A stretch of 64,000 bases of DNA from Bacteroidetes bacterium HGW-Bacteroidetes-8 (GTDB taxonomy: Bacteria; Bacteroidota; Bacteroidia; Bacteroidales; UBA932), in NCBI GenBank assembly GCA_002840895.1, contig PHCZ01000001.1, forward strand, positions 186,001-250,000, given 5' to 3'. A model generated the notes under the pieces. The model made no database searches. It had not been told where the DNA came from and was given only the letters and a program-made list of their open reading frames with translations. Positions within the stretch are counted from its first letter, which is position 1; each line of letters starts with the position of its first letter. The position numbers were made by a program, and so were the translations under genes. This document shows, in pieces, positions 1 through 64,000 of this stretch.

Positions 1-1
1 T

Positions 2-55
2 GCAAAGTTCCGTGACGAGATGAATGCTCTCAAGAATTTACTGGATAAAAAATAG
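2..55 (+). CDS. C-terminal end of an unidentified protein (partial)
   Basis: An open frame runs in from the left edge and ends with TAG at 53-55, giving the last 17 residues, AKFRDEMNALKNLLDKK. The peptide is charged and looks helical. It ends 18 bases before the RelA/SpoT homologue on the same strand, so the two may be co-transcribed. Too little is present to name the protein. Confidence 0.5.
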   Translation, partial: AKFRDEMNALKNLLDKK

Positions 56-73
56 AGTTCAAATAACAGAAAG

Positions 74-2215
74 ATGTTCTCTCAAAAAATGGAGAAGATT
101 CTTCAATCTTCATCCGAAAACGAAAGAAGATGGGTCAATGAATCATTTCAGATAGCCACCTCGCTGCTTGCAGAGCAGAGTAGAGGTGACGGATCCCCTT
201 TTATGAACCACGTGACTGCCGTCTGTGAAATTGTGGCAACAGAGATGGGGCTTATGCCGGATGCAGTTACAGCTGTCTATCTTCACGAGGCCACCAGAAA
301 AAACCCGACTCTTCTGGAAGATTACAGAAAACTCTTTACAGATGAGATAATCTCTATGGCACAAAGTCTTAACCGAATATCTCAGATCAAACCCAAAGAT
401 ACCGGACTACAGGCAGAGAACTACAGGAAGCTTATTGTAAGCTACTCCAGGGACCCGAGAGTTACCCTTATAAAACTTGCAGACAGGCTTGAGATTATGA
501 GAAGCCTAGAGATGTTCACAAAATCTATGCAAATCAAAAAGGCAACCGAGACCCTTCTGCTCTACGCACCTCTGGCTCATCAATTGGGTCTGTACAACAT
601 CAAGAGTGAGATGGAAGATCTCTCATTCCGATACACCGACCCGGAGAACTACAGGCTCATCAGCAATAAACTCAAAGCTTCAGATCAGGAGCGACGCAGG
701 TTAACCGATCTCTTTGTAAAACCTATTGAAGCGGGGCTTAAAAGAGCACGTATTAAATACACTCTCAAGAGCAGAACCAAGACTGCCTATTCGATTCATA
801 AGAAGATGCAAACCCAGCAGATCTCTTTTGAGAGCGTTGCAGATATCTTTGCAATCAGGATTATTATTGACTCTGAGCCAGAGAGAGAGAAAGAGCTTTG
901 CTGGAGTGTCTATTCAATTGTTACAGAGAATTATAAGCCCGATACAAATCGGCTCAGAGACTGGATAACAGTTCCCAAGGAGAATGGTTATGAGTCGCTC
1001 CATACCACAGTCACCACTAAAGATAAACACATAATTGAGATCCAGATCCGTACCAGGAGAATGGACGAAATTGCTGAGAGCGGTTATGCAGCACACTGGT
1101 CCTATAAAGGGGTTAAGAGCGAGCAGGGTCTCTCCGCCTGGCTGGGGGGGGTAAAAAAACTGCTTGAGAGCGGAAACATAAGCACCTCAAGCAATAATCT
1201 GGGTATTGCCATTAACGAAATCTTTGTATTCACCCCCGACGGCGACCTCAGGAGGCTCTCCCCAGGCTCCTGTGTTTTGGACTTTGCATTTGATATTCAC
1301 TCCAATCTTGGGCTCAAATGCTCCGGGGCAAAGGTGAATGGTAAGCCTGCCTCAATAAGGGAGAGGCTTAAAACAGGAGATGTGGTGGAGATTACCAGCA
1401 GTAAAAACCAAAAACCCTCTCTGGATTGGCTAAACTATGTTGTCTCCTCAAAAGCGAGAGCAAAAATCAAACAGAAAATCAAGGAGGAGGCCGGTAAGAG
1501 GGCAGAAGAGGGAAAAGAGCTGCTTGAGAGAAGGATCAATAACTGGAAGATGGAGTTCAACGATGAGGTTATCGGCTATCTTCTCAAGCACTATAAATTC
1601 AAAACTGCAGCGGAGTTTTATGTTGCCGTAGCGACAGAAGAGATAGATATCTCTCAGGTAAAGAGTGTGCTCATAGCGAAAGATAAAGAGGATGGGAGCA
1701 CAGAACAGAAGGAGCCATTTATACCACCTGCTCCAAAACCGGAGAAAACATCTGCAGGTACATCTGATTACCTGATTATTGACGACAGGGTTAACAATGT
1801 TGGTTTTAAACTGGCCAAATGCTGTAACCCAATTCCGGGAGATGAGGTTTTTGGTTTCGTCACTATCAAGGAGGGTATAAAGATTCACCGAATCAGTTGC
1901 CCCAATGCCTCACGACTCTTTGATAACTACCCCTACAGAATCCAAAGGGTGAGATGGAGGGAGAGCACTTCGGGGCAAAGTTTCCAGACGGCTCTCAGAA
2001 TAAGTGGATATGGAGATGAGGCAACCGGGCAGCAGATAATGGAGATAATAAACTTACTTAATATATCTTTGCGTCACTTTTCAATTACCGATTTGAAAGG
2101 AAAGCTGGAGGCAAAATTGCAGGTCTCTGTATCCAATAACCAACAACTGGATAAGTTGATTTTTAATTTAAGGAAGTTAAAAGGGGTAAAATCTGTGAGC
2201 AGAATCTCCATATAG
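74..2215 (+). CDS. relA: RelA/SpoT-family (p)ppGpp synthetase with degenerate hydrolase motif
   Basis: This 713-residue protein has the full long-RSH layout: HD-type hydrolase region (about 30-200), synthetase domain (about 240-350), TGS domain (about 385-445), Zn-finger-like segment with CC...H...C near 595-625, and a C-terminal ACT domain. The synthetase motifs are intact, including NGYESLHTT and the catalytic Glu in EIQIRT. In the hydrolase domain the first His (H46) is present, but the usual HDxxED motif reads H71-E-A-T-R-K, so the Asp and the catalytic Glu-Asp pair are replaced. I infer a synthetase-dominant, RelA-like enzyme that makes the stringent-response alarmone from GTP/GDP and ATP. 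uvrA follows after 12 bases and is probably in the same operon. Confidence 0.9.
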   Translation: MFSQKMEKILQSSSENERRWVNESFQIATSLLAEQSRGDGSPFMNHVTAVCEIVATEMGLMPDAVTAVYLHEATRKNPTLLEDYRKLFTDEIISMAQSLNRISQIKPKDTGLQAENYRKLIVSYSRDPRVTLIKLADRLEIMRSLEMFTKSMQIKKATETLLLYAPLAHQLGLYNIKSEMEDLSFRYTDPENYRLISNKLKASDQERRRLTDLFVKPIEAGLKRARIKYTLKSRTKTAYSIHKKMQTQQISFESVADIFAIRIIIDSEPEREKELCWSVYSIVTENYKPDTNRLRDWITVPKENGYESLHTTVTTKDKHIIEIQIRTRRMDEIAESGYAAHWSYKGVKSEQGLSAWLGGVKKLLESGNISTSSNNLGIAINEIFVFTPDGDLRRLSPGSCVLDFAFDIHSNLGLKCSGAKVNGKPASIRERLKTGDVVEITSSKNQKPSLDWLNYVVSSKARAKIKQKIKEEAGKRAEEGKELLERRINNWKMEFNDEVIGYLLKHYKFKTAAEFYVAVATEEIDISQVKSVLIAKDKEDGSTEQKEPFIPPAPKPEKTSAGTSDYLIIDDRVNNVGFKLAKCCNPIPGDEVFGFVTIKEGIKIHRISCPNASRLFDNYPYRIQRVRWRESTSGQSFQTALRISGYGDEATGQQIMEIINLLNISLRHFSITDLKGKLEAKLQVSVSNNQQLDKLIFNLRKLKGVKSVSRISI

Positions 2216-2227
2216 TAAAAGTACAGA

Positions 2228-5065
2228 ATGCAGGACAGAGTCGTTAAAGATAACAGTATTAAGATTAAAGGAGCAAGGCTTAATAATCTTAAAAATATAA
2301 ACCTGGAGATTCCCAGAGATAAGATGGTTGTAATAACCGGAATCTCCGGATCCGGGAAATCCAGCCTCGCTTTTGATACCATCTTTGCAGAGGGTCAACG
2401 ACGTTTTGTGGAGAGCCTCTCCTCATTTGCACGTCAGTTTCTTGGCAGGATGTCTAAGCCGGATGTAGATGAGATTACGGGTATCCCCCCTGCAATTGCC
2501 ATAGAGCAGAAGGTAAACACAAGAAATCCCCGCTCTACAGTTGGTACCAGCACCGAGATTTATGACTACTTGAGACTTCTCTTTACAAAGAGTGGCAAAA
2601 CCTACTCCCCAGTAACAGGTGAGGAGGTAAAAAGAGATACTGTAGCAGATGTTGTTAACTATATTAAGACTCTTCCCCAAGGGGAGACTATCTATATTCT
2701 CTCACCTTTCGGTTGGGAGAGCAGCGAGAGTAGAACAGAGAATCTGCTTGCACTAAAAGAGGAGGGCTTCACGCGTTTATTCTGCAAAGGGGAGTTAGTC
2801 CGGATAGAGAGTGCTCTTAATGGAGATTTCAATACACCTGACAAGGTCTATCTGCTGGTAGACAGGGTCATTAATGATAACAGTGAAGAGGCCGATAACA
2901 GACTCTTTGATTCGCTTTCTACAGCATTCTCCGTAAAACGGGGAGCAGATCGGGAGAGAGAGACTATCTATATCGCAGCAGGTAAAGATTTTAATCTTAG
3001 AGCCTTTTCATCCCTTTTTGAGCGGGACGGAGTACTCTTTGAGGAGCCTACAGAGCTACTATTCAGCTATAACAACCCACTCGGGGCTTGCCCGGCCTGC
3101 TCCGGATATGGAAAAATTGTTGGGATTGACGAAACTCTCGTCATACCCGACCCCAGCCTGAGTATCTATCAGGAAGCGATTGCCTGTTGGAGGGGAGAGA
3201 CAATGAAAAACTATCTTAATGACCTTATTATCAACTCTCATAAATTCGATTTTCCTATACATAAACCCTACCATTCACTCTCTGTTGAGCAAAAAAACCT
3301 GATTTGGGAGGGGAACAGCTACTTTACAGGACTAAACGAATTTTTTAAAATCATTGATTCCAATAAATATAAGATACAGTTTCGCTTTATGCTTAGCAGA
3401 TACTCCGGGAAGACAACCTGCCCGGAGTGCAAGGGGAAAAGATTAAGAAGAGAGGCCCTCTACATAAAGATCGGAGGTAAAACCATCACCGATCTTTTGG
3501 AGATGAGCATAGAGAATCTCTACACCTTTCTTTCAAATCTTAAACTGGATAGCTACCAGCAGAAGATAGGGGAGAGGGCTCTTATAGAGCTTAAAAACAG
3601 ACTAAGCTGTATGATATCGGTTGGATTACCATATCTTACACTCAACAGGGCTTCCAACACCTTAAGCGGAGGGGAGAGCCAGAGGATTAATCTTGTAAGC
3701 ACTATAGGAAGCAGCCTGGTGGGTTCGCTCTATATTCTGGATGAGCCCAGCATTGGGCTCCACCCGAGAGATACCAGACGGCTTATAACTGTTTTAAAAC
3801 AGCTCAGAGATCTTGGCAATAGTGTACTTATTGTAGAGCACGACGAGGAGATAATGAGGGCTGCAGACCAACTCATTGATATTGGTCCTTATGCAGGTAA
3901 TTTTGGTGGGGAGTTGGTGTTTCAGGGAGAGATAGATGATAACCTCACAGAGAGTGAGTGCGGCAGGAGTCTTACATTAAGATATCTGAGAGGATTTGAG
4001 AAGATAGAGACACCTCTTATGAGGAGGCAGTGGAGCAGCTATATTGAAATAAAGGGTGCCTATGAAAACAATCTCAAAGATATTGATGTAAAGTTCCCGT
4101 TAAGAGTTCTCATAGCTGTAACAGGGGTGAGCGGATCAGGTAAATCTACTCTGGTGAGGGATATTCTCTTCCCCGCAATAAACAGAAGGCTTAACCAGTT
4201 CGGAGAGAGGCCAGCTCTTCACAAAGAGTTGTGTGGAGATGTCTCCAAAGTGACAGCGGTAGAGTACATAGATCAAAATCCCATTGGAAAATCAACTCGT
4301 TCTAACCCTGCAACCTACCTTAAAGTTTACGATGAGATAAGGAGGCTATTCTCCGAACAACCCTATGCAAAGGCAAACAGATACGGACACTCTCACTTCT
4401 CTTTTAATATTGATGGAGGGAGATGCCCCGAGTGCCAGGGTGAAGGGGTTATAAATATTGAGATGCAGTTTATGGCAGATGTTCAAATGGTTTGTGAATC
4501 GTGTGGGGGTAAAAGATTCAAGCAGGACATTCTGGAAGTGAGGTACAAGGAGAAGAATATTAACGATGTTCTTAATATGAGTGTGGGGGAGGCTGTAGAG
4601 TTTTTCTCCTCACAAAAAGAGGCGGCCTCTTTAAGAGTTGCCCATAAGCTTAAACCACTTATGGATGTGGGGTTGTCATATGTACAACTTGGACAGAGCA
4701 GCAGTACCTTAAGTGGTGGAGAGAGTCAGAGGGTAAAGTTGGCATCTTTTCTGGGTAAAGAGAGTGGGAGTGAATCTATCCTCTTTATTTTTGATGAACC
4801 CACAACAGGCCTCCACTTCAATGATATAAAGAGTCTGATGGACTCATTCAATGCACTCATAGCAAGAGGTCATACAGTAATTGTTATAGAGCACAATATG
4901 GATGTGGTTAAGTGTGCAGACTGGATTATTGATATGGGACCGGAGGGGGGAGATGACGGAGGAGAGGTGGTCTTTGCCGGCACTCCGGAAGATATTGTTA
5001 AGTGCGAAAGAAGCTATACCGGGAAAAGTTTGGCGGCACTTGCAAGTTTTACAAGAGATTATTAA
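2228..5065 (+). CDS. uvrA: Excinuclease ABC subunit A
   Basis: UvrA is the damage-recognition ATPase of nucleotide excision repair. The 945-residue protein has two ABC ATPase halves: Walker A GISGSGKSSL near 40 and GVSGSGKSTL near 640, each with an LSGGESQR signature. It also has zinc-binding CxxC pairs (CPACSGYG, CPECKGKR, CPECQGEG, CESCGGKR). Length and order are normal for the family. It lies 12 bases after the RelA/SpoT homologue. Its last 17 bases overlap the 3' end of the convergent M28-like gene, and no terminator is visible between them. Confidence 0.97.
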   Translation: MQDRVVKDNSIKIKGARLNNLKNINLEIPRDKMVVITGISGSGKSSLAFDTIFAEGQRRFVESLSSFARQFLGRMSKPDVDEITGIPPAIAIEQKVNTRNPRSTVGTSTEIYDYLRLLFTKSGKTYSPVTGEEVKRDTVADVVNYIKTLPQGETIYILSPFGWESSESRTENLLALKEEGFTRLFCKGELVRIESALNGDFNTPDKVYLLVDRVINDNSEEADNRLFDSLSTAFSVKRGADRERETIYIAAGKDFNLRAFSSLFERDGVLFEEPTELLFSYNNPLGACPACSGYGKIVGIDETLVIPDPSLSIYQEAIACWRGETMKNYLNDLIINSHKFDFPIHKPYHSLSVEQKNLIWEGNSYFTGLNEFFKIIDSNKYKIQFRFMLSRYSGKTTCPECKGKRLRREALYIKIGGKTITDLLEMSIENLYTFLSNLKLDSYQQKIGERALIELKNRLSCMISVGLPYLTLNRASNTLSGGESQRINLVSTIGSSLVGSLYILDEPSIGLHPRDTRRLITVLKQLRDLGNSVLIVEHDEEIMRAADQLIDIGPYAGNFGGELVFQGEIDDNLTESECGRSLTLRYLRGFEKIETPLMRRQWSSYIEIKGAYENNLKDIDVKFPLRVLIAVTGVSGSGKSTLVRDILFPAINRRLNQFGERPALHKELCGDVSKVTAVEYIDQNPIGKSTRSNPATYLKVYDEIRRLFSEQPYAKANRYGHSHFSFNIDGGRCPECQGEGVINIEMQFMADVQMVCESCGGKRFKQDILEVRYKEKNINDVLNMSVGEAVEFFSSQKEAASLRVAHKLKPLMDVGLSYVQLGQSSSTLSGGESQRVKLASFLGKESGSESILFIFDEPTTGLHFNDIKSLMDSFNALIARGHTVIVIEHNMDVVKCADWIIDMGPEGGDDGGEVVFAGTPEDIVKCERSYTGKSLAALASFTRDY

Positions 5066-6005
5066 TCAGATAAAAAAGGAGCTTAATCCTCTCTGTCAAA
5101 ACCTCATAATTTATAAAATAGTGCTCATCAGTAGGCTTATATGTATGCATATGAATTCCGGATGTAAACATAACAGATGGTATACCTGCAGCTGTAGTGT
5201 TGTACTGGTCCGAAGTTCTTAGAAAAATTTCATAGAATGAAGGGCTATTATAAAATGTGTGGTCAATCTCAATCTCCATCTCATATTGACGTTTTACCCC
5301 GTCCAGCCTCTTTTTGATATCCCCTCTAATCTTAGAGTCTGCAACATATAGTATATAGTTCTCTCTTTTTCCCGGAGGGGCAAAGGTGCATCCGATCTGG
5401 TCAATATTTATACAGTGACTTATCTTTGAAGATTTTACAGGAAGATTTGTGGAGAAGTGGCTAGAGCCCTCCAGGTTGCTCTCCTTTGCGTCAAACAGAG
5501 CGAAGATTATATTCTTTCTTGGCCCTTGCCTTAACTCTCTCATCTGTGAAAAAATCTCTGCTATTGTTAATAGAGCTGTTACCCCGGAAGCGTTATCATC
5601 TGCCCCGTTGTAGATATTTCCTCCAATTATTCCCAGATGGTCATAATGGGCAGAGATTAAGATGTATTCATCTGTATAGTAGAGAGACGGGATAACTCCA
5701 ACTACATTACGCCCTATGATAGAGCTCTCGGGTATTGTAAAACTTTGAGTAAAGGTAGTGCTGTAAAATGGAATCATACCCAGCCTTGAGAACTCCTCTC
5801 TCAAAAATGAAGATACAATCAGGTTCCCGGGAGTTCCACTGGCTCTCCCCTTAGTCAGATCATCCGAAATAAACGAGAGTCTGCTCTGCATCTTCGCGCT
5901 GCTTATTGTTGAGGTCTGTTTTGTAAGCTCTGCAGTTTGTGCATTGGAGATTACGGCTGACAACAGTAAAGTGAAAACAAATATTAGGGCGCGGATATAA
6001 TGCAT
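5049..6005 (-). CDS. M28-family peptidase-like protein, exported, altered active site
   Basis: The 318-residue protein has a signal peptide (about 1-22, ending SNAQ) and an M28 aminopeptidase fold. Metal-ligand motifs H120-x-D122 (SAHYDHLG), D136 (GADDNASG) and D202 (NIDQIG) are visible. Two positions that are normally invariant differ. The catalytic Glu of the Glu-Glu pair is Lys (FDAKES, K174-E175), and the final zinc-binding His aligns with Tyr289 (HTYKPTD). It may therefore be a non-catalytic or altered family member acting in the periplasm. It is divergent from mtgA, with abutting promoter boxes, and convergent with uvrA. Confidence 0.82.
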   Translation of the reverse strand: MHYIRALIFVFTLLLSAVISNAQTAELTKQTSTISSAKMQSRLSFISDDLTKGRASGTPGNLIVSSFLREEFSRLGMIPFYSTTFTQSFTIPESSIIGRNVVGVIPSLYYTDEYILISAHYDHLGIIGGNIYNGADDNASGVTALLTIAEIFSQMRELRQGPRKNIIFALFDAKESNLEGSSHFSTNLPVKSSKISHCINIDQIGCTFAPPGKRENYILYVADSKIRGDIKKRLDGVKRQYEMEIEIDHTFYNSPSFYEIFLRTSDQYNTTAAGIPSVMFTSGIHMHTYKPTDEHYFINYEVLTERIKLLFYLINNLL

Positions 6006-6016
6006 CTATAATTTTT

Positions 6017-6024
6017 TATATTTG
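6017..6024 (+). promoter_or_regulatory. -7 box for mtgA
   Basis: TATATTTG matches the Bacteroidota -7 consensus TAnnTTTG. It lies 28 bases before the ATG at 6052 and overlaps the longer TTG-start reading frame, which argues for the ATG. Confidence 0.6.
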
Positions 6025-6025
6025 T

Positions 6026-6033
6026 CAAAAATA
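6026..6033 (-). promoter_or_regulatory. -7 box for the M28-like gene
   Basis: On the minus strand this reads TATTTTTG (TAnnTTTG), 20 bases upstream of the ATG at 6005. It abuts the mtgA box on the other strand with one base between them. Confidence 0.5.
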
Positions 6034-6051
6034 ATTGTTTTAACGTCAATT

Positions 6052-6795
6052 ATGCAAAAGAAAAAGAGAAGAAAAACAGTTTCAAAGCTTAATCCTCTTA
6101 AAAAGAGAATATTGAGCACTTTTAAATTTGTATTTGTCTATCTTCCTATTGCTCTTTTTTTAATATCTGCTTTTTGGATTCTTATTCTTAAATGGGTGCC
6201 TGTATGGTACACCCCTCTGATGGCAATTCGATCTGTAGAGAATATTGGTAATGATGGATTCAAAACAGAGAAAAAATGGGTTCCGCTGAACAAAATTTCC
6301 AGGAATATGGTGATGGCAGTTATTGCTTCGGAGGATAACAGATTTATGGAGCATAATGGTTTTGACTGGATTGAGATAGATAAAGCAATTGATGCAGGTA
6401 AGCGAGGAAAGAGGCTCAGAGGTGCCAGTACAATATCTCAACAGACAGCAAAGAATGTCTTTCTCTTCCCCTCCCGCTCCTGGGTAAGAAAGGGTCTCGA
6501 GGCATATTTTACATTAGGAATAGAGTTGGTGTGGGGGAAGAGGAGAATAATGGAGGTATACCTCAATGTTGCAGAGATGGGTAAAGGTGTATATGGAGCA
6601 GAGGCAGCAGCCACAAAGCTCTTTAAAAAAACGGCACAAAAATTGACATCAAGAGAGAGCGCTCTTATTGCTGCATCATTACCAAATCCTCTGCGAAGAG
6701 CCGCAAACAACCCTACCGCCTACCTCAATTCGCGGGCTGCTGCTATAGAGAGTCTTATGGGAAAGGTGCCGCTACCGGATTGGTTAAAAAAGTAA
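6052..6795 (+). CDS. mtgA: Monofunctional biosynthetic peptidoglycan transglycosylase
   Basis: This GT51 glycosyltransferase polymerises lipid II into glycan strands at the inner membrane. The 247-residue protein has one N-terminal membrane anchor (about 28-50) after a Lys/Arg-rich tail. GT51 motifs follow: ASEDNRFMEHNGFD with the catalytic Glu, GASTISQQTAKN, and the later motif KRRIMEVYLNVAEMG. There is no transpeptidase domain, as expected for MtgA. I chose the ATG at 6052 because the longer frame starts inside a -7 box. The TPR gene follows after 17 bases. Confidence 0.93.
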   Translation: MQKKKRRKTVSKLNPLKKRILSTFKFVFVYLPIALFLISAFWILILKWVPVWYTPLMAIRSVENIGNDGFKTEKKWVPLNKISRNMVMAVIASEDNRFMEHNGFDWIEIDKAIDAGKRGKRLRGASTISQQTAKNVFLFPSRSWVRKGLEAYFTLGIELVWGKRRIMEVYLNVAEMGKGVYGAEAAATKLFKKTAQKLTSRESALIAASLPNPLRRAANNPTAYLNSRAAAIESLMGKVPLPDWLKK

Positions 6796-6812
6796 ATTAA
6801 ATTAGGATAGAT

Positions 6813-8798
6813 ATGAATAGGTTCCTTCTTCTTCTAGTATTAAAGATTCTTGTTGCAACATCACTTTTTGCACAATACGATAAACAGCAGTTCTTTTTAA
6901 GGGGAAGACAGGCACTTATTGAGGGGAAATATGGTCAGGCTATTGAGCATTTCAATATTTTAGCCCAGCTGGATACAAATCTCCACGAGGCCTTCTTTTT
7001 TCGTGGAATCGCAAAGTATAATCTGGGAGATTTCTACGGTGCGCAGACAGATTTTGACAGAACCATACGAATCAACCCCATCTATACACCGGCATATCAC
7101 TACAGGGCAATCACCCTCAGCCGAATAGGGAAGTATGATCTTGCAATCAAAGATCTGGAGGAGGCTGTAGACTTGAGGCCCGGCTATACTGGACTTTACT
7201 TTAGCCGTGGTGTAACCTATTTTCTTTCTCAGCAGTTTGATAAGGCAGTTGCAGATTTTAACAGGTTCCTAAGAAAAGAGCCAAAAGCTGCAGACGCATA
7301 CCTAAACAGGGGAGCAAGCTACCTTTTTCTTGGAGATACATTAAAAGCTGTAGAGGATTATAACACAGCAATAAGTCTTAATAGATTTGACCCGGAAGGG
7401 TTTGTAAGGAGAGCCAGGATATATATGTTGCAAAAAGATCATAAACGTGCTCTCGATGATCTTAACTCTGCACTGGAGCTGGATAGCGTAAACACCTTTG
7501 CCCTTTTTCACAGAGCTCTGGTAAGGTATGAGAACAAAGAGATAATGGGCTCTCTTAAGGACCTGGAGAGCGTCCTTAGACTAGACCCCGGCAATGCACT
7601 CACCCTTTACAACAGGGCACTTATACGCTCTCAGATCGGTGACTATAACAATGCAATAGATGATTACGACAGGGTAATTGCAATAAACCCGAACAACGTC
7701 CTTGCCTACTACAACAGAGCCTCTGTTTTTGTCCAGTTGGGTCGTTTCCGGGATGCTATGGATGACTACTCTTCTGCAATAAACCTCTACCCGGATTTTG
7801 CAAATGCTTATGTTAACCGGTCATATGTTAAGAATCAACTTGGCCAGTTTACATCTGCCAAAAGCGATTATGATATAGCACAAAAGAAGGTTAGCGAGTA
7901 CCGGGCAATGAAAAGAGATACATCTATGGCATCTGCATTTGCAGATACAACAAGAAAATTTGACAACCTTATTGCCCTTGATGCAGATTTTGCCAAAAAG
8001 GATTTTAACAACGAGCTTCTGCAGTACCGGGATGTGGATATTCGTCTTAAACCGCTCTATAAATTCAGAATAGATACAGAAAAACGGGAGTTTATTGCAT
8101 TGGATAAGAGATTTGAAGAGAGGCGTATCACTGAGTTTATAACTTCAATGCCTATTCCAGTCTCCCTCTCATCTTCACAAAGTACATTTACCTACGAAAT
8201 TCAGCGGCAATATCTCAATAGTGTAGACAGTACTTTAAGAAGAGGTAAAGATGGAGTTACCCTATTTGCAAAAGCACTTCTGGAGTCCGGCAATAAGCAG
8301 TTTAACACTGCACTTGAATGCTACAGCCAGGCAATAGAGATGGAGCCTGAGCAGACCTTCTACTATATAAACAGAGGAGCACTTCAATCTGAGATGATAG
8401 ATTTTATCTCCTCAATTGAGAGCAACGTTCAGGTTCTTACTCTGGATAACTCAGGAGCAACAAGAGCAAAGGTTAAGGAGAACGTTACCAGAAGCTATGA
8501 CTATACAGCTGCTATTCACGATATGAAAAAAGCAGCAGCTCTTACACCCGGATTGCCTTATGTATATTATAACCTGGGTAATCTATACTGTCTCTCGGAC
8601 GATCTTCCCGAATCTATTTTGCAATATTCAAAAGCTATAGAGATTTTCCCCTATATGGGTGAAGCGTACTATAACAGAGGGCTGGTTCATATCTACCTTC
8701 AGGATAGAGAGAAGGGCTGTCTGGATATGAGTAAAGCGGGTGAGCTTGGCATAACAGATGCCTATAGTGTAATAAAGAAATACTGCAGCGAGAAGTAG
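6813..8798 (+). CDS. Exported tetratricopeptide-repeat protein
   Basis: The 661-residue protein begins with a signal peptide (LLLLVLKILVATSLFAQ) and is built mainly of TPR units. These are about nine consecutive 34-residue repeats from about 25 to 370, with patterns such as AYYNRASVFVQLGRF, and a second block of about four near 490-650. A non-TPR linker lies in between. It is probably periplasmic and mediates protein-protein contacts; no enzymatic motif is visible. It follows mtgA closely, so a cell-envelope role is possible. It ends 3 bases from the convergent DUF4293 gene. Confidence 0.75.
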   Translation: MNRFLLLLVLKILVATSLFAQYDKQQFFLRGRQALIEGKYGQAIEHFNILAQLDTNLHEAFFFRGIAKYNLGDFYGAQTDFDRTIRINPIYTPAYHYRAITLSRIGKYDLAIKDLEEAVDLRPGYTGLYFSRGVTYFLSQQFDKAVADFNRFLRKEPKAADAYLNRGASYLFLGDTLKAVEDYNTAISLNRFDPEGFVRRARIYMLQKDHKRALDDLNSALELDSVNTFALFHRALVRYENKEIMGSLKDLESVLRLDPGNALTLYNRALIRSQIGDYNNAIDDYDRVIAINPNNVLAYYNRASVFVQLGRFRDAMDDYSSAINLYPDFANAYVNRSYVKNQLGQFTSAKSDYDIAQKKVSEYRAMKRDTSMASAFADTTRKFDNLIALDADFAKKDFNNELLQYRDVDIRLKPLYKFRIDTEKREFIALDKRFEERRITEFITSMPIPVSLSSSQSTFTYEIQRQYLNSVDSTLRRGKDGVTLFAKALLESGNKQFNTALECYSQAIEMEPEQTFYYINRGALQSEMIDFISSIESNVQVLTLDNSGATRAKVKENVTRSYDYTAAIHDMKKAAALTPGLPYVYYNLGNLYCLSDDLPESILQYSKAIEIFPYMGEAYYNRGLVHIYLQDREKGCLDMSKAGELGITDAYSVIKKYCSEK

Positions 8799-8801
8799 AG
8801 A

Positions 8802-9218
8802 CTATTTTCTTGTACGCCCGGAGTTTCTTAAACGGCTGGTAGATCTTACAATCGCTTCGTCTCTGGCAATGTATCTCATTGCAGTGATTGAGAGTATGGC
8901 TGCAACTATTGGAAAGAGAGCACTTACAGAGAATGCGCTTCCCTCAGGGCGGTTGAAGAAGATCCATAATATCCACCCCTGAAATGCTAAAAGTATTACA
9001 CCGTTAAAAATTGAGACTCTAATCTGAATGACTCTCTGCTTGTAAAGGAAAATTGATACAAATGCCATTGAAAATGTTACAATGTTCATTATAAGAAGAG
9101 GTGTTATTTGATTATACTTTACACTCTCCAGTGCAGATGTGGCCATTACGCCAAAGAACATTGTGAAAAGAAGAGCCGATGCGGCAAGCAGAAACAAAGT
9201 CTGAATTCGTTGTATCAT
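8802..9218 (-). CDS. DUF4293 family integral membrane protein
   Basis: With the start at MIQRIQTLFLLAASALL this is a 138-residue protein. It has about four transmembrane helices (near 8-28, 45-65, 70-90, 100-120) and a basic C-terminal tail. The N-terminal MIQRIQT sequence is typical of DUF4293, a family of unknown function largely confined to Bacteroidota. An upstream frame adds 28 residues that do not resemble the family, so the internal ATG at 9218 was used. It is divergent from the phosphorylase gene. Confidence 0.75.
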   Translation of the reverse strand: MIQRIQTLFLLAASALLFTMFFGVMATSALESVKYNQITPLLIMNIVTFSMAFVSIFLYKQRVIQIRVSIFNGVILLAFQGWILWIFFNRPEGSAFSVSALFPIVAAILSITAMRYIARDEAIVRSTSRLRNSGRTRK

Positions 9219-9256
9219 ATGGATTGAATTTTGCGTAAAAGTATGAAATAAATGGC

Positions 9257-9264
9257 TATTTTTG
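9257..9264 (+). promoter_or_regulatory. -7 box for the nucleoside phosphorylase gene
   Basis: TATTTTTG matches TAnnTTTG and lies 19 bases before the ATG at 9284. Confidence 0.55.
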
Positions 9265-9283
9265 TCTCTTAATGATATAAAAA

Positions 9284-10150
9284 ATGAATGCAATCGCACC
9301 ATCGGAGCTTATAATCAACAGCGACGGCTCTGTGTTTCATCTTCACATTAAGCCTGTAGAGCTGGCAGAGACAGTGATTTTAGTTGGAGACCCGGGCAGG
9401 GTGGAGCTTGTTTCCTCGTACTTTGATTCAAAAGAGTTTACCCGCTCTTCAAGAGAATTTGTTACAGTTACCGGTAGTTACAAAGGTAAAAGGATTACTG
9501 TACTCTCAACCGGAATCGGAACAGATAACATAGATATTGTACTTAACGAGCTTGACGCTCTTGCCAATATTGACTTTGATACCAGAGAGCCTAAAGCTGA
9601 GCACAAGAGATTAAGAATTCTAAGGATTGGGACATCGGGTGCAATACAACCGGATATTCCACTGGGCTCTTTTGTACTCTCTCACATATCAGTGGGTTGT
9701 GACGGGCTTCTTAACTGGTACAAGGGGAGAGAGATGGTGACCATCAAGGAGATGGAGGATGCTTTTATTAAACACACCAACTGGCTTGATACTTTGCCTT
9801 TACCCTATTTTGCTAAGGCTAGCAGCTCAATCATTGATGCTTTAAGTGATGTCACTGTTAAAGGAGTTACAATTTCTGCATCAGGTTTTTATGCTCCCCA
9901 GGGAAGGGTGTTGCGACTCCCCTTGTCTATGCCGGAGATGATTTCAAAACTGGAGTCATTCAGGTTTAATGGCGAGCGGATTACAAATTTCGAGATGGAG
10001 GGCTCTGCCATTGCAGGATTGTCTACACTTCTGGGGCACGATGCCGCAACTGTCTGCTGTATCATTGCAAACAGACATCTGCACGAAAGCCAGCCAAATT
10101 ACGGTAGCTATATAAGAGAACTAATACAATTATCTCTGGATAGAATATGA
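9284..10150 (+). CDS. Nucleoside phosphorylase (uridine phosphorylase-like)
   Basis: The 288-residue protein belongs to the PNP/UDP phosphorylase family, which cleaves nucleosides with phosphate to a free base and (deoxy)ribose-1-phosphate. Visible motifs are the phosphate-binding GDPGRVELV near 31-40, GIGTDNIDIVLNEL near 80, GTSGAIQPDIPLGSFV near 112, and the ribose-binding FEMEGSAIAGL near 238. Base specificity cannot be read safely. The next gene starts within its stop codon (ATGA overlap), indicating translational coupling. Confidence 0.85.
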   Translation: MNAIAPSELIINSDGSVFHLHIKPVELAETVILVGDPGRVELVSSYFDSKEFTRSSREFVTVTGSYKGKRITVLSTGIGTDNIDIVLNELDALANIDFDTREPKAEHKRLRILRIGTSGAIQPDIPLGSFVLSHISVGCDGLLNWYKGREMVTIKEMEDAFIKHTNWLDTLPLPYFAKASSSIIDALSDVTVKGVTISASGFYAPQGRVLRLPLSMPEMISKLESFRFNGERITNFEMEGSAIAGLSTLLGHDAATVCCIIANRHLHESQPNYGSYIRELIQLSLDRI

Positions 10151-11001
10151 GACCGGACAGTGAACTAATATCTTTGATCTCCTTGATGGACGATACAGAC
10201 TACATTGTAAGGGATGCAGTCAGAGGACGGCTCATAGAGCGGGGAGAGGATGCAGTTGAACAGATTGAGAGATATTGGCTCCCTGAGGCTCCAGTACATA
10301 AAAGAGATTCATATCTGGATTTTCTGGAGGAGGTTAAGAGAGACATTGCTCTGGAGAGGTTAGATAAACTACTGGAGAGCCCCCAGCCACTTCTGAGTAA
10401 AGGGCTATTCCTAGTTTCAAAGGCTGCAGATACCTCTGCAGAGGAGATAATCTACAACAGTACACTTGAGAATCTCACAGAGGAGTTGAATCTGGAGATC
10501 TCCGGAGATAAAACCCCTGTTGAGAGTGTTAAGATCTTTAATTACATATTTTTTCGCAGATTCCGGTTTCATCATACAGATACCCAGATTCAATCTGAGG
10601 AGAGTGCTCTGGTAGACAGAGTTCTGCTCTCAAGAGCAGGGAATCCGGTCTCAATCACCCTTATTTACTTTCTTCTTTCAAGATCGGCAGGATTGCCAAT
10701 ATATCCCCTCTGCTTCACAGGTGGCTTTGTGCCGGTATACCTGGATAACGACAATAAGATTATGTTCTATCTCAATATATTCAAACAGGGCTCAATCTTT
10801 CTCGAAGATACCCTGGTTCAGTTTTTTGAAGATATTGGTATGCAGTACAACCCGGAATCACTAAAGGTAGAGCAGGAGAGGGCACTGGTTACGATTTATG
10901 CCGAACTTCTCAGCTTTATTTATAAAAACAGCGGTAATTCAAAGATTTATGACAAAATGGAGAGAATTACTCAAATTCTGGGAGGTCCGAGATATCTATA
11001 A
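10147..11001 (+). CDS. SirB1-like transglutaminase-core protein
   Basis: The 284-residue protein resembles the SirB1/transglutaminase-like family: a helical N-terminal part, then a core with LLSRAGNPVSITLIYFLLSR and a following beta-rich segment. It overlaps the phosphorylase by 4 bases. The transglutaminase Cys-His-Asp triad is not evident, as in other SirB1-like proteins, so catalysis is doubtful. Function unknown. Confidence 0.65.
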   Translation: MRPDSELISLISLMDDTDYIVRDAVRGRLIERGEDAVEQIERYWLPEAPVHKRDSYLDFLEEVKRDIALERLDKLLESPQPLLSKGLFLVSKAADTSAEEIIYNSTLENLTEELNLEISGDKTPVESVKIFNYIFFRRFRFHHTDTQIQSEESALVDRVLLSRAGNPVSITLIYFLLSRSAGLPIYPLCFTGGFVPVYLDNDNKIMFYLNIFKQGSIFLEDTLVQFFEDIGMQYNPESLKVEQERALVTIYAELLSFIYKNSGNSKIYDKMERITQILGGPRYL

Positions 11002-11099
11002 AAAAACCTCCGCAATCTTTTGGATTACAGAGGCCGAAGTTAAGTAATTAGGTTAAGTAATGACTAACAGTACGCAAATATAATAATATTTTTTAATTA

Positions 11100-12338
11100 T
11101 TGAATACAAATTTATTTATTGCAAAAACATTGTGGAGTAATGGCTCGCACAGGGGAGGGCTTGGAAAGGGGAGTGCAATTATAGCAGGAATATCCGTCGC
11201 CGTCAGTGTAATGGTAATGGTCTTGGCAATCTCAATTTCGGATGGGTTTAAAAAGGAGATTAAAGAGAAGGCTGCAGGGTTTTCCGGGGAGCTTCTGCTT
11301 CATAGCCCCGGTACAGAGAGCACAACAAATCTCTTTCCAATAAGCTCCAACCTCTCTTTTTTGGATGAGATAAAGGATTTACGTGAGGTATCATCAATAC
11401 ATCCATATGCATATCGTTCTGCAATAATCAAGAGTGAAGATCAGATACAGGGAGTTCTTATTAAAGGGGTTGACTCTGAGTTTAACTGGGATTTCTTTAA
11501 CTCTGTTATTCATCAGGGTAGAGTACCTAATGTGTCTGACACACTATCTCAGGGGGAGATTATGATTTCGCTTAGACTGGCTAAGATGTTGGATTTCAAA
11601 GTTGGAGACGAAATGATGCTCTATTTTATAGACGACAATGTTAAGATCAGGAAGTTCACCCTTACCGGTATTTATAATGCTCAACTGGAGGACATTGACA
11701 AGAGCCTCATAATAACTTCTCTTTCACAAATTCAATCGGTAAACGGATGGAGTGAACAGGAGCTCTCGGGTATTGAGATAAAGCTTAAAAAGGGATTTGA
11801 TATTAAAAAGAGCTCAGTTCTGGTTGAGGATATCATAGATAACTCTGAGGAGGATGAGTCTGTATATGTCACAAGGGTAGACGAACTCTTTCCTCATCTG
11901 TTCGATTGGCTTACACTGCTGGATTTCAATGTTCTGGTTGTTATGCTTCTTATGCTTTCGGTAGCAGGTTTCAATATGATATCAGGTTTACTGATTCTTC
12001 TTTTTGAAAAAATCTCTATGATAGGGCTACTCAAGGCTCTGGGTATGAAAGATTCCGGGATACATAAAGTCTTTTTAATTAGATCTATATATTTGGTTAT
12101 AACAGGAATGGTTGCCGGTAACACTATAGCCTTAATTTTAGCTGCTACTCAAAAACGATTTGAACTCATTCCACTCGATCCGGTCAACTACTTTGTAGAT
12201 CACGTTCCAATCTTTATAAATTGGGCAAAAATTGGAATTCTAAATGCCGGAGCTTTGGTTCTCATCACTCTGCTTCTTATGATACCCTCTTTTTTTATAG
12301 CTAAGGTGAGTCCGGAAAAGACATTAAGGGTTAAATAG
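11100..12338 (+). CDS. FtsX-family ABC transporter permease (LolC/LolE-like)
   Basis: The 412-residue protein has the MacB/LolC topology: one N-terminal helix (about 22-45), a large periplasmic MacB_PCD-type domain (about 50-240), then three helices (near 275-300, 325-350, 375-400). LolC/E permeases extract lipoproteins from the inner membrane with LolD, but no ATPase gene lies beside it. The start is TTG at 11100; a later start would remove the conserved cytoplasmic N-terminus. It is convergent with the transglycosylase gene 20 bases away. Confidence 0.82.
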   Translation: MNTNLFIAKTLWSNGSHRGGLGKGSAIIAGISVAVSVMVMVLAISISDGFKKEIKEKAAGFSGELLLHSPGTESTTNLFPISSNLSFLDEIKDLREVSSIHPYAYRSAIIKSEDQIQGVLIKGVDSEFNWDFFNSVIHQGRVPNVSDTLSQGEIMISLRLAKMLDFKVGDEMMLYFIDDNVKIRKFTLTGIYNAQLEDIDKSLIITSLSQIQSVNGWSEQELSGIEIKLKKGFDIKKSSVLVEDIIDNSEEDESVYVTRVDELFPHLFDWLTLLDFNVLVVMLLMLSVAGFNMISGLLILLFEKISMIGLLKALGMKDSGIHKVFLIRSIYLVITGMVAGNTIALILAATQKRFELIPLDPVNYFVDHVPIFINWAKIGILNAGALVLITLLLMIPSFFIAKVSPEKTLRVK

Positions 12339-12357
12339 GGGAGTCTCTTTCTTAGTA

Positions 12358-13416
12358 TTATCTCACCAACACCTTATAATTCTCATACCTGTCCAGAACC
12401 TCCTCTACAAATTTAAGAGTCTCTGTACCCTTAAAATTTCCAAGCTTTAATACACCATCAGGAATTTTTTCGCTGTTTTTCATATGAGCAATTATAACTT
12501 TTGTGCTGTCCCAGTTATTTGGGTTTGCACCTTTGTGCTCTGCCAGTCTACGGATATCATCTACTCTTCCCTCACCTGCATTATATGCTGCAAGAGCAAA
12601 TTTAACCCGGTTAACGGAATCTATATCATCAGATCTGTATAGGTTTAACAGACGTTTGATCATAAGGGTTCCGGCTTTAATATTCTGTTCCGGATCATAA
12701 ATATTTTCAACTCCAAACTGCTTAGCGGTTGCACTGCGAATCTGCATAAGGCCATAGGCCCCCCTACCGGATCTGGCTCCCATAGAGAACTTTGACTCCT
12801 GGTATATTAGAGATGCCAATAATCTCCAGTCCCAACCTATTGACGATGAGTAGCTTTTAATAAGAGAGTCGTATGGAGAGAGGTTGGAGACTACACCACC
12901 GGTAAAATTTACCCGTGAATAACTTCGATAATAGTTATTTACTAAATCTCTGTAATCTCTGGAGTTCTGAAAGTACCCGAACCAATAGTTCATATTTTGA
13001 AGCAGATTGTAATTCTCTTTTGTTACTACCCAAACCTGCTCGTAATCATTAAGCTCAAGGCTTGATATAAACAGATGGGAGTAATCATCCGGTATTGTGT
13101 CTCTGCCGGCATCTGCAACAACAATGTCTACCCTCCCCTGAGCTAGCTCCTCCCAGGGGTTACAATCGGTGACCGGTTTTACTTTAATGAAACACCGTTG
13201 ATGCTCTGCGAAGCTATTGAGAAGATCGAAGTGAAAACCAACAGGGTGACCACTTTTGAGATAGATGCCGCCCTGAATATTGATAAGAGCCTTGAATTCA
13301 ATTCCTTCCAGGATAACGGAATCTCTGTCAGTGATTCTATCATCTTTGGCAGATGATATAATTATTAGAGCGAACAGGAGAAGGAAAATAGATATGTATT
13401 TTAAAATAAGCCTCAT
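12358..13416 (-). CDS. MltF-like lytic transglycosylase with shortened solute-binding domain
   Basis: The 352-residue exported protein has a signal-like N-terminus (about 4-22), a partial type-3 solute-binding region (about 40-165) and a C-terminal GH23 domain (about 190-350). GH23 motifs are the catalytic Glu in YQESKF, GAYGLMQI and AAYNAGEGRV. GH23 enzymes cleave the MurNAc-GlcNAc bond with 1,6-anhydro product formation. MltF-type proteins usually carry a full two-lobed binding domain. Here the segment before the catalytic domain is only about one lobe long. Confidence 0.82.
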   Translation of the reverse strand: MRLILKYISIFLLLFALIIISSAKDDRITDRDSVILEGIEFKALINIQGGIYLKSGHPVGFHFDLLNSFAEHQRCFIKVKPVTDCNPWEELAQGRVDIVVADAGRDTIPDDYSHLFISSLELNDYEQVWVVTKENYNLLQNMNYWFGYFQNSRDYRDLVNNYYRSYSRVNFTGGVVSNLSPYDSLIKSYSSSIGWDWRLLASLIYQESKFSMGARSGRGAYGLMQIRSATAKQFGVENIYDPEQNIKAGTLMIKRLLNLYRSDDIDSVNRVKFALAAYNAGEGRVDDIRRLAEHKGANPNNWDSTKVIIAHMKNSEKIPDGVLKLGNFKGTETLKFVEEVLDRYENYKVLVR

Positions 13417-13429
13417 AGGGCAGATTTTT

Positions 13430-15622
13430 TTATTTTACATAAAATGGCCAGTGTATACCGAATTTAAGGGCTTTTTCTGGCCTTATGTAATGGTGTGCAG
13501 AGAAATAGTCGCCATCGGGCCACCCTTGGGTAGCATTTACATATTTTACAAATATGCTTGTTCTTTTCCACTGCAGATTGACAAACGCATCTATATAGGG
13601 GTAGTTACCGATTTTTCTGTCGTTCTGATTGTGAAATATGCCAAGTGCAGGGCTGTATGAGGGAGAGTAGTATTCACTATGGAATGTAACATCTGCACCC
13701 AGCTGTGCTGTAAGAACATTCTTAACAAGCTGGAACTGCATATAATATTTGAGATTTGCACTAATTGCCGGTAGCGGGAATACCTCACTGTTTGAGGTCA
13801 GCTGATATAGTACCCTGTTATCCAGGTGTAGGAATCCGATTGTGAAGTTTTTTTGAATGTAGGCAGATAGGATACTTATTAAGCTATTATGCTGTGCTGC
13901 AATCCCCTGCATTCCATAGTATATAGGATTGTTTATTAATGAGTATCCTGCAAAGAGGCTCATCTTATATTTGGGCATATTTAGATGCCCCTCAATCTTT
14001 GTCTCGGTTATGTTTGTAAAGTTATTCTCCCAACTGTAGTGGTTTGAAAAGTATGAGCTCGAGAACCAGCTTGGTCGTCTGTTCTCCAGAAGGAGTCTGC
14101 CTGTAAAGTGGATCCCCTCTTTGTGCGGATATAATGAGAAACCCGCTTTCGCATCCAGCTTAAAATTGTTTGCGTAATAACCGGATAGGTAGTAACGGGC
14201 AAATGCATCCCAACGGAAATATTTTCGAAAGTTACCATCTGCGCCAAAGTAGAGATATACATTGTTATGCACAGTGTTAGATTTATTGCTGATGTAAAAT
14301 TCCGGCCGAAAGTTGTAGATGCCGAGAATCTGGTAGCCAATGCCACCATCTAATCTTGAGATTATTGCCTCTTTAGCCCAAGGCTGGATTCTTAAAAAAA
14401 ATCTGTTCTCTATGTTGTTGACCCGGATTGAGTCAAATGAAGTTGTCGGAGACATTAGGAACATATTATTGTATAGAGCTCTGGCAACAGAGTCCGTAAG
14501 CCCTATCTCATCTGTATACTTCTTACTATAGGTTGAGTATTCAAAAGAGTGGCCAAAGTATGTAGTTGTTCCCTCTCCCGATTTGAGGGTATCACTCTTG
14601 AAAATTCTTATTGGAATACCGTAGGAGTGTGTTAGGAAAAAGGTTTTCCTCTTAAGGTGGTTGTCTGCAGATTCCAACCTGTATTCTAATGTTTTTGAGT
14701 CCTCTACCGTGGTGTCTGTTACCATAGTATCGTCAATTACACCACCGTTCTCCTCCCTTTTAACACTTTGTGAGATAAATCCCGAGTGCATTACATAACG
14801 TCTTCCCAGGTAGTTTGCGTAGAGTGCAAGAGTTCTGTTGTCTGTAGACTCTCTGCCAAGAAGACCTTTTCCGCCGAATCTCTCGTACGAGAAGGTCATA
14901 TTGAAAGAGGGGGAGAGATTCTGGGTGTGAAGAATTTTAATATTGCTCTCCTCTTTCTCTCTGTTGGCAAAAAGGGTTCCCCAGTAGCCAAACTCTGTAT
15001 ATGGGGTCTTTACGTTGTAGAAGCGAAGGTTTGCAGGGGTGTAGCTGTATACAAGATATGGTTCAAAGGGCTCAAAAATATCCAACTTCTCTCTCTTAAA
15101 GTAGTTATGAAGTTGAGTTGCAGAGCCGGCAACACCTAGATAGGCAGCTCCTACATCTCGTCTCATAAATGGGTAGTCGTTAAAGTTCTCCCGGTAGGTT
15201 GTGTCCGGATTAACAAAAGTTATCTTATTGAGATAGCTATCGTGGTTCCAGGTAATGAGTCTTTTGTATTTAAGAGAGTCATCTACAATATATGTGTCCA
15301 GCATTCTGGGTATAGACCATCTTATACTATCCTTGACACCTTTTATGCTGTCCTTTATCTCCCTATCTTTAACCCTCTCTTTGTATCGGGTCTCTTTAGC
15401 CAGTATTTTAAGCTCTTTAGCAGAGAGAAGAGTAGTGTCAGATGTTTTTTTTGATGTATCTGTCTGCTTTATAAGTGTATCTCTCTTTTGTTTTAGAGTG
15501 ACTGCTTTAGAAATTGTCTCCCGATAGTCACGGGATTGAGCCGGTATGTATAAGAGCACTACGGCTGTTAAAGCCGTAATGCTCATTATAAATCTTCTCA
15601 AATTGTCTCTATGTCTGCTCAT
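13430..15622 (-). CDS. Putative porin (outer-membrane beta-barrel)
   Basis: The 730-residue protein has a signal peptide (hydrophobic about 13-28, ending PAQS). A Lys/Thr/Ser-rich segment (about 35-85) follows, then a long region of alternating aromatic and polar strands typical of a barrel, ending in a strand finishing HWPFYVK. It resembles the Bacteroidota 'putative porin' family. It probably sits in the outer membrane; the substrate is unknown. I chose the ATG at 15622 because the TTG 12 bases upstream lies in the -7 box. It follows no close upstream partner. Confidence 0.78.
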   Translation of the reverse strand: MSRHRDNLRRFIMSITALTAVVLLYIPAQSRDYRETISKAVTLKQKRDTLIKQTDTSKKTSDTTLLSAKELKILAKETRYKERVKDREIKDSIKGVKDSIRWSIPRMLDTYIVDDSLKYKRLITWNHDSYLNKITFVNPDTTYRENFNDYPFMRRDVGAAYLGVAGSATQLHNYFKREKLDIFEPFEPYLVYSYTPANLRFYNVKTPYTEFGYWGTLFANREKEESNIKILHTQNLSPSFNMTFSYERFGGKGLLGRESTDNRTLALYANYLGRRYVMHSGFISQSVKREENGGVIDDTMVTDTTVEDSKTLEYRLESADNHLKRKTFFLTHSYGIPIRIFKSDTLKSGEGTTTYFGHSFEYSTYSKKYTDEIGLTDSVARALYNNMFLMSPTTSFDSIRVNNIENRFFLRIQPWAKEAIISRLDGGIGYQILGIYNFRPEFYISNKSNTVHNNVYLYFGADGNFRKYFRWDAFARYYLSGYYANNFKLDAKAGFSLYPHKEGIHFTGRLLLENRRPSWFSSSYFSNHYSWENNFTNITETKIEGHLNMPKYKMSLFAGYSLINNPIYYGMQGIAAQHNSLISILSAYIQKNFTIGFLHLDNRVLYQLTSNSEVFPLPAISANLKYYMQFQLVKNVLTAQLGADVTFHSEYYSPSYSPALGIFHNQNDRKIGNYPYIDAFVNLQWKRTSIFVKYVNATQGWPDGDYFSAHHYIRPEKALKFGIHWPFYVK

Positions 15623-15631
15623 AACAACCCG

Positions 15632-15639
15632 CAAACATA
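15632..15639 (-). promoter_or_regulatory. -7 box for the porin gene
   Basis: On the minus strand this reads TATGTTTG, matching TAnnTTTG, 9 bases upstream of the chosen ATG at 15622. It overlaps the alternative TTG start. Confidence 0.5.
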
Positions 15640-15673
15640 CAAAAATTATTCCAATAATAAGTTTGAGAGCGGA

Positions 15674-16435
15674 CTATACCCCTGCTACTCTTCTCTTGTA
15701 CTCTGCAATACAGGAGTCCAGTCTGTCGTGAGCAGTTGTATCTCCGGGCACATTATGAGATGGGTGAATATAGAGTTTAACCCCTCTATCTGCAAGAATT
15801 TCGGCAACAGTAGTAACTGTCATCCAAACCAATGTGATAAAGGCAAGAGTTGAAACGGGACCAACTTTGTCAATATGGTTTTTTAACGGAACACTTGCAT
15901 CTACAAGTGGTGCGCAAGAGTCAACAACCAGGTCGGCAATCTGAAAAAGGGTTTTACCGCAGGAGTGTCTTGTCTTTTTATCGGCAGATTCAGCTGCAGA
16001 TCCAAAAACAATAACTTTCATTCCCAGTTCTTTAGCCTTTAGTGCTACATCAATATTGACATTATTGATTCCGGTATGGGAGAAGATCCACATTGTGTCT
16101 CTGCTGTCAAAATTGTATGACTTCATAATGGCATTTCCATAACCCTCTGCTCTCTCGAGAAAGAGGAACTGATGGATTCCCATCTCACCCGTAATTTTTG
16201 TAAAGAAGGTAAGGGGAAGCTCAACTATTGGGTGAAACCCTACAAAACCACCAATTCTGGGGTACATCTCCTCAACCGGAATCGTAGCGTGTCCACAACC
16301 AAAGGTGTGTACCCACCTGCCCTGCTCTATGGAATCTGCCATTAATGTGGCGGCTTTTTTAATATTTTCAAGCTGACTCTCTTCAATTCGGGACATCACA
16401 TCCCTTGCATTTTTTAACCATTCAAGTGCTAACAT
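15674..16435 (-). CDS. Sugar-isomerase-domain (SIS) protein, UPF0309-like
   Basis: The 253-residue protein has a single SIS domain, with HTFGCGHATIPVEEMYPR near 42-60 and a second phosphosugar-binding stretch FSHTGINNVNIDVALKAK near 117. SIS domains bind or isomerise phosphosugars; the length and N-terminal helix fit the UPF0309 group. It is the last gene of a ROK kinase, MFS transporter, SIS operon (12- and 19-base gaps). This suggests uptake, phosphorylation and isomerisation of one sugar or amino sugar. Confidence 0.78.
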   Translation of the reverse strand: MLALEWLKNARDVMSRIEESQLENIKKAATLMADSIEQGRWVHTFGCGHATIPVEEMYPRIGGFVGFHPIVELPLTFFTKITGEMGIHQFLFLERAEGYGNAIMKSYNFDSRDTMWIFSHTGINNVNIDVALKAKELGMKVIVFGSAAESADKKTRHSCGKTLFQIADLVVDSCAPLVDASVPLKNHIDKVGPVSTLAFITLVWMTVTTVAEILADRGVKLYIHPSHNVPGDTTAHDRLDSCIAEYKRRVAGV

Positions 16436-16447
16436 AATCTTTTGTTG

Positions 16448-17614
16448 TTATTTGTTAATTGTAGTGTTTCTGTTTGTTACAGAGAGGTTGGTGAGGTAGA
16501 GGATAATTATTGCAGCAGCAGATCCAATCACTATCAGATGAAAACTACCCAGAGATACAACACCTACCAACAGGTTAATAAGTGTGTTACCGATAAGGGC
16601 AATCACCAGTGCAAAGCTAAAGGCACTACCAGAAATCTCTTTATATTTCTGCCCTATCTCACCCAATATAATAGGGAAGGTAGATGCAAAGCCCAGACCC
16701 ATCATAAATGTACCAGCCAGAGCAGTTACAAAACCCGGGATTAGTGTTATAACCGTTATCCCTATAGCAGCGATTATCATACTTATAATAAGAATAATAG
16801 TTTTAGACAAAACTCTAAGCAGTACTCCCAACACAAGCCTCCCTACACCAATCCCCACTATTATAGATGTGAGGGCAAGCATAGCTTGTTGAGGATCTAC
16901 TCCAGCCTCGCTCTCAAGATATGTTGGAATCCAGTTATTGCTTATACCCTCAAGCCCGCTCTGGAAAAAAAGTGTAAAACTGAGCAGAAGTATTGCAGGC
17001 TCTTTTGCCATAGATATTATTTTACCAATAGGGAACCCCTGTTTGATCTTAGCTTTTGGAAAGTTTACAATCGTGAAATAGAGTACACAGATGTACATTA
17101 TCACTCCGGCTCCGCTAATAATCGAGGTGTATGGGATCTTTTTTGAGAGGGTTGCAAACAGAATAGGGATTGCAATTGCCCCAACAGTGTAAAAAACTCC
17201 AAGAATACTCAGGTTGGAGGCTCTATCCTTGTCTGATGAGATATCTGAAACCAGAGCATTGGTAAGACCATTGAGGACTCCTCCGCCAAAACCTATCAGG
17301 AAAATTGAGAACCTGACCATAGCAATGCCCTCTACAAAAGCGAGCATCTGCAAGCCTGAAATTGTTACAATACTGGACGAGATTATGAGCCATTTGTACC
17401 CGAATCTGTCAATTACCGGGCCAAAAAGCAGGGAGCCCAACAGCACACCGAGAGGAAGGAGTCCTGCAAGAGTAGAGGCTGCAGATGTGTCAAGGGCAAA
17501 TTTTTTAATAAGAGAGGGTAGAACGGCGCCCATAATTACAAATGCAACGCCAAAGAAGATCATTCCGGTAAATCCGGCAGCAAGCACGTAGGGTTTTTTT
17601 ATCTCTTTTTCCAT
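16448..17614 (-). CDS. Major facilitator superfamily transporter
   Basis: The 388-residue protein has about 12 transmembrane helices. The MFS loop 2-3 signature appears as GPVIDRFGYKW near 65-75, and a related motif follows in the second half. Substrate cannot be deduced from sequence, but it sits between a ROK sugar kinase and a SIS-domain protein on the same strand with gaps under 20 bases. A sugar or amino sugar is therefore likely. Confidence 0.82.
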   Translation of the reverse strand: MEKEIKKPYVLAAGFTGMIFFGVAFVIMGAVLPSLIKKFALDTSAASTLAGLLPLGVLLGSLLFGPVIDRFGYKWLIISSSIVTISGLQMLAFVEGIAMVRFSIFLIGFGGGVLNGLTNALVSDISSDKDRASNLSILGVFYTVGAIAIPILFATLSKKIPYTSIISGAGVIMYICVLYFTIVNFPKAKIKQGFPIGKIISMAKEPAILLLSFTLFFQSGLEGISNNWIPTYLESEAGVDPQQAMLALTSIIVGIGVGRLVLGVLLRVLSKTIILIISMIIAAIGITVITLIPGFVTALAGTFMMGLGFASTFPIILGEIGQKYKEISGSAFSFALVIALIGNTLINLLVGVVSLGSFHLIVIGSAAAIIILYLTNLSVTNRNTTINK

Positions 17615-17633
17615 ATTTTTCTTTGTATAATAT

Positions 17634-18608
17634 CTATTTTTGGGTACTGTTGATATACCCCATTCTGGCTATCGCTCCTGCACCGTAGAGTCCGGCACTA
17701 TCCACAAGTGAGGTGGCAGCAAAGCGGCATTGATTCATTGCTATCGGCTGAGCCCATTTTTTTGCCTCATTGTATATATCATCTATATATGAAGATGCAG
17801 GACCAAAGACTCCACCTCCAAAGATTATCATCTCCGGATTGAAAAGGCTTACAAAGTTGGCAGCAGCCATTCCCCACATCTCTATTGCTATATCGAGTAC
17901 CTCCTTTGCAATTGAATCTCCATTTTTTAAAGCGGCAAAAACCTCGTGTGCAGTGATAGAGTCTATAGAATATCCAGAGAGTTCACCATTGTAACTGCCC
18001 TGTGAGACTCTTTGCTTTAAGATCTTTCTGGCCTGAATTGCAATTCCGCTTCCCGATGCGTGACTCTCAAAGCATCCGCAACTGTCCCACTCTTTGTTGT
18101 AGGGTGGTTTGAGCGCCATCCAGCCGGTGGCCCCAACAATATCCGATGCACCGTGAAGAACCCTTCCGTCAATTAGAATACCTGCACCTATTCCTGTACC
18201 CACTGCAATAAAAACTGCATTCTCGCAACCTTTTGCAACACCCTGGCTAACCTCTCCTAAAATATAACAGGTTCTGTCACTCTCTACCATAACCGAAGAG
18301 TTTGGGAAATGTTCGGAAAGTCTCTTTTTAAGAGGGTAGTTCTCCCAGAGCGGGATGTTTGGTGCCCATACATTGCCACTCTTTGAGTATGCAATACCGG
18401 GTACACAAATCCCTATGCTCTTTTTGTGGTCGCTCCCTATTGAACCTTTGGAAAGAAGGCTATCGCATAGTGTAAATATTTGCTCTGCAACTGCATCTCC
18501 ACCCCTCCCCTCCAGATAGAGGATTTCGCTCAATAACATTACATTATTCTCTGTGAATAGAGCCCCCGAAATTTTTGTACCGCCAAGATCAAGTCCTATA
18601 TATACCAT
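17634..18608 (-). CDS. ROK-family sugar kinase
   Basis: The 324-residue protein has the N-terminal phosphate-binding motif GLDLGGTKISGALF (5-18), the sugar-binding region GVCVPGIAY-like near 70, and GTGIGAGILIDGRVLHG near 139. A shortened zinc-motif region, DSCGCFESHASG near 176, replaces the usual CxCGxxGCxE; few cysteines remain there. No helix-turn-helix is present, so it is a kinase, not a repressor. First gene of the kinase-transporter-SIS operon; probably phosphorylates the imported sugar. Confidence 0.85.
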   Translation of the reverse strand: MVYIGLDLGGTKISGALFTENNVMLLSEILYLEGRGGDAVAEQIFTLCDSLLSKGSIGSDHKKSIGICVPGIAYSKSGNVWAPNIPLWENYPLKKRLSEHFPNSSVMVESDRTCYILGEVSQGVAKGCENAVFIAVGTGIGAGILIDGRVLHGASDIVGATGWMALKPPYNKEWDSCGCFESHASGSGIAIQARKILKQRVSQGSYNGELSGYSIDSITAHEVFAALKNGDSIAKEVLDIAIEMWGMAAANFVSLFNPEMIIFGGGVFGPASSYIDDIYNEAKKWAQPIAMNQCRFAATSLVDSAGLYGAGAIARMGYINSTQK

Positions 18609-18656
18609 ATAATTAAGTGTTAACAGGGTTAGACTATTGTATGGGAAACTATGTTA

Positions 18657-19241
18657 TCAGATAAAAATCACACCTCTCTCAGATAGCACTTTTAATGTAT
18701 CATTATGGCCCTTTTCATCTACGTAAGAGAGAGCCTCTTTTAAAACAAATACATTGAACCCGGCAGCTAACAGATCTGTTGCGGTCTCTTTTACACAATA
18801 CTCTGTGGCAATACCGCTTATAATTACATCTGTAACTCCTTCAGATATAAGAAACTCTCCCAATTTTACTGCAAAACGGGATTTTGCCTCAAAGCCGGAG
18901 TACTGCTCCTGAGAGGGGTTTTCACCTTTTCGGAGAATATTCAATTTGTTTGGCCTGCTCTGTGGTCTGTTCACAAGTTTATAGAAATCTTCGTGAACCT
19001 GATGCCCCTTGGTACCTACTATACAGTGAGGGGGCCATATCCCACCGTTCTCTATAAAAGAGCAGTGGTTACGGGGGTGTGAATCTGCAATATAGACTAC
19101 AATTTGATCCGGATTCTCATTAATGTACTCAATGCTTCTCTTAACTGCATTAAATGAGTTTTGGCAGGCCAGAGATCCGTCAATAAAGTCGTACAACATA
19201 TCTACGACCAGGTGTGCTCTCTTCTTATTGTTGGTTGTCAT
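18657..19241 (-). CDS. pncA: Nicotinamidase / isochorismatase-family hydrolase
   Basis: The 194-residue protein has an isochorismatase-fold active site: Asp in HLVVDMLYDF (D14), a Lys near 104 (LRKGENP), and Cys in GIATEYCVKETA near 148. A metal-binding D...H...H stretch appears in ADSHPRNHCSF. Nicotinamidases deamidate nicotinamide to nicotinate. The start overlaps the end of nicotinate phosphoribosyltransferase by 17 bases, and the shared pathway strongly supports PncA. Confidence 0.9.
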   Translation of the reverse strand: MTTNNKKRAHLVVDMLYDFIDGSLACQNSFNAVKRSIEYINENPDQIVVYIADSHPRNHCSFIENGGIWPPHCIVGTKGHQVHEDFYKLVNRPQSRPNKLNILRKGENPSQEQYSGFEAKSRFAVKLGEFLISEGVTDVIISGIATEYCVKETATDLLAAGFNVFVLKEALSYVDEKGHNDTLKVLSERGVIFI

Positions 19242-20715
19242 AAAAATCTTTAATCTCTTTTACAAGAGAGTTTATAAGGTTGTTTTTCAAATCATAAAGG
19301 TCATCCGAAATGTCCACTTTATAATAGTGAGGGTTGATTAATCTCTTTTGGGTTTCGTTTAGTGAGCCAAGGTTGTTACGATAGTACTCTCTCCTTTGTT
19401 GTATGGGTTTGCGAACCAATACCACCTCACCATCTTTTATTATTAGGCTCTGCAGGGGTTTGAATTCATAACTATCTTGCTCGAAGGTTGTTGTTTTAGT
19501 GTCGTCAAATTCGTCGCGGATTGTAATATACTCTCTGTTCTCTATTTTTTTAGCTAGAGAATCTCCTCTCAGACAGGTGATATCTGCCTTGAACATACCG
19601 TTACGAATTACACGGTAGGTTATCTGAAATCCGGGGTTGATAGCTTTGCTCTTGTCTTCTGACCTTTTGAGTACTGGTTCGTTATCAATCTCTACTAACT
19701 TATATACGTTTCCGAAACAGGGATTATGTTTGCTGGTTGCAATGGCATCACCAACCCCGTAGGCGTCAATTTTTGCATTCTGACGCTCAAGTTCTGCAAT
19801 AATATACTCGTCCAGAGAGTTGGTTGCAAATATTTTACATCTTTTAAGCCCCGCTCTGTCCAACTCCTCTCTGCATACAGATGAGAGATATGCAAGATCA
19901 CCGCTATCCAGCCGAATACCGTAGCTGTTGGTGTAGTTATCGTCTACTCCATTATCCAGATATGCCCGGATTGCATTTTTTAACCCGCACCTAAGTGTGT
20001 CGTAAGTATCTACAAGCAGTACCAGAGGTTCACCATAATGGCTCTTTATATAAGTATTAAAAGCCATAAGTTCTCCTGCAATTGTGCATCCGAAAACATT
20101 TATAAAGCTATGAGCCATTGTTCCGGTAGATTCAATATCAAATATATCTCCGGTTATTACATTAGATGAGTTAAGACACCCACCTATGATTGCCGCTTTA
20201 GCTCCGTAAACTGCAGCCCAGGGGCCGTGGGCTCTTCGGGAGCCGAACTCGCTGACAGGTTTGTTTGTAGATCTGGTTACCCTGGAGGCTTTTGTGGCAA
20301 TTGCCATCTGGTGATTCATAATTGAGAGCAGAGGTGTCTCCAGTAGTTGAGCCTCTATAAGCGGCCCCTCAACTGTAATTATTGGTTGAGTAGGGAATGC
20401 AATTTCGCCCTCCTCCATAGCATAGACATTTCCGGTAAATTTCATCTGGGAGAGGTATCTCCGGTACTCTCTGTACTCCTCTCCGGGTAAGAACCTCTCA
20501 AAAAAGGGTTCATCTGCACTACCCAACCCGGATATCATCTTGACAGCCTCCTCAACTCCGCTCACTACAGCCCAGTTGTTTTTGTCCGGGGCACTTCTGT
20601 AAAAAAGATTAAAGACAGCTCTTTTGTTTTGAAAACCTTCGTCATAAAAGGTTTTACCCATTGTGTACTGGTACCTGTCCGAGCAATATGATATATTGAA
20701 AAAATTGATCATCAT
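19225..20715 (-). CDS. pncB: Nicotinate phosphoribosyltransferase
   Basis: This enzyme joins nicotinate to PRPP to make nicotinate mononucleotide in NAD salvage. The 496-residue protein starts with the family's SDRYQYTMG and has FGSRRAHGP with the active-site His region near 164-172. LVDTYDT and IRLDSGDLAYL follow near 245-285. I use the ATG at 20715 (another is at 20712) because the longer TTG frame starts inside the -7 box. It overlaps pncA by 17 bases. Confidence 0.94.
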   Translation of the reverse strand: MMINFFNISYCSDRYQYTMGKTFYDEGFQNKRAVFNLFYRSAPDKNNWAVVSGVEEAVKMISGLGSADEPFFERFLPGEEYREYRRYLSQMKFTGNVYAMEEGEIAFPTQPIITVEGPLIEAQLLETPLLSIMNHQMAIATKASRVTRSTNKPVSEFGSRRAHGPWAAVYGAKAAIIGGCLNSSNVITGDIFDIESTGTMAHSFINVFGCTIAGELMAFNTYIKSHYGEPLVLLVDTYDTLRCGLKNAIRAYLDNGVDDNYTNSYGIRLDSGDLAYLSSVCREELDRAGLKRCKIFATNSLDEYIIAELERQNAKIDAYGVGDAIATSKHNPCFGNVYKLVEIDNEPVLKRSEDKSKAINPGFQITYRVIRNGMFKADITCLRGDSLAKKIENREYITIRDEFDDTKTTTFEQDSYEFKPLQSLIIKDGEVVLVRKPIQQRREYYRNNLGSLNETQKRLINPHYYKVDISDDLYDLKNNLINSLVKEIKDFYDNQQ

Positions 20716-20736
20716 CCGGTAATTTGAAATAGATAT

Positions 20737-20744
20737 CAAAGGTA
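20737..20744 (-). promoter_or_regulatory. -7 box for pncB-pncA
   Basis: On the minus strand this reads TACCTTTG (TAnnTTTG), 21 bases upstream of the ATG at 20715. It fixes the start downstream of the longest frame. Confidence 0.55.
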
Positions 20745-20758
20745 CGAAAAAACGGAAC

Positions 20759-21505
20759 TTAAACTTCCTCTTTGAGAAGCTCTTTTGCTACCAGATCCTG
20801 TGCAATATGGATAATTATTACAGGGTAGATAGAACCAGTAAGATAGAAGATTGTGCCTATTGCAACTCCTGCAAGAGCCGGCTTGAGTGCCTCTTTGCCC
20901 TGATATATATGTCCTATAGCAAATAGCACAGAGGAGATTGCAATAATGATCAGCCCGTTTGTTGGTCCAAAGATGAGTGGAGTTGCAAAAAAGAGATATC
21001 CCCTGTAGTTTATCTCCTCAGTTAAACCAGCAGATATTGCCAGGAGAGTCCAGGCTCTCTTCTCCTTTAGTGTGACCGGAAGCATCATCCTCATTGCAGC
21101 GGGGATTTTATTGGCGTGCTCTTCACGAATTTTGTCACTTAAACGGAAGGAGATAATGGCGTATAAACTATAGATAAAATATATTGCCGCCCCTGCAAGT
21201 GCTCCGTAAAAATATAGATTACCTACCTCATTTATTTGCGAAGAGGGAGTTACAAAGCCAAGATCTGCAAAACTGAAACCTGAGATCAAAACAGATAATA
21301 CTATTACCAAAGTAGGAACCCAACTCCAGATAATCGAAGTTCTGTACCATAATGCCTTGTTGTATGCCCAGTTCATCATTTGGTCCCTTAGCCGTTTGCT
21401 TTGATAGTAACCGGCTATAGGGTAAACAACTGTCATAATAGTTATTACCGCAATAAAGAGGATAAGATTTAACGTGTAGATGGTATCAGAGGGGGATATA
21501 ATCAT
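20759..21505 (-). CDS. CPBP-family intramembrane glutamic endopeptidase
   Basis: The 248-residue protein has about seven to eight transmembrane helices and the CPBP (CAAX protease/bacteriocin-processing) motifs EEINYRG near 164-170 and FAIGH near 197-201. This family includes prenyl-protein and bacteriocin-processing proteases, and many bacterial members have no known substrate. It lies between nhaD and pncB on the same strand but has no obvious functional link to either. Confidence 0.8.
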   Translation of the reverse strand: MIISPSDTIYTLNLILFIAVITIMTVVYPIAGYYQSKRLRDQMMNWAYNKALWYRTSIIWSWVPTLVIVLSVLISGFSFADLGFVTPSSQINEVGNLYFYGALAGAAIYFIYSLYAIISFRLSDKIREEHANKIPAAMRMMLPVTLKEKRAWTLLAISAGLTEEINYRGYLFFATPLIFGPTNGLIIIAISSVLFAIGHIYQGKEALKPALAGVAIGTIFYLTGSIYPVIIIHIAQDLVAKELLKEEV

Positions 21506-21528
21506 TTTGTAATGAATATAGTATATAT

Positions 21529-22926
21529 TTAATCAAATAAGATATATACAAGTGAACCTGCAATGTATCCGGCAAAGGCAAGCAGAGAGATGTGTTTAAG
21601 GTACCAGTTGAATCTTATCTTCTCCAACCCCATAACTACCACACCTGCAGCAGAACCTATAATGAGCATAGAGCCTCCAACTCCGGAGCAGTAGGCTAAA
21701 AACTGCCAGAAGGTCCCATCCATTACGAAGTTCTGCATAAATTCCGGATTGGCTATTGTCGATAGTGTTGCAGGATCAATAACCGGATACATACCCATTG
21801 CTACTGCAACCAGAGGGACGTTATCTACCACGGAAGAGAGAGCCCCAATTGTCATATCAATCAGATAGATGTTCTGAGTCTTCTCATTAAGAAAGTTCCC
21901 GACTATATTTAGAACTCCGGTTGCCTGGAGAGACAACACAGAGAGAAGTATTCCAAGAAAGAAGAGTATTGTGGTTGTATCTATTTTTTTTATAACAGTA
22001 GTTACCCTGTTTTTAAGTGAGTCTTTAAATCTGGCTCGGCTGAAAAGAATCTCTGTATATATCCAGATAATTGCCAGGGATGTAAGTACTCCAAGGAAAG
22101 GGGGTAGACCGGTAAAGAATTTAAAAACAGGAACAAACAGAAGCGCCAGAACCCCGATTATAAGAATTGTAATGCTCTCTCTCTTACCGATAGCATCCTC
22201 TTTAACAGCTATTACTGTCTTTTTCAATACATTTTGAGCACCACCTTTAAGCAGTCTTGTTACAAAAATAAGAGGGATAAGTGTTGAGATTAAACTTGGC
22301 AACAGTAGTGATTTTATTAATGGAAGTGAGGAGATCCTCCCCTTAATCCACAACATAATGGTTGTGACGTCACCAATGGGAGACCACGCACCACCGCTGT
22401 TTGCGGCAATTATTATCATACTTGCGAAAACCCACCGCTCTTTGTAATTTGGAATCATCTTCTTAACAAGCATAACCATAACAATTGATGTGGTGAGGTT
22501 GTCCAACACAGATGACATTACAAAAGCGATACCTGCTATTATCCAGAGTAATTTCCTTTTGTCCTTTGTTTGGATTTTACGGGTAATAATATCAAATCCA
22601 TTATTAGCATCAATAAGCTCTACAATTGTCATTGCCCCTATAAGAAAAAAGAGGGTCGATGAGACATCTCCAAGATATTCAATCAGCTGAAATTCAACAA
22701 TGAACCTTCGACTCTGTTCAAGGATCGAGAGCTCTTTAAGATGTTGATTATTAGTAATAAACTCTGTAAATGAGGCTGGATTTTCTAACGAAGCAGAGAG
22801 GGGGGTAAGTACGATGTAAATTACCCACATTACTCCGGCCATAAGCAGTGCAACAGCTGCCTTATCGATTTTAATCTTGTGCTCCATAGCTATGCATACA
22901 TAGCCAACAATGAACACTATAACCAT
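21529..22926 (-). CDS. nhaD: NhaD-type Na+/H+ antiporter
   Basis: The 465-residue protein has about 11-13 transmembrane helices and typical NhaD stretches: SSVLDNLTTSIVMVMLVKK near 165, ANSGGAWSPIGDVTTIMLW near 200, and SSVVDNVPLVAVAMGMYP in the second half. These mark the two inverted ion-transporter repeats. It exports Na+ in exchange for H+. A TTG 9 bases upstream (22935) is an alternative start. Confidence 0.9.
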   Translation of the reverse strand: MVIVFIVGYVCIAMEHKIKIDKAAVALLMAGVMWVIYIVLTPLSASLENPASFTEFITNNQHLKELSILEQSRRFIVEFQLIEYLGDVSSTLFFLIGAMTIVELIDANNGFDIITRKIQTKDKRKLLWIIAGIAFVMSSVLDNLTTSIVMVMLVKKMIPNYKERWVFASMIIIAANSGGAWSPIGDVTTIMLWIKGRISSLPLIKSLLLPSLISTLIPLIFVTRLLKGGAQNVLKKTVIAVKEDAIGKRESITILIIGVLALLFVPVFKFFTGLPPFLGVLTSLAIIWIYTEILFSRARFKDSLKNRVTTVIKKIDTTTILFFLGILLSVLSLQATGVLNIVGNFLNEKTQNIYLIDMTIGALSSVVDNVPLVAVAMGMYPVIDPATLSTIANPEFMQNFVMDGTFWQFLAYCSGVGGSMLIIGSAAGVVVMGLEKIRFNWYLKHISLLAFAGYIAGSLVYILFD

Positions 22927-23008
22927 TAACTCCAAAGCTTAATTGTTTTTTTAAAAGAGATGGCGAAGTTAGATATAAAAATGCAGCCGTTGTTCAAAAA
23001 AAACGTTT

Positions 23009-24085
23009 TTATTGCATCAGCACTTTTGGCCTTTGAGGTTCTCCTATGTTCTCTCCGTTTAATCCAAGATATTTATCTGACTTAACATACTCTATGCCAA
23101 TTTTGTCCAGCAACGGTTCAACAGCCACCTGGTGAACCTGAAGTCCGATATCCCACGGATTGTAACCCAGAAGAAGAGCGGTAATCTCTTCATAGGTAAG
23201 AGAGGGAATCCCAAAACCGCCCTCTCCGTAAGTAATCCCCTCCATCTCGGCTATAACATATTGCCACCTGTCGAGGAAAAATGTACAACCGGGGCAGTTA
23301 CCAATAATAAGATCCGGCTTGTAGGGTTTCATTGAGTCAAACTTGATCTTTGAATTTGTAACCGAGTAACCTCTGTTCTCTTTTAAGAGATACTGCCGGA
23401 ATCCAAACCCACAACAGTGCCTTCTCTCGGGGTAGTTAACCTGCTCTCCTCCAAACTCGTCTGTAAGCCCTGCAAGAACATATGGATACTCTGCTCCTCC
23501 AATACCTTTCTCGGGAAAAATTTTTGCATAGTGGCAACCTATGTGATCTACAACTTTAAGGGGTAACCCTGTCTCCTTGTGTATTAACCTGTATTTTAAT
23601 TTTTTAGAAAGCTCTTCCCTGAATTTGAAAATCAAGTCACTGGCGTGAACAACATTTTTAGGAATCTCGAATACTCTTCCGGTAGAGTTAAAGAGCTGCT
23701 CTCTGGTTTTTTTAAGTGTCTCAGGGAAGTGGTGCCAAGTCTCTATAACCTCAGAGTAGATCCCAAACGAGGTGACACAAGAGCATACAAGATTTTCGTA
23801 GCCAGCATCCCGCATAAGCGAAAACTGCCTTGCCACCACAGTCATTGTTGTCTCAAAAGGGATTAAACCACTATGATAGGCAATTCCGGTACAGGTGGTT
23901 TGAGCAGGATCGTCAAATATATCTTTACCAAGCTCTTCCCGTAATATTTTCATAAAAATATCCTCAGCAGCAGGGAATACATTCTGTCTGATACAGCTTC
24001 TGGCAAGATAGTAGTGGTCATTAGCGATCTCCTTCTGATACTTTTGCCACTCAAGGTTTTTTACAGGTACAATTAAATTACTCAT
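23009..24085 (-). CDS. hdrB: Heterodisulfide reductase subunit B-like (CCG-domain) protein
   Basis: The 358-residue protein resembles HdrB, which holds non-cubane [4Fe-4S] clusters that reduce disulfides or heterodisulfides. The second cysteine motif is complete: C184, C224-C225-G and C264-x-x-C267. The first is degraded: C31, a lone C65 in TTCTG, and C101-x-C103. One catalytic cluster is therefore likely. It overlaps HdrC by one base. No HdrA gene is adjacent, but two HdrA-type proteins are encoded about 20 kb away, and the pair could partner with them. Confidence 0.87.
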   Translation of the reverse strand: MSNLIVPVKNLEWQKYQKEIANDHYYLARSCIRQNVFPAAEDIFMKILREELGKDIFDDPAQTTCTGIAYHSGLIPFETTMTVVARQFSLMRDAGYENLVCSCVTSFGIYSEVIETWHHFPETLKKTREQLFNSTGRVFEIPKNVVHASDLIFKFREELSKKLKYRLIHKETGLPLKVVDHIGCHYAKIFPEKGIGGAEYPYVLAGLTDEFGGEQVNYPERRHCCGFGFRQYLLKENRGYSVTNSKIKFDSMKPYKPDLIIGNCPGCTFFLDRWQYVIAEMEGITYGEGGFGIPSLTYEEITALLLGYNPWDIGLQVHQVAVEPLLDKIGIEYVKSDKYLGLNGENIGEPQRPKVLMQ

Positions 24086-24696
24086 TACAAATCCTCCAGT
24101 TTTTTAAATCTCTCCATTGCCCCTGTCTCCTTAAAAATAGCTTTCAGGTCATCCAGCGAACTTTTTGGAATAGCCCTTAACGAACCTGCACGATCCTGCT
24201 TGTAGCTGCACCCCAATCTCTCGAGAACCTTCTCTTTGTTCTCTTTTATCCAATCCCACACAGGACCCTGCTCCGGGAATTTCTCTGTATCTATTCCATC
24301 AAAGTAGACACAGTAACCATACTCAAGCATATGGTCGCTCATTATCCTCATAATGTCTCTCTGCATTCTCCCCTGGTGGCTCTCCCTAAAAAGCCCACTC
24401 TCTATTGAAAGAGCCCTTAGTGACTGTATAACGTATGCGGGTGTATTGTCTCGCGGGCACCTGGTTTTGCAGGAGATGCACTCACCGCACCTCCAGATAG
24501 TATCTGAGCTGAGTAGCTTCTTCAACTCCTCTTCGTCTTCATTCTGAACAATATCCATTACCTCTCTTGGGTCATAGTCTGAGACTCCGGCAGCAGGACA
24601 GATTGCAGTACAGGTACCGCAATTGATACAGGCCTTAAGACCCTCCTGATATCTAATGTCCTCTTTTAGTGAGTCGTAAAGTGATTTTGTGAGCAT
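24085..24696 (-). CDS. hdrC: Heterodisulfide reductase subunit C-like ferredoxin
   Basis: With the ATG at 24696 this is a 203-residue protein with two [4Fe-4S] motifs: C23-C26-C29-C33 (CINCGTCTAICP) and C70-C73-C76-C80 (CGECISCKTRCP). HdrC passes electrons from an HdrA flavoprotein to HdrB. It lies directly upstream of hdrB with a one-base overlap, so the two form a unit. A GTG at 24750 would add 18 residues that look unlike the family. The gene starts 55 bases after the upstream peptidase stop and may be co-transcribed with it. Confidence 0.87.
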   Translation of the reverse strand: MLTKSLYDSLKEDIRYQEGLKACINCGTCTAICPAAGVSDYDPREVMDIVQNEDEEELKKLLSSDTIWRCGECISCKTRCPRDNTPAYVIQSLRALSIESGLFRESHQGRMQRDIMRIMSDHMLEYGYCVYFDGIDTEKFPEQGPVWDWIKENKEKVLERLGCSYKQDRAGSLRAIPKSSLDDLKAIFKETGAMERFKKLEDL

Positions 24697-24751
24697 CTGA
24701 GTTGTTTTGTATCTATTTTTTTGAAAAGTCGCTATTGTTGGCAAACCCACT

Positions 24752-25843
24752 CTAGAATTTGTAGGCAGCTTTTCTCATTTGAGAGGGTGTTCCAAATGGT
24801 TTTGGAGGATTAAGATATCTCTCAAGATATTTATGGATCTCAAAGCGGATATCTGTAGCCACTTTAGTATCTATTCTGTCAAACCCGTGACCTCCGGGGG
24901 AGTTCTCAAACACTTTGTAATCAAATTGGCGATTGTGCGCCTTAAGCGAATCTATCATCAGAAGTACCTCCTCAACATACACATCGTTGTCGTTGGTGTT
25001 GGTATGAATAAGAAGAGGCTTTACAAGCTCTTTAGCGTAGGTTGAGGGAGATCTCCTTTTGTACTCCTGAGGATTCTCTTCTATTGATTCACCTATATGA
25101 TATTTTGCAGTGAAATTTGCGGTGTAATCTGGAGTGTGGGAGGCGAGTCTGTTTGCCAGATCGCTTACAGGAACTCCGGCAAATGCAACGTTGTACTTTT
25201 GTGGGTGTCGCAAAATATGCATAAGTGAGATCATCCCGCCGTGGCTCCAGCCAACTATCCCAACCCTGGTTGAATCTACAATATCGTAGTTCTCTACCAT
25301 ATAGTCGCGGCTTACCATTACATCTTCATTCTCCAGACCTCCGTAGTCAATATTCTCGTAGGTTGCCCTTCCATACCCTGTGCTACCTCTGTACTCTGCA
25401 GACACCACGATATATTGTTGTGCAATAAACTCTCTTACTATATGAGCGTAGTAAGTAGAGAAATCTGCGTGAATTCCGCTGTGAGGGAGTACTATAAGAG
25501 GGTACTTTTTGTTTGGATTAACAGACTTAGGTACAAAAACATAACAGTAGAACTGTAGTGGATTGACCGCAAAACGGTCATCTTCGCGAAGCGGTTTCCA
25601 CCTTGGGGGCCCTGCTAACCTCACTTTATCTACAAAGGCAATATCTCCAAGCATATTGTACCACATAAGATCATCTACCTTCTTTATGATAATATCGTGG
25701 GTGTGTCTGTACCCATCTACCTGCCTTTTAAGGGCTTTAATTTCGTTAATGAGCTCTTCGTTCTCGGTTTGGGCAAATGCAGTGCCGGATATAGCCATCA
25801 TCCCGGCAAGCGTTACTATAAGTGTAAGCAGATGTTTATTCAT
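24752..25843 (-). CDS. Exported S9-type (prolyl oligopeptidase family) serine peptidase
   Basis: The 363-residue protein has a signal peptide (MNKHLLTLIVTLAGMM..., ending TAFAQ) and an alpha/beta-hydrolase catalytic domain. The triad is visible: Ser in GWSHGG near 205, Asp in TNTNDNDVY near 290, and His in GGHGFDR near 325. The N-terminal beta-propeller of larger S9 enzymes is absent; a short coiled segment (about 28-55) replaces it. The longer frame (to 25981) is rejected because a -7 box lies between the two candidate starts. Confidence 0.85.
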   Translation of the reverse strand: MNKHLLTLIVTLAGMMAISGTAFAQTENEELINEIKALKRQVDGYRHTHDIIIKKVDDLMWYNMLGDIAFVDKVRLAGPPRWKPLREDDRFAVNPLQFYCYVFVPKSVNPNKKYPLIVLPHSGIHADFSTYYAHIVREFIAQQYIVVSAEYRGSTGYGRATYENIDYGGLENEDVMVSRDYMVENYDIVDSTRVGIVGWSHGGMISLMHILRHPQKYNVAFAGVPVSDLANRLASHTPDYTANFTAKYHIGESIEENPQEYKRRSPSTYAKELVKPLLIHTNTNDNDVYVEEVLLMIDSLKAHNRQFDYKVFENSPGGHGFDRIDTKVATDIRFEIHKYLERYLNPPKPFGTPSQMRKAAYKF

Positions 25844-26269
25844 AGAATTAAGTTTTTCGGAACAAATATAGTGAAAATAAGCCCTCCGCACAACGGGCAC
25901 GCCCATCCTCATTGTTCGTGAAATTCTCACAGCAGGAAAGCATATTTTAAACGTTGCGGTCTTATACCCCCCTCTGCACAACGGGCACGTCCATCCTGTG
26001 GAGAGAATTGTGTTCCTGCTGTGTGAGTTCTTTTGTAAAAAGGAGAGGTGCAGAGTGGGTTATTAAACAGCCCGCGGAAGATTGGTTTTCCTGCTGTGTA
26101 AATTCTTTTGTAAAAAAAAGGGGTGCTGCGAAGGGTTTTTATTTTCGAGCTATGATTTAACTTCCAAGTTACTCAAGGGACATAAATATTTGATGGTGAC
26201 TTAATAGTATTTCAGAGACCCTCTGGCTTTTTTAAATTATCCATAAAAATGGTAATTATGATTAACGTT
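25844..26269. repeat. Non-coding region with two small degenerate repeat families
   Basis: No credible gene lies in these 426 bases. A 28-bp unit beginning CCCTCCGCACAACGGGCACG occurs at 25882-25909 and again at 25970-25997 with two mismatches. A 29-bp unit beginning TTCCTGCTGTGTGAGTTC occurs at 26013-26041 and 26088-26116 with two mismatches. A related inverted copy (GAAATTCTCACAGCAGGAA) lies at 25920-25938. The short open frame across it simply translates the repeats. Confidence 0.7.
25863..25870 (-). promoter_or_regulatory. -7 box for the S9 peptidase gene
   Basis: On the minus strand this reads TATATTTG (TAnnTTTG), 19 bases upstream of the ATG at 25843. Confidence 0.6.
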
Positions 26270-27484
26270 TTATTTAAACTTTATAAGCATTAAAACCGGA
26301 TTGTCATCTTCGGTCATTTTATCGGTAATTTTTTTGAGAGTGTCTGAGAGGATTTCGTAATTTTTCTGAAGATTTGAGAAATATAAGTACTTTGCCAGAT
26401 AATTTTTATTCAATGTTTTACTAATCATAAAGTCAAGTAAATTAAGATTTTCCGGGGAGTTCTGAATAACAGTTCCATCTAATTTTCTTTTTTTTTGCAC
26501 TCTGTTAAGAGTATATATTTTTTTATCGACTTTGTCATAAGCTAAAAGTTTTAAACTTTTCTCATCCAGTTCAACTGGTTTTCTTGGAAAGATAATGCTA
26601 GACGATAGAAATATATACCTTTTTGTTTCAATCCCAGGGAAAATATATTTTTCACCCTTTTTTGGATATTTAGAAATATCTACAAATCTTGGGATAATTT
26701 CTAAAGAGTCATTGATAAAATATGTTGTATCGCAACAAATACTAAAAAAATAAAAACCTCTTCCTGTATTTACTATTGACGTTGAAGTACTCCAAATATT
26801 ATCTCCATTATATATCCTTCCAAAGCTAAAATCCGAAAAATCAAGAAGTGCTAGGCTCTCTTTGTCTATAAAACTTAATGTTCTACCTCTCTTTTTGACT
26901 TCACGATCCTTTGACAACCATTCAGGCGTTGAGTAGACAGCTTTAGGATTAAAACCTATTAATGTACTATCATTGATAAAATCAATATTCGTAATTCCTA
27001 ATCTAGGTTCAAAATCAACAGACCTTTTATAATTCCCCTCAATGTCGTATACAACCAACCTATTTTGCATCGGACTCAAAAGAAATACCTCTCTACCTAT
27101 TGTATCAACAGCAAAACAAATGCTATTAAGCAACTCTCCCGGGCCTCTTCCTTTCTGTCCAATCGTATATAAAGGCTCTCCCGAACGGTTATACACTATA
27201 ACTCTTGGATTATCAACATTTCCATCTGCAATAAAAATCTTTTTTTCCGTAATAAAAAAGGGGCGAAAATTTGAATGCATTATTAAAGTAGTATCCTTCC
27301 CAAGTTTTAAGGGAATATAGGAGATTTCTGCAATATCATCCAGATTCAGATCAAGTTCCGGGTAATTTTTGTAAGCATCAATTTCAATAATGCCATTTGA
27401 AACTTGGTTGCTTTCACAAGAGTGGATAGAAAATATTATCAATCCTAATAAAAGTAATCGCCAAATTGTAAAAATATAATACAT
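26270..27484 (-). CDS. 6-bladed beta-propeller lipoprotein
   Basis: The 404-residue protein starts with a lipoprotein signal peptide (MYYIFTIWRLLLLGLIIF..., lipobox Cys in SIHSCES). It continues with the DLDDIAEISYIPLK-type N-terminus and repeated strand pairs (RVIVYNRSGEPLYTIGQKGRGPGEL) of the Bacteroidota 6-bladed beta-propeller family. It is probably tethered to a membrane; ligand unknown. The frame extends to 27538, but a -7 box at 27515-27522 puts the start at 27484. It is noticeably more AT-rich than its neighbours. Confidence 0.75.
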   Translation of the reverse strand: MYYIFTIWRLLLLGLIIFSIHSCESNQVSNGIIEIDAYKNYPELDLNLDDIAEISYIPLKLGKDTTLIMHSNFRPFFITEKKIFIADGNVDNPRVIVYNRSGEPLYTIGQKGRGPGELLNSICFAVDTIGREVFLLSPMQNRLVVYDIEGNYKRSVDFEPRLGITNIDFINDSTLIGFNPKAVYSTPEWLSKDREVKKRGRTLSFIDKESLALLDFSDFSFGRIYNGDNIWSTSTSIVNTGRGFYFFSICCDTTYFINDSLEIIPRFVDISKYPKKGEKYIFPGIETKRYIFLSSSIIFPRKPVELDEKSLKLLAYDKVDKKIYTLNRVQKKRKLDGTVIQNSPENLNLLDFMISKTLNKNYLAKYLYFSNLQKNYEILSDTLKKITDKMTEDDNPVLMLIKFK

Positions 27485-27514
27485 TAAGATCCCAATTAAC
27501 TCTATTAAACAATC

Positions 27515-27522
27515 CAAAAATA
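27515..27522 (-). promoter_or_regulatory. -7 box for the beta-propeller lipoprotein gene
   Basis: On the minus strand this reads TATTTTTG (TAnnTTTG), 30 bases upstream of the ATG at 27484. Confidence 0.5.
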
Positions 27523-27768
27523 TTAAGATAAAGCTCAAGTATTCAGCACCCTAAAATTATGATAATTAATTTGTTTGTGCAAGTAATTCTATTGAATTTT
27601 AAACTGACAGTATTTTGTGTAATTAACAGCATAGCATATGTATAAAATTATTAATTTGATAAATTCCAAAAACGAATTTTTCAAACAACTCATAATAAGA
27701 GCATTTCTCAAAATACTATCAGTTGACCAAGTGCTTAAACGCCACATTTTCAGCCAATATCTATGCAA

Positions 27769-27891
27769 CCTCTCAGTTTTTTTTGCAAAGCGCAGATAAT
27801 CAAAAGCAAAGTTTTTCAACTATCACTAAAAATGTAAAGCCTCTCTTGTTAAAACGCAGTATTATAATGCTTTGCAAAATAAACCGAGAGG
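27769..27891. repeat. 23-bp imperfect inverted repeat (MITE-like or hairpin)
   Basis: CCTCTCAGTTTTTTTTGCAA... at 27769-27791 is matched by its reverse complement at 27869-27891 with 21 of 23 positions identical, leaving 77 bases between. The arms end CCTCTC/GAGAGG. No clear target-site duplication flanks them. Confidence 0.6.
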
Positions 27892-28012
27892 TGAAAAGCT
27901 TGCGCAGCAGACCGCATCATTGGGAGTATTTTGTAATTAATTGTAATTCAAAGATATAATCTTGATAACTTTGCGTTTGGGATGGAGTTGACAAGAACTA
28001 TATACGGCTTTG

Positions 28013-28090
28013 TTCCGTCGCTTCGCGCCGGATTCGCCTATTTCCGTCGCTTCGCGCCGGATTCGCCTATTTCCGTCGCTTCGCGCCGGA
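28013..28090. repeat. 29-bp tandem repeat, 2.7 copies
   Basis: A 29-bp GC-rich unit starting TTCCGTCGCTTCGCGCCGGA occurs at 28013-28041, 28042-28070 and, truncated to 20 bases, 28071-28090. The copies are identical where they overlap. It lies 48 bases beyond the dnaK stop and contrasts sharply with the AT-rich surroundings. Confidence 0.85.
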
Positions 28091-28137
28091 TCGCTTCGCG
28101 AAATGCTTTTGCTTCTGCATTCCGCTCGCTTAGTCGC

Positions 28138-30069
28138 TTATTTTACCTCTTCAAAATCTACATCGGTAACCTCTTTGTCTCCTTGGCTGGCAGATGAGCC
28201 TGCGTTATTGCCTGCTCCTGCATCGGCTCCGGGATCTTGGCCGGGAGCTGCTCCGGCGCCGGATTGGGCGGCTTTGGCCATATCTTCCGATGCGGCGTGC
28301 CAGGCAGCGTTCATCTCTTCGGTTGCTTTGTCGATTGCAGCAATGTCCTGAGATTTGTGCGCCTCTTTCAAGTTTACAAGGGCTGCATCAATTGCAGATT
28401 TTTTATCCGGTGAGATCTTGTCGCCGTAGTCTTTAAGGTTCTTCTCACTCTGGAAGATCATAGAGTCTGCAGCGTTAATTTTGTCGATCTTCGCTCTCTC
28501 TGCTTTGTCTGTCTCTTCGTTTGCTTTCGCCTCATCGCGCATTCTGTTGATCTCTGCCTCGGTAAGCCCGCTGGATGCCTCAATTCTAATCTTCTGCTCT
28601 TTGCCTGTGCCCTTATCTTTGGCAGATACGTGTAGAATACCGTTTGCATCTATATCGAATGTAACCTCTATCTGAGGAATGCCTCTTTGGGCAGGAGCAA
28701 TTCCGTCTAGATGGAAACGACCTATTGTTTTGTTATCTTTTGCCATAGGTCTCTCTCCCTGAAGTACGTGAATCTCTACAGAGGGCTGATTGTCGCTTGC
28801 AGTACTGAAAACTTCTGATTTCCTGGTAGGAATTGTAGTGTTTGACTCGATCAGTTTTGTCATTACTCCACCCAGAGTCTCAATACCGAGTGATAGAGGG
28901 GTAACATCCAAAAGAAGGACATCTTTAACATCACCTGAGAGAACTCCACCCTGAATTGCAGCTCCAATTGCCACAACCTCGTCCGGGTTAACCCCTTTGC
29001 TTGGAGCCTTTCCAAAAAACTTCTCGACAATCTGTTGAATCGCCGGGATACGTGTTGAACCTCCCACCAGAATAACTTCGTCAATTTCTGAAGCCTTTAA
29101 GTTGGAGTCGCTCAGCGCTTTACGACAAGGCTCTATTGTTCTCTGAATAAGATCGTCACAAAGCTTTTCAAACAGAGATCTTGACAGTGTTTTAACCAGG
29201 TGTTTTGGAACTCCGTCAACAGGCATTATATACGGAAGGTTGATCTCGGTTGAGGTTTGGCTTGAGAGCTCAATCTTTGCCTTCTCTGCAGCCTCTTTAA
29301 GCCTTTGAAGAGCCATAGGGTCTTTTCTAAGGTCCAGTCCGCTGTTCTCAGATTTAAACTCATCTGCCAACCAGTCAATTATCTTTTGATCAAAGTCATC
29401 TCCACCCAAGTGTGTATCACCATTTGTAGATTTAACCTCGAATACGCCATCTCCAAGCTCCAGAATAGAGATATCAAATGTACCACCACCAAGGTCAAAA
29501 ACGGCAACCTTAATATCTTTATGCATTTTGTCAAGACCATAAGCAAGTGCTGCTGCTGTAGGTTCGTTGATTATCCTCTTCACCTTAAGACCTGCAATCT
29601 CACCAGCCTCTTTTGTGGCCTGTCTTTGAGAGTCGCTAAAATAAGCCGGAACAGTGATAACTGCTTCGGTGACTTCGTACCCAAGGTAGTCCTCGGCTGT
29701 CTTTTTCATCTTCTGAAGTATCATTGCAGATATCTCCTGCGGTGTATAGAGACGGCCGTCTATATTTACTCTGGCGGTGTTGTTCTCTCCCTTGTCCACT
29801 TTAAAAGGTACCCTTCCTCTCTCAAGTGCCACCTTATCGTAGCTCTCTCCCATAAATCTCTTGATAGAAGAGATGGTTCTTGTTGGATTGGTAATTGCCT
29901 GTCTTTTGGCAGGGTCGCCAATTTTTCGCTCTCCGTTATCGGCAAAAGCCACTACCGATGGGGTAGTTCTTTTCCCTTCACTGTTAATTATGACTACTGG
30001 TTCATTCCCCTCCATTACTGAAACACAAGAGTTTGTTGTCCCAAGGTCAATTCCTATAATTTTTCCCAT
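28138..30069 (-). CDS. dnaK: Chaperone protein DnaK (Hsp70)
   Basis: This ATP-dependent chaperone has the complete 643-residue layout. The nucleotide-binding domain starts [11 protein letters not shown] and includes [15 protein letters not shown] and [10 protein letters not shown]. The substrate-binding domain, a helical lid and a disordered Gly/Ala-rich tail ending [11 protein letters not shown] follow. It is transcribed away from panB. Its co-chaperones grpE and dnaJ lie together about 21 kb away, not in this operon. Confidence 0.98.
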
Positions 30070-30190
30070 ACTGTTATATATATTAAATTATTTTTCGCTT
30101 TGTGAGTATAACTTCTAAGATTGTGCCACTAAATAATTACTGACAAGCTGTCATACATACCACTATTACCTTTTATATTGAATATTTATA

Positions 30191-30198
30191 TAGCTTTG
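30191..30198 (+). promoter_or_regulatory. -7 box for panB
   Basis: TAGCTTTG matches TAnnTTTG, 26 bases before the ATG at 30225. Its last base is the first base of the upstream GTG codon, which therefore cannot be the start. Confidence 0.6.
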
Positions 30199-30224
30199 TG
30201 ACGCTAATAAAAATTGATCTGAAT

Positions 30225-31040
30225 ATGTCAGTTGAGGGTAAAAACCGTATCATTACAACGCAGAGATTGCTTGAAATGAAGCAGAAGGGCGAGAAGATAG
30301 CGATGCTTACAGCGTATGACTATACATCTGCCAAGATTGTGGATGAGGCAGGGATAGATATAATTTTGGTAGGAGACTCCGCCGCAAATGTGATGGCAGG
30401 ACACGAAACCACACTTCCAATTACTTTGGATCAGATGATCTACCACGCACAGAGTGTAGTAAGGGCTGTAAAAAACCCGATGGTAGTTGTAGATATGCCG
30501 TTTGGGACTTATCAAGGTGACTCCAAGCACGCAGTATCAAGTGCTATTAGAATAATGAAGGAGTCTGAGGCAGATGCTCTTAAAGTGGAGGGTGGCTCCG
30601 AGATTCTGGAGTCTGTAAGGAGGATTCTTTCTACAGGAATTCCTGTTATGGGGCACCTTGGCCTTACACCACAATCAATTCATAAATTTGGAACCTACAG
30701 CGTTAGAGCAAAAGAGGAGGAGGAGGCAAATAAGCTCATTGAAGATGCTATTGCTCTTGAGGAGGCGGGGTGTTTTGCAATTGTTTTGGAAAAGATCCCT
30801 GCAGAGTTGGGTACCAAGGTCTCATCTTCTGTAAAGATCCCTATAATAGGAATTGGGGCCGGAAACGGTGTAGACGGACAGGTGCTGGTGATGCACGATA
30901 TGTTGGGTATTAACACTGAGTTCTCTCCCCGTTTTCTGAGACGTTACCACAATCTGCACGACGAGATGCTGGGAGCTTTTCGCAGATTTATAGATGATGT
31001 TAAAAGCGGAGATTTCCCGAATGAACAGGAGCAATATTAA
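30225..31040 (+). CDS. panB: 3-methyl-2-oxobutanoate hydroxymethyltransferase
   Basis: PanB makes ketopantoate from alpha-ketoisovalerate and 5,10-methylene-THF in pantothenate synthesis. The 271-residue protein has the family motifs [37 protein letters not shown] (metal-binding Asp), [10 protein letters not shown] and [10 protein letters not shown]. The ATG at 30225 is used because the GTG 27 bases upstream lies in the promoter. One base separates its stop from the pseudouridine synthase start. Confidence 0.96.
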
Positions 31041-31041
31041 T

Positions 31042-31734
31042 ATGGCAGATTTAGAGATATTATATGAAGATAATCACCTGATTATAGTTAATAAAAGGGT
31101 GGGGGACATAGTTCAGGGCGACAAAACAGGAGATAAGCCACTCTCCGAAATTGTTGCAGCATATATTGCAGAACATAGCAAAAAACCGGGAGATGCCTTT
31201 ATAGGTGTACCTCACAGATTGGACCGTCCTGTTAGTGGAGTTGCAGTCTTTGCAAAGACCTCGAAGGGATTGGAGAGGATGAACGAGCTGTTCAGAAACG
31301 GAGAGGTAAAAAAGTTATATTGGGCAATTGTTGCAAAAGCACCGGAAAATCCCGAAGGGTTACTGACTCACTATCTGCTTAGAAACGAAAAACAGAACAG
31401 ATCTTATGCATACCCTAAACCCGGAAACGGAACTAAAGAGGCGAGACTTAAATACCGTGTTGCAGCCTCCAGCGACAACTACTATCTTCTTGAAATAGAG
31501 CTGCTCACCGGAAGACATCACCAAATAAGAAGTCAGTTATCTGCAATAGGCTCTCCAATCAAAGGAGACCTTAAATATGGAGCACCACGTTCAAATCCGG
31601 ATGGTGGTATATCTCTGCACGCCAGGAGTATAAGGTTTATCCACCCTGTCAAAAAAACGGAGATATTTATTGAGGCACAACCTCCAAAGGAGAGCATCTG
31701 GAATTTTTTCACAGAGGCAGTGACACCGAAGTAG
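31042..31734 (+). CDS. RluA-family RNA pseudouridine synthase
   Basis: The 230-residue protein has the RluA catalytic motif HRLDRPVSGV (Asp at about 60), ILYEDNHLIIVNK at the N-terminus and LLTGRHHQIRSQL near 155. It has no S4 domain. It isomerises uridines in rRNA or tRNA; the exact target cannot be read. The ATG at 31042 follows the panB stop by one base; an in-frame ATG inside panB is less likely. Confidence 0.88.
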   Translation: MADLEILYEDNHLIIVNKRVGDIVQGDKTGDKPLSEIVAAYIAEHSKKPGDAFIGVPHRLDRPVSGVAVFAKTSKGLERMNELFRNGEVKKLYWAIVAKAPENPEGLLTHYLLRNEKQNRSYAYPKPGNGTKEARLKYRVAASSDNYYLLEIELLTGRHHQIRSQLSAIGSPIKGDLKYGAPRSNPDGGISLHARSIRFIHPVKKTEIFIEAQPPKESIWNFFTEAVTPK

Positions 31735-31790
31735 TTGATATGCCTGTCTTGTCTAAGGACTCAAAAAATAACTATTGACTGAAAGCAGAT

Positions 31791-32330
31791 CTAAAGCCTG
31801 TAGGCAGACATATCTATGCCGGATTTTTCGGCCTCACGTATCTGAGTGGATGAGATATCAATTAGAGGTGCACTAAGTGCTTTGCAACCATATTTTTGAC
31901 ACAAAGCCTGAGCATCAAAACCACCTCTCGGGTAGACCCAAACTGTGTTTTCACTAAGCAGCTCTTCCCATTTATGCCACTTCTCGATAATGGCAAGATT
32001 GTCTGCCCCTATAACAAGAATAAAACTCCTCTCAGGTTCAAGCTCTTTAAACTTTCTTAGGGTATTTATTGTATAGAGAGGTGTCGGCAGAGAGAACTCA
32101 AAATCTGAGACTACCACCCGCTTTCCAAACCCCGCTTTCTTAATGGCCTCAGTAACATTGTTGAGCCTCTCTTTTGCGTTTAAAGCATATTCACTATCTT
32201 TTAGTGGATTTAATGGGCTGACTACCAGACGTAATTCATCTAAATCTGTATTATCCAGCAGGTATTTGCAGATAGTGATATGCCCGATATGAAGGGGGTT
32301 AAAAGAGCCGAAATAGAGTCCGGTGTTCAT
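31791..32330 (-). CDS. nadD: Nicotinate-nucleotide adenylyltransferase
   Basis: NadD converts nicotinate mononucleotide plus ATP to deamido-NAD. The 179-residue protein has the nucleotidyltransferase motifs GLYFGSFNPLHIGHITI near 4-20 and ISSTQIREA near 160. It follows gmk by one base, and upstream of gmk is a creatininase-family gene. It completes the NAD salvage route begun by pncA/pncB elsewhere in the window. Confidence 0.93.
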   Translation of the reverse strand: MNTGLYFGSFNPLHIGHITICKYLLDNTDLDELRLVVSPLNPLKDSEYALNAKERLNNVTEAIKKAGFGKRVVVSDFEFSLPTPLYTINTLRKFKELEPERSFILVIGADNLAIIEKWHKWEELLSENTVWVYPRGGFDAQALCQKYGCKALSAPLIDISSTQIREAEKSGIDMSAYRL

Positions 32331-32331
32331 T

Positions 32332-32913
32332 CTATTGATTATAAAAACTCTCTACAACCATCTCTGCCTCCTTAAGGCAACTCTCAAGATTGTCGTTGAT
32401 AAGTGTAAGATCAAATTCAGATGCATAGCCTATCTCCTCTGTAGCTTTTGAAACTCTTCTCTCAATGGACTCCTCTGTTTCTGTACCCCTGAGTCTTAAT
32501 CTCTCCCGCAGAGCCTCTACATTCGGAGGCATAATAAATATAGAGAGAGCTCTCTCCCCATATAGCTTTTTAAGATTTATTCCACCTTTGACATCAATAT
32601 CAAAAACCGCAATCTTTCCCTCAAAACAGATCCTCTCCACCTCACTGCGAAGTGTCCCATAGTAGAAGCCTTTGTAAACCTCCTGATACTCTATCAACTC
32701 TCCGTTTTTGATTCTATCCTGAAACTCAGCGGGGGTTAAAAAGTAGTACTCTCTTCCATTTTGCTCTTCACCCCTGGGAGCTCTTGATGTTGCAGAAATT
32801 GAGAAACCCAGATATGGGTAGGTTTTCATAAGATGTTGGACAATAGTGCTCTTTCCTGCACCGGAAGGGGCAGAGAAGATAAGAATCTTTTCACTCTGTT
32901 TACTCCTGCTCAT
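32332..32913 (-). CDS. gmk: Guanylate kinase
   Basis: Gmk phosphorylates GMP to GDP. The 193-residue protein has the P-loop FSAPSGAGKSTIV, the GMP-binding SRAPRGEEQNGREYYF near 43-58, and DIDVKGG near 100, at normal length. Its start overlaps the creatininase-family gene by 14 bases and its stop is one base from nadD, so the three form one operon. Confidence 0.96.
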   Translation of the reverse strand: MSRSKQSEKILIFSAPSGAGKSTIVQHLMKTYPYLGFSISATSRAPRGEEQNGREYYFLTPAEFQDRIKNGELIEYQEVYKGFYYGTLRSEVERICFEGKIAVFDIDVKGGINLKKLYGERALSIFIMPPNVEALRERLRLRGTETEESIERRVSKATEEIGYASEFDLTLINDNLESCLKEAEMVVESFYNQ

Positions 32914-33670
32914 AAAGATCCTCTTCCGATTTAACCTTTGAGAACTCTTTTATAAAATCTGCAAGCTTTTTGGTGCAGCACTCAAGAAACCTCTCACCCT
33001 TTTCGGGTGTTGATGCAGCCGGGTTACCAACTCCTGTATCTTCACTGATATACACCCATCTCCTTGGAGTCCATACCCACTTCTCCCGAAACCCGCGAAT
33101 TTTCAATTGACGCTCTCTCCCCTCACCTGCAACATTCAAAGGTGAGACCAGAGAAGGAGCTATTGACTGCATACAAGAGGTCTCAAGCTCTCCTGCGTGG
33201 TCTCCGGGCTGTTCAAAAAAGTCGTTCTCGTTGCAGATTTTCCACCAGTTAACCGAACACATAATAATATCCGGATACTCAAGAGAGAGCTCCCGGATTA
33301 TCGGCTGAAATGCATTTCCTCCGTGCCCGTTAACTATTATGAGTTTGTCTATGTTGTGTGACTCCAATACAAAAAGGATATCGCTCAATATGGACATCTG
33401 AGTAGAGGGGTTGATGTTCATACATAGCTTAACCTCTATCTGGCCTGAGTTTACTCCATAAGCTATCGAAGGGAGAACTATAGCTCCGGCGCCACTTTTG
33501 TTGGCCAGCTCTGCTGCATTTGAAGCTACTCTCTCTGAGAGAATTGTGTCTGTCCCGTATGGCAGGTGGTAGTTGTGAGCCTCTGTTGCTCCCCAGGGAA
33601 GCAGTGCCACTTTTATTTTGGCCTTCTCAATCTCTTTCCAGGTACTCTCTTGAAGCAGGTGTGATTTCAT
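32900..33670 (-). CDS. Creatininase-family amidohydrolase
   Basis: The 256-residue protein has the metal-binding motifs of the creatininase/MftE-type family: PWGATEAHNYHLPYGTD near 26-42, NGHGGNAFQP near 114, and a later Glu in GDHAGELETS. Members hydrolyse cyclic amides or related bonds in varied pathways; the substrate here is unknown. It is first in an operon with gmk and nadD, a place often held in this phylum by the YicC gene. Confidence 0.82.
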   Translation of the reverse strand: MKSHLLQESTWKEIEKAKIKVALLPWGATEAHNYHLPYGTDTILSERVASNAAELANKSGAGAIVLPSIAYGVNSGQIEVKLCMNINPSTQMSILSDILFVLESHNIDKLIIVNGHGGNAFQPIIRELSLEYPDIIMCSVNWWKICNENDFFEQPGDHAGELETSCMQSIAPSLVSPLNVAGEGRERQLKIRGFREKWVWTPRRWVYISEDTGVGNPAASTPEKGERFLECCTKKLADFIKEFSKVKSEEDLYEQE

Positions 33671-33686
33671 AGCTGTGCAATTTGTA

Positions 33687-33694
33687 CAAAGTTA
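33687..33694 (-). promoter_or_regulatory. -7 box for the creatininase-gmk-nadD operon
   Basis: On the minus strand this reads TAACTTTG (TAnnTTTG), 16 bases upstream of the ATG at 33670. Confidence 0.5.
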
Positions 33695-33718
33695 TCCTTT
33701 TTTGTTAAAATTTGTTGC

Positions 33719-33726
33719 TATTTTTG
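33719..33726 (+). promoter_or_regulatory. -7 box, possible distal promoter for the aldolase gene
   Basis: TATTTTTG followed by CAGTCC matches the -7 box context also seen before rplS and grpE. It lies 145 bases before the aldolase ATG, implying a leader of about 140 bases. A weaker box, TATCTTTA, lies at 33798-33805. Confidence 0.45.
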
Positions 33727-33871
33727 CAGTCCGATGCATTACTGCACGATTTTTGACTGATTAAAATTTGTTCTTCTAACAGAGTAGATTTTTTTAATTA
33801 TCTTTATTACAGATAATTAGTTTTTAATATTTAATAGTAGATTAGAATAAACTATTTAAACATAATTGATT

Positions 33872-34834
33872 ATGATTTCATACAAAGAGTTGGGCCTCGT
33901 TAACTCAAAAGAGTTGTTTGCAAAGGCTGTCAAGGGTGGATATGCTATTCCGGCTTTCAATTTCAACAACCTCGAGCAGATGCAGGCTATTGTTGCTGCC
34001 TGTGTTGAGACTAAGTCTCCGGTTATTATGCAGGTTTCAAGCGGAGCAAGAAAATATGCAAATCAGACGCTTCTTCGCTATCTTGCTCAGGGTGCTGTTG
34101 AGTACGCCAAAGAGCTTGGTGCAGAGATTCCTATTGTTCTTCACCTGGACCACGGAGACACTTTTGAACTATGCAAATCCTGCATAGATATGGGTTTCTC
34201 ATCTGTAATGATAGATGGTTCTCACCACAGTTTCGATAAAAACATAGAGCTTACCAAACAGGTTGTTGAGTATGCGCACGCACACGGAGTGACTGTCGAG
34301 GGAGAGCTTGGAGTTCTAGCAGGAGTTGAAGACGAAGTATCTGCAGAGCACCACACATACACACAACCGGAAGAGGTTGAAGAGTTTGTTAAACGTACAG
34401 GGGTAGACTCACTGGCAATCTCAATCGGAACGTCTCACGGTGCTTTCAAGTTCAAACCGGGTCAGAATCCGGAGATAAGACTTGATATTCTTCAGGAGAT
34501 AGAGAAACGGATACCGGGTTTCCCTATTGTTCTTCACGGAGCTTCCAGTGTTCCTCAGGAGATAGTTGAGCAGATCAACAAATATGGTGGTAAACTTAAT
34601 GATTCGATAGGTATTCCGGAAGATCAGCTTCGTAAAGCAGCTGCAAGTGCTGTTTGTAAAATTAATATAGATTCTGACGGAAGGTTGGCTATGACAGCTG
34701 CAATAAGAAAGGTATTTGCAGAGTCACCCGAAGAGTTTGACCCTCGTAAATATCTTGGGCCTGCGCGTGAATCTCTTAAGCAGCTATATAAACATAAAAT
34801 ATTAAATGTACTGGGGTCGAACGACAAGATGTAA
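33872..34834 (+). CDS. fba: Class II fructose-bisphosphate aldolase
   Basis: The 320-residue protein is a zinc-dependent aldolase of glycolysis/gluconeogenesis. Motifs visible are PAFNFNNLEQMQAI near 27-40, VLHLDHGDTFELCKSCI near 90 (metal His and catalytic Asp), VEGELGVLAGVEDEV near 145, the metal-binding SIGTSHGAFKF near 190 and VLHGASSVP near 230. The ATG at 33872 is preferred over the TTG two codons upstream. Its stop abuts the stop of the convergent photolyase, and its likely terminator lies inside that gene. Confidence 0.95.
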   Translation: MISYKELGLVNSKELFAKAVKGGYAIPAFNFNNLEQMQAIVAACVETKSPVIMQVSSGARKYANQTLLRYLAQGAVEYAKELGAEIPIVLHLDHGDTFELCKSCIDMGFSSVMIDGSHHSFDKNIELTKQVVEYAHAHGVTVEGELGVLAGVEDEVSAEHHTYTQPEEVEEFVKRTGVDSLAISIGTSHGAFKFKPGQNPEIRLDILQEIEKRIPGFPIVLHGASSVPQEIVEQINKYGGKLNDSIGIPEDQLRKAAASAVCKINIDSDGRLAMTAAIRKVFAESPEEFDPRKYLGPARESLKQLYKHKILNVLGSNDKM

Positions 34835-36307
34835 CTATCGTTCCATTAGTCCATTTTTGTAGACCATTAAAGCCCGTTCGCGGGCTTTTTTGTGTTCTAT
34901 AACCGGCTCGGGATAAATAGTGCTGCCATCTGTACCCGAATTCAACTCCGGAACCCATTTTTGAATATAGAGCATATTCGGGTCAAATTTTTTTGTCTGC
35001 TCCCAAGGGTTAAATATCCTGAAATAGGGGGCAGCATCACATCCGCAACCGGCAGCCCACTGCCAGTTCCCGTTATTTGAGGAGAGGTCGTAGTCCAGGA
35101 GTTTCTGAGCAAAGTATGCCTCACCCACTCTCCAGTCAATAAGCAGATGTTTGATCAGAAAAGAGGCTGTTATCATTCTAACTCTGTTGTGCATAAGTCC
35201 GGTTTGGTTTAACTCCCTCATCCCGGCATCCACAATAGGGTAACCTGTAGTTCCATTGCACCACCTCTGCAACTCTGTTTCATCGTTTCTCCATTGAATG
35301 AACCGGTACTTTCTTTTAAATGGATCATCTGTAACATATGGGAAGTGAAATAGGATCATCTTGAAAAACTCTCTCCAAATCAACTCATTAAGCCACACTT
35401 TGTTTGCTATTAAAGCCTTTGAGACTAACTCTCTGATGCTCACAGTACCAAACCGCAGATGTGTACTTAGCAATGAGGTCCCTTTTAAAGATGGGATATC
35501 ACGGGTAAGGTGGTATGAGGAGATAATCTCACTATTTAATAGTTGTTGTGCATAACCATTTGGAGAATCACCTCTCTTCCAAGGAAGCACGACACCGGAT
35601 AACTCTAGGTCACTTATTTTAAACCCGATCTGTTCCAGTGATGGTATCCCAATTTCAAGTTCAGCGGAGCTAACAACTGCCCGCCAATCTAATTTATTAT
35701 CACTATTGATCTGGTTTTTTAAATTATTAACCGGATTAAAATTATTGACATAATTTTGAGAGGGGTAAGTTTTTAAAGCCTCATCTCTATTTTCGGTAAG
35801 CTTATCTGCCCACCGTTTTGAATATGGGGTAAAGACAGTATATGGAGAGCCGTCGGACTTTAATATATCTCTTTTATCAAAAATCACCTGATCTTTCACC
35901 CTCACCAATTTTGCCCCAGAATGTTTGAGGATTGTTTCAACTAAATTATCTCTATCAATTGCATAAGGTTCGTAATCTTCATTGCAGTACACTGTTACAA
36001 TAGAAAAGAGAGAGAGAAGTCTCTTAAAAACCTCAACGGGTGATGAGTGTGATGTAATAATTGAGGAGCCTTTACCAGAGAGAGTCTGTTGAATTGCAGA
36101 TAGCGCTCTGTGAATAAAGTCAACTCTTTTATCACTTGTTAAACCATCTGCTTCAGTTTGTGAACGGAGCTCATCCAGAATTGTTGTGTCAAAAATAAAT
36201 AGGGGCACAACCGGGAATCCGCTGCATAACGCACTGAATAGAGCTGCATTATCGTTGAGCCTTAAATCTCTTCTAAACCAGTGTACTACTATTTTTTGTT
36301 TTTCCAT
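34835..36307 (-). CDS. phr: Deoxyribodipyrimidine photolyase
   Basis: This flavoprotein repairs pyrimidine dimers in DNA with blue light. The 490-residue protein has the N-terminal antenna domain (HWFRRDLRLNDNAAL). The FAD domain carries WREFFKMILFHFP, MHNRVRMITASFL, and the conserved tail DYDLSSNNGNWQWAAGCGCD. The frame extends 32 codons upstream, but the family normally begins at this Met. A -7-like TAAATTTG lies only 4 bases before the ATG. The last codons contain a terminator for the opposite strand. Confidence 0.93.
   Translation of the reverse strand: MEKQKIVVHWFRRDLRLNDNAALFSALCSGFPVVPLFIFDTTILDELRSQTEADGLTSDKRVDFIHRALSAIQQTLSGKGSSIITSHSSPVEVFKRLLSLFSIVTVYCNEDYEPYAIDRDNLVETILKHSGAKLVRVKDQVIFDKRDILKSDGSPYTVFTPYSKRWADKLTENRDEALKTYPSQNYVNNFNPVNNLKNQINSDNKLDWRAVVSSAELEIGIPSLEQIGFKISDLELSGVVLPWKRGDSPNGYAQQLLNSEIISSYHLTRDIPSLKGTSLLSTHLRFGTVSIRELVSKALIANKVWLNELIWREFFKMILFHFPYVTDDPFKRKYRFIQWRNDETELQRWCNGTTGYPIVDAGMRELNQTGLMHNRVRMITASFLIKHLLIDWRVGEAYFAQKLLDYDLSSNNGNWQWAAGCGCDAAPYFRIFNPWEQTKKFDPNMLYIQKWVPELNSGTDGSTIYPEPVIEHKKARERALMVYKNGLMER
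34869..34891 (+). terminator. Rho-independent terminator for the aldolase gene, inside photolyase coding sequence
   Basis: AAAGCCCG-TTCG-CGGGCTTT is a perfect 8-bp stem (34869-34876 with 34881-34888) closed by a TTCG tetraloop and followed by T to 34891. It lies 35 bases past the aldolase stop and within the 3' codons of the convergent photolyase gene. Confidence 0.8.
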
Positions 36308-36421
36308 AAACAAATTTAGCCATTTTTTTGCTCTTTCATAAAATGGTTTTTTTACCTTTATGGAGATAGAAGAATTTTTATCCCTAAAGATATTTTGTAG
36401 CATTTAAACAGACAATACATT

Positions 36422-38041
36422 ATGAGCAATTACGGAACTTTTAAGAGAAAAGGTGCAAATTTAGTTTGGCTGTTTGCGGCATCTGTGGGATGTAACCCTC
36501 TCTTTGCACAAAACAGCAATCCTCAAAATGATAACCAGTCTGTTAAGGGAGAGGCAAAGGCACTCAATATAGTATACATAATGTCGGACGACCACTCTTA
36601 TCAGACAATAAGTTGTTACGATAACCGGTTTATACAAACCCCTCATATAGATGGTATAGCAGCAAACGGAGTAAGGTTTACCAACAGCTTTGTTGCCAAC
36701 TCAATATCTGGACCCAGCAGAGCCTGTATGTTAACCGGTAAGTTCTCTCATAAAAACGGAATGACAACAAATGCAACCCGTTTTGACAGCACCCAGGTTA
36801 CTTTTCCAAAGCTATTACAAAATGCGGGTTATCAAACTGCTATATTTGGAAAGTGGCATCTTAAAAGCGAACCGTCGGGGTTTGATAAATGGGAGATACT
36901 GGTAGGGCAAGGTCAATATTACGACCCAATCTTTATCACTCCCACGGGTAGGGTTACCCACAAAGGTTACAGCACAACTGTTATAACCGACCTTACCCTT
37001 GATTGGATGGAGAATGAGCGAGATAGAGAGAGGCCATTTTGTCTGGTGATTCACCATAAAGCACCACACCGTAACTGGATGCCGGATACCGGTGAGATAG
37101 ATCTTTTCGAAGATGTAACCTTTCCTCTCCCGGATACCTTTTACGATGACTATAAAGGTCGTCCGGCAGCAGCTGCTCAGCAGATGAGTATAGCAGGAGA
37201 TGAGATGGATTTCGCTTTCGATCTTAAGTTAGACTCGCAGGATATTCAAACTCGCCTTAAAGAGAATCTTACCTTCGCACTTAAAAGGTTAGATTCAACG
37301 CAAAGGTTTGCTTGGAACAGAGTATACGACTCTGTGCTTAAAGATTTTAAGATGAGAAACCTAAAAGGGAGGGAGCTTGCGCAGTGGAAATATCAGCGAT
37401 ATATGAAGGATTATCTAAAATGTATAAGATCTGTAGACGACAATATCGGTAGGGTTATGGAGTATCTGAAAGAGAATAATCTTCTCGAAAACACGATAGT
37501 GATCTACACATCGGACCAAGGCTTCTATATGGGTGAGCACGGCTGGTTTGATAAGAGGTTTATGTACGAAGAGTCTCTGAGAACACCTTTGGTAGTTCAA
37601 CTTCCAAAGGGAAGGGGAGATTTTTCAAAGAGAGGAGATGTAGATCTGTTTGTGCAGAACATAGATTATGCACCTACAATTCTGGAGCTTGCCGGTGTAG
37701 AGGTGCCCGGGGATATTCAGGGAGAGTCATTTGTTCCCCTTTTAAGAGGAGAAAAACCAAAAAATTGGAGAAAATCTATCTATTATCACTATTTTGAATA
37801 TCCTGCTGAGCATTCGGTGAGACGCCACTACGGAGTAAGAGACAGCAGATTTAAACTGATAAAGTTTTACGGTCACGATATTGAAGCCTGGGAGCTGTAC
37901 GACCTTGAGAGAGACCCTAAAGAGCTCAATAATATTTTTGGTCATCCCGAATATAAAAATATAACAAAAAGTCTCTTAAGAGAACTTAAGAGACTTATGA
38001 AAAAGTACGAAGATTCAGAAGAGACTACTACTGTTAAGTAA
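36422..38041 (+). CDS. Sulfatase, serine-type
   Basis: The 539-residue exported protein has a signal peptide (about 1-30, ending PLFAQ) and an N-terminal metal-binding IVYIMSDDHSYQT. The formylglycine motif S96-G-P-S-R has Ser rather than Cys at the modified position, followed by ACMLTGKFSHKNG. Ser-type sulfatases need an anaerobic sulfatase-maturating enzyme, which is not in this window. It is probably periplasmic and removes sulfate from a glycan; substrate unknown. No SusC/SusD pair is adjacent. Its 3' end overlaps the convergent DsrE-like gene by 8 bases. Confidence 0.9.
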   Translation: MSNYGTFKRKGANLVWLFAASVGCNPLFAQNSNPQNDNQSVKGEAKALNIVYIMSDDHSYQTISCYDNRFIQTPHIDGIAANGVRFTNSFVANSISGPSRACMLTGKFSHKNGMTTNATRFDSTQVTFPKLLQNAGYQTAIFGKWHLKSEPSGFDKWEILVGQGQYYDPIFITPTGRVTHKGYSTTVITDLTLDWMENERDRERPFCLVIHHKAPHRNWMPDTGEIDLFEDVTFPLPDTFYDDYKGRPAAAAQQMSIAGDEMDFAFDLKLDSQDIQTRLKENLTFALKRLDSTQRFAWNRVYDSVLKDFKMRNLKGRELAQWKYQRYMKDYLKCIRSVDDNIGRVMEYLKENNLLENTIVIYTSDQGFYMGEHGWFDKRFMYEESLRTPLVVQLPKGRGDFSKRGDVDLFVQNIDYAPTILELAGVEVPGDIQGESFVPLLRGEKPKNWRKSIYYHYFEYPAEHSVRRHYGVRDSRFKLIKFYGHDIEAWELYDLERDPKELNNIFGHPEYKNITKSLLRELKRLMKKYEDSEETTTVK

Positions 38042-38537
38042 ATATAATCTGAGTTCCTTCACCTGCAGCCATTTCGTAAAACTCACCAATTGTAAGTACA
38101 CCACTTACATATTCACAAAGGTCCTCTTTTGTGAGTTTAAACATATCCATAGCTAATTTACAAGCGTAAATCTCCCCGCCTCCTGCGGTGATAAGGTCCA
38201 TAAACTCCTCTACAGGAGGGATGTCAAGTTTCTCCATTTGACTCTTCATCATAGCAGAGACACCTGCCTCAACTCCAGGTAATGCGCCCAAAAGTGTAGG
38301 AAAAGGGATGTTACCAGGCATCCGTAATGCAGGGTTACCAACAGTAGAAGTTTTGAGTTTTTTCATCTGAGATTTTGTAATTGCATCCAGACCGAAAAAG
38401 GTGAAGAAGAGTCTTGCCTGTATTCCTTCCATCACAGCACCATTTGTCATTACCAATGCTGCATAAACATCTTCTATTGTTCCCTTTGCACATATAATGC
38501 AAACTTTTTTTATCGGGAAATCTTTGGAATTTGCCAT
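38034..38537 (-). CDS. DsrE/DsrF-like sulfur-relay protein
   Basis: The 167-residue protein belongs to the DsrE/F/DrsH-like family, closest in look to DsrE2. It has KVCIICAKGTIEDVYAALVM near the N-terminus and a conserved Cys in YACKLAMDMF near 130, the likely sulfane-carrying residue. It is the last gene of a flavoprotein, DsrC-like, DsrE-like unit. DsrE proteins shuttle persulfide sulfur between carriers such as TusA and DsrC. A second, longer DsrE2 is encoded 11 kb away. Confidence 0.82.
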   Translation of the reverse strand: MANSKDFPIKKVCIICAKGTIEDVYAALVMTNGAVMEGIQARLFFTFFGLDAITKSQMKKLKTSTVGNPALRMPGNIPFPTLLGALPGVEAGVSAMMKSQMEKLDIPPVEEFMDLITAGGGEIYACKLAMDMFKLTKEDLCEYVSGVLTIGEFYEMAAGEGTQIIFT

Positions 38538-38591
38538 TTTTTTATTTTTTTCAATATCAGTAAATAATAAAAACTCTCTTTTGCCAAGTTA

Positions 38592-38903
38592 CTAAATGCA
38601 ACTGCTAGGTTTAGGAATCCCTGCGATTTTTGTAGACTTTTTAAGTGGAGCTCCCGGAAAGAGAGAGTAAAACTCTTTTACATCAACTATTCCGGATTTG
38701 TTGATTGAACGAATTGAGAGCGCCTCTCCTGAGTTATACCTATTCCTTAAAAATTCAAGTATTGCATAGTGGTTATCTGTAAGATCCAGACCCTCCTCTT
38801 TTGCAACTGCGGCAGCAACTTCCCTGTTCCATTGCTGAGGATTTGTGAAGTATCCCTCTTCATTAACATCAATCAATTGACCTGCAAATTCTTTTTGTGC
38901 CAT
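38592..38903 (-). CDS. DsrC/TusE-family sulfur carrier with a single C-terminal cysteine
   Basis: The 103-residue protein is full length for the DsrC/TusE/DsvC family and keeps the mobile C-terminal arm KIAGIPKPSSCI with the penultimate Cys (C102, CysA). The second arm cysteine found in true DsrC (ten residues earlier, CKIAG) is Thr here (TKIAG). That pattern fits TusE-type carriers, which receive persulfide but cannot form the intramolecular trisulfide of dissimilatory DsrC. It lies 30 bases after the flavoprotein gene and 54 before DsrE. Confidence 0.88.
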   Translation of the reverse strand: MAQKEFAGQLIDVNEEGYFTNPQQWNREVAAAVAKEEGLDLTDNHYAILEFLRNRYNSGEALSIRSINKSGIVDVKEFYSLFPGAPLKKSTKIAGIPKPSSCI

Positions 38904-38933
38904 AATTTTTGGTTTTAAATATTTGTATTATTT

Positions 38934-40178
38934 TCATTTTGTCTCTTTAGGAACCTCTTTGCAACACATAGACATATGAGATGTTACTGGCAAATCGTGC
39001 CCTTTTATGAGAAGATTCCAGTACATCCATTTAAAAAATAGTTTTCCGAAATAGTTTAAACGAGTATTTTTAAGCAGACCAAAGGGACCTATAAAGTAAG
39101 GGTATCTGCCCGGAAGTGGCTCTGTGTCATAATTAAAATCTATCAGAGTGCCTTTTTTATCTGAAGTAACAATGTAGCAGTTGGCGTGTCCATCAAACTT
39201 TGCTGTCATAGGTGTCCCATTAATTAAGCTTAATAGATTTGCTTCAAGGAAATCTCCTGCAAAGTGAGCTACAGAACCTGCTTTAGATGTAGGTAGATTT
39301 GCTGCATCTCCCAAGACAAATATATTTTCATACCCAATTGCCTGAAGAGTGTGCTTATCTGTCGGTACAAAATTGAGGTCATCTCCCATTCCGCTCCTCT
39401 CTATCATATCTGCACCTTTATTGGTTGGAACAGTTACCAAAATGTCAAAATCTACAGCCTTTCCTGCGTAATCCAATATTCTCTTACCGGCATTATCTAC
39501 CTCACTTATGTTGTAATCTGTTATAAGGTTAATGTTCTTTTCAACCATAAGTCCGCTAAGCATCTTTGTTGCTATCGGTTTTGTAAATGCTCCTGGAAGA
39601 GGAGTAACTAATGTAATGTCAACTTTATCTCTTATACCTCTCTTCTTAAAGTATGTGTCAGCAAGAAAGACAAACTCAAGAGGAGCAACCGGACACTTGA
39701 AAGGAAGTTCAGTTATATTAACAATAATTCTCCCACCGTTAAAGCTTTTGATTCGCTCTCCAAGGGCAACGGCACCCTCTACTGTGTAAAAATCAAAAAT
39801 ATCTTTATACCACAAGTCCCCTTGTAAACCGGGCGTCTCTTCCGGTGCAATGCGAGTTCCTGTTGCAATTATTAAATAATCATACTTTAAGTCGATTTTG
39901 CTATCTTGAAGAGTTACTCTATTCTCTGTCGGTATAATTTTTTCTATTTTGGAGATAATCAAATCTACCCCTTTTGGAATAAATTTAGATTTTGGCTTAA
40001 TTACATCCTTTTCATCGTATATTCCAAAAGGAATAAAAAGGAATCCTGGTTGATAGTAGTGAGTTTTATCCTCATCTACAATTGTTATATTCCACTCTTT
40101 TCTGTTGAGTTTCTTTCTCAACTTATTAGCCATCAATGTTCCTGCAGTTCCGGCACCGAGTATTAAGATGTTTTTCAT
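38934..40178 (-). CDS. Sulfide:quinone oxidoreductase-like FAD protein
   Basis: The 414-residue flavoprotein has GAGTAGTLMANKL near 8-20, YLIIATGTR near 101-109, and a second FAD motif IFVLGDAANLPTSKAG near 286-301. Two cysteines fit the redox pair of type III-like SQRs: C162 in KCPVAPLEF and C334 in HANCY. A C-terminal CC lies near 405. SQR oxidises sulfide and passes electrons to quinone at the membrane. It heads the DsrC/DsrE unit, supporting a sulfur role. Some related NADH dehydrogenase-like proteins look similar. Confidence 0.83.
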   Translation of the reverse strand: MKNILILGAGTAGTLMANKLRKKLNRKEWNITIVDEDKTHYYQPGFLFIPFGIYDEKDVIKPKSKFIPKGVDLIISKIEKIIPTENRVTLQDSKIDLKYDYLIIATGTRIAPEETPGLQGDLWYKDIFDFYTVEGAVALGERIKSFNGGRIIVNITELPFKCPVAPLEFVFLADTYFKKRGIRDKVDITLVTPLPGAFTKPIATKMLSGLMVEKNINLITDYNISEVDNAGKRILDYAGKAVDFDILVTVPTNKGADMIERSGMGDDLNFVPTDKHTLQAIGYENIFVLGDAANLPTSKAGSVAHFAGDFLEANLLSLINGTPMTAKFDGHANCYIVTSDKKGTLIDFNYDTEPLPGRYPYFIGPFGLLKNTRLNYFGKLFFKWMYWNLLIKGHDLPVTSHMSMCCKEVPKETK

Positions 40179-40213
40179 TGGAAAATATTATTACTGTTAA
40201 TTATTACCAGCCT

Positions 40214-40221
40214 CAAATATA
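40214..40221 (-). promoter_or_regulatory. -7 box for the SQR-DsrC-DsrE unit
   Basis: On the minus strand this reads TATATTTG (TAnnTTTG), 35 bases upstream of the flavoprotein ATG at 40178. Confidence 0.55.
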
Positions 40222-40248
40222 ATCAAAATATGAAAAGTGACAAATTTT

Positions 40249-41064
40249 TTATAAATTTTGATCACTGTCGGGCAAAATGAACTTGCGCCAGAACCCAATT
40301 ACGTGTTTTTTGTTCCAGCAATGACACCCAAATGGGAGTCTATTTCCTGTGAGTTTATAACAATACTGTGGATGTTTATCAAAAGAGAATTCCAGAGCTG
40401 TCAAGTAATCTGGGTATCTGAAAGGTACATCGAGCCAATTATTGACCTCCACTGACCAGAAGACATCTTCGTTATAAAGATGGTACTGTTTTTTCTCTAT
40501 ATAACTGGATGCAACCTCTTTGCAGATAATTAAGGCATTATAATGAGCAGTCACTTTTCTTAGAGAAAATCCTCCGTTCCCAACCTTATTATATAATTTT
40601 TGTCTGTCGGGTCGTTTAAGCTTGGAATTTACCCAGTGTTCAAATTTCATATAGGAGCTAATAAGCGGGTAGTTGTAAACCTCCCTTTTAATCCAGGGAC
40701 CGCCTATATAGTCGTACCCCTGTCTGCACCACTTTATAAGATCATCCCGGAATACAAAAGCATCCAACTGATAAATCAGAAGATATTCATAATCCAAAAA
40801 TTCCTTATAAAATTGTGCTGATAGCATTAAGGTATTGTATGCTTTTATGCCATTAAAATAGTTGTCCGGAAATGATGTGAATAGTAGTTCAGGGTATAGA
40901 TCTTTCAATTTATCCGGTGCTAGCGAAATTGGCTTCACAATTACAATGGGGTAGCTACAAAGAATTTTCATCACCTGAGAGAGTGAATGAAGTTCATCAT
41001 ATGATAGTTCATCTGTATATATCGGGATAACAACAACTACCTCTTTACTTTTATTTTGACTCAT
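40249..41064 (-). CDS. DUF5672 family protein (glycosyltransferase-like)
   Basis: The 271-residue protein matches the pattern of DUF5672: VVVVIPIYTD near 10, a central LLIYQLDAFVFRDDLIKWC near 94-112 with a DxD-like acidic site, and YDYIGGPW. The family is thought to be related to glycosyltransferases of surface polysaccharide loci; activity is unproven. It separates the two sulfur gene units and has no evident link to them. Confidence 0.7.
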   Translation of the reverse strand: MSQNKSKEVVVVIPIYTDELSYDELHSLSQVMKILCSYPIVIVKPISLAPDKLKDLYPELLFTSFPDNYFNGIKAYNTLMLSAQFYKEFLDYEYLLIYQLDAFVFRDDLIKWCRQGYDYIGGPWIKREVYNYPLISSYMKFEHWVNSKLKRPDRQKLYNKVGNGGFSLRKVTAHYNALIICKEVASSYIEKKQYHLYNEDVFWSVEVNNWLDVPFRYPDYLTALEFSFDKHPQYCYKLTGNRLPFGCHCWNKKHVIGFWRKFILPDSDQNL

Positions 41065-41170
41065 TTTAGAAAAATTGATTGGCTCACAATTTTAAGATTA
41101 AAAATTGAATCTACAATAAATTCTTTTTAATTGTTTTTTTATGCAAATTGCAGTAAAATTTAAGTAAGAA

Positions 41171-41779
41171 ATGGAATATTTCAAGTATAGTAATAAGGAG
41201 GTTAATCATCTCAAATCTAAATGCGAAAAATTAGCTCAAGTAATTGATAGAATAGGTTATCTGGAGAGAGAGATTATTCCTGATCCTTTTGTTGCATTAA
41301 TCTCAAGCGTTGCCTCTCAGCAAATATCCGGCAGAGCAGCAGAGAGCATCTGGAGAAAATTTATTGGGTTAATTGGGGAGGTTACACCCGAGAACATCTT
41401 ATCAAAGAGATCTGAAGAGATAAGAGGATGCGGATTTTCCTCAAGAAAAACAGAGTATATTATTGGTATTGCAGATGCAGCAAAAAGGGGAGTTATAGAT
41501 TTCGATAAATTATCAAGGTTGGATGATGAGCAGGTAAAAGAGATGCTTGTAAAACTTAAAGGTGTTGGTGAGTGGACGGCAGATATGATTCTACTCTTCT
41601 CTCTTAAAAGACCCAACATTTTAAGTTACGGAGATAGTGCAATAATTAAAGGTCTCTCTAAACTGCACGAGAGAGAGAAAATATCTAAAGAGGATTTTGA
41701 ATATTACAAAGAGCTTTACTCTCCCTACTGTTCGGTTGCCTCTTTATATATTTGGGAATTACAAAACACTCCTAAATGA
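41171..41779 (+). CDS. DNA-3-methyladenine glycosylase (AlkA-type HhH-GPD)
   Basis: The 202-residue protein is a base-excision glycosylase of the HhH-GPD superfamily. It has SSVASQQISGRAAESIW near 43-60, the helix-hairpin-helix LKGVGEWTADMILLF near 129-143, and the catalytic Asp in SYGDSAII near 155. It lacks the N-terminal domain of long AlkA and has no FeS-cluster cysteines. Its stop overlaps the convergent permease gene by 8 bases. Confidence 0.88.
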   Translation: MEYFKYSNKEVNHLKSKCEKLAQVIDRIGYLEREIIPDPFVALISSVASQQISGRAAESIWRKFIGLIGEVTPENILSKRSEEIRGCGFSSRKTEYIIGIADAAKRGVIDFDKLSRLDDEQVKEMLVKLKGVGEWTADMILLFSLKRPNILSYGDSAIIKGLSKLHEREKISKEDFEYYKELYSPYCSVASLYIWELQNTPK

Positions 41780-42581
41780 ATTGTTTATAGATTAGCCAGA
41801 ATGACATTCCAAAAACGGCAATTGCAACTACATAGTTAATAATCTTAACGCCCCATTTAAATGCCATTTTGGAAGCAATCACTCCTCCGGCAACATTCCC
41901 GATTGCATAGATAAGTGCTACCGGCCAATTTACCTGACCATACCATATAAAAATCCCAAGCGCAAGAGGGGTGTACATTAGTACTGCAAACTGCTTTATA
42001 CCGTTAGATCGTAACATATCCAGACCAAGCAGATATATTGAACCGAAAAGTATAAGTATTCCCACTCCGGCGTGAGTAAACCCACCATAAACTCCAATAA
42101 TAATAAATGTCACAAAGTGAAAAGCACCGAATCTCTTCTTGATGCTCTCTTCTGCCACCTTTTTTATCACTCCACCTCTGCTCTGGTTGTATAAAAGTAG
42201 AGCTGCCAGTATCGGCAACATAACTCCCATCACAATCTCCATCGCTCTGGGGTTAACCATAGCTGCAAAATATGCTCCAATCAGCGAGCCTACAGTTATT
42301 GGAATTCCAACTTTTACTGCCAGCTTAATATCGAGTAAACCCTTCTTTTTAAATAGAATGGAGTTTACCAAGAATTGAGAAAAGATACCGAATCTGGTTG
42401 TGCCGTTAGCAACATTGATTGGCATTCCCATAGCCATAAAGAGGGCATATGAGAGAGAAGATGCCATACCGGCGAGGGTGTTAATGAACCCAACTACAAA
42501 TCCTGTAACTACAAGAATTGTAATCATCTCAATAGAGAAGGGATCTGCATTCAGCAGAAAATCTGCAATATTCTTAAGCAC
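41772..42581 (-). CDS. TauE/SafE-family membrane permease
   Basis: The 269-residue protein has about eight transmembrane helices in two repeats, with the TauE/SafE patterns GFVVGFINTLAGMASSLS and FIIIGVYGGFTHAGVGI. The family exports or imports sulfite, sulfoacetate and related anions. It is the last gene of the seven-gene DsrE2-TusA-Hdr unit, 39 bases after the QmoC-like gene, so transport of a sulfur oxyanion is a reasonable inference. The start is GTG at 42581; an ATG at 42527 is possible. Confidence 0.82.
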   Translation of the reverse strand: MLKNIADFLLNADPFSIEMITILVVTGFVVGFINTLAGMASSLSYALFMAMGMPINVANGTTRFGIFSQFLVNSILFKKKGLLDIKLAVKVGIPITVGSLIGAYFAAMVNPRAMEIVMGVMLPILAALLLYNQSRGGVIKKVAEESIKKRFGAFHFVTFIIIGVYGGFTHAGVGILILFGSIYLLGLDMLRSNGIKQFAVLMYTPLALGIFIWYGQVNWPVALIYAIGNVAGGVIASKMAFKWGVKIINYVVAIAVFGMSFWLIYKQFI

Positions 42582-42620
42582 TTCGGATGTTGATAAATTT
42601 ACTGATGTGCAAAGCTACAA

Positions 42621-43673
42621 CTATTTTCCTCCTTCAAGAAGTTTTTCAAAATAGATGGCAAACGATCTGTAGAGAAAATGTGTCCACTTCCCGAAAGGTA
42701 CAATTATGAGTGCCCATTGAGCCAGAATTATAAGATGGAGTATGTAGAGCCAAAGGTTCATATCAAGTATATCCATATCTATAAAGAGTCTTACAGCAAA
42801 TGCTGTTATCCCCATAAGAAAAAGCCAGGCAACAAACATCCAGTCGGATGGGCGGGAGTGTTTTGTAGCCTCTGTTTTTCTCTTTACTCTGCTTAGGACA
42901 AAGAAGAAGGTTACGACAAAAACAATAGCACTTACCACATACCCTAAAACAACTACAAAGATGCTTGTAGATGAGAACCAATCCAGAAATACAGTGGTGA
43001 ACAGAAGAGTAAGGTACCCAATAACCAATATAAAGTGGGCAAACCATCTGGTTTGGTTATTGTCACAACCAAGTGCCCTCTTTTGGGTAAACATATGGAT
43101 AAAGAGATCTGCCATTGAAGAGACATATACCTTAAAAGGGATCTTTTTGCCGGGCTTTATAACAGCAAAATACCACATCCTTATAATATTGGGAAGCAGA
43201 ATAAGAGCGAAAACTCCGGCAATTGCATACATCTCAAAGTAGTGGCCGAAATGGATAATTTCCTCAAGTTTAAAATCTTTTGCAAAAGCGACAGCAATCA
43301 CTCCCACTGCAACTAAAACCATAGATATAAGCAGTGCTGCAAAAGATTTATATAGGATACCCGATAGCCCTGTCCAGTCATATTTTGCTGTAAGCCATCT
43401 TCTAAGTGACATCATAAGTTCTCCGGGGTTGGCTTTACGAGGGCAATCTGTAGAGCACTCTCCGCAATAGTAACATTGCCAGGGTTTAAGAGATGATGTG
43501 ATTTCGCTCTCTAAACCCAAAGCGCTGTATCTAACCATCTCGCGTGGAAAAGAGGTCTTTTCATCAGATAATGAGCAAGTAGCAGTGCAGGTTCCGCAAT
43601 TGAAACAGGCACTAAAATCATCTGCGCCATACTTTTTTATCTCAGCTGAAAATTTTGGATTTACTTTTGCCAT
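42621..43673 (-). CDS. QmoC-like membrane subunit (HdrC ferredoxin fused to cytochrome b-like domain)
   Basis: The 350-residue protein starts with an HdrC-type ferredoxin domain, cysteines C23-C26-C29-C33 and C67-C70-C73-C77. About six transmembrane helices follow (from about 105), with His residues in FGHYFEMY, WFAHFILVIG and LHLIILAQW that could bind heme b. This is the layout of QmoC, which links the Qmo complex to menaquinone. The ATG at 43673 follows the HdrA stop by one base; the longer frame overlaps that gene and is rejected. Confidence 0.88.
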   Translation of the reverse strand: MAKVNPKFSAEIKKYGADDFSACFNCGTCTATCSLSDEKTSFPREMVRYSALGLESEITSSLKPWQCYYCGECSTDCPRKANPGELMMSLRRWLTAKYDWTGLSGILYKSFAALLISMVLVAVGVIAVAFAKDFKLEEIIHFGHYFEMYAIAGVFALILLPNIIRMWYFAVIKPGKKIPFKVYVSSMADLFIHMFTQKRALGCDNNQTRWFAHFILVIGYLTLLFTTVFLDWFSSTSIFVVVLGYVVSAIVFVVTFFFVLSRVKRKTEATKHSRPSDWMFVAWLFLMGITAFAVRLFIDMDILDMNLWLYILHLIILAQWALIIVPFGKWTHFLYRSFAIYFEKLLEGGK

Positions 43674-43674
43674 C

Positions 43675-45876
43675 TTAACGATTTTTAACTTTGTAATAGT
43701 AGTAAGCTTCATCTTCATCCATACCCTCTGCAGTAACAATACCGTACTTATTCATTGTCATAAGATTATAGGTAACTATCTCACTTTTGCAGGAGAGCTC
43801 CCGGGATAACTGGGGTATTGTCTTCTTACTCTCTCCAATTTTTTGTATGATATCCTTCCATAACTGAGGATACTCTTTCATCTTGAGAACCTCAGTCTCC
43901 TCCTTACTCTCTTTACTCTCATCCTTAACCTCAAGCTCAATTTTTTGGATAAAGCCATCTATCATAGACTCTATTTCAAGGTCAGAGTATTGTGCAATCT
44001 CAATTGCATTTACAGGGCAAATAGGAGCGCAAATCCCGCATCCGGTGCATATAGCCTTATTTACCATTGCAATCTTTTTGCCGTTTATATCTCTCTCTTT
44101 GATAGCGGTGTAGTCACAAACTATTTCGCACTTACCGCACCAACTGCAGACATCTTCATTTATCACAGCAGTTACCGGATCTATGGATACAGTTCCGCTT
44201 TTAAGAAGTGCATTTATCTTTGCTGCTGCAGAGAGTGAAGATTGTACAGATTCACTGATGTTCTTTGGCCCCTGGCAACACCCCCCAATATATACCCCCT
44301 TTATAACAGTCTCCACCGGCTTGAGTTTAGGGTGAATCTCATTGAAGAATCTGTCGCTCCCAATAGGGATTTTGAATTTCTCGGATATATTGGCGCTCTC
44401 TTTCCGGGAGACCATCCCGGTCACTAGTACAACCATATCTGCCTCAATCTCAAGTTCCATCTTTGCACTTAGGTAGTCTTTTACCTTAATTATATTGCTC
44501 TTGCCATTAAACTCAACAACAGGTGGCTCTTTCTCCTCAAACCTGATGTAGATATCTCCCTGAGCAGATGACTTCTCGTAAAGAGTCTCCTGTTTTCCGT
44601 AAGTTCTAATATCTCTAAAGAGGTGGTAAGAGATTATCTCTTTATACTTCTCCTTAATATTTAGAGAGCTGAATATTGCCGATGTACAGCAACTTCTCGA
44701 GCAGTATCTGTTCTCTCCCTTGGATTGTCTGCTGCCTACACAGTATATATAGGCAACACTTTTTATCTCCCTGTTTTTGTATACTAGTTTATTACCGCTT
44801 AGCTCGGTTAACCGGTTGAACTCTGGAAGGGTTAAAACATACGGTGAACTCTTATATCCATACTCTCCTGAATTTGGCATATATGAGTCGAATCCTGTAG
44901 TAACCAGAACCCCGCCTGCAATAAATGATAGTAGCTCATCCTGTTGATTAATATCTAAAATATCTGCATACTTTAACATTGTCTCTGGCGAACTTTTAAG
45001 CACCTCAATATCTGCAACCGGGATATTTGGCATAGCATCCGGGTAGTTCTTATAGATTGCTCTCCTTTTAACAAGTCCTAAATTGAATTCATCCTCTACA
45101 TAAACCGGGCACTCGTTAAGGGCCTTAACAACCAGGTCGTAATTTGCCTTTGTATTAATATACCTTGGGCGTATCTTGATATCTATATGGAAGTTTCCAA
45201 GACTACCTGTCACCTTCTCAATAGTTGCTCCGGTAAAAAGTGTTATATTACGGTGGCTCTTTAGCTCCTTATATAACTTTAAGACAATCTCCTTACTATT
45301 CTCACCGGTTGTAAATAGACTCTCCTGCTGCACAATATGACCCCCGACAAAAAAGTCCTTCTCAACCAGATAGACTTCATTCCCTAAGCGTGCCAGATCT
45401 ATTGCAGCCTTCATCCCGGATACTCCAGCCCCAATGACCAGTGCAGATTTTTTTACGGTAAGCTCTATGTTATCAAGCCCCTGCGAGTGGGATACTCTTT
45501 TTATCCCTGCACGAATCAACCCGGCAGCTTTTATGGTTGCCTCTCTTGGGTTGTCTGAGTGGGGCCACGAGCACTGCTCACGCACATTTACCTGAACATA
45601 ATTAGCAGGGTTAAGCCCCCCCCTTGAGGCTACATTCCTAAAGGTGTGAAGATGGAGTTTGGGAGAGCAGGATGCTACCACAATCGCATCGAGGTTAAAG
45701 TTTTTAATATCTTCAACCATCTCTTTCTGATTTGAATCTGCACAGGCAAACATCACATCTTTAGAGACTACAACACCATCCTCCTTATGAAACATTCTTC
45801 CCAACTCCTCAACATCTACGTAGTCAGAAATATTTCCGCCGCAGTGACAAATATATACGCCAATTCTCTCTTTCAT
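43675..45876 (-). CDS. hdrA: HdrA/QmoB-like flavoprotein with extra C-terminal domain
   Basis: The 733-residue protein has an HdrA N-terminal domain (GVYICHCGGNISDYVD), the FAD motif GAGVSG at 149-154, a Cys-rich region near 400 (YCSRSCCTS), and two [4Fe-4S] motifs, C577-C580-C583-C587 and C610-C613-C616-C620. About 110 residues follow: an acidic linker, then a compact segment (about 670-733) that looks like a winged helix (TIPQLSRELSCKSEIVTYNL...). HdrA proteins distribute electrons between flavin and FeS partners. It is spaced one base from both neighbours. Confidence 0.9.
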   Translation of the reverse strand: MKERIGVYICHCGGNISDYVDVEELGRMFHKEDGVVVSKDVMFACADSNQKEMVEDIKNFNLDAIVVASCSPKLHLHTFRNVASRGGLNPANYVQVNVREQCSWPHSDNPREATIKAAGLIRAGIKRVSHSQGLDNIELTVKKSALVIGAGVSGMKAAIDLARLGNEVYLVEKDFFVGGHIVQQESLFTTGENSKEIVLKLYKELKSHRNITLFTGATIEKVTGSLGNFHIDIKIRPRYINTKANYDLVVKALNECPVYVEDEFNLGLVKRRAIYKNYPDAMPNIPVADIEVLKSSPETMLKYADILDINQQDELLSFIAGGVLVTTGFDSYMPNSGEYGYKSSPYVLTLPEFNRLTELSGNKLVYKNREIKSVAYIYCVGSRQSKGENRYCSRSCCTSAIFSSLNIKEKYKEIISYHLFRDIRTYGKQETLYEKSSAQGDIYIRFEEKEPPVVEFNGKSNIIKVKDYLSAKMELEIEADMVVLVTGMVSRKESANISEKFKIPIGSDRFFNEIHPKLKPVETVIKGVYIGGCCQGPKNISESVQSSLSAAAKINALLKSGTVSIDPVTAVINEDVCSWCGKCEIVCDYTAIKERDINGKKIAMVNKAICTGCGICAPICPVNAIEIAQYSDLEIESMIDGFIQKIELEVKDESKESKEETEVLKMKEYPQLWKDIIQKIGESKKTIPQLSRELSCKSEIVTYNLMTMNKYGIVTAEGMDEDEAYYYYKVKNR

Positions 45877-45877
45877 C

Positions 45878-48664
45878 TTACACTTTTTTAACAAAACTGA
45901 AATGTTTAGCCGGATTTATCTCCTTACTGTTGAGATAACCGGCAACTTCCGATGCTGCACATCCGGCAGATAGTATAGAGTCCGGGATATCTTTGGGACC
46001 GGATGCTGCACCTGCAACAAAAACCCCTTTGATACTTGTAAGAGAAGGGCTGAGTAACTCATCTGTCTGCTTTACAAAATTAAATTCATCCAGCTCCAGG
46101 CTCTCGTTGGTGAACATTGCAGGAATCTCTTTATTTGGCAAAACACCCACAGATAGAATTACCAGATCGTGTTTGGCCTCCTTTACAACCCCTTTTGTAA
46201 CATCCTCAAAACGTAGAATTAGATCTCCGCTACCATTTTCGTTTTCTCTTATTTTTGCAACTTTGCCCTTTATAAAGTTGACTCCCATAGATTTGGACTG
46301 TTGGAAGAACTCCTCATACCCTTTGCCGAATGCACGGATATCTATGTAGTAGATAGTAATATCTGCCATAGGCAACGCTCCCATAAGCAGCTGAGCCTGT
46401 TTGATTGAGTACATACAGCAAATTTGCGAACAGATAGGGTTGTTGGAACACTCCCCGCTGCAACTCTTATTCTCCATAGAAGAGTCCCTCGAACCAGTAC
46501 ACAACACATAAGCGATATTGTCCGGTGTTTTTCCGTCTCCCGGCCTGAGAACATTGTTGTATGGTCTGGTAGGGGCGATTAGTCTATCCATCTGCATTGA
46601 GTCTATCACATTAGGATACTTCTCATATCCATATTCCGGTTTCCCGGATGGTGGGAAGAGTTTATACCCGGTTGAGACAACCACAGATTTTACACTAGTA
46701 TTTTGCTGCTCTCTTTTTTGAGAGAAGTCAATTGCGTTTGCGGGACAAATAGTGAGACATTGGTGGCACTCTCGGCAGTTACTGCAATCCAGGCATCTCT
46801 GAGTGCTTGCTTTGAGTTCATCTTCGGCATATGTTAACTCCACCTCATCAAAGCTGTTTATTCTATCCTTTAATGGGACAGATTGATTTTCTACAGAGGG
46901 AGCAGGTTTGCCGGTATAGCGTTTAAGAACTTTAGCCTTATCGGCTGCAGGAAGTTTGTCTCCACTCTCAAAATCCTCCATATTGAGGTTGTTGAGAAAT
47001 TTATCAATATAGAATGCGGCTTTTTTACCCTGGCCGGCAGCTTCAATAAGGGTTGTTGCTCCGGTTACGGCATCTCCACCTGCAAAAATATATGGAACCG
47101 AGGTTTGAAGAGTCTTTTCGTTGACCTTGATTGTTCCCCCTCTGTTCATCTCTACCTGATTTACAAACGGAGATGTAGATGGTTTTAGCCCAATAGCCTC
47201 AATAACATAGTCTACATCTGCAATATACTCCGAACCTTTTATAGGATCAGATCTTCTTCTACCGCTTGCGTCGGGATCTCCAAGTTTCATCTTAATAAGT
47301 TCTACCTTTTCCAACTTACCGGATAAACTTAAAAATCGTACAGGGTTACGAAGAGTTACTATCTCTACACCCTCCTCTTCGGCCTCTTTAATTTCTGGGG
47401 CAAAACAGGGCATCTCATCGCGGCTTCGTCTATAGATTACCTTTACGCTCTTTGCACCAAGTCTCATTGAGGTTCTTGCTGCATCTATTGCGGTGTTCCC
47501 TCCACCAATTACCATAACACTCTTTCCTGTAAGATCCTCTTTTTTACCTATGTTGGCCTCACGGAGAAAGTCGAGACACGAGACAACCCCTGTTAGAGAT
47601 GACCCCTCAACACCAAGTGATACAGTGTCGTGTGTGCCTACAGAGACAAAAACAATATCATGCCCCATATCTTTTAGCCCCTTAAGGTTCTCTATCTTTT
47701 TGTTGCAATCGATTTCTACTCCCAGAGCTGTTACATTCTGGAGATCTCTGTCAACAATGTTTTTAGGAGCTCTATATTCGGGGAGTGCCAGTCTAAGCAT
47801 TCCACCAGCCTGAGGTGCCGCCTCAAAGATCTTAACAGTATGTCCCTTAAGTGCCAGGTGATAGGCTGCAGTAATTCCTGCGGGACCGGAACCAATAACG
47901 GCTATTTTTTTACCGGATTTGTACTTAATATCCACTACAGGTGCAATTGGATATTTTTCGTAGTAGTAATCAGAGAAAAATCTCTTTATTTTACGAATAT
48001 CGACAGATGAGTCCAGTCCTGCCCTTGTGCAGGCATTTTGGCAAGGGGAGTAGCAGGCTCTGCCAAGACTTCCGGGAAAGGGTATATCCTCCAGATGTAG
48101 CTTCATAGCCTCTTCGTATTGCCCATTTCTGGCCAGAGTTATATAGCCATATGCCTTTACACCTCCCGGACACTCGTTTATACAGGGTGCAGATGTGCCC
48201 TCTCTATCTATGGTAGCAATCCTGGGGTTTGCAAGGCTAAATGGGATATATGCAACTTTACGTCCTGCAAGGTTAGTATTATACTCATCTGCCCTTATCT
48301 CCGGACAAACAACCTCACACTCCTGGCAACCTGTGCAGTTCTCTTGAATCACATATCTCGGGTTTTTGCTGATGCTTACACAAAAATCATTACCCTCTTT
48401 GGATATACTCTCTATGTCACTGTTTAGCATAAGAGTGATGTTGGGGTGCCTTGCAGTCTCAGACATTTTTGGAGTTGTAATACAAGCCGCACAATCGAGA
48501 GTCGGGAATACCTTGCTCAGCTGAATCATCTTACCTCCGATTGAGAGACCCTTCTCTACTAAAAGCACCTTATGATCCATATCTGCAAGATTTAGAGCTG
48601 CCTCTTGTCCGGCAATACCACCTCCAATAATAAGGGTGTCGAAATTTTTCTCCTTTTGACTCAT
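45878..48664 (-). CDS. HdrA-type flavoprotein with inserted NfnB/GltD-like NAD(P)H domain
   Basis: The 928-residue protein begins as HdrA/QmoA: FAD motif GGGIAG (14-19), LDCAACI near 57-62 and a [4Fe-4S] site C110-C113-C116-C120. From about 155 to 600 it carries a complete glutamate-synthase-small-subunit/NfnB-like module: Cys cluster C161, C165, C204, C208, C212; FAD motif GSGPAG 258-263; NAD(P) motif GGGNTA 387-392; and AGGDAVTGATT near 528. A second Fe-S region follows (C624-C640), then the rest of the HdrA fold. This would let NAD(P)H exchange electrons with the Hdr core. Confidence 0.88.
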   Translation of the reverse strand: MSQKEKNFDTLIIGGGIAGQEAALNLADMDHKVLLVEKGLSIGGKMIQLSKVFPTLDCAACITTPKMSETARHPNITLMLNSDIESISKEGNDFCVSISKNPRYVIQENCTGCQECEVVCPEIRADEYNTNLAGRKVAYIPFSLANPRIATIDREGTSAPCINECPGGVKAYGYITLARNGQYEEAMKLHLEDIPFPGSLGRACYSPCQNACTRAGLDSSVDIRKIKRFFSDYYYEKYPIAPVVDIKYKSGKKIAVIGSGPAGITAAYHLALKGHTVKIFEAAPQAGGMLRLALPEYRAPKNIVDRDLQNVTALGVEIDCNKKIENLKGLKDMGHDIVFVSVGTHDTVSLGVEGSSLTGVVSCLDFLREANIGKKEDLTGKSVMVIGGGNTAIDAARTSMRLGAKSVKVIYRRSRDEMPCFAPEIKEAEEEGVEIVTLRNPVRFLSLSGKLEKVELIKMKLGDPDASGRRRSDPIKGSEYIADVDYVIEAIGLKPSTSPFVNQVEMNRGGTIKVNEKTLQTSVPYIFAGGDAVTGATTLIEAAGQGKKAAFYIDKFLNNLNMEDFESGDKLPAADKAKVLKRYTGKPAPSVENQSVPLKDRINSFDEVELTYAEDELKASTQRCLDCSNCRECHQCLTICPANAIDFSQKREQQNTSVKSVVVSTGYKLFPPSGKPEYGYEKYPNVIDSMQMDRLIAPTRPYNNVLRPGDGKTPDNIAYVLCTGSRDSSMENKSCSGECSNNPICSQICCMYSIKQAQLLMGALPMADITIYYIDIRAFGKGYEEFFQQSKSMGVNFIKGKVAKIRENENGSGDLILRFEDVTKGVVKEAKHDLVILSVGVLPNKEIPAMFTNESLELDEFNFVKQTDELLSPSLTSIKGVFVAGAASGPKDIPDSILSAGCAASEVAGYLNSKEINPAKHFSFVKKV

Positions 48665-48676
48665 CTTGAATTATAT

Positions 48677-49117
48677 TTAGCTATTCTGCAACTGGTTTTT
48701 ATCTAAGGATATATCTCCAAGCCCAGCCAGTATTTTGGTAAAATTATCCATATGATTAGCGAAAGGCTCTGCACATACAGAGCAGATAGCTGCCATCCTT
48801 ATTCGCTTTGGGCTTATATTATTGGCCTTCATCAACACCTGGGACTCCTCAATAATTCTATTGGTATGCTCCTCGCATTTTGGACTGAAAGAGCACTCGT
48901 GCCCATCTGCGGCAATAAAGACTCCGTCAAACCCTCTTTTAAAGGCGTGAAGTATCCACCTGGGTTTTATCCCGGATGAGCAGGGTAGACTAATTACGTA
49001 AACGGCAGGAGAGTAGTGAAGTTTTCTCAATCCTGCCTGGTCAATGCCGGGGTCGGAAATTTTATCGGTAGAAAAAAAAAAAACCAATATTTTTGGCTTG
49101 AAATTTTCGTTTGACAT
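48677..49117 (-). CDS. MvhD/FlpD-like hydrogenase iron-sulfur (delta) subunit, reduced cysteine set
   Basis: The 146-residue protein resembles MvhD, the [2Fe-2S] adaptor between electron donors and HdrA, with VISLPCSSGIKPRWILHAF, GVFIAADGHECSFSPKCEEH and ICSVC. The usual N-terminal CxWC pair is missing; that place reads ILVFFFSTDK and is encoded across a run of 12 identical bases (49072-49083). It lies 12 bases upstream of the large HdrA-type gene. Cluster binding may differ from classical MvhD. Confidence 0.78.
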   Translation of the reverse strand: MSNENFKPKILVFFFSTDKISDPGIDQAGLRKLHYSPAVYVISLPCSSGIKPRWILHAFKRGFDGVFIAADGHECSFSPKCEEHTNRIIEESQVLMKANNISPKRIRMAAICSVCAEPFANHMDNFTKILAGLGDISLDKNQLQNS

Positions 49118-49135
49118 ACAATTTCCTTCTCTAAT

Positions 49136-49387
49136 CTATGCCTTCTTAAGGAATAGTCTTGTAAAGCTGTCCTCTTCTACCATTCCCAGAAAATCGTGCT
49201 CCATTTTATTGCACCATCTTGGAATATCGTGTTTTGTTCCTTCATCTGCAGATAGGATCTCCATAATCTCACCGGACTCAATCTCTCCGATGGCTTTTTT
49301 TGCTGCTAAAAGTGGTCCCGGACACGCTGTTCCTCTTGCATCAACCGATTTTGCAACTGTTGCGTTTTTTAATTCCTCTGTTGTCAT
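49136..49387 (-). CDS. tusA: TusA-family sulfur carrier
   Basis: The 83-residue protein has the TusA/SirA motif ARGTACPGPLLAAKKAI with the sulfur-accepting Cys22 in CPxP. TusA receives persulfide from desulfurases or rhodaneses and hands it to DsrE/TusE carriers or Hdr-like complexes. It lies 18 bases upstream of the MvhD-like gene and 50 bases after DsrE2, inside the Hdr operon, so a role feeding the complex is more likely than tRNA thiolation alone. Confidence 0.92.
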   Translation of the reverse strand: MTTEELKNATVAKSVDARGTACPGPLLAAKKAIGEIESGEIMEILSADEGTKHDIPRWCNKMEHDFLGMVEEDSFTRLFLKKA

Positions 49388-49437
49388 AACTTTGTAATTT
49401 AATAGGTTATATGATAATATTAATGTTTTTTGGAAAT

Positions 49438-50010
49438 TTACACGAAAAGCTGAGCTGCGCTCTCACCGGCATCGGTTACGAATGTTGCTGCTCCTGCATA
49501 TTTGAAATAGGGGTAGTCAATAAACTCCTCTTTCTTAAAGCCCATAAGATCCATAGACATTTCGCAAACAATAATCTCAACCCCAAGCTCTCCTGCTGCT
49601 TTAAACATCTCGTCCAGTGAGAGAACATTGTGCTTTTTCATAAGGTATTTGATCATCATTGGACCCATTCCGGCCATATTCATATTGGATAGTTTGAGTT
49701 GATTCTTCCCTTTAGGGAGCATAATGCCAAACATTTTAGAAATAAAGTCTTTCCCTTTAGGATTTTTATTTTTGTCTCTTAGCGCACTCAATGCCCAGAA
49801 AGAGAAAAATATTTTAACTTTTGTGTCCATTGAAGCTGCTGCAATAGAGATTATCATTGTTGCTAATATCTTATCCATATCTCCGGAGACACACGCAATT
49901 GAAAGTTGGTCCTTTCTGCTGTTCTGCATTTTGGTTACACTCTTTTGCAACTTTTCCACCTGTTGTTGCAGTTGTTGAATCTGTAATTGTAAATCTTCCT
50001 GCATATTCAT
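49438..50010 (-). CDS. DsrE2-family sulfur carrier with N-terminal coiled coil
   Basis: The 190-residue protein has a Gln/Leu-rich coiled coil (about 5-30) and a DsrE2 domain with SIACVSGDMDKILATMI near 37 and the conserved Cys in VCEMSMDLMGF near 148. DsrE2 passes persulfide sulfur to or from TusA in Hdr-type sulfur metabolism. First gene of the seven-gene minus-strand operon; the Crp-like regulator is divergent from it with a clear operator between. A weak -7 box (TTCCTTTG) lies at 50027-50034. Confidence 0.88.
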   Translation of the reverse strand: MNMQEDLQLQIQQLQQQVEKLQKSVTKMQNSRKDQLSIACVSGDMDKILATMIISIAAASMDTKVKIFFSFWALSALRDKNKNPKGKDFISKMFGIMLPKGKNQLKLSNMNMAGMGPMMIKYLMKKHNVLSLDEMFKAAGELGVEIIVCEMSMDLMGFKKEEFIDYPYFKYAGAATFVTDAGESAAQLFV

Positions 50011-50087
50011 ATAAATTTATTTTATGCAAAGGAACTCTTTATATAGATTGAACTAGGATTTTATCTATGATGTTTAATTACTATTAT

Positions 50088-50103
50088 TGTGATTTGAATC
50101 ACA
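50088..50103. promoter_or_regulatory. Crp/Fnr-type operator palindrome
   Basis: TGTGATTTGAATCACA has perfect 6-bp inverted arms (TGTGAT/ATCACA) around TTGA and fits a Crp-family site. It lies between the regulator gene and the divergent DsrE2-TusA-Hdr operon, just upstream of the regulator's -7 box. Confidence 0.7.
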
Positions 50104-50108
50104 TTTGT

Positions 50109-50116
50109 TACATTTG
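50109..50116 (+). promoter_or_regulatory. -7 box for the Crp/Fnr regulator gene
   Basis: TACATTTG matches TAnnTTTG, 18 bases before the ATG at 50135. The operator occupies the place of the -33 element, which would allow self-repression. Confidence 0.55.
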
Positions 50117-50134
50117 TCAGATTAATAATTTGAT

Positions 50135-50812
50135 ATGGAAATTAAATGTGCTCACTGTGATATGAAATCTCCGGCTGCCGGAAAACTGTCACTCCAAGAG
50201 ACTGAAAAACTTTCGGGTAACTGCCTTACTGTTAAGTTTAAAAAGGGAGACTCAATAATCAAGCAGGGAACATACTCTACAAATGTGGTCTACCTTAGAA
50301 GAGGACACGTAAAAATACATATAGAGGGACCCTATAGGGTTCAAGTTGTGAGAATTGTAAGATCACCCAGCTATCTGGGATTGCCCACTACATTCGGAGA
50401 TAAGGTGAATCACTACTCTGTCTCTGCTATTGGAGAGTGTGAAGTCTGTTTTATTGATATCACTACATTCCGAATGCTACTGACAACCAATTCAGATTTC
50501 AGCTACCAGATACTGATTGAGCTCTGCAAAGGTGAGCTCGAGTTGTACAATAAGTGTGTCAACAGAACCCAAAAGCAGATAAGAGGAAAGCTAGCAGATA
50601 TGCTCATCGATTTTGCAGACAATATTTTCAAAACAGAGAGTTTTAATCTGAACATTACACAGGAGGATATAGGCAACCTGGTAGATGCTTCACGTGAAAG
50701 TGTTTCAAGAGTATTGACTGAATTTGCTAAAGATGGAATAATTGAGATAAAATCAAAAAGAATAACTATCAGGGACCGCCAAATGTTGAATAATATAAGT
50801 AGAAACGGGTGA
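50135..50812 (+). CDS. Crp/Fnr-family transcriptional regulator
   Basis: The 225-residue protein has an N-terminal cyclic-nucleotide-binding-type beta-roll (about 20-130), a dimer helix, and a C-terminal Crp helix-turn-helix (ITQEDIGNLVDASRESVSRVLTEF near 168-191). Cysteines C5, C8 and C30 could bind an Fe-S cluster as in FNR-like sensors, but spacing differs from E. coli FNR. It is divergent from the sulfur/Hdr operon with a palindromic site between, so it is likely its regulator, perhaps sensing redox or sulfur state. Confidence 0.87.
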   Translation: MEIKCAHCDMKSPAAGKLSLQETEKLSGNCLTVKFKKGDSIIKQGTYSTNVVYLRRGHVKIHIEGPYRVQVVRIVRSPSYLGLPTTFGDKVNHYSVSAIGECEVCFIDITTFRMLLTTNSDFSYQILIELCKGELELYNKCVNRTQKQIRGKLADMLIDFADNIFKTESFNLNITQEDIGNLVDASRESVSRVLTEFAKDGIIEIKSKRITIRDRQMLNNISRNG

Positions 50813-50914
50813 CCGGAGAGATCAAGTGCCTTCTTAATCTTAGGAAGTTATAGCCTCTTATCTATGTTTAATGCCATTTTGTCCTATCTCTCTTTCTGGC
50901 AAATTATTTGTGAC

Positions 50915-50922
50915 TATATTTG
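50915..50922 (+). promoter_or_regulatory. -7 box for grpE-dnaJ
   Basis: TATATTTG followed by CAGTCC matches TAnnTTTG, 40 bases before the grpE ATG. Confidence 0.55.
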
Positions 50923-50962
50923 CAGTCCAAAATGAAAATAAGTTTTGATAATTAATTAAGGA

Positions 50963-51547
50963 ATGAAAAAGCATAAAAGCGACAGTGAGCACCATAAAGA
51001 GAAAGCAGATTTGGGAGCAGATGAAAAAGGGATAAATGTACCTGATGAGAGTACAGATGGGGGTGAGATTAAGGTAGAAGAGGCTAAAAAAGAAGGTGTT
51101 ATAAATAGTACAGAGGATGAAATATCCAGGCTTAATGATCGCTATTTAAGACTTGCCGCAGATTTTGACAACTACCGCAGAAGAACTCTTAAAGAGAGAC
51201 AAGATTTAATCCTTTCTGCAGGAGAGGATTTGATTGTTGGAATTCTTCCAGTACTTGATGATTTTGAGAGAGCATTTGAGATGCTTCATAAAGCAGAGGG
51301 AGATAACTCTACTGCAATAGAGGGGACAGAGATTATCTATAAAAAACTTTTAAGTTTTCTCACCACCAAAGGGCTTAAGGTGATAGACGCTATTGGAAAG
51401 GAGCTGGACACAGACTATCACGAAGCAATCGCGCAGATTCCGGTTAAAGATGCAAAAATGAGGAATAAGGTTGTGGAGGTGTTGCAGAAGGGGTACACCC
51501 TCAACTCTAAGGTTATTCGTTTTGCAAAAGTTGTAGTAGGTCAATAA
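50963..51547 (+). CDS. grpE: Nucleotide exchange factor GrpE
   Basis: GrpE releases ADP from DnaK. The 194-residue protein has a charged disordered N-terminus (about 1-45), the long coiled-coil helix with LAADFDNYRRRTLKER near 67-82, and the C-terminal beta domain ending SKVIRFAKVVVGQ. dnaJ follows after 9 bases. The pair is separated from dnaK by about 21 kb. Confidence 0.95.
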   Translation: MKKHKSDSEHHKEKADLGADEKGINVPDESTDGGEIKVEEAKKEGVINSTEDEISRLNDRYLRLAADFDNYRRRTLKERQDLILSAGEDLIVGILPVLDDFERAFEMLHKAEGDNSTAIEGTEIIYKKLLSFLTTKGLKVIDAIGKELDTDYHEAIAQIPVKDAKMRNKVVEVLQKGYTLNSKVIRFAKVVVGQ

Positions 51548-51556
51548 TTTAATAAG

Positions 51557-52717
51557 ATGGCAAAAAGAGATTATTACGAGGTGCTTGGAGTCTCCAAAGA
51601 GGCAACTGCAGAGGAGATCAAAAAGGCCTACCGCAAGATGGCAATCAAATATCACCCGGATAAAAACCCGGGAGATAAACAGTCCGAGGAGAAATTCAAG
51701 GAGGCTGCAGAGGCTTATGATGTTCTGAGCAACCCGGATAAAAAATCACGTTACGACCAATTCGGACATTCAGGAATGAATGGAGGCGGTGGCGGATTCA
51801 GTGGAGGCGGTTTCTCAATGGACGACATATTCAGCCAGTTCGGTGATATCTTTGGAGGCCATTTCGGTGGTTTTTCTGGATTTGGTGGCTTTGGCTCTAC
51901 CTCCGGCAGAGGAGGAAGGCGGGTAAACAGAGGATCTGACATAAGAATTAGAGTTAAACTGGATCTTAAGGAGATAGCACACGGAGCAGAGAAAAAGGTT
52001 AAGATAAATAAACAGGTTTCGTGCAGCGCTTGTGGAGGAAAAGGTGCAAAATCAGAAGCAGATATTAAAACCTGCGATACTTGTAAAGGAGCCGGGCAGG
52101 TCACAAGAGTAACCCAGACTTTTATAGGAGCAATGCAGACATCATCTGTATGCCCAACTTGCAATGGAGAAGGGAAAATTATCTCAAAACCGTGTAATGT
52201 TTGTTCAGGAAACGGTTTAGTAAAGGAGATGGAGGAGATATCCTTCAAAATTCCTGCAGGTGTTGCACAGGGAATGCAATTGACAGTTCAGGGGAAAGGG
52301 AATGCTGCAAAAAGAGGTGGAGTAAACGGAGACCTTCTGGTTGTTATTGAAGAGGAGGCTCATCAGGATCTTCAAAGGGATGGCAATGACCTTATCTACT
52401 CACTTTTTATATCCATACCAGATGCAATACTGGGTGTAGATGCAGATATTCCTGCAATTGACGGAAAATTGAGAATAAAGGTAGAACCTGGAACACAGTC
52501 AGGGAAAATTCTTCGTCTCAGAGGAAAAGGACTTCCGGATGTAAACGGTTACGGTTTCGGAGATCTTCTAGTATATATTCAGATATGGACACCAAGAAAA
52601 ATTGAGAAAAATGAGAAGGAGCAGCTGGAGAAGATGCGCCTCTCAGAGAGTTTCAAACCCAACCCAAATAAAGAGGACAGAAATTTCTTTGACAGAATGA
52701 GAAAAATTTTCTCGTAA
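51557..52717 (+). CDS. dnaJ: Chaperone protein DnaJ
   Basis: The 386-residue type I Hsp40 stimulates DnaK ATPase. It has the J domain with HPD (about 1-70), a Gly/Phe-rich linker (about 75-135), four CxxCxGxG zinc-binding repeats near 155-220 ([32 protein letters not shown]), and the C-terminal substrate domain. Complete and of normal length; directly downstream of grpE. Confidence 0.97.
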
Positions 52718-52734
52718 AAATTGGTAATTGCTTA

Positions 52735-52742
52735 TAAATTTG
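52735..52742 (+). promoter_or_regulatory. -7 box for the M23 peptidase gene
   Basis: TAAATTTG matches TAnnTTTG, 8 bases before the ATG at 52751. It lies inside the longer TTG-start frame, so the ATG is preferred. Confidence 0.45.
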
Positions 52743-52750
52743 GTTACAAG

Positions 52751-54484
52751 ATGAGACAATGTTGGGTATCGAGCAGCAGGCTCAGATTACTATTTTCCTC
52801 TCTCATATTAATATTAATATTACTTGTCGGTTACAAAACGGCAGTAGGGGATGAGAGGAAAGCCTCACTTAACTACAGAGTGCCGATAGATCTTCCTGTT
52901 TCACTGTCAGGAAGTTACGGAGAGTTAAGAGCAGCTCACTTTCACGCAGGAGTGGACTTACGAGTAGGAGGGGTATCAGGTGCACCTCTTTATGCTGCAG
53001 AGGATGGTTATATCTCAAGAGTCTCTGTCTCCCCGGGAGGATATGGTAATGCTATCTACATAGATCACCCGGATGGTAAGACAACTCTTTATGGGCATAT
53101 GCACGAGTTTGCTCCAAAAATTGCAAAATGGGTAAGGGAGCAGCAGTATATTAAAGAGAGCTTTTCAATAAATATTTACCCGGAACCTGAACTTTTCCCA
53201 ATAAAGAGGGGAGAGGTGATAGGTAAAGCAGGGAACTCAGGCTCTTCCGGCGGTCCGCACCTCCATTTTGAAGTTAGAGAGAGTAAAACTCAATTGCCGT
53301 TAAACCCAATTAAAGAGGCAGCCATAAAGGTTATGGATAATATTCCTCCACAAATTCAGAAGGTTAACATCTACTCAATCTCCGGACTAGCCTCACTTCC
53401 TCAGAGAGAGATTCTCTACTCGTTGAGTGAAAGTGTACAAAATGTATTAAGTGTGACGGATACATTTTATGTAGCCGTTTTAGGAGTGGACAAGCAGAAC
53501 AACACAGTTGCTCGGCTGGCTGTTGCCAAATATTGCTACTCCCTTGATGGGGAGAAGATCTTCTCCTTTGTTCCCGATAATATTCCATTTGACCAGGGGA
53601 GGTACATAAACAGCGTAGTTGAGTACACAGAGAAGCAAGAGAATGGACAATCAATGATCAAGAGTTGGGTAGAGCCGGGTGGAGGGATTAAATCCAATAT
53701 TGATGCAATAAATGATGGGCTCTTTATACTTAATGATGACCAGATTCACACCCTTAAAATAGAACTTTCCGATGAACACGGTAATGTGTCTCAGAGAAGC
53801 TTTAAGATAAAGCGGGGAGCTTCATATAAACCGGGTATACTTAGTGACACTATACTGGTTAAATCCGGAGTTGTAATGCCCTGGTTTCTTCCAAACAGAT
53901 TTGAACGCGATGATATAAGAGTAACCATACCACCAGGATCCCTCTACAGTTCAATATTTTTCCAAGCAGATAGTTCAACATATAACGGCTTTAAAGTATG
54001 GAGGGTTCACACAAATAAAACACCACTTCACAACTCAGGGAGAGTCTCTTTTAAGGTAAATATACCTGACTCTTTAAGAGAGAAGGCCATTATTGCGATT
54101 GTTAACGATAAGGGTGGGTTAAACTCAATAGGGGGCAGATACAGCAACGGATGGATTGATGCTTCGATGGGCTCTTTCGGATTCTTTACTGTGACATTAG
54201 ATACCCTGATGCCCAGAGTCGTTCCATCCTTTAAAGAGGGTGCAAACCTGGCAGGGAGGTCATATGTTCGGTTTACAGTAACCGACGACCTCTCCGGAGT
54301 ATCAGAATACAGGGTTACAGTTGACGGTAAATGGATCCTTGCAGCCTACGACCCTAAAAACAGGAGAGTTGAGGTTGAACTAAGGGGTGATAAAATTACA
54401 AAAGGAGGGAGACATAATATAGTTGTCTCTGTAACAGATAATTCAGGCAATATTAACAACTTTAAAAGCTCATTCATATGGTAA
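52751..54484 (+). CDS. Exported M23-family metallopeptidase
   Basis: The 577-residue protein has an N-terminal signal or anchor helix (about 10-28) and an M23 (LytM-type) domain: H-x(n)-D in HFHAGVDLRV near 67-76, TLYGHMH near 118, and the HxH pair in GGPHLHFEVRES near 175. A large C-terminal part (about 200-577) of beta-sandwich-like segments follows. M23 enzymes cut peptidoglycan cross-links. It overlaps anmK by 7 bases; AnmK recycles muropeptide sugar, so the two may act in wall turnover. Confidence 0.87.
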   Translation: MRQCWVSSSRLRLLFSSLILILILLVGYKTAVGDERKASLNYRVPIDLPVSLSGSYGELRAAHFHAGVDLRVGGVSGAPLYAAEDGYISRVSVSPGGYGNAIYIDHPDGKTTLYGHMHEFAPKIAKWVREQQYIKESFSINIYPEPELFPIKRGEVIGKAGNSGSSGGPHLHFEVRESKTQLPLNPIKEAAIKVMDNIPPQIQKVNIYSISGLASLPQREILYSLSESVQNVLSVTDTFYVAVLGVDKQNNTVARLAVAKYCYSLDGEKIFSFVPDNIPFDQGRYINSVVEYTEKQENGQSMIKSWVEPGGGIKSNIDAINDGLFILNDDQIHTLKIELSDEHGNVSQRSFKIKRGASYKPGILSDTILVKSGVVMPWFLPNRFERDDIRVTIPPGSLYSSIFFQADSSTYNGFKVWRVHTNKTPLHNSGRVSFKVNIPDSLREKAIIAIVNDKGGLNSIGGRYSNGWIDASMGSFGFFTVTLDTLMPRVVPSFKEGANLAGRSYVRFTVTDDLSGVSEYRVTVDGKWILAAYDPKNRRVEVELRGDKITKGGRHNIVVSVTDNSGNINNFKSSFIW

Positions 54485-55530
54485 GAATTATTGGACTGAT
54501 GTCCGGAACATCCCTTGACGGACTGGATATGTGTTATGTAGAGTTTAACTACAATGAGGGGCGATGGAGTTATAATATTTTAAAGGCAGAAGATGAGGAG
54601 TACCCTCTTGAAATCAAGAATAAGCTGGCCAATGCTCAGACAATGACTGCCCTGGAGTACGCTCTATTCAACTCAGATTACGGTCTCTATCTGGGCCGTC
54701 GTGTGAAGAATTTTATTGATAAGTACAAATTGAAGCCCGATTATATTGCATCACACGGCCACACTATATTCCACCAGCCTTCCAAGCGTTTTACCGCCCA
54801 AATTGGATCCGGAGCCGGAATTGCTGCAGAGAGCGGGGTTAACACCATCTGCGATTTCAGAACAACAGATGTGGCCCTATATGGTCAGGGGGCACCTCTG
54901 GTGCCGGTAGGGGACAGAAATCTCTTTTCTGAGTTTGACTACTGCCTTAATTTAGGTGGGTTCTCAAATATCTCTTTTAATAATTTGGAAGAGAGATATG
55001 CTTATGATATCTCTCCGGTAAACTATGTATTAAATCACTATACCAGAAAAGTGGGACTTGAGTATGATAAAGATGGGGAGATTGCCCGCAGTGGAAAGGT
55101 AAATTCAGATCTCTTAGAAAAACTAAATAGTCTTGATTTTTATACAATAAAGGGGCCGAAGTCATTGGGACGTGAGTGGGTAGAGGAGGTAGTAATTCCA
55201 TTAATAGACTCATATTCAATTGGATTGGAAGATAGGCTTGCAACATACTGTGAACATATAGCATTGGTTACATCCGGACATATTAAAAGTGGAAAAGTTT
55301 TGTTAACCGGAGGAGGTGCCTTTAATAAATTTCTTGTAGAGAGGATGAGTCTCAATGCACCGCAATGTGAATATTATGTTCCGGATTCTATGACTGTTAA
55401 CTTTAAGGAGGCGCTTATATTTGCTTTTTTGGGTGCACTTTATATACACGACATACCAAATTGCCTAAAAAGTGTTACCGGTGCAAAGTACGATAACATA
55501 GGAGGGGCTCTCTATAAAGCTGGTATTTAA
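54478..55530 (+). CDS. anmK: Anhydro-N-acetylmuramic acid kinase
   Basis: AnmK opens and phosphorylates 1,6-anhydro-MurNAc to MurNAc-6-phosphate in cell-wall recycling. The 350-residue protein has the N-terminal GLMSGTSLDGLDMCYVEF, ASHGHTIFHQP near 92, LGGFSNISF near 160 and LLTGGGAFNKFL near 277. Length is normal. It starts 7 bases before the M23 peptidase stop, suggesting translational coupling. Confidence 0.94.
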   Translation: MVRIIGLMSGTSLDGLDMCYVEFNYNEGRWSYNILKAEDEEYPLEIKNKLANAQTMTALEYALFNSDYGLYLGRRVKNFIDKYKLKPDYIASHGHTIFHQPSKRFTAQIGSGAGIAAESGVNTICDFRTTDVALYGQGAPLVPVGDRNLFSEFDYCLNLGGFSNISFNNLEERYAYDISPVNYVLNHYTRKVGLEYDKDGEIARSGKVNSDLLEKLNSLDFYTIKGPKSLGREWVEEVVIPLIDSYSIGLEDRLATYCEHIALVTSGHIKSGKVLLTGGGAFNKFLVERMSLNAPQCEYYVPDSMTVNFKEALIFAFLGALYIHDIPNCLKSVTGAKYDNIGGALYKAGI

Positions 55531-55561
55531 TAATAATTTTTGGTATGTAAGAATAAATTTC

Positions 55562-55569
55562 TATTTTTG
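55562..55569 (+). promoter_or_regulatory. -7 box for rplS
   Basis: TATTTTTG followed by CAGTCC matches TAnnTTTG, 73 bases before the rplS ATG, with TTTTTGG about 20 bases further upstream as a possible -33 element. Confidence 0.6.
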
Positions 55570-55642
55570 CAGTCCCAATTAAAAAAGCAACCTCTTAACA
55601 GAACGGAAGAGTCTTTAACGTTGCGCTAATAAGATTAAAGAG

Positions 55643-56020
55643 ATGGATTTAATTAAAATTGCAGAACAGGCTTTTGCCGCAGAGGTAAAACAATTGCCTG
55701 ATTTTAAGGCAGGTGATACAATCACAGTGACCTATAAAATTAAAGAAGAGAGTAAAGAACGCCTTCAGAAATATCGTGGTGTTGTTATTCAGAGAAGAGG
55801 AACGGGTTCTACAGAGACATTTACTGTACGAAAAATGTCCGGAAATGTAGGTGTTGAAAGGATTTTTCCTATCACATCCCCTTTTATAGACTCTGTTGAG
55901 ATTAACAAACGCGGTAAAGTACGTCGTGCAAGAATCTTCTATTTAAGAGAGCTCACAGGAAAGAAAGCTCGTATTAAAGAGAAAAAATACGTAGCAATTA
56001 AAGCTGCTCTTGCTGAGTAA
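55643..56020 (+). CDS. rplS: 50S ribosomal protein L19
   Basis: The 125-residue protein matches L19 throughout: FKAGDTITVTYKIKE near 21, KYRGVVIQRRGTGSTETFTVRKMSG near 44-68, VERIFPITSPFIDSVEI and RGKVRRARIFYLRE. L19 sits at the 30S-50S interface. A leader of about 70 bases precedes it. tRNA-Arg follows 18 bases after the stop on the same strand and may share its transcript. Confidence 0.98.
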   Translation: MDLIKIAEQAFAAEVKQLPDFKAGDTITVTYKIKEESKERLQKYRGVVIQRRGTGSTETFTVRKMSGNVGVERIFPITSPFIDSVEINKRGKVRRARIFYLRELTGKKARIKEKKYVAIKAALAE

Positions 56021-56038
56021 TTTAATTGATTATATACC

Positions 56039-56112
56039 GGCCCCGTAGCTCAACTGAATAGAGTATCTGACTACGGATCAGACGGTTACAGGTTTGAATC
56101 CTGTCGGGGTCA
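56039..56112 (+). tRNA. tRNA-Arg (anticodon ACG)
   Basis: A full cloverleaf is readable: acceptor GGCCCCG (56039-56045) pairs with CGGGGTC (56105-56111) with one G-U; D-arm GCTC/GAGT; anticodon stem TCTGA/TCAGA around loop CTACGGA with ACG at 56073-56075; T-arm ACAGG-TTTGAAT-CCTGT; discriminator A at 56112. The next bases are CTA, so CCA is not encoded here. The displaced copy at the right end of the integrated element does read ACCA. Confidence 0.96.
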
Positions 56113-56113
56113 C
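56100..56113 (+). repeat. Left attachment repeat (attL core)
   Basis: CCTGTCGGGGTCAC, covering the T-arm 3' strand and acceptor 3' strand of tRNA-Arg. Identical to 59815-59828. Confidence 0.85.
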
Positions 56114-56125
56114 TAATAAAATAGC

Positions 56126-56170
56126 AAACAACTCTGTAGTTCAATGAATTACAGAGTTGTTTTGTTTTTA
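56126..56170 (+). terminator. Rho-independent terminator after tRNA-Arg, supplied by the element
   Basis: AAACAACTCTGTA (56126-56138) pairs perfectly with TACAGAGTTGTTT (56150-56162) around an 11-base loop, followed by TGTTTTT. It can end the tRNA transcript and lies within the inserted DNA. Confidence 0.75.
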
Positions 56171-56194
56171 GGGGGAGATTAAGGGGGAGACTTT
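56171..56194 (+). repeat. GGGGGAG double repeat near the left end of the element
   Basis: GGGGGAGATT-AA-GGGGGAGACTTT: two half units in tandem. The same 24-bp block, with two changed bases in the spacer, occurs at 59678-59701 near the right end. Its form and places suit integrase arm-type binding sites. Confidence 0.7.
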
Positions 56195-56212
56195 GCCGAT
56201 AAATGATTGGAT

Positions 56213-57223
56213 TTAAGATAAAGGACGGCACTTTTTAAACGAACGAATCTTGATTCTTAGGCTTGACTTGTCTTCTAGCGGGAACACTCTTGAAATATTC
56301 ATTACTTTATCGGTAAAGTCGTTTTGGTTTGTTTCCTCATTTTTATAGTAATAAATAATAATTTCTTTACACTCCTTTTTGCAAAATATCTCCTTCAAAA
56401 GAACTCTATCGCTCAATCCACAAGAGTGTCCCATTATATGAACTCTGTACTCAGTGCCAGTAAGATTATTAATAAGATTGCTATAATTGTCTCGTTCCAG
56501 GTACATAAAAGACTTAAAATATTTTAAATACCCGTTATTGTTTTCTTGCTCGATTTGTAGATACTTTGGGTCTGATTCGTCACCGTATCCAAAAATTATA
56601 GAGTCGGGATTATTAACAGAACCGTGAATATGTATTGGCGCAATGGAGTGATCACTGAAGTAAGAATTATTTTCTAATTCACTAATATACTGGTCCAGCG
56701 TGCTAGTATAATTAAAGTTTAAAAAAATTAATTTATAGGCATATTTATCAATACTCTTCGATGTAGTTTCTAAAATATTTCCAAAGTGGTCCAAGATTGC
56801 ACCTTTTGTAATCTCCTTAGGTATATTGTTATTTATGTGATTTATATATTTTATAAACTCCTCTCTAACATCGGAAAATTCCTTGTTGAGTTTAGAAACC
56901 TGTGCTAAATCTTTTGCACTTACAAGTGAGCTGAAATAACTCCTTTCTACGCCTTCCCAGCTGTTATTAGTTCTTTCGGAAAACATTCTTTTGAAAAATG
57001 AGTTGCCATATGTTATGTTATAATCCAAAATACTGTTAATATCAAACTTACTCCAGTTATAACCTGAGCCAAAACTTAATATCTTATTTCCTGTACTTGA
57101 AAATTGATTTTTCTTCAATTGTGCAAAAGACTCCTCCAAAAGCCATAAAATAAAACTATTGGTGTCAGTTTTGAGCCCGTGGGCCAAGTCAAAGCCATTA
57201 CCTATTATAAAAAGATCGACCAT
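56213..57223 (-). CDS. AbiH-family abortive-infection protein
   Basis: The 336-residue protein has the AbiH hallmarks: N-terminal LFIIGNGFDLAHGLKTD (4-20), a central LIFLNFNYTSTLDQYI near 176, the PIHIHGSVNN motif near 200, FGYGDE, and VHIMGHSCGLSDRVLL near 272. AbiH was first described as a phage-exclusion protein in lactococci; its biochemical activity is not firmly known. Here it is the last gene of a three-gene cargo, 3 bases after a membrane coiled-coil protein. The host-interface role is inferred from family and context. Confidence 0.85.
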   Translation of the reverse strand: MVDLFIIGNGFDLAHGLKTDTNSFILWLLEESFAQLKKNQFSSTGNKILSFGSGYNWSKFDINSILDYNITYGNSFFKRMFSERTNNSWEGVERSYFSSLVSAKDLAQVSKLNKEFSDVREEFIKYINHINNNIPKEITKGAILDHFGNILETTSKSIDKYAYKLIFLNFNYTSTLDQYISELENNSYFSDHSIAPIHIHGSVNNPDSIIFGYGDESDPKYLQIEQENNNGYLKYFKSFMYLERDNYSNLINNLTGTEYRVHIMGHSCGLSDRVLLKEIFCKKECKEIIIYYYKNEETNQNDFTDKVMNISRVFPLEDKSSLRIKIRSFKKCRPLS

Positions 57224-57226
57224 AAT

Positions 57227-57859
57227 CTACTTAGAGCTACCTTGATTAGACTTCTCCACAAGATCAAAATATGCTTTCATAAGAGCTTCATATTTAACCT
57301 GTATAGCTGGGTAGTTTTTATGGGCTCTTATTTTTAAATTTGTCTCATCAATAATAACAAATGCCGAGTTAAAGGGCTTGCTTAATTTTTGGTCAGCTTG
57401 CAACATTGAAGTGGTTACTTTACTTATGGAGTACCCGACCATACTCATAACAATTGTAGTGTTTTGTATCCATTTACTATCCTCTCCTACGTTTAAAGTG
57501 CGTAATAAGCTGCCTAAAAAATAGGAAATTCCGTGTAAAATTTTTCCGGATGAAGTCGCAATTGTTCCCGCTAGATATAAAAGGTGTGCGCTTATTCTGT
57601 CGCCCTGTTCCTCCAGCTTCCCTTTTATAGTGTTTATTTCGTTAACTTTATTTCTAAGAAATTCTATATCCTTTTTTATTTCAAATGCCCTGTAAATTTG
57701 GTATCCTATTAGTAAGGTAACCGAAACGGCGATTGAGGCCGCAATTAAACCAAAATAGCCAATAGGATCAATTTGTATAGGGCTGAATTCAAAAAAGTAT
57801 AGCACAATTGAAGCTGTAGATAATATAATTGCTAAAAAGCTTAAGTAACTGTTTTTCAT
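57227..57859 (-). CDS. Two-helix membrane protein with coiled coil, AbiH partner
   Basis: I do not recognise a family for this 210-residue protein. It has two N-terminal transmembrane helices (about 5-24 and 34-56), then a charged helical stretch likely to form a coiled coil (about 60-92). A mixed region (about 93-210) follows with two weakly hydrophobic stretches and no catalytic motif. The bulk probably faces the cytoplasm. It starts 15 bases after the channel-like gene and ends 3 bases before AbiH, so the three are almost certainly expressed together. Confidence 0.7.
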   Translation of the reverse strand: MKNSYLSFLAIILSTASIVLYFFEFSPIQIDPIGYFGLIAASIAVSVTLLIGYQIYRAFEIKKDIEFLRNKVNEINTIKGKLEEQGDRISAHLLYLAGTIATSSGKILHGISYFLGSLLRTLNVGEDSKWIQNTTIVMSMVGYSISKVTTSMLQADQKLSKPFNSAFVIIDETNLKIRAHKNYPAIQVKYEALMKAYFDLVEKSNQGSSK

Positions 57860-57874
57860 AGTATAACTTGTTTA

Positions 57875-58447
57875 TTAATCATTAATAATGTCAATAGATG
57901 AGCCTAACTTAGATTTTCCAAAATCTTTAAAATTGGACAAGAGAATAATTACTATATACAAAAAAAGAAACGACTCAAGAATAGAACATAGCTTTGCCCA
58001 AAAGGAGACAGGGCGGATATCGCTTAAACCACTTCCGGAGATAAAATCAACGCTAAAACAAAAAAAGTCGAATAAGGATTGAAAAAAACCAGGTACGATG
58101 CTTCCGGTAAATGAGCCGTTATCAAGTAGGTAGATTGTATTATATATTGAAGCGAATAAGTAGGAAATTACAATAACAAATATAATAAAGTGAGTGACGA
58201 ATTGTTTGAAGTTAACTTTTTTGAATACAAAGTGGTAAGGTAGAGAGTGGAGCTCTATCGCAAGCACCGAAATTAAGAAAAGGTATATCAGGCTAAACGC
58301 CCTAAAGAAGCCCCGCGCCTCTTCGCCTTCTAGATTAGAATAGAAGTACATGGTATACTGTAAAAGGGTAAAGAAAATTGAAGTGAATACCACCCTAGTA
58401 TAGTGCTTTTTAAATGACGGCCAAGCAATATCATTATTTTTCGCCAT
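57875..58447 (-). CDS. Ion-channel-like membrane protein with altered selectivity filter
   Basis: The 190-residue protein has helices at about 17-36, 47-66, 84-107 and 150-172. Residues 129-171 align without gaps to the pore loop and inner helix of the two-TM potassium-channel family (Ion_trans_2): FSV at 131-133, DIRP at 143-146, K152-L, I156-x-E158. The filter signature TVGYGD is replaced by GSGLSD (138-143), so K+ selectivity is doubtful. It begins 13 bases after the integrase stop and leads the cargo. Channel identity is inferred from this alignment. Confidence 0.65.
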   Translation of the reverse strand: MAKNNDIAWPSFKKHYTRVVFTSIFFTLLQYTMYFYSNLEGEEARGFFRAFSLIYLFLISVLAIELHSLPYHFVFKKVNFKQFVTHFIIFVIVISYLFASIYNTIYLLDNGSFTGSIVPGFFQSLFDFFCFSVDFISGSGLSDIRPVSFWAKLCSILESFLFLYIVIILLSNFKDFGKSKLGSSIDIIND

Positions 58448-58460
58448 AAACTTAAAATGA

Positions 58461-59675
58461 TTAAGATTTAAAGAATTCGTGATTTGCTAATATCTGAGCG
58501 TTCTGCTCCTTAGGAATCTTTATATATTTCATAAAGGCTTTTTCGGTCTTATGCCCGGTTATTTTCATTATTGAAATCGGCGAGATCCCGGCGAGGTACA
58601 TATTTGTCGCTCCGGATCTCCGCGCAGTATGTGTTGTAACCAATTCCCACTTCTCTTTTGTTTCAACGTACACCCTTTTTCCCTCGGACCTAGTTACGCT
58701 AACTTTTTCATTGATCTCTGCAATCTTTGCGATTTCTTTGATTTGCTTATTTAGAGTAGCATTCGTAATGGTTGGTAGGACGTAATTATACTGTTCGAGT
58801 ATTTCCTTCACCCGGGGGTGCATCGGTATTATAACGCTATCTTTTGTTTTTTGTGGTACCTTATATATAAGGCCATTTTTAATATTGTCTCCCGTAAGAA
58901 CCGAGTAATCTGAAAACCTCATTGCGGTGTAGCATCCAACAATAAACAGGGCCTTAGTTTTTTTATAGCTCCCAGGTACAGTTGTGGTATATATTCGGTT
59001 AATCTCCTCCGGAGTCAGATAAATACTATCGTATTCCTCCTGAGACTTTTTAAAATCCTCAACGCTATCACTCACGTTATGGCCACGCTTCCTTGCGTCA
59101 TTAATCACAGCCTTTATATTTTTGATGTGAGTTGCAACGTGATTGATGCTCGGCATTCTACCTTTGCTTTTGCCTCTTTCAATTACCCTGCTTTCAATTT
59201 TTCTCTTAAATGTATCGAGGTACTTGTAATTAACATCTTCAATCTCACAATCGGGCGCGATCTGAGTTAAGGCGTTTAGCGAGGTGATATAAGATTTTAT
59301 ATTAGACTTTTGCCTATCCCTATTAATATACTCACGGAATATACTAAAAAAAGAGTTTTTAATTTCCGAGTCTGGACCTTTTACCCTAAATAATTTGTCT
59401 AAGCCATCTCGGATAAATTTTGGATTAGGTGAGTCGCAACTTAAAGACAACTCCCTTATAATAGACTCATATCGGTTAAGCTTATTATTGATTTTTTTTG
59501 CCTCTTGATATTCCCTTACCTCCCTTATACGCTGAGTCTCGGTATTCCAGTACTGCACCGGTATTTTTATAGAGGTTGAATATTTTAAATATTTCGGCTG
59601 CCCAAAATATACGTGAATATTAATTACGCTATCTTTGTCCGAAGGGCTTTTTAAGTAGAAATTAATCGTAATCAT
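58461..59675 (-). CDS. int: Tyrosine-type site-specific integrase
   Basis: The 404-residue protein is a phage-type integrase. It has an N-terminal arm-binding-like region (about 1-90), a SAM-like core-binding domain (about 105-205), and a catalytic domain with R253, K276/K278, H349-x-x-R352, H375 and the nucleophile Y384 (FMKYIKI). This layout is common in Bacteroidota integrative elements. It sits beside the right att repeat, transcribed inward, and a GGGGGAG double repeat ends 2 bases before its ATG, where bound integrase could repress it. Confidence 0.93.
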   Translation of the reverse strand: MITINFYLKSPSDKDSVINIHVYFGQPKYLKYSTSIKIPVQYWNTETQRIREVREYQEAKKINNKLNRYESIIRELSLSCDSPNPKFIRDGLDKLFRVKGPDSEIKNSFFSIFREYINRDRQKSNIKSYITSLNALTQIAPDCEIEDVNYKYLDTFKRKIESRVIERGKSKGRMPSINHVATHIKNIKAVINDARKRGHNVSDSVEDFKKSQEEYDSIYLTPEEINRIYTTTVPGSYKKTKALFIVGCYTAMRFSDYSVLTGDNIKNGLIYKVPQKTKDSVIIPMHPRVKEILEQYNYVLPTITNATLNKQIKEIAKIAEINEKVSVTRSEGKRVYVETKEKWELVTTHTARRSGATNMYLAGISPISIMKITGHKTEKAFMKYIKIPKEQNAQILANHEFFKS

Positions 59676-59677
59676 AC

Positions 59678-59701
59678 GGGGGAGATTTCGGGGGAGACTT
59701 T
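59678..59701 (+). repeat. GGGGGAG double repeat near the right end, overlapping the int 5' region
   Basis: GGGGGAGATT-TC-GGGGGAGACTTT: 22 of 24 bases match 56171-56194 in the same orientation. It lies 2 bases upstream of the integrase ATG and about 115 bases inside the right att repeat. Confidence 0.7.
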
Positions 59702-59814
59702 AAAGCAACTCTAGTTAATTGTAAAAGTAAATAAAGATTAAATAAAAATACAATAAACATCTAAGCATTAACAATAATTTGTTTAATAAATAAATAAAAA
59801 ATAAAGTACATATC

Positions 59815-59828
59815 CCTGTCGGGGTCAC
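59815..59828 (+). repeat. Right attachment repeat (attR core)
   Basis: CCTGTCGGGGTCAC, identical to the tRNA-Arg 3' end at 56100-56113. The next bases complete ACCA, preserving the CCA of the original tRNA gene. Confidence 0.85.
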
Positions 59829-59831
59829 CAT

Positions 59832-59870
59832 AAAAAGAGGTTGTATTGAAGAGGCAATCTCTTTTTTTTT
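59832..59870. terminator. Displaced tRNA-Arg terminator / histidine kinase terminator
   Basis: AAAAAGAGGTTG (59832-59843) pairs with CAATCTCTTTTT (59855-59866), one G-T pair, with an 11-base loop and T run to 59870. It was probably the tRNA terminator before insertion and also lies 11 bases past the stop of the minus-strand kinase. Confidence 0.65.
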
Positions 59871-59880
59871 GCTGATCTAT

Positions 59881-61914
59881 TTAGTATCGAATTTGCCTGT
59901 ATGGAAGTGTAAAGTAGAACGCAGAGCCCTCTCCTTCTGTACTCTCTGCAAAAATCTCTCCCCCATTCTTTTCTACAAACTCCTTGCACAGAATCAAGCC
60001 CAATCCGGTGCTGTATTCATTATTTGTCCCAGGGCGTCCGGTAATTGCATTAAGTGAGAAAATCTCTTTAAGCATAACCTCAGGTATTCCTATACCTGTG
60101 TCTTTAACAGAGATAACAACTTTATTATTACGGATACTCTCCCAGACTACAATCTCACCCCCGTCATTTGTAAATTTAATAGAGTTTGAGACCAGGTTTC
60201 GGAATATGATATTAAGCATATCCTTATCTGCAAAGACCATCGTCTCATTCCTGATATTATTGATTAATCCTATGTTTTTATTATTGGCACTCTCCTTTAA
60301 AATCAGAAGAGACTCCTCTAATGTCGAGTTAAGGTTTAAAATTTTGGGTGCAAACTCCATATGCCCTATCTGAGATCTCGCCCAGGTTAGTAAATTAGTA
60401 ATAAGCTCCATACTCTTTTGGGAAGATTTGAGAATTACCGATGCACACTCCTCAGCCCCCTTTAAATTCTTATCGTTGATATTATCTATCAACAGCTCTG
60501 TCAGCCCTTTTACAGCTCCAAAAGGTCCCTTCAAATCGTGAGCAATAATTGAGAAAAATTTATCTTTACTAGCAACTGCATCTTTGAGTTCATCTGTTTG
60601 CTTTGAAATGATTTCATTTTTAGTATTAAGCTCTTCAAGAAGTGATTTGAGTTTTCTGTTTTTTCTGGAGACTGTGATTGTAGCAATAAATGAGAAGAGA
60701 AGGAAAAATGCAAAGAACCCAAGCAGCATCACCATTCTTAAATTACGATTCTTAAGTTCGGTCTCTCTTTTTGCAAACTGATAGTCCATCTGTTCGAGCA
60801 AAAGTTTTAATCTCAACTCTTCGAAAACGAAGTGTTTAGAAAGCTCTTCATTATTTTTAATAAAGGCGATAGCATTTTTATAATCTCCACTAGTACTGTA
60901 ACACCTTTGAAGTACTGTATTGATTAAATATTCGTAAAGTCGGATGTTATATTTTTTTGAGAGCTGCAGTGCTTCAAGTGCTAATTCAATCGCTTTTGGT
61001 ATGTCATTGATGTTCTCTATATAAACAAGAGACTTATTATAGAGAACAAGTGGAAGATCAAAATAGTAACCAGACTGCTTTATATCGGATATAATTTTGT
61101 CAAAAAGCACTATAGCTTCATTAGTTTGCCCTGTAGCCCTAAGATGGGATGCGTAAATTATTTCTGTAGAGATAATTGTGCTTTTTGAATTGGATAACTC
61201 TGCATAAAGTTTTGCTTGTGAAATATAGAAGAGAAGCGTGTCTGCAGATTTTTTGAAATTGGGAACCAATGAGATAGCATCTTTATATGGAAGTTTGTCA
61301 ATAAAGATGTAGGAATTGAATGAATCAAATTCAGGATTTTTAGATAAGAATTCGTACTGTGTTGCGGCGAGCCTGTTATAGGTTTTTGCAATCTCCAAAG
61401 AGTCGTAGGTGCTCGTAAAATATTCCAGGGCACTATTGAGATAGCTGAATGCTAACTTATAGTTGTTAGATGCCCTTAGTGTCTCTCCGATATCGTTTTT
61501 CAAGATTGAGACCTCTCTCTTCATTGATCTCTTTTCATAGTAATCAAGAGCGCTATTGAGCCTGTCTGCAGATTTATTATAATCTCCCCATTTTTTCCAG
61601 GCAATACCGGAAAGATGATTTGCTCTTGCATTTTCATCTTTCAACCCCAATGAGTCTGTTAAATGAATAGCCTTCTCTGCAAAGGATACTGCTACAGATG
61701 AGTTCTCCTCAATTTCGCACAACTCCAGAAGGTAGAGAGCTCTTTTTTTGCTGTTTTTCTCGCTGTTATATAAATGAGTAAGCGAGTCCTTTGATCTCTC
61801 TTTGGAGCTATTAATAAAATCGACAGAGTCTCTTTGGGAGTAGGATGAAGCGTATGACTCTACTTTTAAAATAACTAGAAGGAGTAAAATAAGAGATATT
61901 TTTAATGAATTCAT
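59881..61914 (-). CDS. Sensor histidine kinase with periplasmic TPR domain
   Basis: The 677-residue protein has a signal peptide (about 1-22), TPR-like helical repeats (about 60-400), one transmembrane helix (about 405-425), and a coiled linker. The kinase core follows: H box FFSIIAHDLKGPFG near 468, N box IIFRNLVSNSIKF near 580, G1 DTGIGIPE and G2 STGLGLILCKEF. It has no receiver domain and no response-regulator gene is adjacent, so its partner is elsewhere. It follows the cardiolipin synthase gene by 28 bases. Confidence 0.9.
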   Translation of the reverse strand: MNSLKISLILLLLVILKVESYASSYSQRDSVDFINSSKERSKDSLTHLYNSEKNSKKRALYLLELCEIEENSSVAVSFAEKAIHLTDSLGLKDENARANHLSGIAWKKWGDYNKSADRLNSALDYYEKRSMKREVSILKNDIGETLRASNNYKLAFSYLNSALEYFTSTYDSLEIAKTYNRLAATQYEFLSKNPEFDSFNSYIFIDKLPYKDAISLVPNFKKSADTLLFYISQAKLYAELSNSKSTIISTEIIYASHLRATGQTNEAIVLFDKIISDIKQSGYYFDLPLVLYNKSLVYIENINDIPKAIELALEALQLSKKYNIRLYEYLINTVLQRCYSTSGDYKNAIAFIKNNEELSKHFVFEELRLKLLLEQMDYQFAKRETELKNRNLRMVMLLGFFAFFLLFSFIATITVSRKNRKLKSLLEELNTKNEIISKQTDELKDAVASKDKFFSIIAHDLKGPFGAVKGLTELLIDNINDKNLKGAEECASVILKSSQKSMELITNLLTWARSQIGHMEFAPKILNLNSTLEESLLILKESANNKNIGLINNIRNETMVFADKDMLNIIFRNLVSNSIKFTNDGGEIVVWESIRNNKVVISVKDTGIGIPEVMLKEIFSLNAITGRPGTNNEYSTGLGLILCKEFVEKNGGEIFAESTEGEGSAFYFTLPYRQIRY

Positions 61915-61942
61915 AGCTAAAACATAATTGTACTATTTATCT

Positions 61943-63418
61943 CTAAATAAGTGGGCTTAGTAATCTTGCAAATGCCTCTTTAATCTGGTTCTTGACACTT
62001 CGTTTTGCCCATTTTGAGCTAGCCAGGCTTTTACACCGCTCTGTATCTATAATAAATTGATATTCTAGCTTTTGAGCCATTTCGTTATTGTAGATTATAG
62101 CTGTGATTTCAAAATTATGCTCTAGTGAACGATTATCCATATTTGCTGAGCCAATAATACAAAACTCTCCATCTATAGAGATTATTTTTGAGTGGTTAAA
62201 CCCTTTTCCAAAGAGGTATACCTTAACTCCTGCTTCGAGCAGCTCAGTAGCATACGACATTGTACTCCAGTGAGCGATATTGGTGTCGGATTTTTCGGGA
62301 AGCATAAGCGATACCTCAACTCCTCCTAAAGAGGCAATCTTAATTGCGTTAAGCAACGATTCATTAGGGGTAAAATAGGGGGTAACAATGTATATATGTC
62401 TTTTTGCACTGGTGATTGCACTAAAATAGCACTGCATAATACTGGCCCAATCGCTATCCGGGCCGGAAGTTATAATCTGTGAGTAGACCCTCTTTACACC
62501 GATGTTGATATCTAAACTCTCCTGCAGAGGAATCGGATAGTATTTTTTCCTTTTTTTGAACTGCTGATTTATTATAAAATATCTATCAAGCAAAAAACTT
62601 GACTGAAGAGCGGCAACAGACTCGCCGGTCATCTTAATATGACTGTCTCTCCACTCAGGGTAGTTTCCTCCATTATAGTATCTGTCTGCAATATTAACTC
62701 CTCCGATGAATCCGTATAGTCCATCCACTACAAGAATTTTACGATGGTTTCTATAGTTTAACCTGGATGTGGGAGTAATAAATCTCACAGGAGAGAAGCT
62801 AAGGAGCTCTACCCCGTTTTTTATGAGCTCGCTTTTATACTCCTTTGTAAGACTCCAGCACCCGACATCATCAAAGATTACCCTTACCTCAATACCCTCT
62901 CTTGCCTTTTCTATCAAGAGCTCTTTAAATCTTATTCCGGTATTATCCGGATCTATTATATAAGATTGCAGATGTATATGTTGTTTTGCATTTTTAATAG
63001 CTTCGAACATAGCATCAAGTGCATCTTTACCCGATAGATATAGTTCAATATTTGAATTTACACCCAGCGTGCTTCTACAACTATGTAAATTAAGAAGAAT
63101 GAGTTGAATATGTCTTTTCAAAGAGTCATCCAGAAAGCTGCTGTCTCTCTTTAATTGCTTTAGTTGGTTATTGGCTGCAATTCTTCTTACCCTCTCATCA
63201 CGAATACCCTTTCGATTGAATATTTTTCTTTTGCGAAAATTTTGGCCTACCAAAAGGTATAGAATCAAGCCAACAAAAGGGAGTAGAAGGATTACAACAA
63301 TCCAGGAGAGCGATTTGACCGGGTCTAATTTACGGTATATAATTCTGGATGAGGCATAAACCGCCAGAATAAAATATCCGAGATACAGAATAACCGAAAG
63401 GTACTCCCAGTATGGCAT
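61943..63418 (-). CDS. cls: Cardiolipin synthase (phospholipase D family)
   Basis: The 491-residue protein has two N-terminal membrane helices (about 8-28 and 38-58) and two PLD catalytic motifs: NHRKILVVDGLYGFIGG near 228 and NHSKIISIDGEFCIIGS near 404, each HxKx4D. It condenses two phosphatidylglycerols to cardiolipin at the inner membrane. Size and layout are typical of ClsA. It is 11 bases after menG and 28 before the histidine kinase, suggesting one operon. Confidence 0.94.
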   Translation of the reverse strand: MPYWEYLSVILYLGYFILAVYASSRIIYRKLDPVKSLSWIVVILLLPFVGLILYLLVGQNFRKRKIFNRKGIRDERVRRIAANNQLKQLKRDSSFLDDSLKRHIQLILLNLHSCRSTLGVNSNIELYLSGKDALDAMFEAIKNAKQHIHLQSYIIDPDNTGIRFKELLIEKAREGIEVRVIFDDVGCWSLTKEYKSELIKNGVELLSFSPVRFITPTSRLNYRNHRKILVVDGLYGFIGGVNIADRYYNGGNYPEWRDSHIKMTGESVAALQSSFLLDRYFIINQQFKKRKKYYPIPLQESLDINIGVKRVYSQIITSGPDSDWASIMQCYFSAITSAKRHIYIVTPYFTPNESLLNAIKIASLGGVEVSLMLPEKSDTNIAHWSTMSYATELLEAGVKVYLFGKGFNHSKIISIDGEFCIIGSANMDNRSLEHNFEITAIIYNNEMAQKLEYQFIIDTERCKSLASSKWAKRSVKNQIKEAFARLLSPLI

Positions 63419-63429
63419 ATAGGCTTATT

Positions 63430-64000
63430 TTATTCAGTTGATCTTGTTCTGTTAGCTATGTATAGAATGGCAACTCCTCCTGTTAAAGATCTATATTTAA
63501 CAGATTCAAATCCAAAATGCTCAAGTTCACCTGCAAACTCACTATATTGAGGAAAAGTCTCCACAGATTTTGGAAGGTAGTTATATGCGTGATTATCCTT
63601 TGAAATAATCTTACCAACTAGAGGGAGTATCTTTAAAAAGTAGCTGTTAAACAGCGTTCTCCAAAGCTTGTTTTTTGGAGTTGCAAACTCAAGAATTGCA
63701 AGTGTTCCTCCACTTTTTAGAACCCTTTTAATCTCCAGCAAAGACTCTCCCCGGTTCTCAAAATTCCGGATTCCGAATCCAATTGTGACTGCATCAAAAG
63801 TTGAGTTTTCAAAAGGGATCTCATCTGCAGAGCCGCAAATATATTTTGGCCTGGGAGCACCGGTGGGGAAACGCTCGAATGCTTTATCACTTTTCTTTTT
63901 AGCTATTGCAATCATCTTATCTGCAATATCCAGCCCTATAACTTCAACTCCTTTTTTGTAAATGGCAATGGTAAGATCGCCTGTTCCGCAGGCTATATCC
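63430..64000 (-). CDS. menG: Demethylmenaquinone methyltransferase (UbiE/MenG), 5' end outside window
   Basis: The frame continues past the right edge; the visible part is about 190 residues. It contains SAM-binding motif I DIACGTGDLT and LDIADKM, a motif II region FDAVTIGFGIRNFENR, LEIKRVLKSGGTLAILEF, and the UbiE C-terminus (GGVAILYIANR). MenG methylates demethylmenaquinone in the last step of menaquinone synthesis. It implies the quinone that the SQR-like and QmoC-like proteins of this window would use. The internal Met at 63915 is not the start. Confidence 0.93.
   Translation of the reverse strand, partial: DIACGTGDLTIAIYKKGVEVIGLDIADKMIAIAKKKSDKAFERFPTGAPRPKYICGSADEIPFENSTFDAVTIGFGIRNFENRGESLLEIKRVLKSGGTLAILEFATPKNKLWRTLFNSYFLKILPLVGKIISKDNHAYNYLPKSVETFPQYSEFAGELEHFGFESVKYRSLTGGVAILYIANRTRSTE

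Follow-up and report, generated by a model that had tools for sequence, protein, structure and literature searches.

An AbiH-family gene in a compact tRNA-Arg element of a Bacteroidales genome, preceded by genes for a channel-like and a two-helix membrane protein

Whether an AbiH protein acts together with membrane proteins encoded beside it is the question raised by a small mobile element in a 64,000-nucleotide stretch of Bacteroidales DNA, referred to here as the window. If the parts act together, AbiH, an enzyme of unknown mechanism, would be tied to NAD chemistry and to transmembrane ion flow, and at 3.7 kb the element is small enough to be tested whole. Even without joint action, the family of the two-helix protein is of interest as an uncurated group of membrane proteins that recurs in restriction and Dnd-like operons. 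It poses the question of why DNA-cutting systems have a membrane partner. The explanation tentatively preferred here, with a probability of roughly 0.4, is that the element is a self-contained mobile abortive-infection cassette in which a SIR2-like effector and a membrane module would act jointly.

The 3.7-kb integrative element is bordered by exact 14-nt repeats of the 3' end of a tRNA-Arg gene (Table 1), and this core has no further plus-strand copy in the window. The G+C content of the element (0.343 for 56114-59814) lies below the window mean of 0.403 and is lower than that of all 603 sampled segments of the same size, overlapping ones included. Near each end lies a 24-nt repeat built of two copies of GGGGGAGA placed 12 nt apart, which probably serves as an arm-type binding site for the integrase. 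A terminator-like stem-loop may also terminate the minus-strand operon; the single terminator-like site found, against a mean of 1.9 in shuffled sequences, is not a count above chance. The tRNA region, together with a neighbouring gene that is presumably rplS, was matched in five relatives, three of which were read at the tRNA site. In one genome of the same genus (G695, locus L242), a histidine-kinase relative (5.5e-30) comes next to tRNA-Arg without the element in between, as is the case beyond the element in the window. A second genome of the genus (G615) and one of the same family (G518) carry other genes after the tRNA, with no match to the cargo or the integrase. An earlier interpretation made from the letters of the window, the sequence-only reading, had described a minimal tRNA-Arg element, and this is borne out by the 14-nt repeats and the element-free site in G695.

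Table 1. Positions of the features of the element and its insertion site in the window
Feature	Position	Strand	Evidence or remark
tRNA-Arg(acg), insertion target	56039..56113	+	ARAGORN; sole tRNA of the window
attL core CCTGTCGGGGTCAC, 3' end of tRNA	56100..56113	.	Exact 14-nt repeat with 59815-59828
Stem-loop, terminator-like, 17 pairs, 3' of tRNA	56126..56162	.	
Left arm-type repeat (probable), 24 nt, tandem GGGGGAGA	56171..56194	.	Repeat comparison
AbiH-family protein, 336 aa	56213..57223	-	PF14253, PADLOC AbiH, model, fold search, motifs
Two-helix membrane protein, 210 aa, long helical coiled-coil-like part after the helices	57227..57859	-	Uncurated family
Channel-like protein (190 aa) with three or four membrane helices and altered filter SGSGLSDI	57875..58447	-	
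Tyrosine recombinase (integrase), leads the minus-strand run	58461..59675	-	PF00589 3.8e-11, PF13102 4.4e-9
Right arm-type repeat (probable), 24 nt, tandem GGGGGAGA	59678..59701	.	92% identity to left repeat
attR core CCTGTCGGGGTCAC	59815..59828	.	Exact 14-nt repeat; L242 shows the site without the element

In transcription order the minus-strand genes run from the integrase through the channel-like and two-helix genes to abiH, with gaps of 13, 15 and 3 nt, and all four reading frames are intact. The coordinates and the 15- and 3-nt gaps of the sequence-only reading agree with the gene calls, and the tight same-strand operon that it described holds. The integrase gene, which stops 13 nt short of the channel gene, belongs to it too and brings the run to four genes. 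These would be expressed as a single transcript. A promoter scan brought out no convincing candidate: sigma-70-like sites are no more numerous than by chance (17 against 15.1), with one weak site before the integrase. The Bacteroidales-type promoter pattern has seven matches in the window against 2.19 expected, one of them inside abiH and none just upstream of the integrase.

The last gene of the run encodes a true member of PF14253. The family profile, with a cut-off of 30.9 bits, matches at 101.1 bits over residues 4-290 (profile positions 1-256 of 260) and the PADLOC AbiH model matches at 7.3e-11, which confirms the family assignment made from the letters. The protein has the motifs GNGFD (residues 8-12), FNYT (with N171), IHG (with H200) and GHSCGLSD (265-272); in an alignment of 26 AbiH proteins N171 is conserved in all 26 and H200 in 25. 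By Pfam and PADLOC it belongs to the same family as AbiH of Lactococcus lactis and keeps the family motifs, but the L. lactis protein is the product of a single gene, whereas the present one comes last in a run of four. In their accessible text, PMC12322248 and PMC11942015 enter AbiH as one gene or system, and the former describes it as acting on some streptococcal phages with an unknown mode of action. An anti-phage role of the protein studied here is predicted and probable. Its sequence gave two distant matches among plasmids and none among phages.

An enzymatic function is suggested by comparison with SIR2 proteins. Compared by eye, the AbiH motifs GNGFD, FNYT, IHG and G(H/F)S...D stand in the order found in SIR2_2 proteins. 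The Asn of the SIR2 motif TxN[FY]D and the His of HG, which we take to be the catalytic residues, are kept; AbiH has Thr where the Asn motif has its Asp. An AlphaFold model built on the 26-protein alignment (mean pLDDT 85.7) was searched against the PDB; among the first 20 of 212 matches, 17 have SIR2 or SIR2-HerA titles and three are chains of 8yhx, an entry titled trimeric HerA. The best match has an E-value of 6.7e-4 and a probability of 0.99, and the TM-scores on the query in these 20 ranks are low (0.30-0.40), with an rmsd above 10 Å. The BFVD viral fold library gave no match at E ≤ 0.001. Comparison by hhalign, first with a single SIR2 protein and then with a set of four, gave probabilities of 0.6% and 0.5%, respectively, the SIR2 set being tiny, diverse and hard to align. 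Fold search and motif order point, although not conclusively, to membership of the SIR2 superfamily. AbiH is already given as a predicted Sir2-superfamily enzyme in the accessible part of PMC3506569 (2012), so the fold and motif result is a partial confirmation and not a discovery.

The structures ranked highest belong to SIR2-HerA (Nezha) and other SIR2 antiphage effectors. The element differs from SIR2-HerA in having no HerA-like ATPase, and the low TM-scores and negative profile comparison further separate the two. From its fold and motifs, the likeliest role of AbiH would be that of an NAD-dependent effector. The sequence-only reading had cast AbiH as a sensor or as a modifier of a ligand; a sensor fits these features less well than a SIR2-like effector enzyme would.

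The channel-like protein scores 16.2 bits against Ion_trans_2 (PF07885) and 21.8 bits in a six-frame search, both under the cut-off of 22.5. A hydropathy script finds three helices, a fourth is seen by eye near residues 19-36, and its relatives have three or four by the same script. Matches at E ≤ 0.01 occur in 15 other genomes among 296 searched from the phylum. Regions were read for 11 of the 16 other matches, several of which are larger ordinary channels. Three relatives come close to the protein in length, at 173, 185 and 183 aa, and have the filters TLGYEG, TVGFGD and SIGYGD, respectively; for the last two, from L200 and L204, a phmmer search of a small set gave 9.9e-9 and 9.8e-6. The closest relative found is 30% identical. 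In the alignment, the protein itself lacks a TVGYGD-type selectivity filter and has GSGLSD in its place. With canonical filters in its relatives, it is thus a real relative of K+ channels with a changed filter, in support of the pore-loop membrane protein recognised earlier. It shares the filter loop and the next helix with Ion_trans_2 K+ channels but differs in having GSGLSD for TVGFGD, extra N-terminal helices and no regulatory domain.

Searches with the channel-like protein did not lead to further copies of the operon. None of the four genes on either side of the 11 relatives was flagged as a relative of AbiH or the two-helix protein. A channel profile matched 44 others of 163 genomes of the order, mostly in larger channels by frame length, and eight weak matches in the order were discarded once the proteins had been read. 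Viral contigs, plasmids and phages gave nothing.

The protein between the channel and AbiH has two membrane helices by the hydropathy script, followed by a long helical part. The two helices of the earlier description therefore stand, while its coiled coil is consistent with a helical part seen in a poor model (mean pLDDT 58.4) and would lie on the cytoplasmic side. No Pfam family matches above its cut-off. Single-sequence searches gave nothing in 394 other genomes of the phylum, viral contigs, genome contigs, plasmids or phages, and the family was reached only by a profile built from this protein and one relative. In 393 genomes of the order this profile returned 27 rows, comprising the protein itself, 14 accepted members (L032_11 and L116-L128) and 12 weak or coil-only matches that were dropped (L095-L106). 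Two of the dropped rows, in regions L130 and L132, may be distant members, as a broader profile afterwards gave them values of 1.4e-9 and 1.4e-7. When this broader profile was run on 92 small membrane proteins, members included, scores slid from 1e-74 to about 1e-3 and the rest began at 0.09. The closest relative found is 32% identical. In this family the second helix ends in VTLLIGYQIYN..E, and full-length members add a C-terminal element like NY..IK.KYE.

The neighbours of the family suggest what it does. Defence systems lie on the same strand within 30 nt in six of the 14 members from the order. The adjoining gene encodes a type I specificity subunit in L116 and L121, a DUF3800 protein beside type I R and M subunits in L119, a helicase next to a type IIG enzyme in L120 and a type III methyltransferase in L127; L122 has a DndH-like ATPase with a PbeC/DndD-like protein and two SIR2-like proteins. 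For the other eight, neighbours were scanned in part (L117, L118, L128, L032) or assessed by eye. Six loci came from genome contigs; two of these are duplicates, and among the four that are new L169, L170 and L172 are type IIG operons. Viral contigs added five distinct loci, two of which (L136, L138) hold integrase relatives; the gene after the two-helix relative in L138 has no Pfam match. With L171 and L119, L174 and L120, and L133 and L134 each counted once, at least nine of 23 distinct loci are restriction or Dnd-like operons, an uncontrolled raw share. The frequent presence of the family inside multi-gene defence operons suggests a need for partners, and judged by this company the two-helix protein is likely an accessory. 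That the family has these other partners counts against a recurring three-gene system.

Two of these arrangements deserve description. A five-gene operon recurs in Bacteroidales (L169:302-8191, L170:4365-11827, L174:4611-11826), with a type IIG (MmeI-type) restriction-methyltransferase, a variable gene that is PDC-S32-like in L169, the two-helix protein, a helicase and a MUG113/T5orf172-domain protein. In L122:5060-11864, two SIR2-like proteins, the two-helix relative, a split DndH/HerA-like ATPase and the PbeC/DndD-like protein form one run.

The trio itself is a single case within the searched material. Failure of the three-gene order to recur had been named beforehand as the result that would count against a system, and the trio was seen at the window locus alone among 393 genomes of the order and 30 viral AbiH loci. 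AbiH is present in 42 of these genomes, including that of the window. In none of the other 41 does an Ion_trans_2 match (E ≤ 0.1) lie near AbiH; every such match lies on a different contig or is separated from AbiH by at least 109 kb, as judged by eye in a comparison that broken assemblies and strongly diverged channels would escape. Beyond the window, the AbiH loci read were a sample of 78, made up of 48 genomic and 30 viral ones. The 48 genomic regions hold 50 of 55 AbiH matches; a further match is that of the window itself, and the remaining four, all short, were left aside. None of the 78 has an operonic two-helix relative. One, L032:7174-11340 in genome G636, has a two-helix relative that forms a gene of its own, 287 nt beyond an AbiH copy broken by a stop codon, with a KAP-family NTPase gene nearby. 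In the open-access literature, as far as its accessible text goes and with subscription journals mostly outside this scope, no system joining AbiH to a channel-like protein was found, in agreement with the sequence-only reading.

These results bear on a possible, if somewhat doubtful, alternative in which the genes are independent and merely stacked. AbiH would act alone, and the two-helix and channel-like proteins would be separate defence or exclusion genes sharing an element and a promoter. The lack of recurrence favours this explanation, as does the fact that members of the two-helix family occur elsewhere in different operons or on their own, at certain loci beside integrase genes or genes that look repressor-like by eye. 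The treatment of AbiH as one gene or system in the two sources cited above points the same way. So does the finding that 67 of 76 AbiH genes lack a small membrane protein encoded within 100 nt. Such neighbours are not significantly enriched, being found within 100 nt of nine of 76 AbiH genes and 15 of 245 background genes (p = 0.13), and within 30 nt of five of 76 and 10 of 245 (p = 0.36), based on simple reading-frame gene calls and with the near-identical L155 and L156 both counted. Conversely, spacings of 3 and 15 nt, a minimal element without further cargo and a two-helix family often found inside multi-gene defence operons argue against mere stacking. As the trio did not turn up again in the genomes searched, it is plausibly a variant of the known defence gene AbiH. 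Joint action of the three proteins is likewise plausible, yet conservation lends it no support.

Under the preferred explanation, a mobile cassette with a SIR2-like effector and a membrane module, AbiH would consume NAD+ or transfer ADP-ribose upon infection, leading to arrest of the cell. The two-helix protein would sit in the membrane as an accessory and use its long helices to tether or gate a partner, and its relatives may do so with restriction and Dnd-like enzymes. Its own partner in the membrane would be the channel-like protein, either as a trigger that reports disturbance of the membrane by phage or as a leak opened as a second blow. A broader version is unlikely, namely that AbiH, as a SIR2-like enzyme, and a K+-channel-derived pore form one mobile abortive-infection unit through the two-helix coupler, with NAD chemistry tied to membrane potential, and that the two-helix family is a general membrane adaptor of restriction (types I, IIG and III), Dnd-like and AbiH systems in Bacteroidota.

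Under the mechanism offered by the sequence-only reading, AbiH detects infection or supplies a modified ligand, the signal passes through the coiled-coil protein and the channel depolarises the membrane. This mechanism, which would resemble RexAB with the channel as killer, is improbable. The channel filter is without the K+ signature, so that the pore is possibly non-selective, as this mechanism would have it. The element also resembles RexAB of lambda and gp30/gp31 of Sbash in that a cytoplasmic and a multi-helix membrane protein are encoded on a mobile element, with abortive infection proposed. In the accessible part of PMC6426596, four membrane helices are predicted for lambda RexB as well as for Sbash gp31, and both are put forward as channels that their cytoplasmic partner switches on. 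However, the K+-channel-type pore loop and the additional two-helix protein have no counterpart in RexAB, and RexA and RexB families are absent from the Pfam matches of the cargo proteins listed up to E 10, where the filtering steps of HMMER remove most matches with E above about 0.1. As stated in the accessible part of PMC12894663, a relative of RexAB in P. putida failed to depolarise the cells. In addition, AbiH looks like an effector, and the channel-like protein has little space for a ligand-binding or sensor part, so that a ligand-driven channel would have to be coupled through the two-helix protein or by direct contact.

The two-helix protein shares with SLATT effectors two N-terminal membrane helices, a helical part and a defence context. 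In favour of the same mechanism, SLATT two-helix domains are, in the accessible text of PMC9503650, predicted membrane effectors controlled by ADP-ribose derivatives. An identity of the two-helix protein as SLATT is unsupported, with no match above cut-off (SLATT_5 at E 7.5, PADLOC RTasSLATT at E 0.53). Among 11 tested members of its family, each of these models matched three, with best values of 0.15 and 0.0021, respectively. That the element holds no working defence unit at all, its cargo being a chance and perhaps decaying assembly or having another role such as element maintenance, is very improbable given four intact reading frames and the kept motif residues of AbiH, even though the trio occurs once, the channel-like and two-helix proteins are divergent from their closest relatives and the channel filter is changed.

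Some members of the two-helix family occur in a different setting. In L123, L126, L128 and L138:3075-5830 they lie beside genes that appear repressor-like by eye (of the S24 type in L128), and in L138 an integrase adjoins as well. A neighbourhood of repressor and integrase genes is the usual place of superinfection-exclusion genes.

Other small membrane proteins are also encoded beside abiH. Those in L165:8001-9425 and L158:8001-9432 follow AbiH by 3-19 nt and have four hydrophobic stretches in which no channel filter was seen. The two-helix proteins beside AbiH in L152/L161, L155/L156, L063, L041 and L062 were considered as relatives and fall outside the family described here, at ranks 35-42 of the 92 proteins scored. 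In L152:3969-9248, which is the same as L161, the genes for a type I restriction R subunit, a two-helix membrane protein unrelated to the present family and AbiH are tightly spaced, with gaps of 1 and 8 nt. In L155:4564-6554 and L156, another two-helix protein follows AbiH by 14 nt and by eye resembles the one adjacent to AbiH in L063.
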